Source: Saprospiraceae bacterium
GTDB taxonomy: Bacteria; Bacteroidota; Bacteroidia; Chitinophagales; Saprospiraceae
Direction: 5' to 3'
Assembly: GCA_007121335.1 (NCBI GenBank)
Contig: SKLY01000096.1
Span: 1 to 53,817 of the forward strand
Length of the DNA stretch: 53,817 bases
Shown here: positions 1-53,817 of the stretch, one piece after another
Numbering within the stretch: position 1 is the stretch's first letter
How the letters are laid out: every line of letters starts with the position of its first letter
Notes under the pieces: generated by a model
Seen by the model: the letters and a program-made list of their open reading frames with translations, nothing else
Databases searched by the model: none
Told to the model about the DNA's origin: nothing
Program-made: the position numbers and the translations under genes

Positions 1-77
1 TGGATGCCGCTCGTATTTCTGCACTGGCACAGCAGTACTTCAAGGTGGAGGAAATGAAGACAGTATTGGTGCGATGA
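1..77 (+). CDS. C-terminal end of a probable M16 (insulinase-like) zinc peptidase, partial
   Basis: The frame starting at base 3 is open from the window edge to a TGA at 75-77 and gives about 24 residues, including ALAQQYFKVEEMKTVLVR. A pattern of 'aa.yf....m.tvlv' shortly before the stop is common at the C-terminus of M16 family peptidases, which act in the periplasm or outer membrane in Bacteroidota. No catalytic motif is in view, so this is a family guess from a short tail. It could be the end of another helical protein. The gene runs in from the left edge. Confidence 0.4.
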   Translation, partial: DAARISALAQQYFKVEEMKTVLVR

Positions 78-454
78 GGTGGCCAGAAAAAAATTATGCC
101 TCCACAGATACGGCGTACTTGTTATTATAACTAACTTAGCTTTTTAATTGTCCATGACATCCGGCTGAAATTATCATAGGGGTAAATTCCCGGAGTGGTT
201 AAATCCGCTCGTAATAGCGTGATAAAGGTTGGTTCAATAGCAATCTAAAATTTTACATAAGGGTGATCTCTGGACAATTGGCTTAGTAATTGTTGACTGT
301 GCGAAAGGATTAGAGATTTGTTGAAACCCTCAATTTGGCTGTCTATCGATTTATCATTGGGAAGATCGTGAAATGGAGAAATGGGGTTGGGACAGTCGCC
401 GGCCAGGTTACCGGTTAAAAGACCGGATTAGAGATTATCGCAAATACAAGGCGA
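78..454. other. Intergenic region before mreB, no gene seen
   Basis: About 377 bases lie between the peptidase tail and mreB. No convincing reading frame, tRNA or strong hairpin was found. The stretch is AT-rich and presumably holds the promoter of the mre operon. The closest -7-like match is TAGCTTTT near 137-144, which lacks the final G of the Bacteroidota box, so no promoter is claimed. A short GGTTACCGGTTAAAAGACCGG repeat-like stretch lies around 406-425, of unknown meaning. Confidence 0.5.
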
Positions 455-1486
455 ATGAAATTATTTAGTTTTTTCAGACAGGAGTTGGCCATCGATCTCG
501 GTACGGCCAATACACTCATCATCCAGGATGGTGAAATAGTAGTAGATGAACCTTCGATCGTAGCTATTAACCGGAAGACCGGCGAAACCATAGCGGTGGG
601 CCACAAGGCCATGCAAATGCACGAGAAAACCCACGAGGAAATCAGGACTGTACGACCCCTTAAGGATGGTGTTATTGCTGATTTTCAGGCGGCGGAAAGC
701 ATGATTGAGGGCATGATCAATATGATAGGGGGAAGAAGACGGTTTTTCTCTCATCTGAAAATGGTCATTTGTATCCCCTCAGGCATAACTGAAGTGGAAA
801 AACGTGCGGTTTTTGATTCAGCGGATCACGTGGACAGCAAGGAAACTTACCTTATCCACGAGCCCATGGCAGCCGCACTGGGTATTGGTTTGGATGTGGA
901 AGAACCCGTGGGAAATATGATCGTGGACATCGGTGGGGGTACCACCGAAATTGCTGTTATAGCGCTGTCGGGAATTGTCTGTGAACAATCCATCAGAACG
1001 GCGGGGGATGAATTCACCCTGGATATTATGGACTTCATGAAACGGCAGTACAACATTATGATCGGAGAGCGCACAGCCGAACAGATTAAGATAAACATCG
1101 GAGCTGCTAATCCCGATTTGCCCAATCCCCCGGATGATTATGCTGTAAACGGAAGGGACCTGATGACAGGGATACCTAAACAGATTACCATTGGTTATTC
1201 CGAGGTAGCTGAGGCATTGGACAATTCCATTTCGAAAATTGAGGAGGCCATATTAAAAGCCCTCGAAAACACACCTCCGGAGTTGGCTTCAGACATTTAC
1301 AAGACCGGGATTTACCTCACAGGTGGAGGTGCCTTACTTCGCGGGCTTGATCATCGGATTGCAGAGAAGACCAAATTAATGGTTCACATTGCTGATGATC
1401 CCCTCAGGGCTGTGGTTAGAGGGACCGGATTGGCATTGAAAAATTCTGACAGGTACTCTTTCCTCATTGACCGCAAGAGCATCTGA
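455..1486 (+). CDS. mreB: Rod shape-determining protein MreB
   Basis: This is the bacterial actin that forms membrane-bound filaments and guides the lateral cell-wall elongation machinery. The 343 residues match the usual family length. The phosphate-1 motif IDLGTANT lies at residues 13-20, HEPMAAALG near 135-143, the phosphate-2 motif DIGGGTTE near 158-165, and the adenosine-site LTGGGALLRG near residue 290. The N-terminal MKLFSFF stretch fits a short membrane-binding helix. It is the first gene of mreB-mreC-mreD-mrdA, with 21 bases to mreC. The function is secure from motifs and operon context. Confidence 0.97.
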   Translation: MKLFSFFRQELAIDLGTANTLIIQDGEIVVDEPSIVAINRKTGETIAVGHKAMQMHEKTHEEIRTVRPLKDGVIADFQAAESMIEGMINMIGGRRRFFSHLKMVICIPSGITEVEKRAVFDSADHVDSKETYLIHEPMAAALGIGLDVEEPVGNMIVDIGGGTTEIAVIALSGIVCEQSIRTAGDEFTLDIMDFMKRQYNIMIGERTAEQIKINIGAANPDLPNPPDDYAVNGRDLMTGIPKQITIGYSEVAEALDNSISKIEEAILKALENTPPELASDIYKTGIYLTGGGALLRGLDHRIAEKTKLMVHIADDPLRAVVRGTGLALKNSDRYSFLIDRKSI

Positions 1487-1507
1487 AAAGTTTAAGATCA
1501 ATGTGTC

Positions 1508-2338
1508 ATGGTCGATTTGATAAGATTTTTTCTGAGAAACGGCGCCCTGTTTCTCTTTATCCTGCTTCAGAGCATTTGTTTCTGGATGCTCATCACCTTC
1601 AATGAATCGCACCGGGCCATTTTTTTGCACAACAAAGTCCTGGTGACAGCCGGCCTGCAGGAGCGGATCGACAATTTATTTGATTATTGGGATTTGTATC
1701 ATATTTCGGACAGTCTGGCCTCAGAGAATGCACTGTTGCTTGAAAAAATTTTCGAATCTCAACAAAAAGAACCGGCAGATACACTGGCGACTATACACGG
1801 TGGTAAAGGGGCCTACTCCATCGTTCCTGCGAAGGTAATATACAACCGCATCGGCGGACGAAATAATAATATGCTTATCAATCGCGGGACCAACGACGGT
1901 GTGGACAGGGGCATGGGAGTCATTGACGGTAGCGCTGGGCTGGTTGGAATCACCCGATACTGCTCTGCGAATTTTTGCAGGTTGATATCACTTTTGCACA
2001 GTCAGACCATGATCAGCGCCCGCATTCAAGATAGGGGTTATTTCGGTTCAGTGGTTTGGCATTCGGTCAATCCCACCAGGATGAATTTGGAGGCTGTACC
2101 TGTACACGCGAGATTTGAGCGCGGCGATACCGTAGTCACCAGCGGGTATTCTACTCTTTTCCCCCCCGGAGTGGAAATAGGAATCATTGAAGACTTTGAT
2201 GTACCTCCAGGCAGTAATTTTTACAACATACAAATCAGGCTCATCAATGATATTTCGAAGGCCAAATACGTATATGTCATCAATGACTTGCTTGCCGAAG
2301 AAAAACAATCGCACCTAATGCACCTGGATGATGAATGA
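1508..2338 (+). CDS. mreC: Rod shape-determining protein MreC
   Basis: MreC is a bitopic inner-membrane protein whose periplasmic part scaffolds the elongasome and activates PBP2. The 276 residues show one N-terminal membrane segment at about residues 10-30 (NGALFLFILLQSICFWMLI), a charged helical or coiled-coil stretch at about 45-85, and then the beta-rich domain with conserved family wording such as GTNDGVDRGMGVI and DTVVTSGYSTLFPPGVEIG. The stop overlaps the start of mreD by 11 bases, a sign of translational coupling. Length and order are normal for the family. Confidence 0.93.
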   Translation: MVDLIRFFLRNGALFLFILLQSICFWMLITFNESHRAIFLHNKVLVTAGLQERIDNLFDYWDLYHISDSLASENALLLEKIFESQQKEPADTLATIHGGKGAYSIVPAKVIYNRIGGRNNNMLINRGTNDGVDRGMGVIDGSAGLVGITRYCSANFCRLISLLHSQTMISARIQDRGYFGSVVWHSVNPTRMNLEAVPVHARFERGDTVVTSGYSTLFPPGVEIGIIEDFDVPPGSNFYNIQIRLINDISKAKYVYVINDLLAEEKQSHLMHLDDE

Positions 2339-2852
2339 AAGAGTAAGAAAATATATCGGATGGGGTGTGGTACTGGCTCTGGTGCAGATATTGGTGTTCA
2401 GAGAGGTGAACTTCGGATGGGGAGATTTTTACCACGTGCATATTTTGGTATATCCTGCGCTCATACTGGTACTTCCGATAAAGATCCCACGTACTTACCT
2501 TATGATCATAGGGTTTTTCCTCGGCTTGATTCTCGACCTGTTTTACCTCTCGCCCGGAATCCACAGTTCCGCCCTTGTTTTTATGGCCTTTATCAGGACT
2601 CTGGTGCTCAATCTGCTGGAGCCACGGGGTGGTTACAAAGTCAACTCAAGCCCTACGATTTACCACCTTGGGATGAACTGGTTTTTGAGCTATTCTGCCA
2701 TAATGATTTTCCTGCACCACCTGTTTTATTTCTCCATGGAGGTGTTTACTTTTGATGAAATGCTATATATTTGGTTGAGGACAGTATTCAGCTTTATATT
2801 TTCCATGTTGTTTATACTGATTTTCTGCGTTATTTTTAATCCGAGGTACTGA
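2328..2852 (+). CDS. mreD: Rod shape-determining protein MreD
   Basis: A 174-residue, strongly hydrophobic protein with about five membrane segments, directly downstream of and overlapping mreC. Bacteroidota MreD proteins have this size, with a short polar loop and the motif LGLILDLFYLSPGIHSSALVFMA-like in the middle (residues about 65-87). It belongs to the inner-membrane MreCD complex that links MreB filaments to cell-wall synthesis. MreD sequences diverge strongly, so the call leans on size, topology and the position between mreC and mrdA. Confidence 0.88.
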   Translation: MMNERVRKYIGWGVVLALVQILVFREVNFGWGDFYHVHILVYPALILVLPIKIPRTYLMIIGFFLGLILDLFYLSPGIHSSALVFMAFIRTLVLNLLEPRGGYKVNSSPTIYHLGMNWFLSYSAIMIFLHHLFYFSMEVFTFDEMLYIWLRTVFSFIFSMLFILIFCVIFNPRY

Positions 2853-2865
2853 TATAGGATATTGA

Positions 2866-4725
2866 ATGGCTTTTCAAAATAAAGACGGCATACAACGAAT
2901 GAATATCATAATCGCAGCGGTAGTTATCACTGCAGCAATACTGATATTCAAACTCGTTCAGCTCCAGTTGCTGGATGTGGAGTTTATCGAGAGGGCCAAA
3001 GCCTCTGCCATTCAGGAGCGGACCACCTATCCTGCGCGGGGTTTACTCTACGACCGGAACAATCGCTTATTGGTTCAAAACGAGGCGATTTACGACCTTG
3101 TTTTTACGGCTTCAAAGGTGGACCCGGATATGGATACGCTCAAGTTTTGCAATCTCCTGGGAATAGACCTTGCCACTTTTGAAAACAATATTCAAAAAGA
3201 TTGGTCTCGCCCGATGTACAGTCGTCACGTACCCGCTATTTTCATGGGGCGTATAGACCCGGAAACTTTCGCGGCATTTCAGGAGCATCTGCACCAATTC
3301 CCGGGGTTTGAGTTCGTCCTCAGGAATGTGCGGTCCTACCCGCACCAGCATGCGGCTCATGTGCTGGGTTACATCAGTGAGGTAAACCGGGAGACCATCA
3401 ACCGCTTTCCGGGGATTTATCAACCGGGTGATTTCCGAGGGGCCAGTGGATTGGAACTGATCTACGAACCTTCGCTTCGCGGAAGCAAGGGACTGGAACT
3501 GATACTCAGAGACAATCTCGGGCGCCACGTGGGATCTTTTTCCGGTGGTATTTTGGATACGCCGGCCGTTTCTGGCCAAAACCTGCAATCCACCCTGGAT
3601 ATTGAATTGCAAGCGTATGCGGAAAAGCTCATGAAAAACAAAAAAGGCAGTGTGGTGGCCCTTGATCCTGCTACTGGTGAAATACTTGCCATGGCATCCA
3701 GTCCGACTTATGACCCCAACAATCTCGTTATCAAGCGCGGGCGTGGAGATGCTTTTTTAGAGCTGGTCCGCGACAGCTTGCAGCCACTGTTCAACCGCTC
3801 TATACAAGCGAAGTATCCACCGGGCTCTGTATTTAAACCGGTACTTGCGCTTATAGCACTTGAGGAGGAAGTACTTAATGCCAGAAGACACATCACCTGC
3901 CAGGGAGCGTATTACTACCGAAGTTCGAGGTGGGGTTGTGTGGCCGGGGCCGGCACGCGCAATGTGACCCGCGCAGTCCACGAGTCCTGCAATTCCTTCT
4001 TTTTCCAGATATACAGGGATTTGCTCGAAAGAGAGGGTTTCGCCAATCCCCAACCCGGGCTTGAGAAGCTCAACGAATACCTGGATCGCTTTGGTTTGGG
4101 AAGCAGGCTGGGAGTGGATATTCCCGGAGAGATAAGCGGCCATGTCCCCAATGACGATTTCTACAGGCGACTTTACGCTTCAGAGGGCGGGAGATGGTAT
4201 TCTACCTATACTCTTTCCAATGCCATCGGCCAGGGTGAACTAGAAATGACTACCCTTCAAATGGCCAATCTCGCGGCGATCATCGCCAACGGTGGTTACT
4301 TTTATCCTCCACACCTGATACGAGGGAAAATTTTGGATAATGGAGAGGTGGAAAAGCTGGAAAAAGACCGACGAGAAACCGGCGTTTCCTCAGAGCATTT
4401 TGACGTAGTCACTTCCGGTATGGAACTGGCTGTCAGAGCGGGTTCGGGTCGCATGGCTTACATACCCGGTCTGGATGTTTGCGGTAAGACTGGGACGAGC
4501 CAAAATCCCCACGGTGACAACCACTCGGTATTCTACGCTTTTGCCCCCAAAGACGATCCACAAATCGCCGTGGCTGTGTATGTGGAGAATGCCGGATGGG
4601 GAAGTACTTTCGCAGCACCCATTGCCGGCCTCATTATCGAAAAATATCTGAATGAGGAGATCAGTCGCGGAAGACAATGGATTGAAAATAGAATGCTGGA
4701 GGCCGATTTGCTGACCATACCCTGA
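2866..4725 (+). CDS. mrdA: Penicillin-binding protein 2, peptidoglycan D,D-transpeptidase
   Basis: This is the class B PBP of the elongasome, which crosslinks new peptidoglycan during lateral growth. The 619 residues have an N-terminal membrane anchor at about 13-36, the pedestal domain with the family motif YPARGLLYDRN (about 55-65), and the transpeptidase domain from about 255. The three active-site motifs are present: SVFK at 321-324 (nucleophile Ser321), SCN at 374-376 and KTGT at 541-544. It follows mreD by 13 bases. In many bacteria rodA comes next, but here no rodA follows within the window. Confidence 0.96.
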   Translation: MAFQNKDGIQRMNIIIAAVVITAAILIFKLVQLQLLDVEFIERAKASAIQERTTYPARGLLYDRNNRLLVQNEAIYDLVFTASKVDPDMDTLKFCNLLGIDLATFENNIQKDWSRPMYSRHVPAIFMGRIDPETFAAFQEHLHQFPGFEFVLRNVRSYPHQHAAHVLGYISEVNRETINRFPGIYQPGDFRGASGLELIYEPSLRGSKGLELILRDNLGRHVGSFSGGILDTPAVSGQNLQSTLDIELQAYAEKLMKNKKGSVVALDPATGEILAMASSPTYDPNNLVIKRGRGDAFLELVRDSLQPLFNRSIQAKYPPGSVFKPVLALIALEEEVLNARRHITCQGAYYYRSSRWGCVAGAGTRNVTRAVHESCNSFFFQIYRDLLEREGFANPQPGLEKLNEYLDRFGLGSRLGVDIPGEISGHVPNDDFYRRLYASEGGRWYSTYTLSNAIGQGELEMTTLQMANLAAIIANGGYFYPPHLIRGKILDNGEVEKLEKDRRETGVSSEHFDVVTSGMELAVRAGSGRMAYIPGLDVCGKTGTSQNPHGDNHSVFYAFAPKDDPQIAVAVYVENAGWGSTFAAPIAGLIIEKYLNEEISRGRQWIENRMLEADLLTIP

Positions 4726-4788
4726 TCTTGTTTCTGCTTCGATCCACTTAAGGTTGAGTTACAGATTTTTTCAACGCCCTAAAGCGCT

Positions 4789-4796
4789 TATATTTG
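4789..4796 (+). promoter_or_regulatory. Bacteroidota -7 box TATATTTG upstream of folA
   Basis: TATATTTG fits the TAnnTTTG consensus exactly and is followed by CG. No clear -33 TTTG is seen at the expected distance, only a T-run at about 4766-4771. Transcription would start near 4803. The upstream in-frame TTG at 4794 lies inside this box and so cannot be the start codon, which supports the ATG at 4851. It suggests folA is transcribed apart from the mre operon. Confidence 0.6.
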
Positions 4797-4850
4797 CGTC
4801 GAATCCCGGTGGGTGGCGCCCAGCTTTTTCCGGAAAAAACAGCAAAGTCA

Positions 4851-5345
4851 ATGAGAATCAATGCCATTGTAGCTACAGATAAGAACAATGTCATCGGAAA
4901 GGACAATCAAATCCCATGGTACCTGCCCGCTGACCTGAAGTACTTTAAGAGACAAACTCTCAATCACCATATCTTCATGGGCCGAAAGAGCTTTCTATCA
5001 ATCGGTAAGCCTCTTCCGCGGAGGGTGAATATGGTTCTGACCAGGGACCCCTTTTTCTCCGCCAATGGCGTGGTAGTGGTACACTCGGTAGATGAAGCGC
5101 TCGATATCGCTAGAAAAGCCGGAGAAGATGAGTTTTTTATAATCGGAGGTGGGGAAATATATAACCTTTGCCTGCCCATCACCGAACGCGTGTTCAGAAC
5201 CCTGGTTAAGGCCGAAGTCGAGGGGGATACCTTTTTCCCGGAACTCCCGGCCGAAGAGTGGAAGCTGACAAGTGAAGAAGAGGGAGAAGTCGATGAGCGG
5301 AACAAAATTCCCTTTGTATTTCAGATTTTTGAGAGGAGAAAGTGA
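4851..5345 (+). CDS. folA: Dihydrofolate reductase
   Basis: Cytoplasmic enzyme that reduces dihydrofolate to tetrahydrofolate with NADPH, the target of trimethoprim. From the ATG at 4851 it has 164 residues, a normal size. Visible motifs are MRINAIVATDKNNVIG at the N-terminus, IPWYLPADLKYFK with the catalytic Asp of PADL, the NADPH-binding GRKSF loop, and IIGGGEIY near residues 98-105. A longer in-frame start at 4794 would add 19 residues and falls in the -7 promoter box, so it was rejected. No thymidylate synthase gene is adjacent. Confidence 0.95.
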   Translation: MRINAIVATDKNNVIGKDNQIPWYLPADLKYFKRQTLNHHIFMGRKSFLSIGKPLPRRVNMVLTRDPFFSANGVVVVHSVDEALDIARKAGEDEFFIIGGGEIYNLCLPITERVFRTLVKAEVEGDTFFPELPAEEWKLTSEEEGEVDERNKIPFVFQIFERRK

Positions 5346-5406
5346 CTTCACTGATGGTTCTGAATTCCGGCCATGACCCATTTTATTCTCACATTGTTGT
5401 ACAGAT

Positions 5407-5856
5407 ATGAAGCACGGAGAAAAAAACATACTTCTTTACGACGGCTACTGTCTAATGTGCAGCCGGCTGGTGCAGTGGGTAATGCGCAAGGACAGGGCCG
5501 GGAAGATTTATTTCGCCGCCCTTCAGGATGATTCCATTCGCCCTCTAATGGAACAGGCGCCCGACCACATTCGCCGGGCCGACAGTGTGATATTGTATTC
5601 GAAAGGCCGCTTCTCTTACCGCTCCACTGCCGTTCTCAGACTGTATAAACTGCTCGGTTTTCCATGGAACCTGGCGATGGTTTTTTGGGTAGTTCCCAGA
5701 CCAGTGCGCGACGCTGTCTATAAATTGATCGCCCGTTACCGGCTGCGTTGGTTTGGCAGAAATGAAAGTTGTTATCTCGTACCGGAGGGGAAGAGGTCCC
5801 GCTTTTTGACTGAGCCGGGAAAGCGGTATGATGGTGGGGAGTCCGGCAGTCAATGA
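5407..5856 (+). CDS. DCC-family (DUF393) thiol-disulfide oxidoreductase
   Basis: A 149-residue protein opening with ILLYDGYCLMCSRLVQWV. The YDG-x-C-x-x-C pattern near residues 11-17 is the signature of the DUF393 'DCC' family, thioredoxin-like proteins thought to be thiol-disulfide oxidoreductases. The middle has the usual 'IYFAALQDDSIR' and 'DSVILYSKGRFSYRSTAVLRL' stretches. No signal peptide is seen. The substrate is not known for the family. It lies alone, 61 bases after folA. Confidence 0.88.
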   Translation: MKHGEKNILLYDGYCLMCSRLVQWVMRKDRAGKIYFAALQDDSIRPLMEQAPDHIRRADSVILYSKGRFSYRSTAVLRLYKLLGFPWNLAMVFWVVPRPVRDAVYKLIARYRLRWFGRNESCYLVPEGKRSRFLTEPGKRYDGGESGSQ

Positions 5857-6032
5857 GTGTATTGGTTTTTTGAAAACTTCCGCTATTTTAAAGCACGATA
5901 ATTGAAAACCCCTTGTTTAGGTCAGGGATTATGTAGGTATCATTCATAGAAACCATACAGAATTCCATTTTCAATGAACTTTATTATCTTCTAAACTCAC
6001 AACAGCCACCCTTTTAAATCAGTTATACTCTC

Positions 6033-9000
6033 ATGTTGATTCGGATTGGAATACTGGCCTGCTTTCTCTGCATATCTGCCACCCTGTTCTCCCAGGGAAG
6101 GATAGCGGATGAGGAGTTTGGTAAAAACAGGGTGCAGTACCACGATGACTTCAGTAACTGGTGGCGCTATGAGGCGGACAATGTCATCGTTTTCTGGTAT
6201 GGAAAAGCGCGGAATATTGCCGAAGGTGCCTTTCAGATTGCAGAGTACGACTACCCGGAAATTCAAGCCGCACTCCAGCACAGGATCAATGAGCGAATTG
6301 AGGTCATCGTTTATACCGATATTACAGACCTAAAGCAGAGCAATATTGGTTCGACCGAGCTTTTTGAGGTGCAAATAGGGGAGACAAAAATTGTCGAAAA
6401 CAAGGTATTTGTCTATTTCAACGGCAGCCATTCCGACCTCCGAAGACAGATCAGGGAGGGACTGGCCCGGGTTTTTATTGACCAAATGGTGTTCGGCTCC
6501 AATTTTCAGGAAATGATACAAAGTGCCCTGGCCGTGGACTTCCCGTTTTGGTTTAAGGAGGGGTTGGTAGCGCATGTGGGAGAAATGTTCAATTACGAAG
6601 ATGACAGCCGGTTTCGCGATAAGTTTTTGAATCAGGAGCCGGAAGAAATTGAAGATTTAATTGACTGGGACCCCCGGATTACCGGCAAGGCATTTTGGCA
6701 CTACCTCACCCTTCACTACGGAAGAGCTACCATTGCAAATATTCTATACCTGACTCGAATCAACAGGAATTTGGAAAACGGATTCCGGTTTGTGATCGGA
6801 AAGTCTTTTGACCAGGTCAAACGCGAATTTTTTGAATACTACCAATCCAATTACAAAGAGGAATCCAAACGCTTTACCGGAGGCGTCTCTCACAGAGAGG
6901 TCAGCGGATTTATCAATCGGCATGATGCCGAGATTATCGACATAGCCATCAGCCCCGATGGCAGCCGGGTAGTCTATGTCGAGAATGAAATTGGCCGCAA
7001 TCGCGTGTTTTTACATGACCTGAATACCGGAGATCGCTCGGTATTGTTTCGCGAGGGTTTTAGAAACCCCTTTCAGGACCCGGATTACAATTACCCCAAT
7101 GTCAGATGGCATCCTGACGGAGACAAACTCATGATACTGTACGAGAGGCGGGATGTTATCTACTTCAGGGAGTACGACCTCAGTACTGAGGAGTATCAGG
7201 AACAGGAGATCAACCCCATTTATCAGCGGGTGTACAGTTTTGACTACTTCGATGAGCGGACTTTGGTGCTGGCTGCCACCACGGACGGTTTTTCCGACCT
7301 TTATTTGTACGACCTCCCCACCCGGCAGTCAAACAGATTGACCCGCGATATATACGATCACAAATGGGTAACCTCTTTTGAAAGGGACGGTGAGAGAGGA
7401 ATACTTTTTTCGTCCAACCGGCAGACTACCTCCCTCGAGAGAAAGCGGCGAGATACCATATTGCCCTTTGATCCCTTCAACCTGTTTTATTTGGATATAT
7501 CGGGAGAGGCAGACAGCGCAGTACAGTTGACCGAATCAGCTTCCTCGGATGAAACCCTTCTAAGACATTCCGGTGGAAATCACTTCCACTTTTTGAGCAA
7601 TTATAATGGAGTAAATAATATTTACCGGATGGCATTGCCGGGTGCCGGGGAAGAGGATGAAAATTACCCGGTGTCAGTGAGTGGCAGGGCCCTTACCAGC
7701 ATGCCTGCAAACATCACCACTTTTGACTACCGGAATGGCACCCTGATATTCACTAAAATACAAGGGGGTACACCCACACTTTTCCGGGCGGAAAGTCAGG
7801 CGGTACAGACCATTTCACCCAATCCGACCATTTTGCGGACCAAATTACACGGAGATATCAGTATAGAGTTGGAACCGGTTCCTTCTAAACAATTTGATCC
7901 CGAAAAAATAAGCGATGGTCAGCGTTTTCAAAGTCGATTTGAAGATCCACCGCAGATGCCCTTCACCAAGGAGGAGCCCTTCCTCCTTCAGCGCGGTGAC
8001 CAGCGTCGCATGGTGAGCAAGTCATTGGCATCAGTGGATAAAGAAGTAAAGCGTTTTAGGTCAGCCCGGGCCATTGCTTCCCGTCTGCACTTCAGGTTTG
8101 AGGAGGTATCGACGAGTTTGGACAACAGTCTGCTGTTCAGCGGTCTGGATGCATATTCGGGCATACAGGAGGGATTTGACGTGCCACCGGTGGGTATTCT
8201 AATACGAACAAGGGCATTTGATATATTCGAGGATTACATCTTTGAGGGAGGTGTGAGGATTCCGACTTCATTCAACGGCTCGGAGTTTTACCTGATTTTC
8301 GACGATAACAAAAGGCGATGGAACAGGCGCTACGCCATTTACAGGAGGTCGCGTACAGAGCGGGAGCCCGCCAGATTTGGCTCATTTGATCAGGAAAAAA
8401 ACACCACCCATATTTTTCAAAACCGCTGGACTTATCCCTTCGATATTTTCCGGTCGGTACGCTTTACCGGAACCCTGAGGCTGGATCGCTTTATTTCTCA
8501 ATCCACCTCCATAGAGTCACTTGAAAGACCCGATTTCAACCGGCAGAGTTTTGGATTGAGGGCAGAGTATGTTTTTGACAACACCTACGATGTACTTATC
8601 AACATCAAAAACGGAACCAGGTATAAGTTCTATGTCGAGGGAGTAAATCAATTCAGGGTGCAATTTTCACCCTGGGAGTTTGATGCATCCTCGGGCTTTA
8701 TGACTGTCATCGGATTTGATGCGCGACATTACGAGCGGATACTAAAGCATTCGATCATTGCCGTGCGCGGTGCCGGAGCCACTTCACTCGGGTCGGAGCG
8801 AATACTTTTTTACATGGGCGGAGTGGAAAACTGGTTCTCACCCGGCTTCAATCAAAATATTCCCATACCACAGGACGAAAAGTTTGCCTACCAGGCCATG
8901 GCACTCAATATGCGTGGTTTTGATCAAAATATTCGCAACGGGACCTCTTACCTGGTACTCAATACGGAGTTGCGAATGCCACTGTTTCACTATTTCTCGA

Positions 9001-9302
9001 GAACACCACCCCGGTCCAATCTGCTGAACTCGTTCCAACTAGTCGGGTTTTTTGACCTGGGCTACACCTGGTATGGTTCAGATCCCTTTGACGGCGACAA
9101 TCCACTCAATTCAGCCACCATCAGCAACCCCGTCAGTACCATTGAAGTGGAGTATTTCAGAGATCCGGCCGTAATGGGATTTGGCTTCGGATTCAGGGCC
9201 AAATTGTTCGGTTACTTTTTCAGAGTGGATCGCGGTTGGGGCGTCGAGACCCGCCAAATCCAGGATCCCAGGTGGCACATCAGCATGGGTTTTGACTTTT
9301 AA
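6033..9302 (+). CDS. TolB-like propeller / outer-membrane barrel protein with decayed peptidase-like domain
   Basis: A 1089-residue exported protein of a kind often labelled 'translocation protein TolB' in Bacteroidota. An N-terminal signal peptide (about residues 1-21, ending near LFSQG) is followed by a region resembling gluzincin 'peptidase MA-like' domains (about 30-270, with FWFKEGLVAHVGE). Then come WD40/PD40-type beta-propeller repeats (ISPDGSRVVYVENE, VRWHPDGDKLMILY; about 285-620) and a C-terminal beta-barrel-like half ending in aromatic Phe (WHISMGFDF). The place where an HExxH would be expected reads IREGLARVF, so zinc protease activity is doubtful. It stands alone with about 175 bases before it. 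Role unknown; outer-membrane location is inferred. Confidence 0.75.
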   Translation: MLIRIGILACFLCISATLFSQGRIADEEFGKNRVQYHDDFSNWWRYEADNVIVFWYGKARNIAEGAFQIAEYDYPEIQAALQHRINERIEVIVYTDITDLKQSNIGSTELFEVQIGETKIVENKVFVYFNGSHSDLRRQIREGLARVFIDQMVFGSNFQEMIQSALAVDFPFWFKEGLVAHVGEMFNYEDDSRFRDKFLNQEPEEIEDLIDWDPRITGKAFWHYLTLHYGRATIANILYLTRINRNLENGFRFVIGKSFDQVKREFFEYYQSNYKEESKRFTGGVSHREVSGFINRHDAEIIDIAISPDGSRVVYVENEIGRNRVFLHDLNTGDRSVLFREGFRNPFQDPDYNYPNVRWHPDGDKLMILYERRDVIYFREYDLSTEEYQEQEINPIYQRVYSFDYFDERTLVLAATTDGFSDLYLYDLPTRQSNRLTRDIYDHKWVTSFERDGERGILFSSNRQTTSLERKRRDTILPFDPFNLFYLDISGEADSAVQLTESASSDETLLRHSGGNHFHFLSNYNGVNNIYRMALPGAGEEDENYPVSVSGRALTSMPANITTFDYRNGTLIFTKIQGGTPTLFRAESQAVQTISPNPTILRTKLHGDISIELEPVPSKQFDPEKISDGQRFQSRFEDPPQMPFTKEEPFLLQRGDQRRMVSKSLASVDKEVKRFRSARAIASRLHFRFEEVSTSLDNSLLFSGLDAYSGIQEGFDVPPVGILIRTRAFDIFEDYIFEGGVRIPTSFNGSEFYLIFDDNKRRWNRRYAIYRRSRTEREPARFGSFDQEKNTTHIFQNRWTYPFDIFRSVRFTGTLRLDRFISQSTSIESLERPDFNRQSFGLRAEYVFDNTYDVLINIKNGTRYKFYVEGVNQFRVQFSPWEFDASSGFMTVIGFDARHYERILKHSIIAVRGAGATSLGSERILFYMGGVENWFSPGFNQNIPIPQDEKFAYQAMALNMRGFDQNIRNGTSYLVLNTELRMPLFHYFSRTPPRSNLLNSFQLVGFFDLGYTWYGSDPFDGDNPLNSATISNPVSTIEVEYFRDPAVMGFGFGFRAKLFGYFFRVDRGWGVETRQIQDPRWHISMGFDF

Positions 9303-9329
9303 ATGTTCGATGAGCAAACATTGTTTTTT
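9302..9329 (+). terminator. Possible weak terminator after the TolB-like gene
   Basis: AATGTT (9302-9307) pairs with AACATT (9317-9322) across a nine-base loop, followed after one G by six T. The stem is AT-rich and only six pairs long, so termination may be inefficient. It begins on the stop codon of the upstream gene. Confidence 0.4.
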
Positions 9330-9480
9330 GGTTAAATTTCCCTCCTGAAATTGATTTCCCCCTTTTTCATGCCATAACATTTCATTCGAAATGAATGCCA
9401 ACGAGTGGTATAAACCATTAAATCACCATACTTCGCCATGTTCCCAATACAAACCGAAAGTTACGATTGATGGGAATAAT

Positions 9481-9488
9481 TATCTTTG
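9481..9488 (+). promoter_or_regulatory. Bacteroidota -7 box TATCTTTG
   Basis: TATCTTTG, followed by CG, matches TAnnTTTG exactly. The predicted transcription start near 9495 is about ten bases before the ATG at 9505. No good -33 element is seen. An earlier in-frame ATG at 9391 lies upstream of this box and was rejected as a start. Confidence 0.55.
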
Positions 9489-9504
9489 CGTAAATCTCTC
9501 CATC

Positions 9505-10146
9505 ATGAAAATAGTATTTTCTATTCTCTTTATCTGTACAATCATTTTTAGCTCAAAGGCTCAGAATGACAACAGTCCTTTGCCCTCTAATGGTATAATG
9601 GTAACCCCATTGATGGGTCTTGTCAATGACCAGATTCCATCGATTTACTACAAGCGCTACTTTTCGCACGATACCGCATCCTATTTTAATCTGAGAATCG
9701 GCACCGAATCCATTTCCAGGATCAATTACGAGTATTCAACAGGATTGGAGATGCGATTTACAAATTATAACTGGAAGTTGGGATTTGAACGAGGATGGTA
9801 TCGGGGGAATTCCAGTTTTTATATCGGCCTGGAGATGGTGCGTACCGGAATCAAAACCGATGGTGCGTACTTAATGCCGGAGGAAGGGGCATTGTTCGCA
9901 TCGGGTAAGTACGTGGTTACTGAGAGTTCTACTCTGGAGGATGGGAAATTGAGGGTTTTCAGCATCGTCTCTTTTGTGGGTTTTCGCCACCATTTGAACC
10001 GGCATTTCTCAATAGGAGCTGAGGCGGCCTTTGGAATTGGCTGGTTTAAATCTGAGCTTAATAGCGCGGTAATTAGTCAGGAACACAAAGGCAGGATTAC
10101 CGACTTTACGCCGGTGAGATTTATCTCGTTGCAGTACCACTTTTAG
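9505..10146 (+). CDS. Exported outer-membrane beta-barrel-like protein, unknown function
   Basis: From the ATG at 9505 the protein has 213 residues, with a clear signal peptide (MKIVFSILFICTIIFSSKAQ). The rest alternates polar and aromatic residues and ends YHF-stop (FISLQYHF), as small Bacteroidota outer-membrane barrels do. Phrases such as YFNLRIGTES, GLEMRFTNYNWKLGFERGW and VGFRHHLNRHFSIGAEAAFGIG read as barrel strands. The family was not recognised. It converges with terC, and the two share a possible terminator hairpin. Confidence 0.7.
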   Translation: MKIVFSILFICTIIFSSKAQNDNSPLPSNGIMVTPLMGLVNDQIPSIYYKRYFSHDTASYFNLRIGTESISRINYEYSTGLEMRFTNYNWKLGFERGWYRGNSSFYIGLEMVRTGIKTDGAYLMPEEGALFASGKYVVTESSTLEDGKLRVFSIVSFVGFRHHLNRHFSIGAEAAFGIGWFKSELNSAVISQEHKGRITDFTPVRFISLQYHF

Positions 10147-10178
10147 AAATGCTGGGAGGAAGATCAACTCCGCATTTC
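10146..10178. terminator. Hairpin between convergent genes
   Basis: GAAATGC (10146-10152) and GGAG (10155-10158) pair with CTCC (10168-10171) and GCATTTC (10172-10178), giving an 11-pair stem with a two-base bulge. No strong T-run follows directly. The position between the convergent barrel gene and terC suggests a transcription stop or mRNA end protection. Confidence 0.4.
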
Positions 10179-10204
10179 TTTGACGGTTTGGTTTTTGACA
10201 TCAA

Positions 10205-10966
10205 CTACCGGCCAGCAATTTTTATCCTGGAGTGAACGAAGCTGTAAATGATTCCCAACACAAAAATGCTGTAAAGCCAGGAAGCGGGGAAACCCCGGAC
10301 AGTAAACCCTCCAATTGTGGTTTCCATATCGTGCAGACCCTCCATAAAGAGGGATATGCCAATAAAGCCGAGGAAAATGAACATCACCACGATGAGTTCG
10401 GGGTGGTTGTGAATAAAGCGGTATATTTTATTGAGAAAAAGGACAATCAGTATTCTGGATATTATCATTCCAATCATTAACAAGGTAAAGTCGGTGGAAA
10501 TGGCGACCACACCAAGCAGGGAGTCATAGGAAAAAACCAGGTCTATAACTGCAACCCAGACAATCATGTAGGGCAATGCCATGTCCACGAGAACCACCTT
10601 GTTTTCGTCTTTGATGTCATCACCTTCAAAATACCGCCTTATTTCTGCGAATGCATGGGCCAGCAAATATATCCCGGCCACAAAGAAAATGAGACCCCGC
10701 GTGCCCACATCCATTTCAAAGCCAACAATGTTGATGGAAAAAAGGTAAATGCTGTTGTCGAGAATGGTGAGTGCTGTACCGAGAATGGCTGCGCGCAGAC
10801 CAATGGAGAGTAGAAATCCAAGGATGATTATTTTGAGGCGCGACATGGGGCTGCGCTTTTTCAGCACAGCAAACAAAATTATTAGATTGTCCACCCCGAG
10901 GACAATTTCCACCACTACAATGGTAATGATGGTTAGCAACACATGACCCTCGGCAATTTCTAGCAT
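10205..10966 (-). CDS. TerC-family integral membrane protein
   Basis: A 253-residue, very hydrophobic protein with about seven membrane segments. The TerC motifs are visible: EIVLGVDNLIILFAV at about residues 20-34 and VWVAVIDLVFSYDSLLGVVA near 136-155, the acidic residues probably lining a metal path. Other TerC-family members are linked to manganese export and metal homeostasis, and some have been named for tellurite resistance. A charged loop KKRSPMSRLK follows the first motif. No other tellurite genes are nearby, so a metal-transport role is the more careful reading. Confidence 0.92.
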   Translation of the reverse strand: MLEIAEGHVLLTIITIVVVEIVLGVDNLIILFAVLKKRSPMSRLKIIILGFLLSIGLRAAILGTALTILDNSIYLFSINIVGFEMDVGTRGLIFFVAGIYLLAHAFAEIRRYFEGDDIKDENKVVLVDMALPYMIVWVAVIDLVFSYDSLLGVVAISTDFTLLMIGMIISRILIVLFLNKIYRFIHNHPELIVVMFIFLGFIGISLFMEGLHDMETTIGGFTVRGFPASWLYSIFVLGIIYSFVHSRIKIAGR

Positions 10967-11015
10967 TTCTGAAGTACAGGGTGGAAATTATTGGAAAACG
11001 CAGCTGGGAATTACA

Positions 11016-11708
11016 TCACTTTTCCACCACTTCTTCCAGTTGTGTGTAAGCTTGCAGCCTGCCTCTCCTGTTCATCGTTTCCGATCGAATCATGCCGTAG
11101 CGCGGACTGTAGTACTCAACCGATTGTGACCTTGATCGAATCACCGCCCTTACCATATTTTCCTGGCTTATTTTATAAGCTTCAAAAGTGCCTGCAGGCG
11201 TGGTGATCTCAGATTTTTCATCCACCGTCCTGTCGGTTATCTCCATATGGATGGTCATGGGAATGGGTGAGGTAATCCGGGCTTCCATTTGGGCGTCCGG
11301 CAATCGGTCTCCCACGGAAATATTATCCGGTATTGAAAGGTGAGTACCACTTATCTCCATTTCCATACCCTCGCCAAATGCATCACTGAATTCATTCATA
11401 TGCACACCTTCTAAGCCGATGTAGTAAGTGTCTTCTTCACAATAGGCAGTGAAAGAATTGGTCATTAAGATGTCACCATTGGGCTCGCGAACAGTGAGGG
11501 CAACCTTAGCTTCAATGCGGTCTCCATCTCGCTTTAGTTCCATTACTTGCCACTGATGTCTGCTCTCCAATCTATCCCTTCTGTCGTAATGAGCATAGGT
11601 CATACTTTCAAATTCCTCAAAGGGGAAAAACTGACTGCATGAAGACTGACTTTTCAGGTCTGTCCCGGACAATAATGCTGCAAAAAGTACTACAATTGCT
11701 AATCTCAT
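11016..11708 (-). CDS. DUF3108/TapB-like exported protein
   Basis: The ATG at 11708 gives 230 residues with a signal peptide (MRLAIVVLFAALLSGTDLKSQ) and an early Cys in the mature part (SSCSQFFPF). The body resembles the DUF3108/TapB-like group of Bacteroidota, beta-rich periplasmic proteins with a late 'TPAGTFEAYKISQ' and 'VEYYSPRYGMIRSE' pattern, both present here. The function of these proteins is not settled. An upstream start at 11762 would lie in the -7 box, so it was dropped. The neighbouring terC gene, 49 bases downstream, is not obviously related. Confidence 0.65.
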   Translation of the reverse strand: MRLAIVVLFAALLSGTDLKSQSSCSQFFPFEEFESMTYAHYDRRDRLESRHQWQVMELKRDGDRIEAKVALTVREPNGDILMTNSFTAYCEEDTYYIGLEGVHMNEFSDAFGEGMEMEISGTHLSIPDNISVGDRLPDAQMEARITSPIPMTIHMEITDRTVDEKSEITTPAGTFEAYKISQENMVRAVIRSRSQSVEYYSPRYGMIRSETMNRRGRLQAYTQLEEVVEK

Positions 11709-11759
11709 GTTTTTAGTGGTTTTAATTATAAGACTCAATAACTTGCCAACGCCCAAGCG

Positions 11760-11767
11760 CAAAATTA
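11760..11767 (-). promoter_or_regulatory. Bacteroidota -7 box TAATTTTG (minus strand)
   Basis: Read on the minus strand, TAATTTTG followed by CG matches TAnnTTTG. The start of transcription would be near 11753, about 45 bases before the ATG at 11708. No matching -33 element was found. It decides the start codon of the DUF3108-like gene. Confidence 0.5.
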
Positions 11768-11859
11768 AGTTTTTAATACGGGCTTACAGTGATTTTTTTG
11801 GCAGAAAGCAAGGCATCGCGACAGGGAGTAAAATATATGTCTTTTACCCCCTGAGCCTC

Positions 11860-12312
11860 TCAGCACCTGTTTCGAAGGTTTAGATACATTTTTTTCAACA
11901 CCCGCAGAAAGATCCGATACTCTTCTGAACTGATGCCATCAAGCGCCCGGTTTGTGATGGAGTTGATAAGTGGTACGAGTTCCTCTCTCAGTTCTTTTCC
12001 GCTGATAGTGAGGTAGATGAGCTTGTTCCTTCGGTCTTTTTCATCGCTGACCCTGACGATGACTTTCATGCGCTCCAGTTCATCGAGGCTTCTGGTGATT
12101 GCGGCCTTATCTTTGATGTTGGTCATTGCCAGCTCTTGCTGTTTCACCCCGTCTCGCGTCCACAAGTCGAGTAATACACCAAAGTGTCTTTCATTCAACT
12201 CCAGTTTGAGTTTTTTTAGCTCCTTTCTGAATCGAAGCCTCATCAAGCGACCCATCCGATTGGACAGTAGGCCGAATATTTCCCCCGTATTTTTCAGGTG
12301 TATAGAGCTCAT
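11860..12312 (-). CDS. MarR-family transcriptional regulator
   Basis: A 150-residue protein with the winged-helix pattern of MarR: helical N-terminus (LLSNRMGRLMRLRFRKELKKL), recognition region (QQELAMTNIKDKAAITRSLDELERMKVIVRV), and wing DEKDRRNKLIYLTISGKELREEL, where the family's conserved 'D.RD.R' appears as DEKDRRNK. MarR proteins bind DNA as dimers and are often released by small ligands. The ligand and targets are unknown. It lies 46 bases downstream of a lipoprotein gene on the same strand and may be co-transcribed with it. Confidence 0.92.
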   Translation of the reverse strand: MSSIHLKNTGEIFGLLSNRMGRLMRLRFRKELKKLKLELNERHFGVLLDLWTRDGVKQQELAMTNIKDKAAITRSLDELERMKVIVRVSDEKDRRNKLIYLTISGKELREELVPLINSITNRALDGISSEEYRIFLRVLKKMYLNLRNRC

Positions 12313-12358
12313 CTTATTCCATTCAGTTTAGGTTTATTTTGACTCTGCCTTTTTCTGT

Positions 12359-12922
12359 TTAGCTTCCTTCCCTAAAAGCCTCAAATCCCATTTCCAGTAC
12401 AGCTGTGAAATTCCTTGGCGGAATGGACCTGAAGCGCATGTGCATGACCACGTCAAATTGTTGTCCACCCAGCACCTCCTTCAAATTTGTAATACTGGGT
12501 ATTAGTTGGACCCGGTCTATCCCTCTAATCGGAATTTGCAGGGTGTAAGCGGCCTCAAAATTCAGGTCTCTGTTGTCCGGTTTAAATAAATCAATGACGA
12601 TTTCATCAATCATGCTCAAGTCTTCATCCCCCAGCAGCGTGGTCAACCTGGCGAAGGAGGTGTTGATTGCTGAGATATCTTCAAACTCAAGGTTGTTTTG
12701 TTCCAGAAAAAAGTCAATACCTGTCTCCTTGTTTTGAAGTACCAATTGATGAAAATTGAATGTGTTCAGGCCAGCAGGAACATTCACTTCAAAAATATAC
12801 CGCATTTCAAATACCGCTCTGGCACTGTCACTTCTGCATGATAAACCACCTGTAATAACCGCAGCGGCTAAAATCCAGATCAATAAACGAGCCCCGAGAC
12901 CGGTGTTGGTACGTGATACCAT
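12359..12922 (-). CDS. Hypothetical lipoprotein
   Basis: A 187-residue protein with an N-terminal hydrophobic stretch and a lipobox-like ITGGLSC at about residues 23-29, so it is probably acylated and envelope-bound. The mature part is beta-rich, without a recognised domain (for example VFEMRYIFEVNVPAGLNTF, MHMRFRSIPPRNF). It lies upstream of the MarR gene on the same strand. Function unknown; the frame is well supported by length and lipobox. Confidence 0.65.
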   Translation of the reverse strand: MVSRTNTGLGARLLIWILAAAVITGGLSCRSDSARAVFEMRYIFEVNVPAGLNTFNFHQLVLQNKETGIDFFLEQNNLEFEDISAINTSFARLTTLLGDEDLSMIDEIVIDLFKPDNRDLNFEAAYTLQIPIRGIDRVQLIPSITNLKEVLGGQQFDVVMHMRFRSIPPRNFTAVLEMGFEAFREGS

Positions 12923-13154
12923 TATATGATGATTCAGTTTTTATAGTCTTACATTAACAAACGGTTGGTTCTGCTGAGATGTTGGCGTTCCCACTTACAT
13001 TGTAATTTGCTAGATGCAAAATACTCTATCATTGCCCGGGACTCATCCCAAACTTCCGGCACATTTATTTACCTCCCAACCGGCTCAAAAGGTATATTCC
13101 TGGCCAGTTGGCCGGAAAATCCATCATTTTTTACCCCGGATAAAAAAAAGGCTG

Positions 13155-13162
13155 TATATTTC
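13155..13162 (+). promoter_or_regulatory. Near-match -7 box TATATTTC before the GCS2-CBS gene
   Basis: TATATTTC differs from TAnnTTTG only in the last base and lies 36 bases before the preferred ATG at 13199. A T-run around 13129-13134 lies near the place for a -33 element. Support is weak, but the site favours the shorter gene model. Confidence 0.3.
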
Positions 13163-13198
13163 GAGATAATTAATTATCGACCTTTAAAACGGAGCAAA

Positions 13199-15133
13199 AT
13201 GGGAGAGCAGAAAGTATCAATACTCAAGGGCGGTAGAAGCCTTCAGCGCTTCACCAGGCATCTGATTAACGATGTTGAAGCCCTCAATCACATGATCGAA
13301 AATGACTGGTTTGAAAAAGATATCGTACGCATAGGTGCAGAGCAGGAAATGTGTCTGGTAGATAAAACTACTTTCAAACCTTTGCCCAAGAACATCGAAT
13401 TGCTCGAGATGCTTGGAGATGTGGACTTTGCTGAAACAGAGTTGGCAAAATTCAACCTGGAGATCAACCTCGATCCCCGTGTTTTTAAGGGAGATTGTTT
13501 TTCTCAAATGGAGAGTGAAACCCGCCGCAATATATTGTACATCCAGGAGCGCGCTGATAAAATGAATGCCCAAATTATCCTTACCGGTATTTTACCTACC
13601 TTGAGACAGCACCACCTGGAGATGGATAATCTGACCCCGGTAAAGCGATACAAAGCACTAATGGATGCCATCGATTCCCAACTGCTCAAAGATGCTTACG
13701 AACTCAGACTCACAGGAATTGATGAAATCAATATCAAGCACAACTCCCCCATGCTGGAGGCTTGCAATACCAGTTTTCAGGTTCACCTTCAGGTGCATCC
13801 GGGCAATTTTGTGCAATTGTACAATATTGCACAGGTCCTCACTGCTCCGGTCATGGCTATTTCAGCCAATTCACCCATTGTATTTGGAAAGAGGCTCTGG
13901 CACGAGAGCAGAATTGCTCTGTTTCAGCAATCCCTGGATACAAGAAGCAGCAATGAGCACCTCCGGGAGCGAAGTGCCCGGGTCTATTTTGGTAACGATT
14001 GGGTGCGCAACTCCATACTCGATATTTACAAAGAGGATATTTCGCGGTTCCGGATGCTGATAAGTGGGGATCAGGAAGAGGATGCGCTCCAGTTAATCAA
14101 GGAGGGTAAGGTTCCCAAACTCAGAGCGCTTCAGGTTCATAATTCCACGGTGTATCGCTGGAATCGACCCTGCTACGGAATCAGTGAAAATGGCCAGCCA
14201 CATCTCAGGATTGAAAACAGGGTCCTACCCGCAGGACCTACTATTGCTGATGAAGTGGCCAATGCTGCTCTCTGGCTGGGGGCCATGGTTGACTATTCTT
14301 CAACTTTTGAGGACATCACTCAGTTTATCAGTTTTCCGGAGGCCAGGGACAACTTCATCAAAGCGGCGCGATACGGAATTGATACGAAGTTTACCTGGCT
14401 CAATGATATCAAGGTTTCAGCAGTTGACCTGATTAGAGATGAAATAATTCCACGGGCCAAAAGCGGGCTGAAAAAAATGGAGGTGGAAGAAAAGGATATT
14501 GAGTACTACATGGGGATGATCGAAAAGAGGACTGAAAAGCACGTAACCGGCGCGAGGTGGATGCTCCGGTCTTACAACGACCTTATCGAAAAAATACCGA
14601 GGGATGAGGCGGTTTCGGTACTCACTTCTTCAATCATCAGAAACCAAATGGCTTCTCTACCTATTCACGAATGGCACGCTCCCTCCGCCAAAGACCTGGA
14701 AATCTACGAACCCTCCAAAATACAGGTGGAGGAATTTATGACCACAGACTTATTCACAGCGCGAAAGGACGATATTGTGGACCTTGTGGCGGAAATGATG
14801 AATTGGAGAAAAATTCGGTATCTGCCTGTGGAGAATGAAAAGGGAGAATTGGAAGGACTCATGACCTTAAGAGTGATTCTGAGACATTTCTTAAAAATGA
14901 GAAAACTCAAGAGCAATAAAACCACTGTAGTCGGTGAACTTATGCTGAATAAAGTAAAAACAGTGCGACCGACTGATACTATTCTTCACGCCATGCGGAT
15001 TATGAATGAAAACAAGTTTGGTTGCCTTCCGGTGGTCAAGGGCAAAGAGTTGGTTGGAATTATTACCGAGCATGACTTTTTGAGAATTTCCGGCCGGCTT
15101 ATCGAACGACTGGAAGAAGAGGCCGCAGATTGA
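13199..15133 (+). CDS. GCS2 carboxylate-amine ligase-like domain fused to a CBS-domain pair
   Basis: From the ATG at 13199 the protein has 644 residues. Residues about 15-400 resemble the glutamate-cysteine ligase type 2 (GCS2) fold: IGAEQEMCLVD, LAKFNLEINLDPRVF, LTGILPTLRQH, NTSFQVHLQV and RIENRVLPAGPTIADEVANAALW. A helical linker follows, then two CBS motifs at about 510-640 (VEEFMTTDLFTARKDDIVDLVAEMM and the second VGELMLNKVKTVRPTDTILHAMRIM), which usually bind adenine nucleotides. The likely reaction joins an amino compound to a carboxylate using ATP, with nucleotide sensing by CBS. The true substrate is unknown. The upstream frame from 12965 adds 78 residues of non-protein-like composition and was not used. 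Confidence 0.85.
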   Translation: MGEQKVSILKGGRSLQRFTRHLINDVEALNHMIENDWFEKDIVRIGAEQEMCLVDKTTFKPLPKNIELLEMLGDVDFAETELAKFNLEINLDPRVFKGDCFSQMESETRRNILYIQERADKMNAQIILTGILPTLRQHHLEMDNLTPVKRYKALMDAIDSQLLKDAYELRLTGIDEINIKHNSPMLEACNTSFQVHLQVHPGNFVQLYNIAQVLTAPVMAISANSPIVFGKRLWHESRIALFQQSLDTRSSNEHLRERSARVYFGNDWVRNSILDIYKEDISRFRMLISGDQEEDALQLIKEGKVPKLRALQVHNSTVYRWNRPCYGISENGQPHLRIENRVLPAGPTIADEVANAALWLGAMVDYSSTFEDITQFISFPEARDNFIKAARYGIDTKFTWLNDIKVSAVDLIRDEIIPRAKSGLKKMEVEEKDIEYYMGMIEKRTEKHVTGARWMLRSYNDLIEKIPRDEAVSVLTSSIIRNQMASLPIHEWHAPSAKDLEIYEPSKIQVEEFMTTDLFTARKDDIVDLVAEMMNWRKIRYLPVENEKGELEGLMTLRVILRHFLKMRKLKSNKTTVVGELMLNKVKTVRPTDTILHAMRIMNENKFGCLPVVKGKELVGIITEHDFLRISGRLIERLEEEAAD

Positions 15134-15184
15134 AGGGATGAATAGCATAGATTGGGGCCCTAAAAGTTTAATGCCCGGAATCTA

Positions 15185-15589
15185 TCAGAAAACATCGGGA
15201 TAGGTAAGGTATTCCCAGGTCGTGCTGGATCCGGAAAGTCTAACCAATTGTGTATCTACAAAATGCTCGTATCTGGAAAACAGAATATAATTTCCCGGAT
15301 ACTGGGCCGGAAAAACACACAGGCCATCTTCTCCGGTCGTGCAGGAGGCAAAATAATTCCCCAATTCCAACTTCTCCACACTCTCAAATAGATACAACTC
15401 CACTTCTGCGGCATAGCCGGTAAAATCCTCTGCTCTACAAGCCGGAAAGTCTTCAGGCGCACAAAATGCTGCTATCACATGCAACCTCGCATTTTTTTCA
15501 TCCACATCCATGTCGGTAAAATCCTCCGCTTTTTTATCGCTGCACGAAAACAGACAGACAGCCAGTAAAATCGCAGATGCAAATCTCAT
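15185..15589 (-). CDS. Small hypothetical lipoprotein
   Basis: A 134-residue protein with a short signal peptide and lipobox LFSC at about residues 13-16 (MRFASAILLAVCLFSCSDKK). The mature part has several Cys (AAFCAPEDFPACRAEDF, ASCTTGEDGLCVF) and ends with a beta-rich stretch GNYILFSRYEHFVDTQLVRL. The layout suggests a small carboxypeptidase-regulatory-like or prealbumin-like fold, but this is only an impression. It converges with the GCS2-CBS gene, 51 bases apart. Confidence 0.65.
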   Translation of the reverse strand: MRFASAILLAVCLFSCSDKKAEDFTDMDVDEKNARLHVIAAFCAPEDFPACRAEDFTGYAAEVELYLFESVEKLELGNYFASCTTGEDGLCVFPAQYPGNYILFSRYEHFVDTQLVRLSGSSTTWEYLTYPDVF

Positions 15590-15647
15590 AAATACCCTTT
15601 TTTGTTGAACGACTATCCGGTTGAGAGGTTAATTTAATAATAATCGG

Positions 15648-15655
15648 TAAATTTG
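15648..15655 (+). promoter_or_regulatory. Bacteroidota -7 box TAAATTTG upstream of aconitase
   Basis: TAAATTTG followed by C matches TAnnTTTG. Transcription would start near 15662, about 20 bases before the ATG at 15683. A TTG at 15621-15623 is 24 bases upstream, slightly farther than the usual 19-21. Confidence 0.55.
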
Positions 15656-15682
15656 CCGCCATTCAGCTAAAAAATTTTAGAT

Positions 15683-17956
15683 ATGATGCCATTTGATATA
15701 GACATGATCAGGGATTTCTACAGTTCCCTGGAGGATAAACTTAATGAGGTCAGAGGAAAAATTGACAGAGCACTTACCCTGACAGAAAAAATATTGTTCA
15801 CGCACCTTCATGCTGAATCACCATTGAAAGATTACAAAAGGGCAGGTGATTATGTTTTTTTTGCACCGGATCGCGTAGCTATGCAGGATGCCACTGCACA
15901 AATGGCCCTGCTTCAGTTTATGATGGCCGGGAGGAAAAATGTGGCCGTGCCGACCACAGTGCATTGCGACCACCTCATTCTGGCTGAAACCGGGGCAGCA
16001 GCAGATTTAAAAACATCCATCGAAGCCAACAAAGAGGTGTTTGACTTTCTCGCCAGTGTTTCTAACAAATACGGAATAGGATTTTGGAAGCCAGGAGCCG
16101 GGATTATTCACCAAATTGTACTTGAAAACTACGCATTCCCCGGTGGAATGATGATAGGTACGGATTCCCATACACCCAATGCCGGAGGTCTCGGAATGGT
16201 TGCTATTGGTGTGGGTGGCGCCGATGCGGTGGACGTGATGAGCGGTATGCCCTGGGAATTGAAAATGCCTAAAATAATCGGTGTTAAACTGACGGGTAAA
16301 TTGTCGGGATGGACTTCTCCCAAGGATGTGATACTTAAAGTTGCAGGAATTCTCACTGTGAAGGGAGGAACCGGTGCCATAGTAGAGTATTTTGGAGAAG
16401 GGGCCGAGTCAATGTCCTGTACCGGAAAGGGAACCATTTGTAATATGGGCGCAGAAATCGGAGCAACCACCTCGACTTTTGGTTACGACGATGCAATGGG
16501 TAGGTATTTGCGCGCTACTAACCGGGCAGAAGTGGCCGATCTGGCCGACGCTCACAAAGAGCACCTCACAGGAGACAAAGCCTGCTACGATAATCCTGAA
16601 AAATACTTCGACCGCGTGATTGAAATTGACCTCTCCACCCTTGAGCCCCATATCAACGGACCTTATACGCCCGACCTGGCCAGACCGATATCGGAGTTTG
16701 CCGAGGAAGTTAAGAAAAATGGATATCCGGAAAAATTGGAGGTGGGCCTCATTGGTAGTTGTACCAATTCATCTTACGAAGACCTCACCAGAGCGGCTTC
16801 CATTGCCAAGCAAGCTGTCGATAAAAAACTGAAGGTCAAATCTGAATTTACGGTCACTCCTGGTTCTGAGCTCATTCGCTTTACGGTGGAGCGAGATGGA
16901 TTGCTTGAGGATTTTGAAAAAATGGGTGGAGTGGTTCTGGCCAACGCTTGTGGTCCATGTATCGGACAGTGGGCAAGGCACACCGATGACCCCGATAGAA
17001 AGAATTCCATCATCACTTCCTTCAACAGGAACTTTTCCAAGCGGAATGATGGCAATGCCGCGACACATGCCTTTGTAGCATCTCCGGAGATTACCACTGC
17101 CATGGCAATCGGCGGTTCTCTGCTTTTTAACCCACTCAGCGATACCCTGGTGAATGATGATGGGGAAGAAGTGAGATTGGAACCTCCTACAGGAGTGGAG
17201 TTGCCGGTGAAGGGTTTTGATGTGGAAGATCCGGGTTTTCAACCACCTGCAGACAATGGAAAAAATGTAGAGGTGGTTGTGGATCCCAAATCCAACAGAT
17301 TGCAATTGCTGGAGCCGTTTAAGCCGATCAAGCCCGAGGATCTCAAAAACATGAGAATCCTCATTAAAACCAAAGGCAAGTGTACCACGGATCACATTTC
17401 CATGGCGGGTCCCTGGTTGAAATACCGCGGTCACCTTGAAAATATCTCTGATAACTGCTTTATCGGAGCAATTAATTTTTTCAATGAGGAGATGAATTCT
17501 GTGATCAACTACGAAACCAACGAGTATATGGCAGTGCCAGACTCTGCGAGAGCTTATCAAAAAGCCGGTATTTCGACGGTTGTTTTTGGTGAGGAGAATT
17601 ACGGAGAGGGTTCATCGCGTGAACATGCAGCCATGGAACCACGATTCCTCGGAGTTAAGGCCGTGGTCGTAAAATCTTTTGCGCGAATCCACGAGACCAA
17701 TCTCAAAAAACAGGGGATGCTCGCCCTTACATTTATCAATACCGATGATTACGATCTCATTCGACAAGATGATAAAATCGATATCCTCGGACTGGAAACC
17801 ATGAAGTCGGGTGAAAACCTTAAAATGGTTTTGAACCACGTCGATGGAACCAGAGATGAATTCGAATTGGCGCACACATACAATAAAGCCCAGATCGATT
17901 GGGTGAGAGCAGGTTCAGCCCTCAATAAGATCAGAAAAGAACTGGCTGCTAAATAA
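15683..17956 (+). CDS. acn: Aconitate hydratase (mitochondrial-type)
   Basis: TCA-cycle enzyme that converts citrate to isocitrate through cis-aconitate using a [4Fe-4S] cluster. The 757 residues match the mitochondrial-type aconitases of Bacteroidota rather than the longer AcnA/AcnB. The cluster cysteines are visible: [10 protein letters not shown] (Cys about 360) and [11 protein letters not shown] (about 423 and 426). Other family signatures are [21 protein letters not shown] and, in the swivel domain, [19 protein letters not shown]. It is followed by a good terminator and appears monocistronic. Confidence 0.96.
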
Positions 17957-17968
17957 TAATCAGCAGCC
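17944..17968 (+). repeat. Inverted repeat spanning the aconitase stop codon
   Basis: GGCTGCT (17944-17950) pairs with AGCAGCC (17962-17968) across an 11-base AT-rich loop that contains the TAA stop. It precedes the main terminator hairpin by about 25 bases and may stabilise the mRNA end or be fortuitous. Confidence 0.4.
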
Positions 17969-17993
17969 CGTCTTTTGCGAATAAATTTTTCAG

Positions 17994-18033
17994 AACAGGT
18001 TCTGTGTCGAGACGCGGGACCTGTTTTCTTTTT
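17994..18033 (+). terminator. Rho-independent terminator of aconitase
   Basis: AACAGGTTC (17994-18002) pairs with GGACCTGTT (18017-18025), with one G-T pair, followed by a T-rich tail TTCTTTTT. The loop is 14 bases. It lies 38 bases after the stop codon. Confidence 0.7.
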
Positions 18034-18161
18034 CCAGAAATATCTACAGTGAAAAACACCCAATGATTAACCGATTTCATTACCGCTTAACAGCTTAATA
18101 GAACTATGTTTAAAGCACAACTGTTTGAACTCTGTATTGTGTAAAATAAATCGAGATAATC

Positions 18162-19931
18162 ATGGATCAGGAAACCAAAGTTTTGAAAGGGGGAGAATTT
18201 GTAATCAGTTCCTCAGAACCCGATCACCTTTTTGTACCGGAAGATACCAATGAGGAACAAAAGATGATCCGTCAATCTTGCAGGGATTTTGTTTTTTCCG
18301 AGGTACAAAAAAAAGGCAATGAGATCGCCAATCAACACGACCTGCTCAAAGCTGCAGCTGAACTTGGACTCCTGGGTGCGCACATTCCTGAGCAGTACGG
18401 AGGTACTGAGCTGGATACCAACACCAACACCATGATCCTCGAAGAGCTCGGAAAAGGTGGCGGGTCTTACGACACTTCCTTCGCTGCGCATACCGGAATA
18501 GGAATGCTTCCCATTCTCTACTACGGAACCGAGGAGCAAAAAAAGAAATACCTGCCGCCCATGTCAGATGGGAGCCTGATCGGTGCTTATTGCCTGACTG
18601 AGCCCGGGAGTGGATCAGACGCTCTTGCTGCGAAGTCCCATGCCGAACTTACTGAGGATGGCAAGCACTATCAGCTGAATGGTCAAAAAATGTGGATTTC
18701 CAATGCCGGATTTGCAGGGGTTTTCATTGTTTTTGCAAAAATCGATGGCGAAAAATTTACGGCATTTATTGTAGATCGGGATTCAGATGGAGTGACCCTC
18801 GGTGAGGAAGAAGATAAACTGGGAATAAAGGGCTCCTCCACCAGACAGGTGTTTTTTGAAAATGTACAAGTCCCGGTAGATAATGTACTGGGGGAAATAG
18901 GAAAGGGTCACCACATCGCCTTTGCAGTTCTTAACATCGGGCGGTTTAAACTGGGTGCCATGTGCATGGGAGGTTCCAAGCTCGCCTGCGAAATAGGAAT
19001 CAAGTACGCCAATGACAGACAGCAATTTGGGAAGCCGATTGCTACTTTTGGAGCCATAAGATACAAAATCGCCGAACAGGCCATTCGCATCTTTGCACTG
19101 GAATCAGCCGTGTACCGGGTATCTCAACTGATGCAGGAAATGCGCGCACAGATGGTGGCCGAAGGAATGGACTACGCCACTTCCCTCCAAAAGTCCGCTG
19201 AAGAATATTCTGTGGAATGCGCGATAATTAAGGTGGTGGGCTCCGAAGTGCTCGATTATGTGGTTGATGAACTTGTGCAAATACACGGTGGATACGGATT
19301 TTCTGAAGAGTACAAGCCCGCGGGTATATACAGGGACTCCCGAATTAACCGCATTTATGAGGGCACCAACGAAATCAATCGTTTGCTAATGGTCAATATG
19401 CTTCTTCGAAAAGCGGAAAAAGGAGACCTGAACCTCAAAGACCCTGCCTGGGATGTGCAAAAAGAACTCACTAAAATGCCCTCCTTTGAAAAACCATCCG
19501 GCAAATGGGCAGCAGAAACCACCGCTGTTGAAAACATGAAGAAGATCTTTTTACTCACTTCCGGTGCAGCAGTAAAATATCAAATGGATGGCAAACACGA
19601 CCTGCGCAATGAGCAGATGGTTCTTACCAACATTGCAGATATCTTAATTGATATGTTTGTTGCAGAATCGCTGTTGTTGCGGGTCCAAAAGTCGGTAGGG
19701 GAGGAGAATGAAGAACTATACCGGGCGATTTTGAGCACCACCATTTCAGATGCTCAATACCGAATTGCCAAAAATGCAAAAGATGCCTTGCACTCCTTCG
19801 CAGGTGGGGATGAACTCAGAGTGATGAGCATGGGCGTGGATCGCTTTACCAAATATCCGCACCCGAATATCAAAGAGAACCGGGAATTGGTGGCAGCGAA
19901 ACTGATTGAATCCAACGCTTACAGCCTGTGA
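18162..19931 (+). CDS. Acyl-CoA dehydrogenase, long form
   Basis: FAD enzyme for the first step of fatty-acid beta-oxidation. The 589 residues exceed the usual 380-400 because of an additional helical C-terminal domain (about 440-589), the layout of very-long-chain enzymes (VLCAD/ACAD9-like). Signatures: AYCLTEPGSGSDA (about 145-157) and GQKMWISNAGFA for FAD/substrate binding, DRQQFGKPIATFGAIRYKIA in the C-terminal helical core, and RIYEGTNEINRLLM with the catalytic-base Glu of YEGTNE. No thiolase or hydratase gene is adjacent. Long-chain preference is inferred from length. Confidence 0.93.
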   Translation: MDQETKVLKGGEFVISSSEPDHLFVPEDTNEEQKMIRQSCRDFVFSEVQKKGNEIANQHDLLKAAAELGLLGAHIPEQYGGTELDTNTNTMILEELGKGGGSYDTSFAAHTGIGMLPILYYGTEEQKKKYLPPMSDGSLIGAYCLTEPGSGSDALAAKSHAELTEDGKHYQLNGQKMWISNAGFAGVFIVFAKIDGEKFTAFIVDRDSDGVTLGEEEDKLGIKGSSTRQVFFENVQVPVDNVLGEIGKGHHIAFAVLNIGRFKLGAMCMGGSKLACEIGIKYANDRQQFGKPIATFGAIRYKIAEQAIRIFALESAVYRVSQLMQEMRAQMVAEGMDYATSLQKSAEEYSVECAIIKVVGSEVLDYVVDELVQIHGGYGFSEEYKPAGIYRDSRINRIYEGTNEINRLLMVNMLLRKAEKGDLNLKDPAWDVQKELTKMPSFEKPSGKWAAETTAVENMKKIFLLTSGAAVKYQMDGKHDLRNEQMVLTNIADILIDMFVAESLLLRVQKSVGEENEELYRAILSTTISDAQYRIAKNAKDALHSFAGGDELRVMSMGVDRFTKYPHPNIKENRELVAAKLIESNAYSL

Positions 19932-19955
19932 TTGCTGATTTTATTACAGGGGCAT

Positions 19956-19996
19956 AAAAAAAGGCAGATGAACTGAATCACCTGCCCTTCTTTTCT
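19956..19996. terminator. Bidirectional terminator between acyl-CoA dehydrogenase and HU
   Basis: GGCAG-A-TG (19963-19970) pairs with CA-C-CTGCC (19979-19986) around an eight-base loop. Seven A on the left give a T-run on the minus strand for the HU gene, and a TTCTTTTC tail serves the plus strand less well. It lies between two convergent genes. Confidence 0.65.
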
Positions 19997-20014
19997 TTTG
20001 CACAAGTGTACAAA

Positions 20015-20287
20015 TTAGTTTACTGCTTCAGCAAGTTTCTTACCAGCTTTGAACTTGGCTACAGTTCTGGCCTTGATTTTGATCTCCTTGCCAGTTTGAG
20101 GGTTTCTTCCTGTTCTTGCAGCTCTTTTGCTGGTTGAGAAAGTTCCAAAACCCGGGAGGGTAACTTTTTCTCCTTTCTGGAGGCTGGTAGTGATAGAATC
20201 CAAAACTGCATCTACAGCTCTGGTTGAATCAGCTTTTGTAAGTCCACTGTGCTTAGCAACGCTGTTAATTAAATCTCCTTTGTTCAT
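20015..20287 (-). CDS. HU-family DNA-binding protein
   Basis: Small nucleoid protein of 90 residues that bends and compacts DNA as a dimer. The full HU pattern is present: MNKGDLINSVAKHSGLTKAD, GEKVTLPGFGTFSTSKRAARTGRNPQTGKEI with the DNA-clamping beta arm, and KAGKKLAEAVN at the end. The arm proline lies in the NPQTG motif. It has its own well-formed promoter and a terminator, so it is probably transcribed alone and strongly. Confidence 0.96.
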   Translation of the reverse strand: MNKGDLINSVAKHSGLTKADSTRAVDAVLDSITTSLQKGEKVTLPGFGTFSTSKRAARTGRNPQTGKEIKIKARTVAKFKAGKKLAEAVN

Positions 20288-20326
20288 TTCAACAAGTTTT
20301 AATTACTTAAATGAATTAATTTGCTG

Positions 20327-20358
20327 CAAATGTATGTTTAATCAACCGAACGGACAAA
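20327..20358 (-). promoter_or_regulatory. Bacteroidota promoter of the HU gene
   Basis: On the minus strand, TTTG (20355-20358) is followed after 20 bases by TACATTTG (20327-20334), a full match to the Bacteroidota TTTG-N19-21-TAnnTTTG arrangement. Transcription would begin near 20320, about 33 bases before the ATG at 20287. Confidence 0.75.
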
Positions 20359-20388
20359 CTTTTTTAGAAAAAAAAGTGGCTGAAACTA

Positions 20389-20417
20389 TTGTCTTTTCTG
20401 CATTTCAGCTACCTTTA
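20389..20417 (+). promoter_or_regulatory. Possible promoter of the small lipoprotein gene
   Basis: TTG (20389-20391) and TACCTTTA (20410-20417) are 18 bases apart. The -7 box lacks the final G and the spacing is one base short, so this is a weak call. It lies back to back with the HU promoter. Confidence 0.35.
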
Positions 20418-20486
20418 GGTTCCGGTCTTATGAATATTAACTTTTAATAATACAATCAAATAATTGATAATCAGATGATTAAGTAT

Positions 20487-20657
20487 ATGAAGCTTCGATA
20501 TTTGTTAGGTTTAATGCTGCTTGGAGGGTTATTGACTTTTTCCTCTTCTTGCAGCAAAAAAACCGGTTGTCCGATGAATGAACAGATAGAAGTTGACCTG
20601 GACGACCCGAGACACGATCGCAATCGCGCGCGCAGCGGATTGTTTCCAAGACGATGA
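20487..20657 (+). CDS. Very small lipoprotein with basic C-terminus
   Basis: From the ATG at 20487 the peptide has 56 residues; a start at 20475 would add four. The N-terminus MKLRYLLGLMLLGGLLTFSSSC is a typical lipoprotein signal with Cys at about 22. The mature part is only about 35 residues: acidic first (EQIEVDLDDP), then rich in Arg (RHDRNRARSGLFPRR). No domain is recognised. Its small size and clean lipobox suggest a real envelope peptide; the role is unknown. Confidence 0.7.
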   Translation: MKLRYLLGLMLLGGLLTFSSSCSKKTGCPMNEQIEVDLDDPRHDRNRARSGLFPRR

Positions 20658-20712
20658 CTTTCTCTTTTTTGCTCCCCGGCAAGGAATTATTTTGGTGCAT
20701 TAACTAATACTG

Positions 20713-21966
20713 TTAATCCAACATTTTTATGCCCGTGGTTTTTTGCTTTGAAATATAATCTCCCAGGGAATTCATAGATAGAATGACCGCAAAAATGGCC
20801 ATTCCCGGAAATACGGCCAGCCACCACGCCCTGAAGTATAATCTCGCCTCGTTTAGCATGGACCCCCAACTCACCTGTTCTGCTGAAAATCCTATTCCCA
20901 AGAAGGAAAGTGTGGATTCCGCCAGTATAGCGGAACTCACTCCAAATGCTGCTGCAACTGCTATTGGAGGTATAGCCAGGGGCATTATTTCTCTGAAAAT
21001 TATGTAGTTCTTACTGCGACGGAGCAATTGCGCAGCTTGCACAAACTCCTGCTCCCGGAGGCTCAAAAATTCCGCCCTGGTGTACCTCGCAAATGCCGGC
21101 CACATAAGCAGTGAAATTATCAACGACATTTCTAAAATACCGGGGCTTTCAATAATGGCTAGCAGTGCCAACAAAATAAATAAGGATGGTACTGCTCTGA
21201 AGATTTCAATGAGTCTGAGAAGGATGAGGTCCAGTGGAATTCCCATCGTACCGGAAATGCCCAGACCTGAGAGAGCAGCTCTCATCCTGGTTTTGACGGT
21301 TGAGGACCACAAATAAACCAGTGCTGTACTCGCCAACAACCACCCACTGAGATATAGCCAGCTTCCCCCGTAGTCCAGTTGCAGGTACAGAAGGTATAAA
21401 CCCACAGTTAGAATCATTGTACCTCCTGCAATTTCCAGTATATTTAACCGCCATCTTTGGTCACCAAAGAAACCGGCTGCTGCACCGAAGAGGACCCCGA
21501 CCAGCATTGCTGCCATAACAGATAACAATCCAATAATGAGTGCTACTCTGCTTCCGTGGATTAAACCTGCCAGTACGTCTCGCCCCATTCCATCTGTTCC
21601 CAACCAGTGCCGGTATCTCTGGCTGCTTATATTTTGTGGACCGAGTGGGCTTTTGTACCCTGCATTGGCCCTGTCAATGGTTTGTGGGCTGTAGGGAATT
21701 GGGGCACGCACTACCGATTCCATTTTCTCCTTTTTGCCCAAATAATATATGCGTGGACTGGATTGACCAGTTACCTTTGAAAAGGTCTCCCTGAAAGCCG
21801 GGAAATGCCTTTGGCCGTCTATTTTGCATGTCAATGGTAGTTCATTGGCAAGCTGGTCGGCAAAAAGTGCAGTAAAGAGCCATATGAAGCATATTGCCAT
21901 AGTCAGGTAGGTCGGCATTTTTACCTTGCCGCGAGCTTTTCCTCTATTTTGAAATACCTCAATCAT
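20713..21966 (-). CDS. ABC transporter permease, OppC/DppC-like
   Basis: Inner-membrane subunit of a peptide/nickel-type importer. The 417 residues exceed the usual 280-310 of the family. After a first membrane segment (residues about 20-38) there is a long extracytoplasmic part with GTDGMGRDVLAGLIHGSRVALIIG (about 123-146), a hallmark of OppC. The EAA-type loop is visible as EFVQAAQLLRRSKNYIIFREIMP (about 316-338). The stop lies at the low end. It overlaps the preceding OppB-like gene by eight bases, so the two are co-translated. No ATPase gene is next to it. Confidence 0.92.
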   Translation of the reverse strand: MIEVFQNRGKARGKVKMPTYLTMAICFIWLFTALFADQLANELPLTCKIDGQRHFPAFRETFSKVTGQSSPRIYYLGKKEKMESVVRAPIPYSPQTIDRANAGYKSPLGPQNISSQRYRHWLGTDGMGRDVLAGLIHGSRVALIIGLLSVMAAMLVGVLFGAAAGFFGDQRWRLNILEIAGGTMILTVGLYLLYLQLDYGGSWLYLSGWLLASTALVYLWSSTVKTRMRAALSGLGISGTMGIPLDLILLRLIEIFRAVPSLFILLALLAIIESPGILEMSLIISLLMWPAFARYTRAEFLSLREQEFVQAAQLLRRSKNYIIFREIMPLAIPPIAVAAAFGVSSAILAESTLSFLGIGFSAEQVSWGSMLNEARLYFRAWWLAVFPGMAIFAVILSMNSLGDYISKQKTTGIKMLD

Positions 21967-23362
21967 ACCTGACTTTTGGGTTTGCCCTGGCGTAGAGTAT
22001 GTCGGCCATCAACTGCCCCACCAGGGTGAGAATAGCACCGATAAACAGAATTGCAAAAACCACATTCCAATCCTGTCCAAATATGGAATCCCACATCAGC
22101 CTTCCCATACCGGGAATATTAAAGATAACCTCGATTACCACCGAGCCTGAGATCAAGCCGGGAATAAGCGCCCCCAGTAAGGTGATAAGTGGAAATACTG
22201 CATTGGGAAACAAATGCCTCCAAATGGTAACAACCTCGCTGTTTCCCTTTAGGCGCGACATGGCGATGTAGCGGGATGCGCTTTCCCTCAAGGCCGTTTG
22301 CTCCATTTGGCGGGCTACAAAGGCTACGCCACCTGAAGCCAGGCAAAGTACAGGCAGCAGCAAGTAACTCATGCCCTGGAAAAAACCGGCATCACCATCC
22401 ATGGTATGCAGCATAATTTGACTTGGAGAGGGAAAAAGGTTGGTCCATTTTCCGTATTCTTCTGTAGTAAAAAAGACAACCAGCAGAGTGGCGAGCCAAA
22501 AGAGTGGCACTGCGTAAAGTGCATAAACCACTGTTCTCAGGAGCTCCTTATATCTTTTTCGCTTAGTTGTGGCAAGAAACATTCCGAGGGGAATACCGAC
22601 AGCAAAGGTTAGCAAAAGACTGAAAAAAGAGATACTCAGTGTGTAACCGATTGAGTTGCGAATTTTTGAACCCACTGAGCGACCATCTCTGAGCGAGTAG
22701 CCCCAATCTCCCGAAAATATTCCAGCCAGCCAGTGGTGGTATTGGTTCTGAGTACCGTGCCAGCTCAATTTGGGAACCCACCAACCAAATGGACGTTCTG
22801 CAGATGCTATTTCATTACCGTATTTCACCACATCCTTCACAGACGGATGAAAGCCACACTTTTCAGCGGGCATGAAAAGGAGTGCATTTTTTGTGATTTC
22901 TGCAACTGCCGCTTTCGATCCCGCCCTGTTGAATTGGTGTTCAAAGTCCGACCAGAACACTGCTGCATCACATTCATACAGCTGAAATTGGATATCTCTG
23001 CTCAATGCTTTTCCCGCTTCGAAATAACTGCGAACCAAATCAACCTGGCCCGTTTCGTACATCAGTTGTTTGATGTTTTTGCGAATAGCAGGTCGTTCAA
23101 TGTCCCTGAAGTGGGCTTCTCTTGCACGCGGATGTATACTGAAGTAAAAAAGGGGCCTGTCCAGTCCAAGGTGCCGGTAAGTTCGCTGATAATTGGTCAT
23201 GGCTCCCCGGTCGAAATGCTCATCCCCTTCGATGCTTAAAATACCGGTCAACCGCTCTGCAGGATCTCCGGGTATGATTTTACTCAAGAAAAAAACCACC
23301 AGGCTAATGACAAAAAGTGTCGGCAGGAACAACAAAACCCGTTTCAGCAGATAATTCCTCAT
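21959..23362 (-). CDS. ABC transporter permease, OppB/DppB-like, with large insertion
   Basis: Partner inner-membrane permease of the peptide-type importer. The first membrane segment (RVLLFLPTLFVISLVVFFLS) and IIPGDPAERL are normal for OppB, but about 170 extra hydrophilic residues (about 45-215) follow before the usual GDWGYSLRDGRSVGSKI motif, making 467 residues against roughly 310-340 in typical OppB. The EAA-type loop is SRYIAMSRLKGNSEVVTIWRHLFPNA (about 368-393). The gene lies 41 bases after the binding-protein gene. Confidence 0.92.
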   Translation of the reverse strand: MRNYLLKRVLLFLPTLFVISLVVFFLSKIIPGDPAERLTGILSIEGDEHFDRGAMTNYQRTYRHLGLDRPLFYFSIHPRAREAHFRDIERPAIRKNIKQLMYETGQVDLVRSYFEAGKALSRDIQFQLYECDAAVFWSDFEHQFNRAGSKAAVAEITKNALLFMPAEKCGFHPSVKDVVKYGNEIASAERPFGWWVPKLSWHGTQNQYHHWLAGIFSGDWGYSLRDGRSVGSKIRNSIGYTLSISFFSLLLTFAVGIPLGMFLATTKRKRYKELLRTVVYALYAVPLFWLATLLVVFFTTEEYGKWTNLFPSPSQIMLHTMDGDAGFFQGMSYLLLPVLCLASGGVAFVARQMEQTALRESASRYIAMSRLKGNSEVVTIWRHLFPNAVFPLITLLGALIPGLISGSVVIEVIFNIPGMGRLMWDSIFGQDWNVVFAILFIGAILTLVGQLMADILYARANPKVRYD

Positions 23363-23403
23363 GGTCCTTTTTCTTGGCTGACGCCTTTATTGATCAAATC
23401 TGC

Positions 23404-25182
23404 TCAAAAATCCACCTCCCTGAGTTGTGCCATTCCTTCAAAATACCCCGGTCTTTTTGCGGAGGTGATGAGCTTAAGCCGGGAATTTACCACCACTCTC
23501 TCGGTTGGTGCTACCAGCATAATCACGGCTTGATCTTCATAAATTATCTCTTGAACTTCGCGGTAGAGCGACTTTAAGGCCTCCGGGTTTTCCTCCATCC
23601 TGATCCTGGTCATTAGGGAATCAGCAACCGGATTGGAATAAAGAGAGAGGTTGTTGCCGGCAGGTGCCCTGGAGTCCGTGTGCCAGTTTTGTTTCAGGTC
23701 GGGCAATGACAGGCTTTGTCTCAATACAAGCGGGGTCATTTGATATTCCCTGTTCATCATATCCTCCCGTATCAATCTGAATTCCCGGGTTCTGATATTG
23801 AAATCCACACCTATCCGCTCTCCTGTTTCTTTCATTAAGAGTGCCAAATTTTGTCCAATTTCACCCGACGATACATCTATGGTCAGTTGCAGGTCCATGG
23901 GCCCTGAATTTGTCTCCTTGTCCCGGATTCCGTCCCCGTCAGAATCGGTCCAACCGGCCAATGTGAGCAAGCTATCCGCCTTTGCTATACTGTATTTTAT
24001 GGGCTTAAGTGACGAATTAAATTCCTCCTTGTTAGGGTGTACCACCGTAGGGGCAGGGATGGCAAAACCACCCATTATTTCATCGATCACAAAATCGAGG
24101 TCTGTCATGTGGGCCAAAGCCCTTCTGACATTTCTATCTCTCAGTATGGGATCCTGATTGTTCAGGACGAAGTAGTAAATTTGGAATAGAGGCGGTGTGG
24201 GGAAATCGAAACGGTCAGCGTAGTTATCATCGTTCTTCAACTCTCTGAAATACCGCGGAGGCAATTCACTGGCAATGTCGATACTTCCATCCTTCAATCC
24301 GCTGAGTGTAACCGCCTGGTCCGGGATGATAAGATAGTGGATGCGCAAAGGTCCCGGGCGAAAAATCTCCTCCCCCCACCAATCTTCCTTTCGCTCGAGG
24401 CTAATGCGCTGTCCTGAATCGTAGTTTACCAATCTGTATGGTCCTGCTCCTTTAACCATTTCCGAACTGTAGGTAGCTGATGTAAACAAGTCGGCAAAGG
24501 ATGCCAGGGCATTTTCTTCACGGTCATTGAGAGAACCCTCTTCGTAGTTGAATAGTTGTTCCAGTTCCAGGTGGCGCATCAATCCCCGTGGGTCGTAAAT
24601 GTGCTCAGGGTAAATGGGGAACCCGGCTGCCACCTCTATGCCATGAAGATAATCCGCATCTACCATTACCGTGAATTTTCGCTTGTTATTCGGATCAACT
24701 TCCACCCTGCGAAGGTGTTGGAGAAAACCCCTCCAGCTTGAGGCGGGGACTTTGGGATTCAGTGCTGCCTTCAGGGTGAAAATATAGTCGTCGGCAACAA
24801 CAGGTCTTCCATCCGGCCACTCTGCCACCTTCCTGATTTCAAAAGTGAATGCCCGGGTTTTGTTACCGTCAATGATCTCACCCTCTTCCACCTCCGGATG
24901 CTCTTTTGCCAACATAGGCACAAACTCCAGGGTTTCCGGATCGTGGTCCAGCAGATACATGAAGATATTATTCTCAATCTGGCTGGCATAGCCGCTCCGG
25001 GACAACATGGGATTGAGTCTTGTGGGATCGGCGGGAATTCTCACCCTCACTGTTTCAGGTGTTGCTCCTTCACTTATTCCCTCCCTTTCTCCGGCTTCCG
25101 GGCCACATGATTGAAGAGGTGCAATTAGTGCCAGAGTCAGTACAAAGAGAATTGAGGTCTGTTGAATCCTGTTAAAAATCAT
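23404..25182 (-). CDS. Peptide-type ABC transporter substrate-binding lipoprotein
   Basis: A 592-residue family 5 solute-binding protein. The signal peptide ends in a lipobox with Cys26 (APLQSC). Family landmarks include TVRVRIPADPTRLNPMLSRSGY near the start, EWPDGRPVVADDYIFTLK around 115-133, GAGPYRLVNYDSGQRISLER and the late FNIRTREFRLIREDMMNREYQ region. It is the first gene of the importer operon (binding protein, OppB, OppC). Peptides are the usual cargo of the family, but other ligands such as nickel chelates are possible; nothing in the sequence decides. Confidence 0.92.
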   Translation of the reverse strand: MIFNRIQQTSILFVLTLALIAPLQSCGPEAGEREGISEGATPETVRVRIPADPTRLNPMLSRSGYASQIENNIFMYLLDHDPETLEFVPMLAKEHPEVEEGEIIDGNKTRAFTFEIRKVAEWPDGRPVVADDYIFTLKAALNPKVPASSWRGFLQHLRRVEVDPNNKRKFTVMVDADYLHGIEVAAGFPIYPEHIYDPRGLMRHLELEQLFNYEEGSLNDREENALASFADLFTSATYSSEMVKGAGPYRLVNYDSGQRISLERKEDWWGEEIFRPGPLRIHYLIIPDQAVTLSGLKDGSIDIASELPPRYFRELKNDDNYADRFDFPTPPLFQIYYFVLNNQDPILRDRNVRRALAHMTDLDFVIDEIMGGFAIPAPTVVHPNKEEFNSSLKPIKYSIAKADSLLTLAGWTDSDGDGIRDKETNSGPMDLQLTIDVSSGEIGQNLALLMKETGERIGVDFNIRTREFRLIREDMMNREYQMTPLVLRQSLSLPDLKQNWHTDSRAPAGNNLSLYSNPVADSLMTRIRMEENPEALKSLYREVQEIIYEDQAVIMLVAPTERVVVNSRLKLITSAKRPGYFEGMAQLREVDF

Positions 25183-25198
25183 TGCTGCAGCATTTTCA

Positions 25199-25206
25199 CA
25201 AAAATA
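25199..25206 (-). promoter_or_regulatory. Bacteroidota -7 box TATTTTTG (minus strand)
   Basis: TATTTTTG on the minus strand matches TAnnTTTG and lies 17 bases before the ATG of the binding-protein gene at 25182. The implied start of transcription is near 25192, so the leader would be about ten bases. No -33 element is clear. Confidence 0.45.
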
Positions 25207-25382
25207 AGAATAATATCGAAACCCGCTTTGGGTGGTGGTTTAATTTGGTCACTTTTATTCAGTGATGATACAGCTGCAACAGAAGTTAGCATACCCGGCA
25301 TTCCTCATGACTTTAATGATATGCTTATTGCAACAATTGCGCCCCAATAATGCTTACTAACTGTAAACCAACTTACAGCAAC

Positions 25383-26303
25383 ATGTCTCTAGAGGGAAAA
25401 AGTGTACTTATCGCAGGCGGTACCGGTCTTATTGGAACGCATTTGTCTAACTATCTGACCCGGCAGGGGATGAAGGTTTCGCACTTGAGCAGAAGCAAGC
25501 AAAAGAACAGTCCATATACAACATTCACCTGGAATCCCGTGGAACACAGAATGGATACAGAAGCGCTTCAGGATGTGAATTATATAATCAATTTGGCAGG
25601 AGCCGGAGTTGCCGATGGCCGGTGGACGCAAGCCCGAAAAAAACTCATCCTTGAAAGCAGGCTCGACAGTGCTGCTACCTTTGAAAAGCACCTCGCTGAA
25701 ACCGGGATCAAACCCAATGCCTATTTATCTGCCTCTGCGGTGGGTTACTATGGAGACAGGGGTGAGGAAATACTTACCGAAGAATCAGAGCCTGGAACAG
25801 GTTTTCTCTCCGAAACTACCGTTGCATGGGAAAAAGCTGCAGACGCCATGGAGAATTATTGTCAGGTGGTGAAAGTGAGGATTGGTTTGGTGTTGAGTAC
25901 CAAAGGGGGTGCTTTGCCCAGTATGGCCAATCCCCAAAAACTCGGTGTGGGTGCACTCATGGGCAGTGGAAAACAATTTTACCCCTGGATTCATATTCAC
26001 GACATGGCTCGCATTTTTGAGTATCTGATGGAAAACCGTGATCTGGACGGGGTGGTAAATGGTACAGCACCAGTACCAGTCCGGCAGACTGACCTGGTGG
26101 ATGCCATTAAAAAGGGTATGAACCGTCCTGCTATTAAATTACCGGCGCCCTCTTTTGTACTGAAAACCATGTTGGGTGAAATGGCCACTGCCGTATTGGA
26201 TAGTACAAGGGCAGTTCCTGAGAAACTCAATAAAGCCGGCTTTGAGTTCGAGCACGCAGATATTATTGATGCACTCAGGCACCTCGTGGAAAATAAGATT
26301 TGA
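25383..26303 (+). CDS. TIGR01777-family epimerase-like NAD(P) oxidoreductase
   Basis: Extended short-chain dehydrogenase of 306 residues, similar to E. coli YfcH and the cell-division inhibitor-like SulA homologues. The Rossmann motif VLIAGGTGLIGTHL is at about residues 8-21. Further family motifs are IINLAGAGVADGRW (about 72-85), YLSASAVGYYGDRGEE with the Tyr-rich active-site region, and FYPWIHIHDMARIF. The ATG at 25383 gives the usual N-terminus MSLEGKSVLIAGG; the frame from 25350 adds 11 residues with no support. The substrate is unknown for the family. Confidence 0.92.
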   Translation: MSLEGKSVLIAGGTGLIGTHLSNYLTRQGMKVSHLSRSKQKNSPYTTFTWNPVEHRMDTEALQDVNYIINLAGAGVADGRWTQARKKLILESRLDSAATFEKHLAETGIKPNAYLSASAVGYYGDRGEEILTEESEPGTGFLSETTVAWEKAADAMENYCQVVKVRIGLVLSTKGGALPSMANPQKLGVGALMGSGKQFYPWIHIHDMARIFEYLMENRDLDGVVNGTAPVPVRQTDLVDAIKKGMNRPAIKLPAPSFVLKTMLGEMATAVLDSTRAVPEKLNKAGFEFEHADIIDALRHLVENKI

Positions 26304-26434
26304 ATTTGGTTGCGGAGTAAATCAATTCCAGGGATTGAATGAACCGGAGAAAGTATGGAATTTCAGAGGTTATTCCATTTAGAGGAAGAGGAATAAGCAA
26401 ACTACTCTTAAAATATTTTAGGAGGTCGCCGGGA

Positions 26435-26620
26435 TTATATAAAATCCAGTTCTTCCCATTCAGGTTCTACCATCATCCGGCTGCGCATGCAGAGGTTAAA
26501 GGGATTATCATGGACCTTCTGATCTTCGGAATACTCCTGATTGACTCCATCACTATTGTCTTCCAAAAAGAAGAAATCCACTCCATCCAGAACCGATAAT
26601 TGAAAGTAGGGTTTCAGCAT
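26435..26620 (-). CDS. Possible small acidic protein, unknown function
   Basis: The frame from the ATG at 26620 gives 61 residues: MLKPYFQLSVLDGVDFFFLE at the start and PEWEELDFI at the end, strongly acidic and without a signal peptide. The second Met of the longer 26626 start is preferred but either is possible. A good -7 box lies about 90 bases upstream on the same strand. Against it are the short length, no visible ribosome-binding site and no recognised family. Treat as a candidate gene. Confidence 0.42.
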   Translation of the reverse strand: MLKPYFQLSVLDGVDFFFLEDNSDGVNQEYSEDQKVHDNPFNLCMRSRMMVEPEWEELDFI

Positions 26621-26708
26621 AATCATGCATTTATGTGGTCAGCAATGAATCCGGTGGAAATATAGGCATTTTGCTAATTCATGCCAATTATTTCCATAGT
26701 ATTTGTCA

Positions 26709-26716
26709 CAAATATA
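26709..26716 (-). promoter_or_regulatory. Bacteroidota -7 box TATATTTG (minus strand)
   Basis: TATATTTG on the minus strand matches TAnnTTTG and points towards the small acidic reading frame at 26435-26620, whose ATG is about 80 bases from the implied transcription start. No -33 element is clear, so chance is possible in AT-rich DNA. Confidence 0.4.
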
Positions 26717-27014
26717 GAGCTGGACTATTTAGCCGGGGTTAATCTCTTGTTATTAGCCAGTTAATAATTCCAGCGTAAAAAATTTCATTGAAACAATGCT
26801 TTTAGAGGTTATTCATCCAGAGTTTTGAAAATTCATGGATTTAGAATGATACGTTGACAAATGGTTCGACAGACCAATATAAATTCCCGGAATTGTTTGC
26901 TATTGGCCTTAATTGGTGACTACAGATTGGCTATGGCTATTTTAATATCAGAAAAAGTTGTTTGTGACGTTTTAAAATCCCGGTAAAATACTGGGTAAAA
27001 GCTCAGCTAAGTAT

Positions 27015-27022
27015 TATCTTTG
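27015..27022 (+). promoter_or_regulatory. Bacteroidota -7 box TATCTTTG before the hibernation-factor gene
   Basis: TATCTTTG is an exact TAnnTTTG match. Transcription would start near 27029, 30 bases before the ATG at 27059. The in-frame TTG at 27020 lies within the box and is ruled out as a start. Confidence 0.6.
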
Positions 27023-27058
27023 GGGCCTTTTAAGAAAAGTGATATAAATTATCAAGAC

Positions 27059-28129
27059 ATGATAGAAAAAACATTGAAGGAGATTAAGGATGTGTTGGAG
27101 TATCCGAGTGTGACTATTTTGATGAAAACACATCGCACGCATCCCGAGAACAAAAAGGATTCAACCCGTCTGAGGAATTTGTTGAGAGATGCAGAAAACA
27201 GGTTGTTGGGTGATTTTAACAAGCGCGAGATTGATGGACTGTTGAAAAACCTCAAAAAATACGAGGATGGATTTGACCACAACCTGAATTTGGACAGTCT
27301 TGTGTTATTTGTAAATTCCGATACTGCCAGGCATGTCCGACTACCGATTGAGGTTGAGGAACGGGTGATTATTGATAAGAACTTTGCCACCAGAGACCTG
27401 GTCAGGGCGCTGCATAAAGAAGAGCACTACTACATATTGCGACTCAGCCAAAACAGTGTGAACCTCTTTGAAGCCTACAGTGATCGTCCGGTTAGAGAGG
27501 TAAATGAGGGAGAATTCCCCATGGAAAATGAATTGTACAATACCGATACACTCAAGCGCTCAATGGCTACCAAAGAGGACAACATGAGCAGGGAGTATTT
27601 CAACAGAGTGGACAAGGCTTTTCAAAAGTTGTACAATGAAAGTCCACTGGGTGTTGTGTTGGTCGGAGTGGACCGGAATATCTCCTTCTTTAGAGAAGTA
27701 TTGGACAACAGTCAGATGGTGATAGGTTCCCTTATTAAGAACCTGGATCACAAAACCCCTTATCAGGTGGTTAAAGAAGTGTGGCCGGTCGCCCAGGAGG
27801 GAATCATAGAGAGGCGAAAAGAAGCTCTTGATAAGTTGGGAACTGCAATTGGACAAAACAAATTTTCCACTGATCTCAACGATATATGGAAGATGGTCAA
27901 TCAAGGTAGAGGCGATCTCCTACTGGTGGAAAACGATTACTTCCAGCCAGCTAAATTAGATGAGGACAATCGCTTAAAGCTTATGGAGGACCAGACAGAA
28001 CCCGGCGTGATAGATGACATTGTTGATGAAATTATAGAAAGACATCTCAGTAAGGGAGGTACTATTACCTTTATGGACAATGGTCAGTTGAAAGATCATC
28101 AGGGAATCGCCCTTGTATTGAGGTATTGA
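27059..28129 (+). CDS. Balon/baeRF-type ribosome hibernation factor
   Basis: A 356-residue cytoplasmic protein of the bacterial archaeo-eukaryotic release factor-like (baeRF) group, which includes Balon, a factor that occupies the ribosomal A site during cold shock or stationary phase. The pattern is visible in EYPSVTILMKTHRTHPENKKDSTRLRN (split here: EYPSVTILMKTHRTHPENKK then DSTRLRNLLRDAENRL), a central PLGVVLVGVDRNISFFREVL, and the C-terminal GGTITFMDNGQLKDHQGIAL ending in VLRY. The GGQ peptide-release motif of true release factors is absent, as expected for this group. Family assignment is from memory of these motifs, and ribosome binding is inferred. It is monocistronic with its own -7 box and terminator. 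Confidence 0.8.
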   Translation: MIEKTLKEIKDVLEYPSVTILMKTHRTHPENKKDSTRLRNLLRDAENRLLGDFNKREIDGLLKNLKKYEDGFDHNLNLDSLVLFVNSDTARHVRLPIEVEERVIIDKNFATRDLVRALHKEEHYYILRLSQNSVNLFEAYSDRPVREVNEGEFPMENELYNTDTLKRSMATKEDNMSREYFNRVDKAFQKLYNESPLGVVLVGVDRNISFFREVLDNSQMVIGSLIKNLDHKTPYQVVKEVWPVAQEGIIERRKEALDKLGTAIGQNKFSTDLNDIWKMVNQGRGDLLLVENDYFQPAKLDEDNRLKLMEDQTEPGVIDDIVDEIIERHLSKGGTITFMDNGQLKDHQGIALVLRY

Positions 28130-28172
28130 TCAACTGAGAATTTAATGGATCTTCCTCCTGAAGAGGAAAAAT

Positions 28173-28217
28173 AAAAAACCCGCTACCGCTAAATTGTTGG
28201 TAAGCGGGTTTTTTTAT
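28173..28217 (+). terminator. Rho-independent terminator of the hibernation-factor gene
   Basis: ACCCGCTACC pairs with GGTAAGCGGGT with one bulged base, flanked by A6 on the left and a run of eight T on the right. The loop is about 11 bases. It lies 44 bases after the stop codon. Confidence 0.85.
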
Positions 28218-28569
28218 TCCAGGTATCAGTTGTAAAAAAAGGAATGAATTCATTAAAAATTGCCGAATAATAGAGTCCTGGCGCCCAGGTATATTTCTTT
28301 TCACAGGACATCTTATCAAAGATTAACCTAATGTTAATTGTTTTAATCTCCCCGCGGCAATATAAAACACCCAATATCAGTATTTAAAGCATTAATAATA
28401 ATTTTAAGTTGAAAATTTTAATCCACACTGATGCATTTGAGGAGGATAAAATTTTATAGCTTTACGGAATTGTTAAGCAGCGGTTAAGTCCTGTTGAACG
28501 ATTAAAAAGTAGTTGCGAGGAAAAGTATAGAAATGTAAATCATTCAGTTAGTCAATAAAAACTTAGCTT
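28218..28569. other. Leader region upstream of the SusC operon
   Basis: About 350 AT-rich bases without a gene. Two small inverted repeats are visible: AATGAATTCATT (28243-28254) and CCTGG-CGC-CCAGG (28277-28289). A weak promoter-like pair is TTTG (28436-28439) and TAGCTTTA (28457-28464), 17 bases apart. Any operator or leader-RNA role is unproven. Confidence 0.4.
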
Positions 28570-31521
28570 ATGAAACAACTTTTATTAATTGCGTTATCAG
28601 CTCTTTTCTGTATGGGCTCGTTGCTGTCGCAGCAAACTGTAACAGGTACAGTTACTGATACAGACGGTGAGCCACTGATTGGGGCTTCAGTTAGTGTGCA
28701 AGGCACTACTGTTGGTACAATAACCGACCTGGACGGGAACTTTTCAATCGATGTCCCCGAACCGGAGTCTGTTATTGTTATTTCTTACACCGGTTATGAG
28801 TCTCAACGGGTTGAATTAGAACCTGGTCAAACTGAACTAAGGATTGAATTGGGCGCTGATGTCCGATTAATTGACGAGGTTTTGGTCACAGGTTATCAGC
28901 AGCAAGACAGGGAGCGGATTACCGGCGCCATCTCCACGGTTGAAAGTGCCCGGATTGAGCAAGTGCCGATTGCATCATTTGACCAGATACTTCAAGGAAG
29001 GTCTGCTGGTCTTATGATCCTTGGAGCAAGTGGACAGCCCGGTAGTACTGCATCGCAGGTTTTGATACGAGGAACTGCAAGTAGTGCTAGTAACCAACCA
29101 TTGTACATTGTGGATGGGATTGCTGTAGGTTCTGATGTGTTCAATAGTTTGAATCCCAATGATATTGAAAGTGTCACTGTATTAAAGGATGCATCATCAG
29201 CAGCTATCTACGGTGCCTCAGGTGGGAATGGTGTTATCATTGTGACAACAAAATCACATGAGAGGGGTCAGCCAACACAGTTTACCTACAGAGGTTCGGT
29301 TGGTGTAAATACCAACACCACCGGCAATTTTGAAATGATGAATGCCCGGGAAAAGCTGGATTTTGAAGAGCGTGTGATGCGAGGTCCGGGTTGGGTGTTT
29401 TCCCCAAACAATCCCAACTATGAAGGCGATGGTTCTATCAGGGACAGTTTGGCTAACATCAATACCAATTGGAGGGATGAGGTTTTGCAAACAGGTGTTT
29501 TCACTTCCCATGAATTGAGTATTTCAGGTGCTACTGAACAATCTGATTTTTTTGTGTCCGGTCGCTATTACTATGAGGAAGGACAGGTAGTGGGTTCAGA
29601 TTTTGAGAGGGGAACAGTGAGATTTAATTTCAATCACAGGGCCAATGATTGGCTTCGAATGGGTATTCGCTCTAATTTAGCTGTTTCGGAATCTAATTTT
29701 ATCACTTCGGAAGGTGCAGTTAATCTTAACAATCCGGTGGCTTTGGCCTACCTGTCGAATCCATATGATCAAGTATTTTTGGATGATGGTTCTTATCAGG
29801 TTGGTGCAGCGGGTAGAAACTTCATCGAGGATACGGACTTAAACGAAAATATCATTCGGAGAACTTCGGCGGTAATCAGCAGTTATTTTGAGGCAGATAT
29901 CTTGCCCAGACTTACTGCCAGAACCAACTGGGGTGTTCGATATCAAATCAATGAAACACAGCGATATATAAACCCTGAATCACTTTTATCAGCAACTGTT
30001 CAGGGGTCGCAGGGTTCACTTAACAGGGGACATGCCAAGGGTTTAAATCTCACCGGCACAACCACTTTGGCTTACAGTAGATTACTGGATGTTCATGAGT
30101 TCCGCCTTATGGGTGGACATGAGTACAGTTCTATATCCAGCAGGAGTTTCAATTTCACCGGATTTGGATTGACTTCCGGGCTCCGAACTCCGGCAGGTGT
30201 TACTCCGGGTACCGGAGACAACGGTTTCATACCAACTGTAGGTGGTGCGTTTACTGAGCGTGCAATTACCTCATATTTTGGTGAGGTGAATTACACTTAT
30301 GATTCTCGTTATAATGTTTCTGCTTCATTGAGAAGAGATGGTTCTTCTGTATTTGGTGTAGATAGCAGATATGGAAACTTTTTCAGCGCAGGTGTTAGTT
30401 GGAATGTTTCCAGAGAGGCATTCTTTAATGTAGGTTGGTTGGATGAGTTGAAACTTGCATTGAGTTACGGTGAGCTGGGTTCAGAACAGCCGCTTGGCAA
30501 CTATCAGGCCTTAACCTTGTATAATCCAGGCAGCTATGGCGATGCTACTGCGCTCATACCTTCCACACCGGGTAATCCGGATTTGAGATGGGAAGCAGTG
30601 AAGGGTTTCAACTTCAATGTTGAGTTTGCTGCTCTTTCCAATAGATTGTTTGGAGAGATCAGTTTGTACAGCAATGAGTCTCAAGATATTCTATTGGACC
30701 AGCGTATTCCACTAACCACGGGATGGCGAGATTCTCCGATTAATGCAGGAGATTTACGCAATAGAGGAATTGAGGTAGAGCTTGAGGGAGTTGTTATGCG
30801 CACACCTGATTTTGTCTGGTCTGTAGGTGTTAACTACGCTTACAACGACAATGAAATTATTAGTCTGGGTCAGGTTTCCGAGTTTGAGGTGGGAACCAGT
30901 ATATGGAGAGAAGGTCTCCCCATTGGTACTCATTTCGAGGTGGAGTGGGCCGGAGTAGATCCCGCGACAGGAAACGCCCTCTATTACGACTTGAATGGCA
31001 ATATTACCAATGTTTATTCAAGTGCGAACAGAGTTGCACACGGTACTTACATACCACCCCACAACGGAAGTGTCTTTACGGATATAAGTTACCGCAATTT
31101 CACTTTCTCTGCTTTGGGTGTGTTTGCAGCCGGACATGAGATATTTAACAATCAGACCTTTTTCATAACCAATCCGACATTCACCCAATTCAACCAGAGT
31201 AAGGATATGTTGAATGCCTGGAGTCAGCCCGGTGATGTCACCAATATCCAAAGGTTGGACAGTCCCAGAAACTTCTCCTCAAAGGATATAGAAAAAGCTG
31301 ATTTCTTCAGATTGAGAAATGTGACCATTGGCTATAACTTTGATGTGGACAATCTTGGAATTGGAAATACCTTCCGCAGTTTGAGAGTTTATGCAATGGG
31401 TCAAAACCTGTTTACTGTTACTAATTTCACCGGATTTGATCCTGAGATTAATAATAATATTGCTCAGTTTGAATACCCGCCACAGAGGACGTTTACTTTT
31501 GGAATTGACATAGGATTTTAA
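28570..31521 (+). CDS. SusC/RagA-family TonB-linked outer-membrane protein
   Basis: A 983-residue TonB-dependent transporter that, with its SusD partner, imports glycans, peptides or other nutrients across the outer membrane. Order of parts: signal peptide (about 1-20), carboxypeptidase-like regulatory domain (about 22-100, with VTGTVTDTDGEPLIGASV), a TonB-box-like DEVLVTGYQ near 102-110, plug domain with PLYIVDGIAVGSD and SVTVLKDASSAAIYGASGGN, then the 22-stranded barrel ending TFTFGIDIGF. SusD follows after 15 bases. The cargo cannot be told from sequence; no sugar-cutting enzyme or regulator lies beside it. Confidence 0.96.
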   Translation: MKQLLLIALSALFCMGSLLSQQTVTGTVTDTDGEPLIGASVSVQGTTVGTITDLDGNFSIDVPEPESVIVISYTGYESQRVELEPGQTELRIELGADVRLIDEVLVTGYQQQDRERITGAISTVESARIEQVPIASFDQILQGRSAGLMILGASGQPGSTASQVLIRGTASSASNQPLYIVDGIAVGSDVFNSLNPNDIESVTVLKDASSAAIYGASGGNGVIIVTTKSHERGQPTQFTYRGSVGVNTNTTGNFEMMNAREKLDFEERVMRGPGWVFSPNNPNYEGDGSIRDSLANINTNWRDEVLQTGVFTSHELSISGATEQSDFFVSGRYYYEEGQVVGSDFERGTVRFNFNHRANDWLRMGIRSNLAVSESNFITSEGAVNLNNPVALAYLSNPYDQVFLDDGSYQVGAAGRNFIEDTDLNENIIRRTSAVISSYFEADILPRLTARTNWGVRYQINETQRYINPESLLSATVQGSQGSLNRGHAKGLNLTGTTTLAYSRLLDVHEFRLMGGHEYSSISSRSFNFTGFGLTSGLRTPAGVTPGTGDNGFIPTVGGAFTERAITSYFGEVNYTYDSRYNVSASLRRDGSSVFGVDSRYGNFFSAGVSWNVSREAFFNVGWLDELKLALSYGELGSEQPLGNYQALTLYNPGSYGDATALIPSTPGNPDLRWEAVKGFNFNVEFAALSNRLFGEISLYSNESQDILLDQRIPLTTGWRDSPINAGDLRNRGIEVELEGVVMRTPDFVWSVGVNYAYNDNEIISLGQVSEFEVGTSIWREGLPIGTHFEVEWAGVDPATGNALYYDLNGNITNVYSSANRVAHGTYIPPHNGSVFTDISYRNFTFSALGVFAAGHEIFNNQTFFITNPTFTQFNQSKDMLNAWSQPGDVTNIQRLDSPRNFSSKDIEKADFFRLRNVTIGYNFDVDNLGIGNTFRSLRVYAMGQNLFTVTNFTGFDPEINNNIAQFEYPPQRTFTFGIDIGF

Positions 31522-31536
31522 CCATAAAAATAATAC

Positions 31537-32922
31537 ATGATGAATAAATATATAACATTACTAATTCTATCATTCGCAGTCCTGTTTTACAGCTGTGATA
31601 GTGAACTCGAATTAGAGCCAAATGACTCCGTTTCATTGGAGTTTGACAAACTGGAAGATTTCGAGTTGACCTTAAATGGAGTCTATTCCAGCTTTACTGC
31701 AGCAAGTTACTACGGTGAATTGAAACTTGCGATGGAAGCCTGGGCCGGGGACGATTTGAAAATATCTCCTCAGAACAATGGTCAGGGAGCTTTCATTCAC
31801 CATTGGAATTACACTTCAGGAGATCAGAATACTGAAGCCATTTGGGGAAGGATTTATACAACGATTTTTAGAGCAAACCTGATAATTAATAATTATGAGG
31901 GATTGACTCCCGAGGATGACATGGAGGCTCAAAGATTGAATGAGATTGTTTCCCAGGCCTATGGTTTGAGAGCATTGGCTCATTTTCATGCATATATGTT
32001 CTTCGGTGAAAGGTACAATGATGGCTCGGAATTGGCTGTTCCTTTTGTAACCGAGATCGGTATTGAGCAGAATCCTCCCCGGGTTACCACCAATGAACTT
32101 TTTGGACAGTTAAAATCCGATCTCAACCAGGCTATCGAATTGGCAAATCCCAATTTCCAGGTAAAAACTTTTGGACCTGCGGCCATGTACACTGTGCTGG
32201 CTCATATTGCCCTGTTTGAAAGAGATTGGAATGGTGTGGTAACCCATGTCAACAATGCATTAGACGCCGGTGCTCCGGGTCTTGCCGATGCGTCAACTTA
32301 CCTCAGTATGTGGAATGTTCAGGATATTGATGGTGGAGAGAACATCTTCAAGATCAACTTTGAGCCCACTAATGCCCGAATTGGTAATATCTTTTACATT
32401 CCCAGTTTGGATGTAGGTTACTATTGGGTGACTGATGATTTGTTGCAACTTTACGATCAGGATAACGATGTAAGGTTTGAAGCATTTTTTGATCTGTCAG
32501 ACTTCCCGAGGGTAATCAAGTACGTTGGTAGTCCCCCAGCTAATCCCAATGTTGCAGACGCTAAAGTATATAGAACTTCAGAGTTGTATCTGATGCGTGC
32601 TGAGGCAAATTATGAATTGGGTAATGATGGTGATGCCCTTGCGGATTTGGATGCGGTGAGAAGTGCTCGTATAGAGGGCTTTTCTTCACCCGGTGAAACT
32701 GGCGGTGACTTGTTCGATGCTATTGTGACCGAACGCCGTAAAGAATTGGCCTTCGAAAGTAGAAGGTTTTTTGACATGAGACGTTGGAACATGCCAATTG
32801 ACAGAATTGACTGTACTGCCAACAGCTGTTTCCTTGAGAATGACAATCATCGATTTGTCTTCCCAATACCTGAAGCAGAGGTGTTTGCCAATGATGAAAT
32901 GGTTCAGAATCCCGGTTATTAA
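31537..32922 (+). CDS. RagB/SusD-family nutrient-binding outer-membrane lipoprotein
   Basis: A 461-residue surface lipoprotein that caps the SusC barrel and captures the nutrient. The lipobox FYSC puts the acylated Cys at residue 20. Family landmarks: the N-terminal TPR-like region with FELTLNGVYSSFTAASYYG, YGLRALAHFHAYMFFGERYND (about 147-167), LYLMRAEANYELGNDGDALADLDAVR near 348-373, and ERRKELAFESRRFFDMRRW near the C-terminus. Length is typical of the smaller SusD proteins. It is the second gene of the operon. Confidence 0.95.
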   Translation: MMNKYITLLILSFAVLFYSCDSELELEPNDSVSLEFDKLEDFELTLNGVYSSFTAASYYGELKLAMEAWAGDDLKISPQNNGQGAFIHHWNYTSGDQNTEAIWGRIYTTIFRANLIINNYEGLTPEDDMEAQRLNEIVSQAYGLRALAHFHAYMFFGERYNDGSELAVPFVTEIGIEQNPPRVTTNELFGQLKSDLNQAIELANPNFQVKTFGPAAMYTVLAHIALFERDWNGVVTHVNNALDAGAPGLADASTYLSMWNVQDIDGGENIFKINFEPTNARIGNIFYIPSLDVGYYWVTDDLLQLYDQDNDVRFEAFFDLSDFPRVIKYVGSPPANPNVADAKVYRTSELYLMRAEANYELGNDGDALADLDAVRSARIEGFSSPGETGGDLFDAIVTERRKELAFESRRFFDMRRWNMPIDRIDCTANSCFLENDNHRFVFPIPEAEVFANDEMVQNPGY

Positions 32923-32941
32923 ACTCTAAAAAAATAATAAT

Positions 32942-33763
32942 ATGACATTTAATAAAATATTAGTCCCTATACTTGTTGTAGTTATGGCACTTACCTTCTC
33001 ATCCTGTGGAGACGAGCCGGACAATAAGTTGGATAGCGATGATTTTGCCTATTTTGCAACTGAAAGTACTCTTGTTACGAAAGGATCAACTGCTCCCATA
33101 GTAGTCAATGTGATTTTCTCTTCAACCAGAGGACAAGATGTAAGTGCAAGTGCCGAGTTTGAATTGCTTCTTGACAATGCTACGGAAGGTGTAGATTTCG
33201 AAATAGGCAATGAAAGCAATCAGCTTCAATTTGATTCGACCAATGGTTTTAGACAAAGCATTACCATTATACCATTGGAAGATGCAATTGACACTCCCGA
33301 TGAGAGTACAATTGAAATTCAATTGACAAATTTGTCAAGTGGAACAGCCGGTTTCCCGGGCCCCGATCAACGCAATTCTCGACATGTAATAAACATGGTT
33401 GAAATAGATTGTGATTGGGAAATCAGCGGAACCTATTCTGTGACTACCGTTCAAACCAATCCTGCGGGTTGTGATGGTGTAACCAACATGGTCGAGGTGA
33501 GTATTGTTGGAGAAGGGCTTTTCCAAATTACTGACATAACCGGAGGAATGTATGCGAATTGCTACGGCCAGGCTGATAACCCGGGAATTATAACGGGAGA
33601 ATGTAACGGCCCCGGCCTGGTTATAGATAACCAACCGGATGTAGTTTATGGCGATGACGTTTTCAACGGTTCCGGTCAAATTAATCCCGATGGAACATTT
33701 GAAATAGAATGGAGCAACGGATTTGGTGATAGTGGCTACAGCATTTTTGTGCCAGAAGACTAA
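32942..33763 (+). CDS. SusCD-associated surface lipoprotein, unknown ligand
   Basis: A 273-residue lipoprotein (signal ending FSSC, Cys22) directly after susD, 19 bases apart, and before a terminator. The N-terminal half (residues about 35-150) has a Calx-beta-like look: SAEFELLLDNATEGVDFEI, QSITIIPLEDAIDTPDESTI, EIQLTNLSSG. The C-terminal half (about 158-273) contains four Cys (EIDCDWEISGTYSV, PAGCDGV, YANCYGQ, TGECNGPG) and resembles the C-terminal module of many SusD-linked lipoproteins in this phylum. It probably helps bind the SusCD cargo at the cell surface, an inference from position. Confidence 0.8.
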   Translation: MTFNKILVPILVVVMALTFSSCGDEPDNKLDSDDFAYFATESTLVTKGSTAPIVVNVIFSSTRGQDVSASAEFELLLDNATEGVDFEIGNESNQLQFDSTNGFRQSITIIPLEDAIDTPDESTIEIQLTNLSSGTAGFPGPDQRNSRHVINMVEIDCDWEISGTYSVTTVQTNPAGCDGVTNMVEVSIVGEGLFQITDITGGMYANCYGQADNPGIITGECNGPGLVIDNQPDVVYGDDVFNGSGQINPDGTFEIEWSNGFGDSGYSIFVPED

Positions 33764-33813
33764 GAAAGTTGTTTCATTTGTAGCTGAAATATTATAGTAC
33801 TCGTTACTATGAA

Positions 33814-33854
33814 CAAAAAAGGGTTGATGCCATGCTGGTATCGACCCTTTTTTG
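33814..33854 (+). terminator. Rho-independent terminator of the SusCD operon
   Basis: CAAAAAAGGGTTGAT pairs with ATCGACCCTTTTTTG with one G-T pair, ending in six T. It lies 50 bases after the third gene's stop and separates the SusCD operon from the large T9SS protein. Confidence 0.85.
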
Positions 33855-33995
33855 ATTGTTAATGATTATTGCCTGAATGGATTAATCGCCAAAATTTATC
33901 AGTTTTTGAGTCCTTCTTGCCACATTTTGCCAGTTCGCCGGGTTGTATGATAACGGTTCCCTGCTTGCTTGCAGAATTGGCAATTTTCTGACCAA

Positions 33996-34026
33996 TTGGA
34001 TAAGTGGTTTATTTTTGCTAAATTTG
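33996..34026 (+). promoter_or_regulatory. Bacteroidota promoter of the type B T9SS protein
   Basis: TTG (33996-33998) and TAAATTTG (34019-34026) are 20 bases apart, an excellent fit to the Bacteroidota consensus. Transcription would start near 34033, about 22 bases before the first ATG at 34055. With the upstream terminator it shows the gene is a separate unit. Confidence 0.7.
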
Positions 34027-34054
34027 GGAAACAATAGTCAATAATTGTTAATAT

Positions 34055-37000
34055 GTGATGTCTGGCGATGGTCATTTCAAGTTTTTACTTAAATCAATGC
34101 AAGTAATTGCTTTGGCATGCACCGTAATGATATTCACACCCCTTATCACCTTTTCTCAAGTTATTTTTGTGGATCATTCTGCTGACGGCTCCAATGACGG
34201 TACTTCCTGGGAAGATGCATATTTGGACCTGCAAGATGCCTTCCAGGTTGCAGTATTTGGTGATGAAATTTGGGTGGCCGGGGGTACTTATTACCCCACC
34301 TCTAATGAAGGAGATCGTTCAGCCAGATTTGTGTTGCCTGATGGAGTAGCATTGCTGGGAGGTTTTGGAGGCTTTGAAGTAAATTCATCTGAGCGTAACA
34401 TTGGCTTATTTAGAACCACGCTAAGCGGCGATATTAACAGGACGGCCTCGCTTTACGGGAATTCTCATACCATACTCGATATATCCCATACCAGCAATGA
34501 ATCATTGGTGGATGGGTTTACAATTTTTGGTGGAAATGCGGAAATAATTGCCGCCGATGGTTATCCCAGAAACAATTCAGGAGGTGGAATTTATAACAAT
34601 GGAGGAAGTGCAACCATCGCAAATTGCGTAATATCCGGTAATTCAGCCAATCAGGGGGCCGGTATGACAAATGTAAACGCGGCCAATGTTTACATGGTCA
34701 ACACTGTGTTTAGGGACAATAAAGTAATCGTTCCCGGTGGCGGTGGGGGATTGTTGAATGCCGATGGGTCACGTCTTGAAATTGTTAACTGTACTTTTGA
34801 TGGGAATTCCTCTCAAACCACGGGAGGTGCTATTCTCAACCTGAACAATTCCGTCCTGTATATTCAACAATCTGATTTTCTTAACAACCAGGCTATCAAC
34901 GGTGCTGCTATTTATTGTTTTCTAAACTCCCGGATAGAAATATCAAGGTCTGTTTTTCAGGGCAATCGTGCTATTGCTTTCGGAGGTGTAATAGCTTCTG
35001 TTTTACATAATCAAATACACATCGACAATTCTGTCATTACCGGAAACATAGCAAAAAATGGTGGGACATTCTACGGGGAAAAAAGTCATTTTGACCTGTA
35101 CAACATTACAGCAATTGGAAATGCTGCTCATGCAAAAGGGGGCCTTCTTTTTGACCAATTAAACTCTACCTTCAATTTTTATAACAGCATCCTTTGGGAA
35201 AACAAATTGGGTGACACCGAATCTTCACCATTGGAATTTTTCTACAGTGCCGGGGATAACAGCACTCTTGGATTTTATCACTCCATTGTTCACGGTTCCG
35301 GAGGTAGTGATGATTGGAATGTCGAAGGAGCTATTGATGGGGGTGGCAATCGCGATTTCGATCCCAAACTGGTCGCAAGCTTAAATGCTATTCACGCGCC
35401 TTCTACTTATGGGGATTATCGACTCACGGAATGCTCTCCTGCTGTTAATTTTGGCAGAAATTACTACACAGATGGAATTTCTTCAGTGGACATTGAAGGC
35501 AATTATCGGATTATTGATGGGATTGTCGATATGGGTGCGTATGAGTTTGATGATGAAATTCCACCTCCTGAGATTTCCTGCAAAGAAATTGCCATTCAAT
35601 TGGAGACCAATGGAAATATATCTCTCCCTGTCAATGATCTTTTTGTGGTTATTGATTCCTGTGGTCCGGTAGAAGGACAGATATTCGGTATGGATTCTCT
35701 TGTGCTTGATTGTTCCAGTATCGGCATTAATTATTTTACCGTCTATGCATTGGACCTCTTCTCGGAAAAAGTTGATTCCTGCGAACTCAAGCTGGAAGTG
35801 TTGGAACCCACCTATCGCTTTACCATCAATGGAATAGAAGTACATCCCGGAGATGAGCTCACTTTTTGCCCCGGAATACCCTTGAAACTGGCATTGCATA
35901 AATCTTTTTCCAAATCGGTACCAATAATATCCGATTTCAGACTCGGCATGGAAACTGTGCACAAGGATATTCTATTGGATTATGAAGATGACTACTTTGA
36001 GTTTTTAAAAGAGGAGGAAGGAGTTTATCCACTTACTTTTCTCTCAATTGAGGATGAAAATGATTGTGTGTTGGGGGAAGATCGTGCTTCGCAATACTTT
36101 TTCTTCATCAATATCGAATTCTCTGCGGATACCACTTTGCTAACAAACAAGCTTTGCAGAGGAGATTTTTTCAGAGGTAGAATGATCAGCAGTGATACGG
36201 TATTCTACAGCACATACTCCAATCTAAGGGGCTGCGACAGTATTGTTATTGACAATATTGAGGTGTTTGATTCACCGGAACTCACCTTAGAGGCTGACAG
36301 TGTAATTTGCAGTGGATCATATGCTCAAATTACCGCCCCGGAAGGCTTTATTTCTTACGAATGGGACAAAAACTCTGAGGATGTCAGGCAAATTCAGGTT
36401 TACACTGGTGGATTTTACAGCATCACCGCCCGGGACGAGTTCGGCTGTCAATTTGAGGAGGAGATTTATATTATGGAGCCAACACCCATTGATGCTGAAA
36501 TTAGGGTACAGCCTACTACATGCCCCAGTTCTGAGGATGGAGTTATTCAACTGAAATGGATTTCCCTGGACGAGGGAGATTTTGCATTCTCTATCAATGA
36601 TGAGATGATTCCGCCCCCTTATATTTTCAGCGGTTCGACAGGCTTATTTTTTCTCGGTATTGAGGATCAATTCGGCTGCCGGTATGAAGAGTGGATTGAT
36701 ATTGACTACCAGGTCGATCCCTTTGTGGAAATAATGGGTCCTGCCGAAATTGAATTTGGCGATTCCCTGATTTTGTGGGCGAATACCAACCTTCCACAGC
36801 CCGACTTTGCTGAATGGCTCTTGAATGGACAGCCCGCAGGAAATGGCTTGACGCTTGGTGTTCTGCCCGATGATGACCTCGTTGTTGAGATTGAGGTAAT
36901 TGGACCCTCAGCCTGTCGCGCTACTGCCCTGTTGAATGTTGAAGTGTACGAACCGGCTCAGGTTTTTATTCCCAATGCCTTTTCACCCAATCGAGATGGA

Positions 37001-37243
37001 ATCAATGACTTTTTTACCGCCTTTGCCGATGAGGATTATCTGATTGAAAAGCTTCTTATCAAGGACAGATGGGGAAATACGCTGTACCGCGTTGAAGGTA
37101 TCCCGGCGAATATGCCGGAACTGGGGTGGAATGGTGAAATTAACGGCCAGGTCGTGAATCCGGGTGACTACCTCTACCTGATTGAGCTAAGAGATAGCCG
37201 GGAACTGCATCAATTCAGCGGTACGGTTACCCTGTTGAGATAG
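34055..37243 (+). CDS. Large secreted beta-helix protein with type B T9SS sorting domain
   Basis: A 1062-residue exported protein. After a signal sequence (about 15-35) comes VDHSADGSNDGTSWEDAYLD, the usual lead-in of polymorphic-outer-membrane-like beta-helix proteins. Right-handed parallel beta-helix repeats follow (about 120-430, with N-G-G-rich turns such as NNSGGGIYNNGGSATIANC), then the choice-of-anchor Q motif CSPAVNFGRNYY...DMGAYEF (about 452-500). Ig-like/SprB-type repeats with paired Cys occupy about 500-960, and the C-terminus has the gliding-type (CHU_C) tag VFIPNAFSPNRDGINDFF ending GTVTLLR. It is exported by type IX secretion and likely surface-bound; adhesion or polymer binding is inferred only. 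Confidence 0.9.
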   Translation: MMSGDGHFKFLLKSMQVIALACTVMIFTPLITFSQVIFVDHSADGSNDGTSWEDAYLDLQDAFQVAVFGDEIWVAGGTYYPTSNEGDRSARFVLPDGVALLGGFGGFEVNSSERNIGLFRTTLSGDINRTASLYGNSHTILDISHTSNESLVDGFTIFGGNAEIIAADGYPRNNSGGGIYNNGGSATIANCVISGNSANQGAGMTNVNAANVYMVNTVFRDNKVIVPGGGGGLLNADGSRLEIVNCTFDGNSSQTTGGAILNLNNSVLYIQQSDFLNNQAINGAAIYCFLNSRIEISRSVFQGNRAIAFGGVIASVLHNQIHIDNSVITGNIAKNGGTFYGEKSHFDLYNITAIGNAAHAKGGLLFDQLNSTFNFYNSILWENKLGDTESSPLEFFYSAGDNSTLGFYHSIVHGSGGSDDWNVEGAIDGGGNRDFDPKLVASLNAIHAPSTYGDYRLTECSPAVNFGRNYYTDGISSVDIEGNYRIIDGIVDMGAYEFDDEIPPPEISCKEIAIQLETNGNISLPVNDLFVVIDSCGPVEGQIFGMDSLVLDCSSIGINYFTVYALDLFSEKVDSCELKLEVLEPTYRFTINGIEVHPGDELTFCPGIPLKLALHKSFSKSVPIISDFRLGMETVHKDILLDYEDDYFEFLKEEEGVYPLTFLSIEDENDCVLGEDRASQYFFFINIEFSADTTLLTNKLCRGDFFRGRMISSDTVFYSTYSNLRGCDSIVIDNIEVFDSPELTLEADSVICSGSYAQITAPEGFISYEWDKNSEDVRQIQVYTGGFYSITARDEFGCQFEEEIYIMEPTPIDAEIRVQPTTCPSSEDGVIQLKWISLDEGDFAFSINDEMIPPPYIFSGSTGLFFLGIEDQFGCRYEEWIDIDYQVDPFVEIMGPAEIEFGDSLILWANTNLPQPDFAEWLLNGQPAGNGLTLGVLPDDDLVVEIEVIGPSACRATALLNVEVYEPAQVFIPNAFSPNRDGINDFFTAFADEDYLIEKLLIKDRWGNTLYRVEGIPANMPELGWNGEINGQVVNPGDYLYLIELRDSRELHQFSGTVTLLR

Positions 37244-37261
37244 TCGCTGTTATACTTCGCT

Positions 37262-37603
37262 TTATTCTTTTAGGTCATCCCAGAACTCCACAGCTCTTCG
37301 GGAATGAGGTATGCAGATAGATCCGCCCACCAGGTTTCCGATGGCCAGTATTTCGAAAAACTCCTCCTCGGTGAGTCCGTTTTCGGCACATTTTTCCACG
37401 TGGTAGGCAATGCAATCATCGCACCGCAAAACCAGTGATGCTACCAGACCCAGCATCTCTTTGGTTTTTACCGTCAGAGCTCCCGCTTCATAGGTTGAAT
37501 TGTCCAGGCTGAAAAACCGCTTTAGGTTTTTATTGGGATAGCTCAAAATGCGTTCGTTCATCCTGGAGCGGTAGTCGTTGAATTCCTCTGATAATTTTCC
37601 CAT
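37262..37603 (-). CDS. Carboxymuconolactone decarboxylase / AhpD-like protein
   Basis: A 113-residue cytoplasmic protein of the CMD/AhpD fold. The redox motif is CDDCIAYH at about residues 60-67, the CxxC and His seen in AhpD-like peroxidase-linked members, followed by EKCAENGLTEEEFFEILAIG, typical of the family. A thiol-based antioxidant role is more likely than lactone decarboxylation, given the CxxC. It lies 11 bases after a membrane-protein gene on the same strand, so they may be co-transcribed. Confidence 0.9.
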   Translation of the reverse strand: MGKLSEEFNDYRSRMNERILSYPNKNLKRFFSLDNSTYEAGALTVKTKEMLGLVASLVLRCDDCIAYHVEKCAENGLTEEEFFEILAIGNLVGGSICIPHSRRAVEFWDDLKE

Positions 37604-37614
37604 GGTAATGATGA

Positions 37615-38124
37615 TTAAATTCCCTTCTCATTGGTTTGTCTCCATACGGATACTATCATCCGCAGGAAAAAGAGGATTCCTGCTATGAAGGTACCCGTTG
37701 CAAAAAAGACCATCTGTGTTTTTATGTAGCTGTTCAGGCTGGTTTGTCTGTCGTAGCTCAGACCCGGCATCAATTCACTCATGGTTGCCTCATCCATGAA
37801 GGTCTGGAAATATGCGAATTTGCCACCCATGTAGAATAAAAGTGCCGGGGTGAGCAGTGCAAAGCTCAATTTCGCCCAAAAGCTCAGTTTCAAAACGGAG
37901 TATTTCAAAAGTACCACATGGCGGGAGTAGTGAAAAAAGAGCAGAATAAAGGCCACATTGATGTAGGTAAATGGATACTCCTCCACTTCGCCGACAATGG
38001 GGAGCATGACCGCGAAGATCAGTATCAGTGAAAACATCCACCAAACCAGTTCCATCCACCAGAGGTATTTTTTCTCCTCCTCTGTGACTGGAACCCTTTT
38101 TGGTTTGTAACTGTAATTTCCCAT
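37615..38124 (-). CDS. Hypothetical integral membrane protein
   Basis: A 169-residue protein with four predicted membrane segments (about residues 27-47, 53-70, 82-101 and 137-158) and a charged N-terminus MGNYSYKPKRVPVTEEEKKY. No family was recognised. The 11-base gap to the AhpD-like gene suggests one operon. Function unknown. Confidence 0.75.
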   Translation of the reverse strand: MGNYSYKPKRVPVTEEEKKYLWWMELVWWMFSLILIFAVMLPIVGEVEEYPFTYINVAFILLFFHYSRHVVLLKYSVLKLSFWAKLSFALLTPALLFYMGGKFAYFQTFMDEATMSELMPGLSYDRQTSLNSYIKTQMVFFATGTFIAGILFFLRMIVSVWRQTNEKGI

Positions 38125-38263
38125 CCGTGCTCGATTCTGAGTGTTATCTGATGATTGTTAAGTGGGTTGAGTTTTCCGCTTTGGATGTACCAATCCCTTA
38201 ATGGTTTAGATTATTCCGATAGCCGGAAAAGTACGGAATGCTTTCCACAAACGGTTGCCGGAA

Positions 38264-39373
38264 TCAGAGCGTAAATTTACCATTTTTATAAATGATCTCC
38301 CCATCTGCAGTGATCTCGCTGTCTGTTTTCATGTCGGTGATCATATCCCAGTGCACCGTGGATTCATTTTTTCCTCCGGTCTGTATATAACTTTGTCCAA
38401 TGGCCATGTGGATGGTACCGCCAATTTTCTCATCGAACAGGATGCTGCGGGACATTTTTTGGATGCGGTAATTGGTGCCGATGGCCACCTCTCCAAATCT
38501 CTTCGCTCCCGGTATCTCAAAGATCTTGTCCAGATAGTCTTTTCCTCTGACCGCATCCCACTTGACCACCTCGCCTTTTTCAACCCATAGTTCCACTCCC
38601 TCGACTTCTTCACCCCGGTAAATTGCCGGATAAGAAAACCTGGCGTAGCCGTTCACCTCATCCTCGACAGGAGCAGTAAAAACCTCGCCTGAGGGCATAT
38701 TGGCTGTGCCATCTGAATTGATCCAGATTCGACCCTTTGTACTGAATTTCATGTCGATGTTGGGACCTTTGTAGTGTATCTCACTGCATTTATTCAGGTG
38801 ATCGACTATTTTTTGCTGGTCTTTACGCACCTGAAGCCAACTGGCTATGGGGTCTTCATCGTAGAGCCGACAGGCATCAAAGACAAATTCTCTCCAGGAC
38901 TGAAGGGACACTCCGGCATTTTGGGCGGAGGCCTGTGTTGGGTATTCACAAAGTGCACGCTTCATTTCACCTGATGCGGTTCTCTTGAAGTAGGACTCGT
39001 TGATTGATTTCAGCGCCTTCTGTCTTGTCGCCATTTTCTTGCTGTCCAATCCGCTGGTAGCTCTGAGGTTATATGGGGCCCGGATGGTGAGTAGGTTGTC
39101 AAATTCGCGCATGGCCAATGAGGCAAATTCGGGTGGCTTTTCAAGGGCTTTCTGGGAGGCGTACTTGTAAAAAAGTTCTTGTTTTTCGGGAAAATCCAGG
39201 CTCACTTCCACCATGGCTCCCCTGGAAACTGCCAGTTTATAAACTTCCCGCAAAAGCGGCTGTGCTTCTGTGGATGTGTTTATCAAAAGCGATGATCCCT
39301 CCTTTAATTCGAGGCAGTAATCAAGTAGGAGATGCGCGTATTTTTCTTCAATCGTCTTTGGAGCTTTACTCAT
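38264..39373 (-). CDS. M29-family metallo-aminopeptidase
   Basis: A 369-residue cytoplasmic aminopeptidase of the AmpS/thermophilic aminopeptidase (M29) family, which removes N-terminal residues using two metal ions. The metal-binding pattern is visible near the C-terminus: VEGVELWVEKGEVVKWDA with a Glu ligand, GGTIHMAIGQSY with the His...Tyr spaced as in M29, and STVHWDMI with the HxD pair. The start was moved from 39451 to the ATG at 39373, because the upstream start lies in the -7 box and the family begins about here (APKTIEEKYAHLLLDYCL). A full promoter lies between it and hflX. Confidence 0.92.
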   Translation of the reverse strand: MSKAPKTIEEKYAHLLLDYCLELKEGSSLLINTSTEAQPLLREVYKLAVSRGAMVEVSLDFPEKQELFYKYASQKALEKPPEFASLAMREFDNLLTIRAPYNLRATSGLDSKKMATRQKALKSINESYFKRTASGEMKRALCEYPTQASAQNAGVSLQSWREFVFDACRLYDEDPIASWLQVRKDQQKIVDHLNKCSEIHYKGPNIDMKFSTKGRIWINSDGTANMPSGEVFTAPVEDEVNGYARFSYPAIYRGEEVEGVELWVEKGEVVKWDAVRGKDYLDKIFEIPGAKRFGEVAIGTNYRIQKMSRSILFDEKIGGTIHMAIGQSYIQTGGKNESTVHWDMITDMKTDSEITADGEIIYKNGKFTL

Positions 39374-39448
39374 AAAATTCTTTTGAGAGTGATACGGAAG
39401 ATTTTTTATCAAAATGAAAAACCCTCCAGTTGAATTGATTTTGAAGTG

Positions 39449-39480
39449 CAAAAATAGGTCTGCAAACCGGACCTGCCAAA
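39449..39480 (-). promoter_or_regulatory. Bacteroidota promoter of the M29 aminopeptidase gene
   Basis: On the minus strand, TTTG (39477-39480) and TATTTTTG (39449-39456) are 20 bases apart, matching the consensus well. The -33 element begins only five bases past the hflX stop codon. Transcription would start near 39442. Confidence 0.7.
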
Positions 39481-39484
39481 TCTA

Positions 39485-40708
39485 CTACCACTTCTGTGCC
39501 TGATAGGGGTACTTGCGCTCGTATTCCATAGTGACGAGCTCGAGTATTCGCTCTCTCAACACATCGATATTTTCCTTTGAAATGGCAGAGCAGATGACGT
39601 ATCCCTCGGGGTATTTGTGCGAGAATTGATGATGCATGGAGTCCTCGATCTCAGATTTGGTAGATTCATCCAGCAGGTCGTCGTAATTTCGATCGCGGTA
39701 GAGGTCGATTTTATTGAAAACCATGAGTGTGGTTTTATCACGGACACCCAGTTCATGCAGGGTTTTATTTACCGTAGCAATGTGGTCTTCGTACTGTGGG
39801 TGAGCGATATCCACTACGTGAACCAGAATATCAGATTCTTTGACCTCATCAAGGGTGGATTTGAAACTGTCAACCAGGTGGTGCGGCAGTTTTCTGATAA
39901 ATCCTACCGTATCACTCAGCAGAAATGGAGTCCGATTTAGTACTACTTTTCGGACGGTGGTGTCCAGAGTTGCAAATAGCTTATCCTCTGCAAAAACATC
40001 GGATTTACTGAGGCGATTCATAATGGTTGACTTGCCGACATTGGTGTAACCGACCAGGGAAACCCGGATGAGTTTGCCCCGCTGCTTTCGCCGGTTTTCG
40101 TTCTGCATTTGGATTTTCTCCAGTTTTTCCTGCAACTGGCTGATCTTGGTGCGGATAATCCTCCTGTCCGTCTCTATTTCTTTTTCACCCGGTCCGCGCA
40201 TACCAATACCACCGCGCTGCCTCTCCAGGTGTGTCCACATACCTCTCAATCTGGGCAGCAGGTATTGAAGTTGGGCCAGTTCCACCTGGGTTTTGGCCTG
40301 GGCCGTTTGGGCGCGCCTCGCAAAAATATCCAGGATGAGGCTGCTTCTATCAACCACCTTGATTTTCAATTCCTTTTCTATGTTATTGATCTGAGATCCG
40401 GATAGGTCGTCATCGAAAATGACCATACCTGCACCGTGTTTGGTTACCGACTTTTTTAGTTCCGCCAATTTTCCACTTCCAAAATATTGCCTGGGATGGG
40501 GTTGTTCGCGTTTTTGGGTAATGCGCTCGGCAGTTCGTGCACCGGCAGTAAGCGCCAAAAACTCCAACTCATCCAAATGTTCATTGACTTGCTCTTCGGT
40601 TTGTTCACCGGATATCACTGCTGCCAGTATGGCAATTTCATCGTCCTGGCCAATACCTTTCGAAAGGTCTTCGCCTACTTTCCACTCCGAGGGATTTGTA
40701 TTACTCAC
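39485..40708 (-). CDS. hflX: Ribosome-associated GTPase HflX
   Basis: A 407-residue GTPase that splits stalled or hibernating 70S ribosomes under stress. The N-terminal HflX domain (about 25-185) contains ARTAERITQKREQPHPRQYF and GMVIFDDDLSGSQINNIEKEL, then a coiled coil (about 180-212). The G domain has G1 GYTNVGKST (220-228), G3 DTVGFIRKLP (266-275) and G4 NKID (332-335). Length is normal. It is followed immediately by the aminopeptidase promoter and lies 106 bases after the EnvC-like gene. The Balon-type factor about 11 kb away acts on the same target class. Confidence 0.95.
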   Translation of the reverse strand: MSNTNPSEWKVGEDLSKGIGQDDEIAILAAVISGEQTEEQVNEHLDELEFLALTAGARTAERITQKREQPHPRQYFGSGKLAELKKSVTKHGAGMVIFDDDLSGSQINNIEKELKIKVVDRSSLILDIFARRAQTAQAKTQVELAQLQYLLPRLRGMWTHLERQRGGIGMRGPGEKEIETDRRIIRTKISQLQEKLEKIQMQNENRRKQRGKLIRVSLVGYTNVGKSTIMNRLSKSDVFAEDKLFATLDTTVRKVVLNRTPFLLSDTVGFIRKLPHHLVDSFKSTLDEVKESDILVHVVDIAHPQYEDHIATVNKTLHELGVRDKTTLMVFNKIDLYRDRNYDDLLDESTKSEIEDSMHHQFSHKYPEGYVICSAISKENIDVLRERILELVTMEYERKYPYQAQKW

Positions 40709-40814
40709 TCACTTTACTTTTTCTTAAAAAAAACTGCAATTATAAAAGGGACTACAAAATTTAGGTGCATGTGGTTCCAAATAATCGATCAATTATGGTG
40801 CAATGGATAGCATA

Positions 40815-42032
40815 CTACCTGCTTATCCATTCTTCCGGGTTCAGTACATCTTTGCCCCTCCAGAGCTCAAAATGCACCATAAAATTTCCGGAGCCTGGAT
40901 CTTTGCCAACAACACCGAGTTCTTCACCTGCTTTGACCTGTTGGTCCCTGGAAACGTAGGTGCTGTTCAGACCGGCATAGACGGTGAAGTAATTTCCGTG
41001 CCTGACCAGAACCATGTATTGATCCCCGGGCATGCTGACTACTGCCGTCACTTGCCCTTCAAATACCGTTCTGACCGGGGTTCCCTCCAGCGTTTGGATG
41101 TCTATTCCATTGTTTTGTATGGTGACATTCCTGAGGGTGGGATGAGCCTGGTTTCCAAAGTGGGATTGGATAACTCCCCGCTCGACGGGCCAGGGTATCT
41201 GTCCTTTGTTTTGCTCAAAATTTCCGCTCAGTAATTCGTACTCAGCGGCACGCTCCGGCAGTTCTTCCACGGCTTCATCCCTCCGGGCTATTTCTTCTGC
41301 TATCAGACGGTCAATTTTGCGAGACAACTCCCTTCGCCTGTTCTCCTGTTCTTTCAGATTTTCACGCAACTCCTGCTCCTTTCCACGGAGTGAATTTAGC
41401 AAGGCATCCTGGGTGCGCAAGTCGCGGTTGAGTTCTTCCACAGTGCGCTGTTCTCTGGTTTGCAAGCGACCCAGGTCATCCAATGATTCCTGAATGGCTG
41501 CCTGACGATCTGCTATTTGATCGGAAATGGAATCCAGTTCCATTTTTTTCTGGTCGATAAAGGATTGGAACTGCTGGTTGTAAAAATACCGCTTAAGGGC
41601 CGTGTTTAAGTTGCCGGATGACAGTAAGTACATCCAGTCCCTGGTGGTGAGTTGTCGCAGGTAGGAAATTCGAAGTTGCTGAAAATAGATTCCCCTAACC
41701 TCTTCAAAATGCTCGTTTAGAAGTTTTATGGAGTCCCTTAAATTTTCCATGGTGTCTCTCAATATGCGGGTCTGACTATGGAGGTTGGAAATCATGTTTC
41801 TACGGGCCTCCAATTGATTTTGCAAGGCGACATAGTTTTCCACTGTGCTCCTGCGCTGTTCAATACTCTCATCCAGTAATTGACGGGTGGATTGAATTTG
41901 CTCCTCCAGTGCCACTCTTTCACGCTCAAGTTGCTGTCTGGATTGCGCAGCCAGATCGGTCAGGGAGACCAGACAGAGGAAAAGCAGTAAAGCGGCCGGC
42001 TTACTCAATGCGATCGTAACGACTGGGTACAT
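40815..42032 (-). CDS. EnvC-like murein hydrolase activator
   Basis: A 405-residue periplasmic protein, counting from the ATG at 42032, which gives a signal peptide ending near LTDLAAQ. A long coiled coil (about 25-260) precedes a degenerate M23/LytM domain. The metal-ligand positions are mostly lost: NNGIDIQ replaces H-x-x-x-D, VYAGL replaces Y-G-H-L, and only VHFELW keeps its His. This is the EnvC/NlpD pattern, in which the protein activates an amidase instead of cutting peptidoglycan itself. The gene overlaps the upstream DUF4292 gene by 32 bases, so translation is probably coupled. Confidence 0.9.
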   Translation of the reverse strand: MYPVVTIALSKPAALLLFLCLVSLTDLAAQSRQQLERERVALEEQIQSTRQLLDESIEQRRSTVENYVALQNQLEARRNMISNLHSQTRILRDTMENLRDSIKLLNEHFEEVRGIYFQQLRISYLRQLTTRDWMYLLSSGNLNTALKRYFYNQQFQSFIDQKKMELDSISDQIADRQAAIQESLDDLGRLQTREQRTVEELNRDLRTQDALLNSLRGKEQELRENLKEQENRRRELSRKIDRLIAEEIARRDEAVEELPERAAEYELLSGNFEQNKGQIPWPVERGVIQSHFGNQAHPTLRNVTIQNNGIDIQTLEGTPVRTVFEGQVTAVVSMPGDQYMVLVRHGNYFTVYAGLNSTYVSRDQQVKAGEELGVVGKDPGSGNFMVHFELWRGKDVLNPEEWISR

Positions 42033-42801
42033 CAAATGGTAAAGTCGGGACATCTTCAACGTTCAACTCCAAAAATTCGCAATTTAGGTAAAATTCCTGA
42101 ACTCCGTCGGTTCCGGTTATCTGGCGATCCCAGGCAAAATAACCCGCATCTCCCATTTGTTTGTACTGGTTGTTGTCCGAGCGCACCACCCTGCCGTTTC
42201 CATCCATCAGTGTGAATCTCTCCACCAGTTGCTGGTCGTTTATCTTGTAAAGTACCTGCATATTGTCAATAAAACCGGCTATCGTAGCACCAGGATTTCC
42301 AATGTCCAACTCCCGGACCACTACATCATCAAATGAAGGACTACCGGTCAGTAACTGTTCCAGTTGCTTGAAGGTGACATCCAATCCGTAGCGGTAAGCC
42401 ACCACATCCAGTGGCATTTTCATGTATTCTCTGTTTACCCGGTCGATGAGTTGAAAGGTGTCCGGTGTGATCATGGCTCTTCCTACTTCAAAGCCCAAAA
42501 CGGTTGCCCTCACCCAAATGGCGCTGTCCCTCACAGCTCTGATGTGACCGCGAAAAGACTGTGACATGCCATCCAAACCCACTTGAATGCGTGCACGCCC
42601 ATCGATGGATTCGGCATTGAACTCTTTGAGTTTGATTTCTTTGATCAACTTCTCGGCTGTAAGCTCTACTTCCGGTTCTTCAACGGCTTCCTTAGGAGAT
42701 TTACAGGAGTTGACTATTAGCATACCTACAATCAGCAGCAAAGAGGTGCCGAATACGAGCAGGCGGGATTTACCTGTATAATGGTTGCTTTGGTAATTCA
42801 T
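42001..42801 (-). CDS. DUF4292-domain lipoprotein
   Basis: A 266-residue lipoprotein (lipobox VNSC at about 30-33) with the DUF4292 pattern of Bacteroidota: KEIKLKEFNAESIDGRARI, SFRGHIRAVRDSAIWVRATV, GFEVGRAMITPDTFQLIDRV and EYMKMPLDVVAYRYGLDVTF. The fold is thought to resemble LolA/LolB, which carry lipoproteins to the outer membrane, so a LolB-like role is possible but untested here. It lies between the TPR gene and the EnvC-like gene, a conserved order. Confidence 0.88.
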   Translation of the reverse strand: MNYQSNHYTGKSRLLVFGTSLLLIVGMLIVNSCKSPKEAVEEPEVELTAEKLIKEIKLKEFNAESIDGRARIQVGLDGMSQSFRGHIRAVRDSAIWVRATVLGFEVGRAMITPDTFQLIDRVNREYMKMPLDVVAYRYGLDVTFKQLEQLLTGSPSFDDVVVRELDIGNPGATIAGFIDNMQVLYKINDQQLVERFTLMDGNGRVVRSDNNQYKQMGDAGYFAWDRQITGTDGVQEFYLNCEFLELNVEDVPTLPFDVPSRYDRIE

Positions 42802-42825
42802 GGATTACGGGTCTGATACTTCTAC

Positions 42826-44472
42826 TTAACGCCCTGGATCGGTTGAAATTTTATCGGCCCACTCTCTGATATCTTCTCGATCTTTAATATCATACTTTTC
42901 CAACTGGGCCATGTATCTATCTGCGGCTTCTTTATCATCCTTCAAATAATTCAATCTGGCGCGCGCAAAAAGGTACTCCGGGTGGTTTGGTGTGTAAGTT
43001 TGGACCTCATCCAAAACAGTAGCAACCTCTTCGAGATTTTCCTCCTGATGAAGTAATAAGTCCGCTTTCATCAGAAGGAGGTCTGCCTGGCCGGGCATGT
43101 CTTCCGTCGCTTGATTGAGAATTTCAATTCCCTTTTCAACCTCTCCCCGTTTTTTTCCCAGAGTGGCTTCTCCCAGACTGAAGTACAGATTGAGTTCCGG
43201 TTGTCTTCGACCCATTAATGTGGCCCTTCTCAGGGTGTTTTCTGCAGTCTCCAATTCACCGATTCCCATTTGCCCGCGGGCCAGGTAGTAAAAAAACAGG
43301 GCCTGATTGGGGTAAAAATCCAGCCCCTCATTGACGCGGTCAATCAGTTTTTCGTAATCTTTGATTTGGAGCAGGGATTCGAATTGATTGAACCAGACCT
43401 GTACCACATCGGACCTTATATCGAGTGCTTCCCGGTATAATTTTGCAGCCTGGTTGAACTGGTAGGATGAAAAAGCAATATCTCCGGTCAATGCTCTGGG
43501 TTCTGCCCGTTCCGGATGTTCCTCTATGAGGGATAAACCCGCCTCCAAAAGTTTTCCGGCTACGCCCGGCTGGTAGTCTTCGCTTAGTTCCATGAGGAGG
43601 GGAATGAGTGCCTGGATTTTTTCATCCAGTTCCACATCTTCATCCCGGATGAGGGGCAGCAGGGCTTCAAGTCTCTCATCTCCCTCCAATTCCCCGGTTT
43701 CGAGTTCTGCTATTCGCAACCTTGCCCTGCTGTGGTCGGGTCTGCTATCCAGGACCTTTTGATATTGTTCAATAGCTAATTCAATTTGGTGAGTACTCTC
43801 CAGGAAAGAGCCGTACTCCATTCTGAAATCTACATTTCTGGGAAAAGCTTTCAGTAGTTTTTGATACTCTTTTTCAATGGCGCCAAAGTCGTTATCGGCT
43901 TTGAAAATGCTTATTTTTTTGGCGGTTAATTCAGGGTTTACTCCACTTATACTCTCCGCTTGATTCAATACTTCAATTGCCTCTTCTCGCTGGCCCAATA
44001 AAAGGAGATGGTATGCGCGGTTAATTCCGTAATTGGTCCTTTCAGGATGGAGTTCCATGAGTTTTGCATAAGCCGATTCGGCCAGGTCATTTCGGTCTTC
44101 CGCATCGGCCAAATTGGCCTTGAGTTGTAGTATCCAACTGTTGCGGGGATCGTAGCGGTGCGCTCTGTTGGCGTATTCCAGTGCCCTGGAAGTCTGGTTC
44201 ATTTGATTGTAACAGCGCGCCAACTCATACAGAAAAACCGCATTCTCAGAGTCTTGCTCCAATAATTTTTCTAAATGCTCCGCAGCCTGGTCATATTGTC
44301 CCATCAGCATGTACATGCGGGCTTCGATAAATTCAGCCTGAAGGTCTGGAACCACAACATCTTCAGGAAAGTCAAAATCCTGTGCTTTAAGGGAGTGGGA
44401 AATTCCGGTCGTCAGTGCAAGAACCAGTGACAGTGCAAAAAATTGGTAACAAATGTGGTGCAGGTCTATCAT
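42826..44472 (-). CDS. Exported TPR-repeat protein
   Basis: A 548-residue protein with a signal peptide (about 1-31, ending LKAQ) followed by roughly ten or more tetratricopeptide repeats (for example AEHLEKLLEQDSENAVFLYE, ALEYANRAHRYDPRNSWILQ, AIEQYQKVLDSRPDHSRARL). TPR proteins act as scaffolds for other proteins, here in the periplasm. The start codon shares one base with the preceding stop (TAATG), so it is coupled to the nucleotidyltransferase gene. The conserved neighbourhood dut-NTP-TPR-DUF4292-EnvC suggests an envelope-biogenesis role. Partner unknown. Confidence 0.88.
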   Translation of the reverse strand: MIDLHHICYQFFALSLVLALTTGISHSLKAQDFDFPEDVVVPDLQAEFIEARMYMLMGQYDQAAEHLEKLLEQDSENAVFLYELARCYNQMNQTSRALEYANRAHRYDPRNSWILQLKANLADAEDRNDLAESAYAKLMELHPERTNYGINRAYHLLLLGQREEAIEVLNQAESISGVNPELTAKKISIFKADNDFGAIEKEYQKLLKAFPRNVDFRMEYGSFLESTHQIELAIEQYQKVLDSRPDHSRARLRIAELETGELEGDERLEALLPLIRDEDVELDEKIQALIPLLMELSEDYQPGVAGKLLEAGLSLIEEHPERAEPRALTGDIAFSSYQFNQAAKLYREALDIRSDVVQVWFNQFESLLQIKDYEKLIDRVNEGLDFYPNQALFFYYLARGQMGIGELETAENTLRRATLMGRRQPELNLYFSLGEATLGKKRGEVEKGIEILNQATEDMPGQADLLLMKADLLLHQEENLEEVATVLDEVQTYTPNHPEYLFARARLNYLKDDKEAADRYMAQLEKYDIKDREDIREWADKISTDPGR

Positions 44473-45473
44473 TAACTTAATCTTGAGTAATCTCCGAGGC
44501 TGATTTTTCTCGCCTTTTCAATGTATTCGGCCTGGTTGCCGATCATGCTGTTTTTGAGGTTGACAAACTTAACCTTTGATTCATCCTGAATAACGCTCTT
44601 CTCCACTACGGATTTCACGATCCGGGAATGGGCACCTACGGATACAAAGGGCCCGACGACGCTGTTTTTTATTACAGCCCCTCTCCCAATAAAGCAGGGC
44701 TCGATCACAGTGCTGTTTTTTAGAACGACTTCTTGCTCGATGATGTTTGCGCCTATTTGGGTATCGAGAATCCGCTCATTCGTATGGATAATTGCTTCTT
44801 TATTCCCGCAGTCAAGCCACTCGTCAATCGAGGCTGTTTTAAACTTCAGGCCATCGTTTTTCAATAGCTCCAGCACCGTGGTTATCTGGTATTCACCCTT
44901 TTCACGGATTTTATTTTCCAGGAGGTAATCCAGTTTTTTGCGAAAATTATCTCCATCCCTGAAGTAGTAAATTCCTACAATTGCCTGATCGGAGACAAAT
45001 TTGGGCGATTTTTCCACAAATTCTGTGATGACTCCTTCGCTGTTGGTCTTAACGACCCCGAAATTTTCAGGGTTTTTGACTTTTTGCGTCCAGATCACCC
45101 CTTCGCTTTCCTGGTCGAAAGAAAAATCGGTTATAAAAAGCGTGTCTGCCAAAGCAACCATGGTCGGACCTGTGATTACTGGTCTTGCACAGTGAATGGC
45201 ATGGGCAGGACCAAGTGGTTCTTCCTGGTAAAAAATGGACGGTCGCGAGCCCACGGACCGGGCAACTTCTTTGAGTTGTCCTTTGACCTCTTCTCCAAAG
45301 TCTCCGATTACAAAGGCAATTTCTTCAAAAGGCTCATCCAGTCCCTGGGACAGCATTTCGATTAGCCACTGTACAATGGGTTTTCCCGCAATGGGCACCA
45401 GGGGCTTGGGAGTGGTCAATGTGTGGGGTCTCAACCGGGACCCTCTTCCGGCCATTGGTATTATTAGATTCAT
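44472..45473 (-). CDS. Sugar-phosphate nucleotidyltransferase
   Basis: A 333-residue enzyme that activates a sugar-1-phosphate with NTP. The N-terminal catalytic motif reads MAGRGSRLRPHTLTTPKPLV (residues about 7-26), followed by GKPIVQWLIE. The C-terminal third (about 240-325) is a left-handed beta-helix of hexapeptide repeats (VVLKNSTVIEPCFIGRGAVI, KNSVVGPFVSVGAHSRIVKS), as in RmlA-long and GlmU-like enzymes. The exact sugar (glucose, mannose or an amino sugar) is not certain. It shares its last base with the TPR gene's start and belongs to the dut-to-EnvC run. Confidence 0.9.
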   Translation of the reverse strand: MNLIIPMAGRGSRLRPHTLTTPKPLVPIAGKPIVQWLIEMLSQGLDEPFEEIAFVIGDFGEEVKGQLKEVARSVGSRPSIFYQEEPLGPAHAIHCARPVITGPTMVALADTLFITDFSFDQESEGVIWTQKVKNPENFGVVKTNSEGVITEFVEKSPKFVSDQAIVGIYYFRDGDNFRKKLDYLLENKIREKGEYQITTVLELLKNDGLKFKTASIDEWLDCGNKEAIIHTNERILDTQIGANIIEQEVVLKNSTVIEPCFIGRGAVIKNSVVGPFVSVGAHSRIVKSVVEKSVIQDESKVKFVNLKNSMIGNQAEYIEKARKISLGDYSRLS

Positions 45474-45536
45474 AGTAACGGTGGTATTTTCATTCCCTGA
45501 TTACAGAGAGTTAATTAAACAGCTGAGAGGTGGTAA

Positions 45537-45977
45537 TTATTTTTGACCGGTACTGCCAAAACCACCCTCGCCTCTTTCAGTTTCATTCAATTCATTGACC
45601 TCCTGCCATTCCACCCGTTCGTATTTTGCCACGACCATTTGGGCTATTCGCTCGCCTGGTTTCAATTCGACGGACTCATTGGATAAGTTTACCAGGATAA
45701 CCCGGATTTCTCCCCTGTAATCGCTGTCAATTGTTCCCGGACTGTTGAGTACAGTGAGACCTTTTTTTAAAGCCAGACCGCTTCTCGGACGCACCTGAGC
45801 CTCAAGGCCCGGAATAAGTGCAATTCGAATTCCGGTTGGAATCATCGTTCTTTCCAGTGGTCCGATGCGGACAGGCTCTTCCAAAGCGGCGTATAAGTCC
45901 AGGCCCGAACTGCCATCTGTGGCGTAAAAGGGCAGGGGATTATCGGAATCATTGATGATTTGAATCTTAGTTTTCAT
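45537..45977 (-). CDS. dut: dUTP diphosphatase
   Basis: Trimeric enzyme that hydrolyses dUTP to dUMP, keeping uracil out of DNA. The 146 residues contain all five motifs: [10 protein letters not shown] (1), [10 protein letters not shown] (2), [11 protein letters not shown] (3), PGERIAQMV (4) and [10 protein letters not shown] (5). The start was set at the ATG at 45977; the one at 46004 overlaps the -7 box. It heads the minus-strand run dut-nucleotidyltransferase-TPR-DUF4292-EnvC. Confidence 0.96.
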
Positions 45978-46001
45978 CTGTATTGATTGATTTGTGGGTT
46001 G

Positions 46002-46009
46002 CAAATTTA
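46002..46009 (-). promoter_or_regulatory. Bacteroidota -7 box TAAATTTG upstream of dut
   Basis: TAAATTTG followed by C on the minus strand matches TAnnTTTG and lies 25 bases before the dut ATG. The start of transcription would be near 45995. No -33 element is clear. It may serve the whole dut-to-EnvC run. Confidence 0.5.
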
Positions 46010-46067
46010 TGAACTTATACCAATTAAGTCGGATATTGAAGTCCTATCAATCGACTTGAGTTGCCCT

Positions 46068-47135
46068 TTAGGATTTAAACTCCAGCAATTTATTCTTTAC
46101 ATAATCATCAAACGAGAATTCGCTGAAGCGGTGAAAGACCACTTCGACCGGTTGGATAAAGACGTGGATTTTATTATCAGCAAGGAACTTGACATGGGGC
46201 TCCAGCCGAACCGCGTCCTTTTCAGTGGTGACTACAAACCTGATCTTCATCTCCAATTGGTCGTAGGTCTTTTTTAATTGTGCAAGATCGTAAGTGCTGA
46301 AGTTGTGGTGATCGGGAAAGGCGAGTGAATGCAACCTATCAACGCGCTCTGCCATATGGTCGATCAATGGTTCGGGATTGGCAATTCCTGTCAAAAGGAT
46401 GGCTTCCCCACCGGGTTTTTCGACCAGTTTTTGTTTGGGGTTAAAAAGGTAATAGGCCTGGCCGTAAGTCAGGTAGGAGAAAAACACCTTTTGTTGAGGC
46501 AGGGGCTTTAGTTTTTTCTGAAAATTCGCTGCCTGCTCGCTTGTCAGGTCTGTAGGGCATTTGCTCACGATGATGGCATCTGCTCTTCGGGATCCTGTGG
46601 GCCATTCTCTCAGTCTTCCCACAGGCAGCAAAAAGTCTTCAAAATAAGGGCTGCTGTATTCTGTGAGTAGTAAATTGAGTGTGGGATTCACCTCTCTGTG
46701 CTGAAAGCCGTCGTCCATTATGATGGTTTGCAGTTGGGGAAACTGGCCAACCATTTTGGGAATTCCAAACGACCTGCTCTCCGATACGGCAACGGGTATA
46801 TCGGGATTTTTTCTCTTTATCTGCAGTGGTTCGTCACCTGTGTGGCTGACCTTGTTTCTTACATTGACCCATTGAAAACCCTTGCTCTTGCGACCGTATC
46901 CGCGGCTTATGACCCCGACCCGAATGTGGGGTTTGAGTAATTTTATCAGGTATTCCACATGTGGGCTTTTTCCGGATCCCCCTACCGTCAGATTGCCAAT
47001 ACTAATTACCGGCAGGCTGAAGGTGATGGATTTTAGGAGTTTGAAGCGGTGTAGCAGGTTGTTGATCCCCACTCCCAGGCCGTATAGCAGTGCCAGGGGA
47101 AGTACCAATAATTTAATCAACCAGTTTCTCGCCAT
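46068..47135 (-). CDS. lpxK: Tetraacyldisaccharide 4'-kinase
   Basis: Inner-membrane enzyme that phosphorylates the 4' position of the lipid A disaccharide precursor with ATP. The 355 residues are typical. A membrane-anchoring N-terminus (KLLVLPLALLYGLGVGI) precedes the P-loop NLTVGGSGKSPHVEYL (about 48-63) and the motif RGYGRKSKGF. The conserved MDDGFQHREV is at about 140-149. The presence of lpxK implies a lipopolysaccharide or lipooligosaccharide with phosphorylated lipid A. Confidence 0.95.
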   Translation of the reverse strand: MARNWLIKLLVLPLALLYGLGVGINNLLHRFKLLKSITFSLPVISIGNLTVGGSGKSPHVEYLIKLLKPHIRVGVISRGYGRKSKGFQWVNVRNKVSHTGDEPLQIKRKNPDIPVAVSESRSFGIPKMVGQFPQLQTIIMDDGFQHREVNPTLNLLLTEYSSPYFEDFLLPVGRLREWPTGSRRADAIIVSKCPTDLTSEQAANFQKKLKPLPQQKVFFSYLTYGQAYYLFNPKQKLVEKPGGEAILLTGIANPEPLIDHMAERVDRLHSLAFPDHHNFSTYDLAQLKKTYDQLEMKIRFVVTTEKDAVRLEPHVKFLADNKIHVFIQPVEVVFHRFSEFSFDDYVKNKLLEFKS

Positions 47136-47322
47136 TGCCTTTATCCGGGTTTAAATCGTGAAGCTAAGTAAAATGTTCCTAAGCAGGAAAGTATTCCGCC
47201 CGGAAATTGACGGACCCTTTTTTGTAAAAAATGCTGTGCTTTTGTTTAAAGGCTGTATTCCTTGAAGTCGCTAAAAATCCTTTTTCACTCAAAAAACACC
47301 TACCCTTGTTCAATTACTTTTT

Positions 47323-48213
47323 TTAAAAGGCGAAACCCATGGATATCATCAGGGAGTGGTTCGTTCTGTTTCCACTTCTCTGGACAAATTCATTTCCCTC
47401 ACCCAACTCGACTTTTGATATGTAATACTTATCTCGGATGACGTGATTCAGGCCGTATTTATATTGGGCATTGACGTAGAGTCCCTGATTGATGAAGTAA
47501 GTGAGGCCTCCGGTGAGCCCCACATCAAACCAGTTGAAGTAATTGCCGTCTTTTTCAGCAAATTCAAAATATGTACCCGCTTCCTGTGGAGCTTCGCGGT
47601 CCCTGCCATCCATTCGAATAAATTGACTGTCTCCCTTGTAGGATCCAAGACCGGCCCTGTCCCTCATGGGCTTGAAGTCATACAACACCTGAAAATCCTC
47701 AATTGCATTGCCGGTTGATTGAGAACGCCCTGAAAAACTCATGTCACCCGAACCCGTGCTACCCACCAAAAAACCGACATAACCACCGGCCGATATTTCA
47801 AAGCGGCCACCGAGTCGCACCATTCCTTCGATGGGAATGTCGAGATAGACATTGGACCAACGTATCTCCTCGTCTCGCTCACCGACTGCCCAGGAAGGGT
47901 CCTCCGGATTAAACACAAACCAGGATTCACCCTCGTGGTCCACCCTTCCACCTCGTTGGTTGTAGATCAATCCAAAACGGAGCCCAAACACATCATCGTA
48001 AAAGGTGTAGCGACCCAGGATGCCGATGTGGAAACCTGTTTGTGTTCTGAAACTCTCCACTTCATTGCCATCGCTGTCCAGTTCGCTGTCGTCGTTAAAA
48101 CCAGAGAAGCTGAGTCCTGCTTTGAATCCCAAACTCAGGTTTTGCGCTTTCGCTGTCTGAGACAGACACATGAGGGCTAGAAACGGGATTATTAAAAATA
48201 GTGATTTTCGCAT
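47323..48213 (-). CDS. PorT-like outer-membrane beta-barrel protein
   Basis: From the ATG at 48213 the protein has 296 residues with a signal peptide (MRKSLFLIIPFLALMCLSQTAKAQ). The body is a small beta-barrel of the outer-membrane PorT/OMP_b-brl_2 type: NLSLGFKAGLSFSGF at the mature N-terminus, LGRYTFYDDVFGLRFGLIYNQRGG, YLDIPIEGMVRLGGRFEISAGGY, and a terminal SLMISMGFAF. Some relatives work in type IX secretion, but many have no known role. The longer frame from 48261 would lack a signal peptide start. Confidence 0.85.
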   Translation of the reverse strand: MRKSLFLIIPFLALMCLSQTAKAQNLSLGFKAGLSFSGFNDDSELDSDGNEVESFRTQTGFHIGILGRYTFYDDVFGLRFGLIYNQRGGRVDHEGESWFVFNPEDPSWAVGERDEEIRWSNVYLDIPIEGMVRLGGRFEISAGGYVGFLVGSTGSGDMSFSGRSQSTGNAIEDFQVLYDFKPMRDRAGLGSYKGDSQFIRMDGRDREAPQEAGTYFEFAEKDGNYFNWFDVGLTGGLTYFINQGLYVNAQYKYGLNHVIRDKYYISKVELGEGNEFVQRSGNRTNHSLMISMGFAF

Positions 48214-48279
48214 CTTTGATATTATTTTGTGATCCATTAGTGATCTGTACGGGCGATCCAAATGACCAACCTTTCAGTA

Positions 48280-48287
48280 CAAAGGTA
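48280..48287 (-). promoter_or_regulatory. Bacteroidota -7 box TACCTTTG (minus strand)
   Basis: TACCTTTG on the minus strand matches TAnnTTTG and points at the PorT-like gene, giving a leader of about 60 bases. A TTTG-like element lies 24 bases upstream, a little too far. Confidence 0.5.
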
Positions 48288-48368
48288 CAAAATCCTTATT
48301 TGGGGCGTTATCAAAATGCGATTATTCAAAGGCCGGATTTATAATTCCGGGGCGGATTAAAAAATTCC

Positions 48369-48376
48369 TACTTTTG
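48369..48376 (+). promoter_or_regulatory. Bacteroidota -7 box TACTTTTG upstream of apbE
   Basis: TACTTTTG followed by C is an exact TAnnTTTG match. Transcription would start near 48383, about 50 bases before the ATG at 48433. It is divergent from the PorT-like gene's -7 box. Confidence 0.55.
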
Positions 48377-48432
48377 CAATCCCAACGGAACAGAATTATT
48401 TGCCGGAATTTGTTCACAACACTTTTTGTAAA

Positions 48433-49509
48433 ATGCACTGCTTTAAAATAAGTACCTTGAAATCATGCACCGCACTGTTGGTTATTTCTCTGGTGTTAGC
48501 TCTACCGGCCTGTCAGCCTGGTGAAACGGAACCCGATTTTATAAATCTACGGGGAGAGACAATGGGTACCATGTACAGCATGACCATTGAGACGGACCTC
48601 CCCGCGAAAGAGTTGCAAGCTGATATTGATTCACTTTTGGTCATATTGAATGACCAATTGTCCACCTATATTCCAGAATCTACCATATCCAGGTTCAATC
48701 AGACAGATTCTACAATTGAAATTTTGACGGCCGCTGAGCCATTTTTTGTAGAAAATCTTATGATCAGCAAGCGGATTTTTGGTGAAACTGATGGGATGTT
48801 TGACCCAACTGTGATGCCACTGGTCAATTATTGGGGTTTCGGATACACCGGTCATGAACTGCCCGAAGCTGTTGACTCTGCTGTGGTGGATAGTCTTTTA
48901 AAAAAAGTGGGTTTTGACAAGGTGGACTTTAGTGTGAATGAATACACCGAGGTAAGAAAAAAGATACCGGGAGTTGAACTGGATTTCAGTGCTGTAGCCA
49001 AAGGCTATGCAGTGGATGTGGTGGCCAATTACCTTGCTCAAAACGAAGTAAATAATTATCTGGTGGATATAGGAGGTGAAGTCTGTGTTCAAGGTCCGGG
49101 TAGGAGGGGCAGTGGATGGGTTCTTGGAATTTCAACCCCCGATCCTACTGCCGACGGAGCGAGTATTTCCCAACGGTTAATAATGAACCGTGGCTGCGTG
49201 GCTACATCCGGTAATTATCGCAATTTCAGGATGGTGGATGGCAGTCCGGTTGGTCATACCATCAATCCGCGCACCGGCTTTCCCGAAATGAACAATTTAC
49301 TCAGTGTAACCATCTGGACATCCACGGCTGCTGCGGCAGATGCGTATGCGACAGCATCTTTGGTTGCCGGCTATCCCGCCGCAAAGGAGTTGATTGAAGA
49401 AATGGAGGGATTAGAAGGGTATTTTATTTATCTGGATGAGGACGGGGAAGTCCAACACGCCTGGACTGAGAATTTTTCTCCCTTGTTGGTGGAAGAGGAA
49501 TTAAATTAA
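48433..49509 (+). CDS. apbE: FAD:protein FMN transferase (ApbE), lipoprotein form
   Basis: Enzyme that takes FMN from FAD and attaches it to a Thr of target proteins such as Na+-NQR or Rnf subunits. The 358 residues from the ATG at 48433 start with a signal and lipobox (ALPAC, Cys about 27). Signatures: RGETMGTMYSMTI, MFDPTVMPLVNYWGFGY, VELDFSAVAKGYAVDVVANYL, RGCVATSGNYRNF, HTINPRTGFP and the metal-binding AAAADAYATA. A TTG start at 48400 would add 11 residues and is less likely. No NQR or Rnf genes are in the window. Confidence 0.95.
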   Translation: MHCFKISTLKSCTALLVISLVLALPACQPGETEPDFINLRGETMGTMYSMTIETDLPAKELQADIDSLLVILNDQLSTYIPESTISRFNQTDSTIEILTAAEPFFVENLMISKRIFGETDGMFDPTVMPLVNYWGFGYTGHELPEAVDSAVVDSLLKKVGFDKVDFSVNEYTEVRKKIPGVELDFSAVAKGYAVDVVANYLAQNEVNNYLVDIGGEVCVQGPGRRGSGWVLGISTPDPTADGASISQRLIMNRGCVATSGNYRNFRMVDGSPVGHTINPRTGFPEMNNLLSVTIWTSTAAAADAYATASLVAGYPAAKELIEEMEGLEGYFIYLDEDGEVQHAWTENFSPLLVEEELN

Positions 49510-49604
49510 CCGCTGATCGATAATTTCAATTAATCCGATATGCCTTCACTTTAGTGAAACCTGAATTTGGTCGCATATGGCATAATCCCAATAAATATAT
49601 AGAC

Positions 49605-50426
49605 ATGAAACTCAACTTGACAAAAGACCTCTGTTTTTTGGATATTGAAGCCACCGGACTGCACGTAATTCGGGACCGAATCATTCAATTGGGAATGCTT
49701 AAATACAGTCCGGGGAAGAGCGAGCCTGAAGTACTCGACATCCTGGTGAATCCCGGCAAACCCATCTCTAAAGAAGCCATTCAGGTGCATGGAATTACAG
49801 AAGATGATGTGGCAGAAAAACCTTCTTTCTCCGAATATGCGGATGAGGTGATGGAATTCATTGGGGAGGCCGATCTGGCGGGTTACAATATATCCGGTTA
49901 TGACCTTCCCATGCTGATGGAAGAGTTATACCGCGCAGGTCATGAGCTGAATATGGAAAACCGGAAATTGGTGGACGTCCAGCGCATTTTTTACAAAATG
50001 GAACCCAGGAACCTGGGAGCTGCCTACCGTTTTTACTGTGGAAAAAACATGGAAAAATCTCATGAAGCCATGGCCGATGTGCGCGCAACCGCTGAAGTAC
50101 TAATGGGGCAGCTTGAAAAATATGAAGGAGTAGATTTGGAGACCGATGACGGAACGGTAATCGAGGAGCCCGTTCGAAACGATGTGGAGGCACTGCATAG
50201 CTTTACGCGAGATTACAATATGATTGATGCCACCCGAAGATTAAAGTACAATCACAAAGGGGAAGTGGTATTTAATTTTGGAAAATACGCCGGAAAACCT
50301 GCAGCTCCCATATTGAGCAAAGACAAAAATTACTACAATTGGATATTACAGAAAGATTTTTCCTATCAGGTGAAGACCATGGTCAAAAAACTGGTCAAAG
50401 AATACCGGGAAAACAATGAAGAATAG
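49605..50426 (+). CDS. DEDDh 3'-5' exonuclease, DnaQ/PolC-type
   Basis: A 273-residue exonuclease with the DEDDh active site: LCFLDIEATGL (Asp and Glu of motif I, about 9-19), AGYNISGYDLPML (motif II), and SHEAMADVRATAEVL (His and Asp of motif III). The C-terminal part, after about residue 180, is charged and has VVFNFGKYAGKPAAPILSKD, a segment often found after this domain in Bacteroidota. A role in DNA repair or proofreading is likely; RNA substrates remain possible. The GTG start at 49554 was rejected. A perfect short inverted repeat TTCACT-TT-AGTGAA lies at 49545-49558. The next gene overlaps it by 11 bases. Confidence 0.92.
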   Translation: MKLNLTKDLCFLDIEATGLHVIRDRIIQLGMLKYSPGKSEPEVLDILVNPGKPISKEAIQVHGITEDDVAEKPSFSEYADEVMEFIGEADLAGYNISGYDLPMLMEELYRAGHELNMENRKLVDVQRIFYKMEPRNLGAAYRFYCGKNMEKSHEAMADVRATAEVLMGQLEKYEGVDLETDDGTVIEEPVRNDVEALHSFTRDYNMIDATRRLKYNHKGEVVFNFGKYAGKPAAPILSKDKNYYNWILQKDFSYQVKTMVKKLVKEYRENNEE

Positions 50427-51228
50427 GTTTTTTTTATTGGCTTTTGGTGGGCTGATGTTGCCGCTGTTTTTTTCTTCCTGCTACGAGCGGCAAGAGGGCT
50501 GTACAGATTTTAATGCAGTGAACTTCAATGCTTCCGCAGATGACAACTGCTGTTGCAATTATCCGGAATTCAGCTTTCAACTCCAACACCGGTTCGGACC
50601 AGACAGTGTGCGATTTTTTACCGATTCTGTCTATACTCTTGACAATGGACTTGAGGTAAACATTCTTTTCCTCGAACTGCTCGCCAGTAATTTTTTTCTG
50701 GAACAAGAAAGTGGTGAGCGTCAAATGGTAGAAAACACCCTGGAATTCTCCTCTGTGGATGGCATCTCATGCCCCTGTACCGACGACTTGTTTATTATTG
50801 ACCCCAATTCCTTCAACGCTACCCCCGGCGAAATATCCCGTCCCTGGACCTATACGGGACTTGGCTTTTCATCCGGCACCCCGGAGGAATGGCAGGTTTT
50901 GACACCAGATGATTTTGAAGATGTTTACCCCCTGGCGCAGGATGAACGTTATGACGCAGAAGCGATGGATTTTTATTCCCTGAGGGCGGTGATTGCCTTT
51001 CCCAATGCCACTTCAGAACCTGTAGAAATAAATATCCCTGCCTGGCGCTCAAGCCTGTTTTTTGAAGAGAACCTCAGCCTCCAAACAGCTGAAAACTTCT
51101 CCGTTATACTCAGGATCAATTACAAAACCTGGTTGGGCGGATTGAATGCCGGAAATGTGAGTGAGGATACCCTGGTTGATCTTTTTACCAACAACCTGGA
51201 GGACGCTCTTGAGCTGATATTGAACTAA
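50416..51228 (+). CDS. Hypothetical lipoprotein, possibly MbnP-like
   Basis: A 270-residue lipoprotein with signal MKNRFFLLAFGGLMLPLFFSSC and Cys22. The early mature part is Cys-rich: GCTDFNAVNFNASADDNCCC. Later text such as FSFQLQHRFGPDSVRF and YTLDNGLEVNILFLELLASN resembles the start of MbnP-type copper-binding-linked proteins, where a short strand pattern leads into 'isnl'-like wording, but the match is weak. It overlaps the exonuclease gene by 11 bases and is probably co-transcribed with it, although their roles look unrelated. Confidence 0.68.
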   Translation: MKNRFFLLAFGGLMLPLFFSSCYERQEGCTDFNAVNFNASADDNCCCNYPEFSFQLQHRFGPDSVRFFTDSVYTLDNGLEVNILFLELLASNFFLEQESGERQMVENTLEFSSVDGISCPCTDDLFIIDPNSFNATPGEISRPWTYTGLGFSSGTPEEWQVLTPDDFEDVYPLAQDERYDAEAMDFYSLRAVIAFPNATSEPVEINIPAWRSSLFFEENLSLQTAENFSVILRINYKTWLGGLNAGNVSEDTLVDLFTNNLEDALELILN

Positions 51229-51372
51229 CTGCAATTTTTTTAAAATTTTTTCCAGCCTCTTTTTAATACATAATCTACTGAAGATTAAATTGATGTGGAT
51301 TATGATTACATATTTAAAAAAATAAATATGTTAAAATTCTTCCCGGGGCTTACATATTACAAATATTCGTAA

Positions 51373-51380
51373 TATATTTG
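51373..51380 (+). promoter_or_regulatory. Bacteroidota -7 box TATATTTG before the type A T9SS gene
   Basis: TATATTTG followed by CG matches TAnnTTTG. Transcription would begin near 51387, giving an 80-base leader to the ATG at 51467. No firm -33 element was identified. Confidence 0.55.
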
Positions 51381-51466
51381 CGGTGTCCGAAGGGACAAAA
51401 TCTACAGTAAGCTATAATTCTTTTCCATCCCCACTGGAATAGTTAACCCTTTAAAATTCTTTAGAT

Positions 51467-53817
51467 ATGAAAAGAGTTGTACTTACACAGCTAATTGGAT
51501 GCTTATTTTTAATTGGCATTACACCTTTCGAGAGTCATGCAGAGGTTGGTGAAAATTCGACCAATGCGACTTACAAACTCGTTTGCCCTGACGATGTACA
51601 TTTGACATGCGGAGCGGATTTAAGTGATTTGAATCAGTACGGTCAGGCTTACATTTACGGTTGCGGCACACCTTATCCTGCACCGCCTCCACATGTTGAA
51701 TACAATACCAGTCCCTGCGGAACAGGTTATATTAAAAGAACCTGGACGGTAATGCTTTGCTGTGGCACTTATCACAGTTGCAGCCAGTATATACATGTTT
51801 ACGGCAAGTCATTTGACAGTGATAATATTATTTGGCCGGCAGATTATATGACTGATGAATGCGATCCACAGCTCAGACCGCAGCACTTACCTGACAGCTT
51901 TAATTTTCCGGTATTTGTCGATGTAGAATGTGGGAATCCTCTATTTAGTTACAATGACCGGGTGTTTAAGAAAGGGGATTCAGGCTGCAAAAAAATCATT
52001 CGTGATTGGACAGTAATTGATTGTTACACCTACAATCCAAATTCACCGGATCAAAAGGGCAGGTGGGAACACACCCAGATTATCAAGGTTAAAATCATGG
52101 AGGAGCCGGAAATAAATTGTCCCGACGAGATCATAGCAAACACCGATTTATTCAGTTGCGATGGTGCGGAGGTGGATTTTCCTGCTGTTGAAGGCACCGG
52201 TGCGTGTGGTGAGGATTTGAAAGTGACGAATGATTATCCATGGGCGGTATCGAATACCGATGCAAGTGGATTTTATCCACTGGGAACTACGGTGGTGACA
52301 TTTACTGCTAAAGACGGCTGCGGGAATGTGGGAACTTGCAAAACTGAAGTAACCGTAAAAGATCAAATACCACCGACACCTGTTTGCCACCACGGGATTT
52401 CATCCACACTGAAAGAGCACGTGGATGGATATTATTTGGATCTTGATCCTAAGTGGTTTGACAGAAACAGTTTTGACAATTGTACTCCAAACAGCGAGCT
52501 GACTTTTGAAGTGTCGCCTGAGCGGGTATTTTGCGATGACCTTCCAGAGGTGGAAGTTAAATTAACAGTGACCGATGAATCCGGCAATAGTAATTACTGC
52601 ATCACCTATTTGAAAATAACTGACAACAAAGGACTCTGTGGACCGGACTCTCTTATTGCAGGGGGAACTATTTCTTCTACATTGGGAGGTCAATTGGCCG
52701 GACTGGTATTTGTTTCTCTAAAAGATGGAAATGATGAAGTGGTTGCAGAGACTATCTCAAATGGTGATGAGTTTCGCTTTGAGGAATTGCCATCCAGAGA
52801 TTATCTAAAGGTCATTCCCTCCACCAATGACATTCCGCAAAATAATATCACAACTTTTGACCTGTTGCTCTTGCACATGTATATAGCAGGATTGTGGGCT
52901 CCGGAAAGTCCATCCCAATTACTGGCAGCCGATGTAGATATGTCCGGCACCATTGATGTGATGGATCTTGCACATATGAGAAATGTCATTCTGGGTAGAG
53001 TAGATAATTTCCCGGGAGGGGATGCGTGGAGATTTTACGATGCAAATCACAGTTTTAATGATCGTCAGAACCCACATCACGACAACCTGCCAGGACTGAT
53101 TGAATTATTTGATTTTGAGGATCACACCATGGGAATAAACTTCAATGCGGTAAAGCTGGGTTGTTTAAGTTGTCCGGACCAGTCAGATGCTGATGCCGGA
53201 AGCGAAAACCGGTCCATGACTGAGCAGGCATTTTCAGTAAATATTACCTCAAGTGATGACGTTCAACCCATTATTCTTTCACCGGTTGAAAATTCCTCCA
53301 TCTACGGACTGCAATTTGCATGGCCCCTGGGAAAAAACAATGAATTGTTAGAGATAAATTCTGAAAGGATTCCGGAATCGGCACTCCACTACCAGGTAGA
53401 TGATCAAAACAACCTCAGGGTGAGCGTGGCGAATACTGCCAAAATAGATATCAAAAAGGGTGAACCAGTACTCGAAATAGTGCTGGCCGAAAATCCGATC
53501 ACATGGTCTTCTGAAATACTTGACAACCAAATTTACTCCAACCTCGCTGAGTCAGACAAGCTTGTGTTTGAAGTATTGGAAAGCGAAACAGGAGGAGACA
53601 TAGCACAGCGCGGATTTAGTGTTTTTCCCAACCCTGCCAATGGTATATTAAATATTGAATTGCCTGAGATAGATGCCGTTGAAAATACCGCAAGGGCAGA
53701 AGTGTACGACCTGAATGGTCGACTTGTAATGTCTCGCTCTTTTGACATACATGGTCAGGGCGGTGAACTACTTCAAATGGATATTGAAAGCCTGTCTGCA
53801 GGAATGTACCTTATTAA
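51467..53817 (+). CDS. Secreted HYR/dockerin-like protein with type A T9SS sorting domain, 3' end cut off
   Basis: The frame is open from the ATG at 51467 to the window edge, 783 residues. A signal peptide (about 1-25) is followed by a Cys-rich region with repeated WTV motifs (TWTVMLCCGTYHSC, DWTVIDCYTY), then a HYR domain at about 213-300 (EINCPDEIIAN, ending with GTCKTEVTVKD). A dockerin-like EF-hand stretch AADVDMSGTIDVMDLAHMRN is at about 487-506. A cohesin-like segment is at about 590-685 (IYGLQFAWPLGKNNELLEIN). From about 712 the Por secretion tail starts, FSVFPNPANGILNIELPE, and near the edge reads LSAGMYLI. The protein is exported by type IX secretion; only a few residues seem to be missing. 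Confidence 0.9.
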   Translation, partial: MKRVVLTQLIGCLFLIGITPFESHAEVGENSTNATYKLVCPDDVHLTCGADLSDLNQYGQAYIYGCGTPYPAPPPHVEYNTSPCGTGYIKRTWTVMLCCGTYHSCSQYIHVYGKSFDSDNIIWPADYMTDECDPQLRPQHLPDSFNFPVFVDVECGNPLFSYNDRVFKKGDSGCKKIIRDWTVIDCYTYNPNSPDQKGRWEHTQIIKVKIMEEPEINCPDEIIANTDLFSCDGAEVDFPAVEGTGACGEDLKVTNDYPWAVSNTDASGFYPLGTTVVTFTAKDGCGNVGTCKTEVTVKDQIPPTPVCHHGISSTLKEHVDGYYLDLDPKWFDRNSFDNCTPNSELTFEVSPERVFCDDLPEVEVKLTVTDESGNSNYCITYLKITDNKGLCGPDSLIAGGTISSTLGGQLAGLVFVSLKDGNDEVVAETISNGDEFRFEELPSRDYLKVIPSTNDIPQNNITTFDLLLLHMYIAGLWAPESPSQLLAADVDMSGTIDVMDLAHMRNVILGRVDNFPGGDAWRFYDANHSFNDRQNPHHDNLPGLIELFDFEDHTMGINFNAVKLGCLSCPDQSDADAGSENRSMTEQAFSVNITSSDDVQPIILSPVENSSIYGLQFAWPLGKNNELLEINSERIPESALHYQVDDQNNLRVSVANTAKIDIKKGEPVLEIVLAENPITWSSEILDNQIYSNLAESDKLVFEVLESETGGDIAQRGFSVFPNPANGILNIELPEIDAVENTARAEVYDLNGRLVMSRSFDIHGQGGELLQMDIESLSAGMYLI

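Follow-up and report, generated by a model that had tools for sequence, protein, structure and literature searches.

A dockerin and a cohesin within one chain of a T9SS cargo protein, and a putative noncellulosomal cohesin-dockerin system in Saprospiraceae

When a single exported protein carries both a dockerin-like and a cohesin-like part, what does the dockerin bind? Dockerins and cohesins join the parts of cellulosomes, and most of what is known of such pairs comes from clostridia; bacteria and archaea also have cohesins and dockerins outside cellulosomes. The question is raised by a gene at the end of the window, by which we mean the whole 53,817-nucleotide stretch that was analysed, the entire contig G000:C183 of a 3.14 Mb draft Saprospiraceae genome. 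The original prediction was that proteins of this kind may link to one another outside the cell and form a scaffold without cellulosome enzymes.

The open reading frame (51467-53815, + strand, as are all its parts below) encodes 783 amino acids, and the contig end cuts off about 20 more plus the stop codon, which are present in the close orthologs L060 (98% identity) and L061 (86%). From N to C terminus, a signal peptide and an HYR/Ig-like part are followed by a CnaB-like domain and a dockerin and then, after a conserved linker, by a cohesin fold and a T9SS type A tail, an annotation based on the sequence and on orthologs L060-L064. The signal peptide, MKRVVLTQLIGCLFLIGITPFESHA (51467-51541), was recognized by eye, its boundary is an estimate, and it is kept in the orthologs. 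The HYR domain (aa 212-297, 52100-52357; PF02494, 1.4e-5) is flanked by further Cys-rich, Ig/HYR-like stretches, and this N-terminal part probably has an adhesive role. A CnaB/carboxypeptidase-regulatory-like beta domain (aa 398-453, 52658-52825), with five strands in the AlphaFold model, immediately precedes the dockerin; CarboxypepD_reg was matched in 65 of 72 relatives. The truncated sorting tail (53621-53815) matches PF18962 at 5.6e-10 and TIGR04183 with 26.7 bits against a cut-off of 23, bearing out the type A tail that had been predicted. Signal peptide and C-terminal domain together mark the protein as a predicted T9SS type A cargo. Pfam finds no catalytic or CBM domain in it, in line with the proposed lack of cellulosome enzymes.

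Other genes of the window also encode candidate exported or unclassified proteins. A second T9SS cargo (34055-37240) matches Pfam only in its type B (CHU_C) tail, and the products of 6033-9299 (1089 aa) and 50416-51225 (270 aa) have no Pfam match at 1e-5. The 270-aa protein, encoded just upstream of the dockerin-cohesin gene, has a Cys-rich N terminus.

The dockerin is of type I-like, two-repeat form (52841-52990). The segment first likened to half a dockerin, AADVDMSGTIDVMDLAHMRN, is its second repeat, with a canonical loop of the pattern D-x-D-x-S-G-x-I-D-x-x-D (DVDMSGTIDVMD, aa 489-500, 52931-52966), identified from the sequence and the paralog alignment. The first repeat, NNITTFDLLLLHMYIAG, is there too, in a degenerate form in which most acidic ligands are gone, and both repeats align with those of the paralogs. 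On the protein alone, Dockerin_1 (PF00404, aa 460-508) reaches 18.2 bits, short of the cut-off of 22.9; a frame-based search gives it 23.7 bits, and it was matched in 71 of 72 relatives. The PDB sequence matches of this part are dockerins (including 4uyp_B and 5nrk_B), and the AlphaFold model contains the dockerin helices. The window protein has the two repeats, each a calcium loop and a helix, that PF00404 describes. Across the relatives, the first calcium loop is atypical, with Leu at loop position 5. With one canonical loop, we regard the domain as a putative calcium-stabilised dockerin. It is followed by a conserved dockerin extension or linker (52991-53206), which reads WRF...VK.GDVN in relatives and AWRF...AVKLGCLSC in the window protein.

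The cohesin part (aa 586-706, 53222-53584) is recognized by its fold. The cohesin Pfam profile PF00963 gives no match in the window protein up to an E value of 10, and it matches 64 of 72 relatives, at best with 9.8e-13. VIA-align superposes model residues 194-316 on 1ohz_A with Z 11.3 and an rmsd of 2.7 over 119 aligned residues, and on the Archaeoglobus fulgidus cohesin 2xdh with Z 10.1; the upper rows of the match list are nearly all cohesins, in a comparison that used whole-module models, whose match lists are filled by the cohesin part. A typical family member's cohesin reaches Z 11.7, and the family profile matches both PDB dockerins and PDB cohesins. We conclude that the window protein contains a predicted cohesin-type jelly-roll beta-sandwich. 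The segment IYGLQFAWPL had been taken as the start of such a domain; it does belong to a cohesin, but as an inner strand (the beta-3 equivalent), and the domain begins at FSVNITS, near aa 586.

Structure prediction of the module as a whole gave dockerin helices and the cohesin fold in one confident unit. For the window protein (320 residues, 79 sequences), the mean pLDDT was 83.6 and the pTM 0.79, with confidence lowest (<50) at 180-189, the joint of dockerin extension and cohesin; a typical member (350 residues) gave a pLDDT of 94.1 and a pTM of 0.89. From the pTM formula, a freely placed cohesin, which makes up about 40% of the residues, would hardly allow a pTM above 0.65. Both values are too high for free placement, so the cohesin is predicted to be packed as one unit with the rest. 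One further structural match came from BFVD entry A0A6J5M064, labelled as uncultured Caudovirales phage and carrying a T9SS sorting tail, which matches the whole module (TM 0.61, 369 columns); it is either mislabelled bacterial DNA or a phage-borne cargo.

The same pair of parts recurs throughout this genome and its family. In fourteen proteins of this genome, the window's included, the order runs from a CnaB-like domain through dockerin and linker to a cohesin-like domain and a sorting tail, and the beginning of a contig truncates a fifteenth paralog of the module. Within the family, the window protein is divergent: its first loop is degenerate, GCLSC replaces GDVN, and cohesin positions W282, N283, and E323 are altered. 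Its orthologs are 98%, 86%, 45%, 44%, and 36% identical over the full length, and in the last three the linker ends in GDIN, GDLN, and GDIN, which argues that the window module is a diverged version of the ordinary one. The coexistence of both parts in one chain, as originally predicted, thus holds in the paralogs and orthologs alike. We rejected a chance resemblance because of this shared order in 14 proteins, the orthologs down to 36% identity, and the cohesin fold.

How far does the module extend? A public-genome search returned 80 loci; those that could be placed are from Saprospiraceae/Saprospirales and their kin (Lewinella, Aureispira, Phaeodactylibacter), and the remainder are labelled just Bacteroidota or Chitinophagales. 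The module is present in 89 of 100 Saprospiraceae genomes at an E value of 1e-30 and in 226 of 248 sampled genomes of the family at 1e-50. With about 15 copies in this genome as well, we dismissed the idea of a single isolated oddity. A distribution across Bacteroidota at large was likewise rejected, as a phylum-wide draw that scored few candidates per genome found the module in 7 of 296 genomes, two of them outside the family. Full enumeration in five genomes gave 12 dockerin-cohesin modules in this one (G000), 27 in G369, 15 in G368, 23 in G396, and 5 in G338, plus 3, 6, 5, 1, and 2 matches, respectively, to the dockerin part only; two of the three in this genome carry a cohesin too diverged for the profile. 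A plasmid search gave one weak, N-terminal match. One paralog of this genome (L161:3-9749, contig C62) is very long, with cohesin-like domains at the N terminus, a dockerin-cohesin module at the C terminus, and many HYR-like stretches besides.

Does the dockerin pair with the cohesin of its own protein? The spacing is almost invariant. Among 342-347 relatives, the two dockerin loop ends lie 35 residues apart (34-35 in all), and loop 2 lies 118 residues from the cohesin Gln (interquartile range, 116-119); along the module, the linker Trp, the Lys, and the cohesin Gln follow in steps of 21, 42, and about 55 residues (∼345 sequences). Recognition positions are kept in the relatives: T85 in 96%, R127 in 84%, Q241 in 99%, and E323 in 92%. 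We take T85 and R127 to be dockerin repeat positions 10 and 17, recognition positions as in 1ohz, and G239/Q241 to correspond to N37/D39 of the Clostridium thermocellum cohesin. Mean-field couplings were computed from 325 sequences (Meff 259), a low depth for such an analysis. The strongest dockerin-cohesin couplings were T85-E323 and R127-N283, and the coupled positions were T85, R127, G132, and S84 on the dockerin and E323, N283, Y319, and G239 on the cohesin face. The top two scored 175 and 161, compared with at most 98 in five shuffled pairings, though shuffling breaks relatedness along with pairing, and relatedness inflates coupling scores. Pairs between dockerin recognition positions and the cohesin face were enriched among strong couplings (12 of 602 versus 32 of 8176, P = 2.7e-5), a value that is not fully independent, since positions and face were chosen, from known complexes, after a first look at the couplings. 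The CnaB domain showed no coupling enrichment with the same face (P = 0.92). Altogether, the co-variation is moderate evidence that dockerin and cohesin of one and the same protein pair up, be it inside one chain or across identical copies.

Dockerins and cohesins also occur apart in these genomes. The dockerin-only form is a trypsin-like protease of 560-700 aa that stops just after the dockerin extension and has neither cohesin nor T9SS tail; it is found in 51 of 100 family genomes at an E value of 2e-77 or better. The copy in this genome (L160:1518-3437, contig C131) matches Trypsin_2 at 1.4e-6 and Dockerin_1 at 3.5e-10, and 29 of 30 retrieved copies, one of them read through an N stretch, end after the dockerin extension (relatives, L439-L467). 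The cohesin-only form, of about 265 aa, has a single cohesin between its signal peptide and a type A tail, and it stands alone in 37 of 100 family genomes. In 30 loci, the one-cohesin gene is followed on the same strand by a further cohesin ORF, with at least two cohesins visible in 29 and one in the short thirtieth. Another one-cohesin protein of this genome (L162:3358-5943, contig C245) has, as read by eye, a type A-like tail and what look like SprB-like repeats.

The longer cohesin proteins carry tandem cohesins, then SprB repeats, then a CHU_C type B tail, with three cohesins in this genome, 9-10 in two others, and 3-10 overall. The gene after that of this genome (on contig C272) is PorP_SprF (2.5e-46), and a PorP_SprF-like gene follows wherever the sequence reaches far enough, the Pfam assignment having been made in this genome only. 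With tandem cohesins and a predicted cell-surface anchor, the C272 protein is scaffoldin-like. Pfam finds no catalytic or CBM domain in it or in the window protein, so these two do not fit the definition of a cellulosome, in which dockerins bring plant-cell-wall enzymes to a scaffoldin that has a carbohydrate-binding module. The conserved locus (L347:6499-14895 in this genome; also L342-L346, L348, L349, and L351) comprises a LuxR-type response regulator, a dockerin-cohesin T9SS-A protein, an optional one-cohesin protein, the tandem-cohesin T9SS-B protein, and PorP/SprF. Regulator and dockerin-cohesin gene lie upstream in this genome, G004, G003, G396, and G368; in G356, the dockerin-cohesin gene is missing between the regulator and the cohesin genes, in G369, it is there and the sequence ends before the regulator, and in G338, the contig starts at the one-cohesin gene. 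The free cohesins keep Q241, W282, and E323 and differ from the fused ones at 283, 319, and 322. G369 also encodes a protein of 1319 aa (L350:4120-9312) that has several cohesins plus a type A-like tail and is directly followed by two small dockerin-only proteins, of which at least the first has a signal peptide.

The reading that we prefer, and to which we give about an even chance, is that the window protein, a T9SS type A cargo that is secreted or stays at the surface, has a C-terminal module in which a dockerin is docked, within one chain, on the cohesin that matches it. Stabilised by calcium, the dockerin would use the face known from other cohesin-dockerin pairs, and CnaB, dockerin, linker, and cohesin would thereby form one compact, stiff stalk holding the probably adhesive HYR/Ig-like part beside the sorting tail. 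The fused module corresponds to the dockerin end of the protease plus the cohesin and tail of the one-cohesin protein. Parts found both fused and apart usually bind each other, which suggests that the dockerin sits in its own cohesin. By the same logic, the module would be a covalently joined plug and socket that the family also keeps as two proteins, with the dockerin-ended, tailless protease and the tail-bearing cohesin proteins as its inter-protein version, in which free dockerins may bind free cohesins. Constant spacing, confident single-chain packing, and co-variation between dockerin and own cohesin together favour docking within rather than between identical chains. However, a swapped dimer or a fibre of identical chains would leave the same co-variation and the same monomer-model signal.

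That ambiguity is one reason to take seriously the linking originally proposed, in which the dockerin would bind the cohesin of another chain, or the tandem-cohesin surface protein, and build an extracellular network without cellulosome enzymes. The T9SS-B proteins with their adjacent PorP/SprF gene in this and other genomes, the 30 loci (one seen in part) where a one-cohesin gene directly precedes a tandem-cohesin ORF, the dockerin-cohesin genes just upstream of cohesin genes in several loci, and the dockerin-only protease in half the genomes are all consistent with it. However, the nearly constant linker, the confident single-chain packing, the differences between free and fused cohesins at 322 and at two positions that co-vary, 283 and 319, and the 12-27 fused copies in four of the five enumerated genomes, all of them provided with a cohesin of their own, fit it poorly, and we consider it rather unlikely for the window protein. 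In the wider family, a scaffold gains plausibility from the tandem-cohesin T9SS-B proteins and the dockerin-only protease of the same genomes, so that proteins encoded outside the window lend the original idea partial support. Alternatively, dockerin and cohesin might be inert, calcium-stabilised stalk domains that do not bind through the cohesin-dockerin face. Strings of Ig-like spacers are common in T9SS cargo, the first calcium loop is atypical throughout the family and degenerate here, and the window cohesin lacks several family residues. A mere spacer seems improbable, as T85, R127, Q241, and E323 are kept and co-vary across the expected face, and dockerin-only and cohesin-only proteins persist separately across genera. 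It would be more surprising still if the own-chain pair were a resting state, from which the dockerin could exchange onto the tandem-cohesin surface protein upon, e.g., a change in calcium or force; fused and free forms do coexist, as neighbouring genes in some loci, but the face of the free cohesins is partly different.

How does this compare with known systems? The clostridial type I pair of C. thermocellum (1ohz) shares both domain families, the cohesin fold (Z 11.3-11.7), and co-variation on the corresponding face. In contrast, both halves here lie in one chain at fixed spacing, export is by T9SS rather than by a Gram-positive route, and the window protein has no cellulase or CBM. The C. 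thermocellum double dockerin dDoc_0689 is presumably that of entries 8x39/8x3a. This protease-associated protein is believed to be anchored to a scaffoldin at the cell surface (PMC12484212); it resembles the Saprospiraceae protease in being a secreted protease with dockerins, whereas the latter has one CnaB-dockerin unit, and its possible partners are T9SS-exported cohesins. Archaeal noncellulosomal proteins (A. fulgidus ORF2375/2376, 2xdh, and those of ANME) also use cohesins and dockerins outside cellulosomes: A. fulgidus has a strongly binding pair (PMC9705933), and ANME have chains in which several cohesins accompany one dockerin (PMC9012536). Saprospiraceae belong to another phylum and use another export route, and here one dockerin and then one cohesin precede the sorting tail, in many copies per genome, with separate tandem-cohesin proteins. 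Clostridium perfringens cohesin modules (2jh2, 2w1n, and 2vo8) are likewise found in secreted noncellulosomal proteins, but in glycoside hydrolases. T9SS type B proteins bind a PorP-like partner at the surface (PMC9143113), and the tandem-cohesin protein, with its CHU_C type B tail and neighbouring PorP_SprF gene, resembles SprB/SprF and PG1035/PorP in this respect; it differs in the three to ten cohesins ahead of its SprB repeats.

Each domain is of a known family, and what looks new is the arrangement, the export route, and the conserved locus. The Saprospiraceae set is not described in the literature searched, which covered few subscription papers, so the novelty is provisional. Judged from these genomes, it looks like an undescribed noncellulosomal cohesin-dockerin system exported by T9SS in Saprospiraceae. 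A larger picture, which we offer tentatively and at clearly less than an even chance, is a T9SS-exported assembly system in which an outer-membrane-anchored tandem-cohesin scaffold would be joined by a dockerin-ended protease, a T9SS-A protein with one cohesin, and dozens of fused adhesin-like proteins, the window's included, that may open to join the scaffold. The parts of the module are short enough for direct expression and testing. The system also raises the question of how a protease without a T9SS signal is exported; a signal-bearing cohesin might hold it or even carry it. If this picture is true, plug-and-socket assembly would extend to a different envelope and a non-cellulolytic role, in gliding Bacteroidota.
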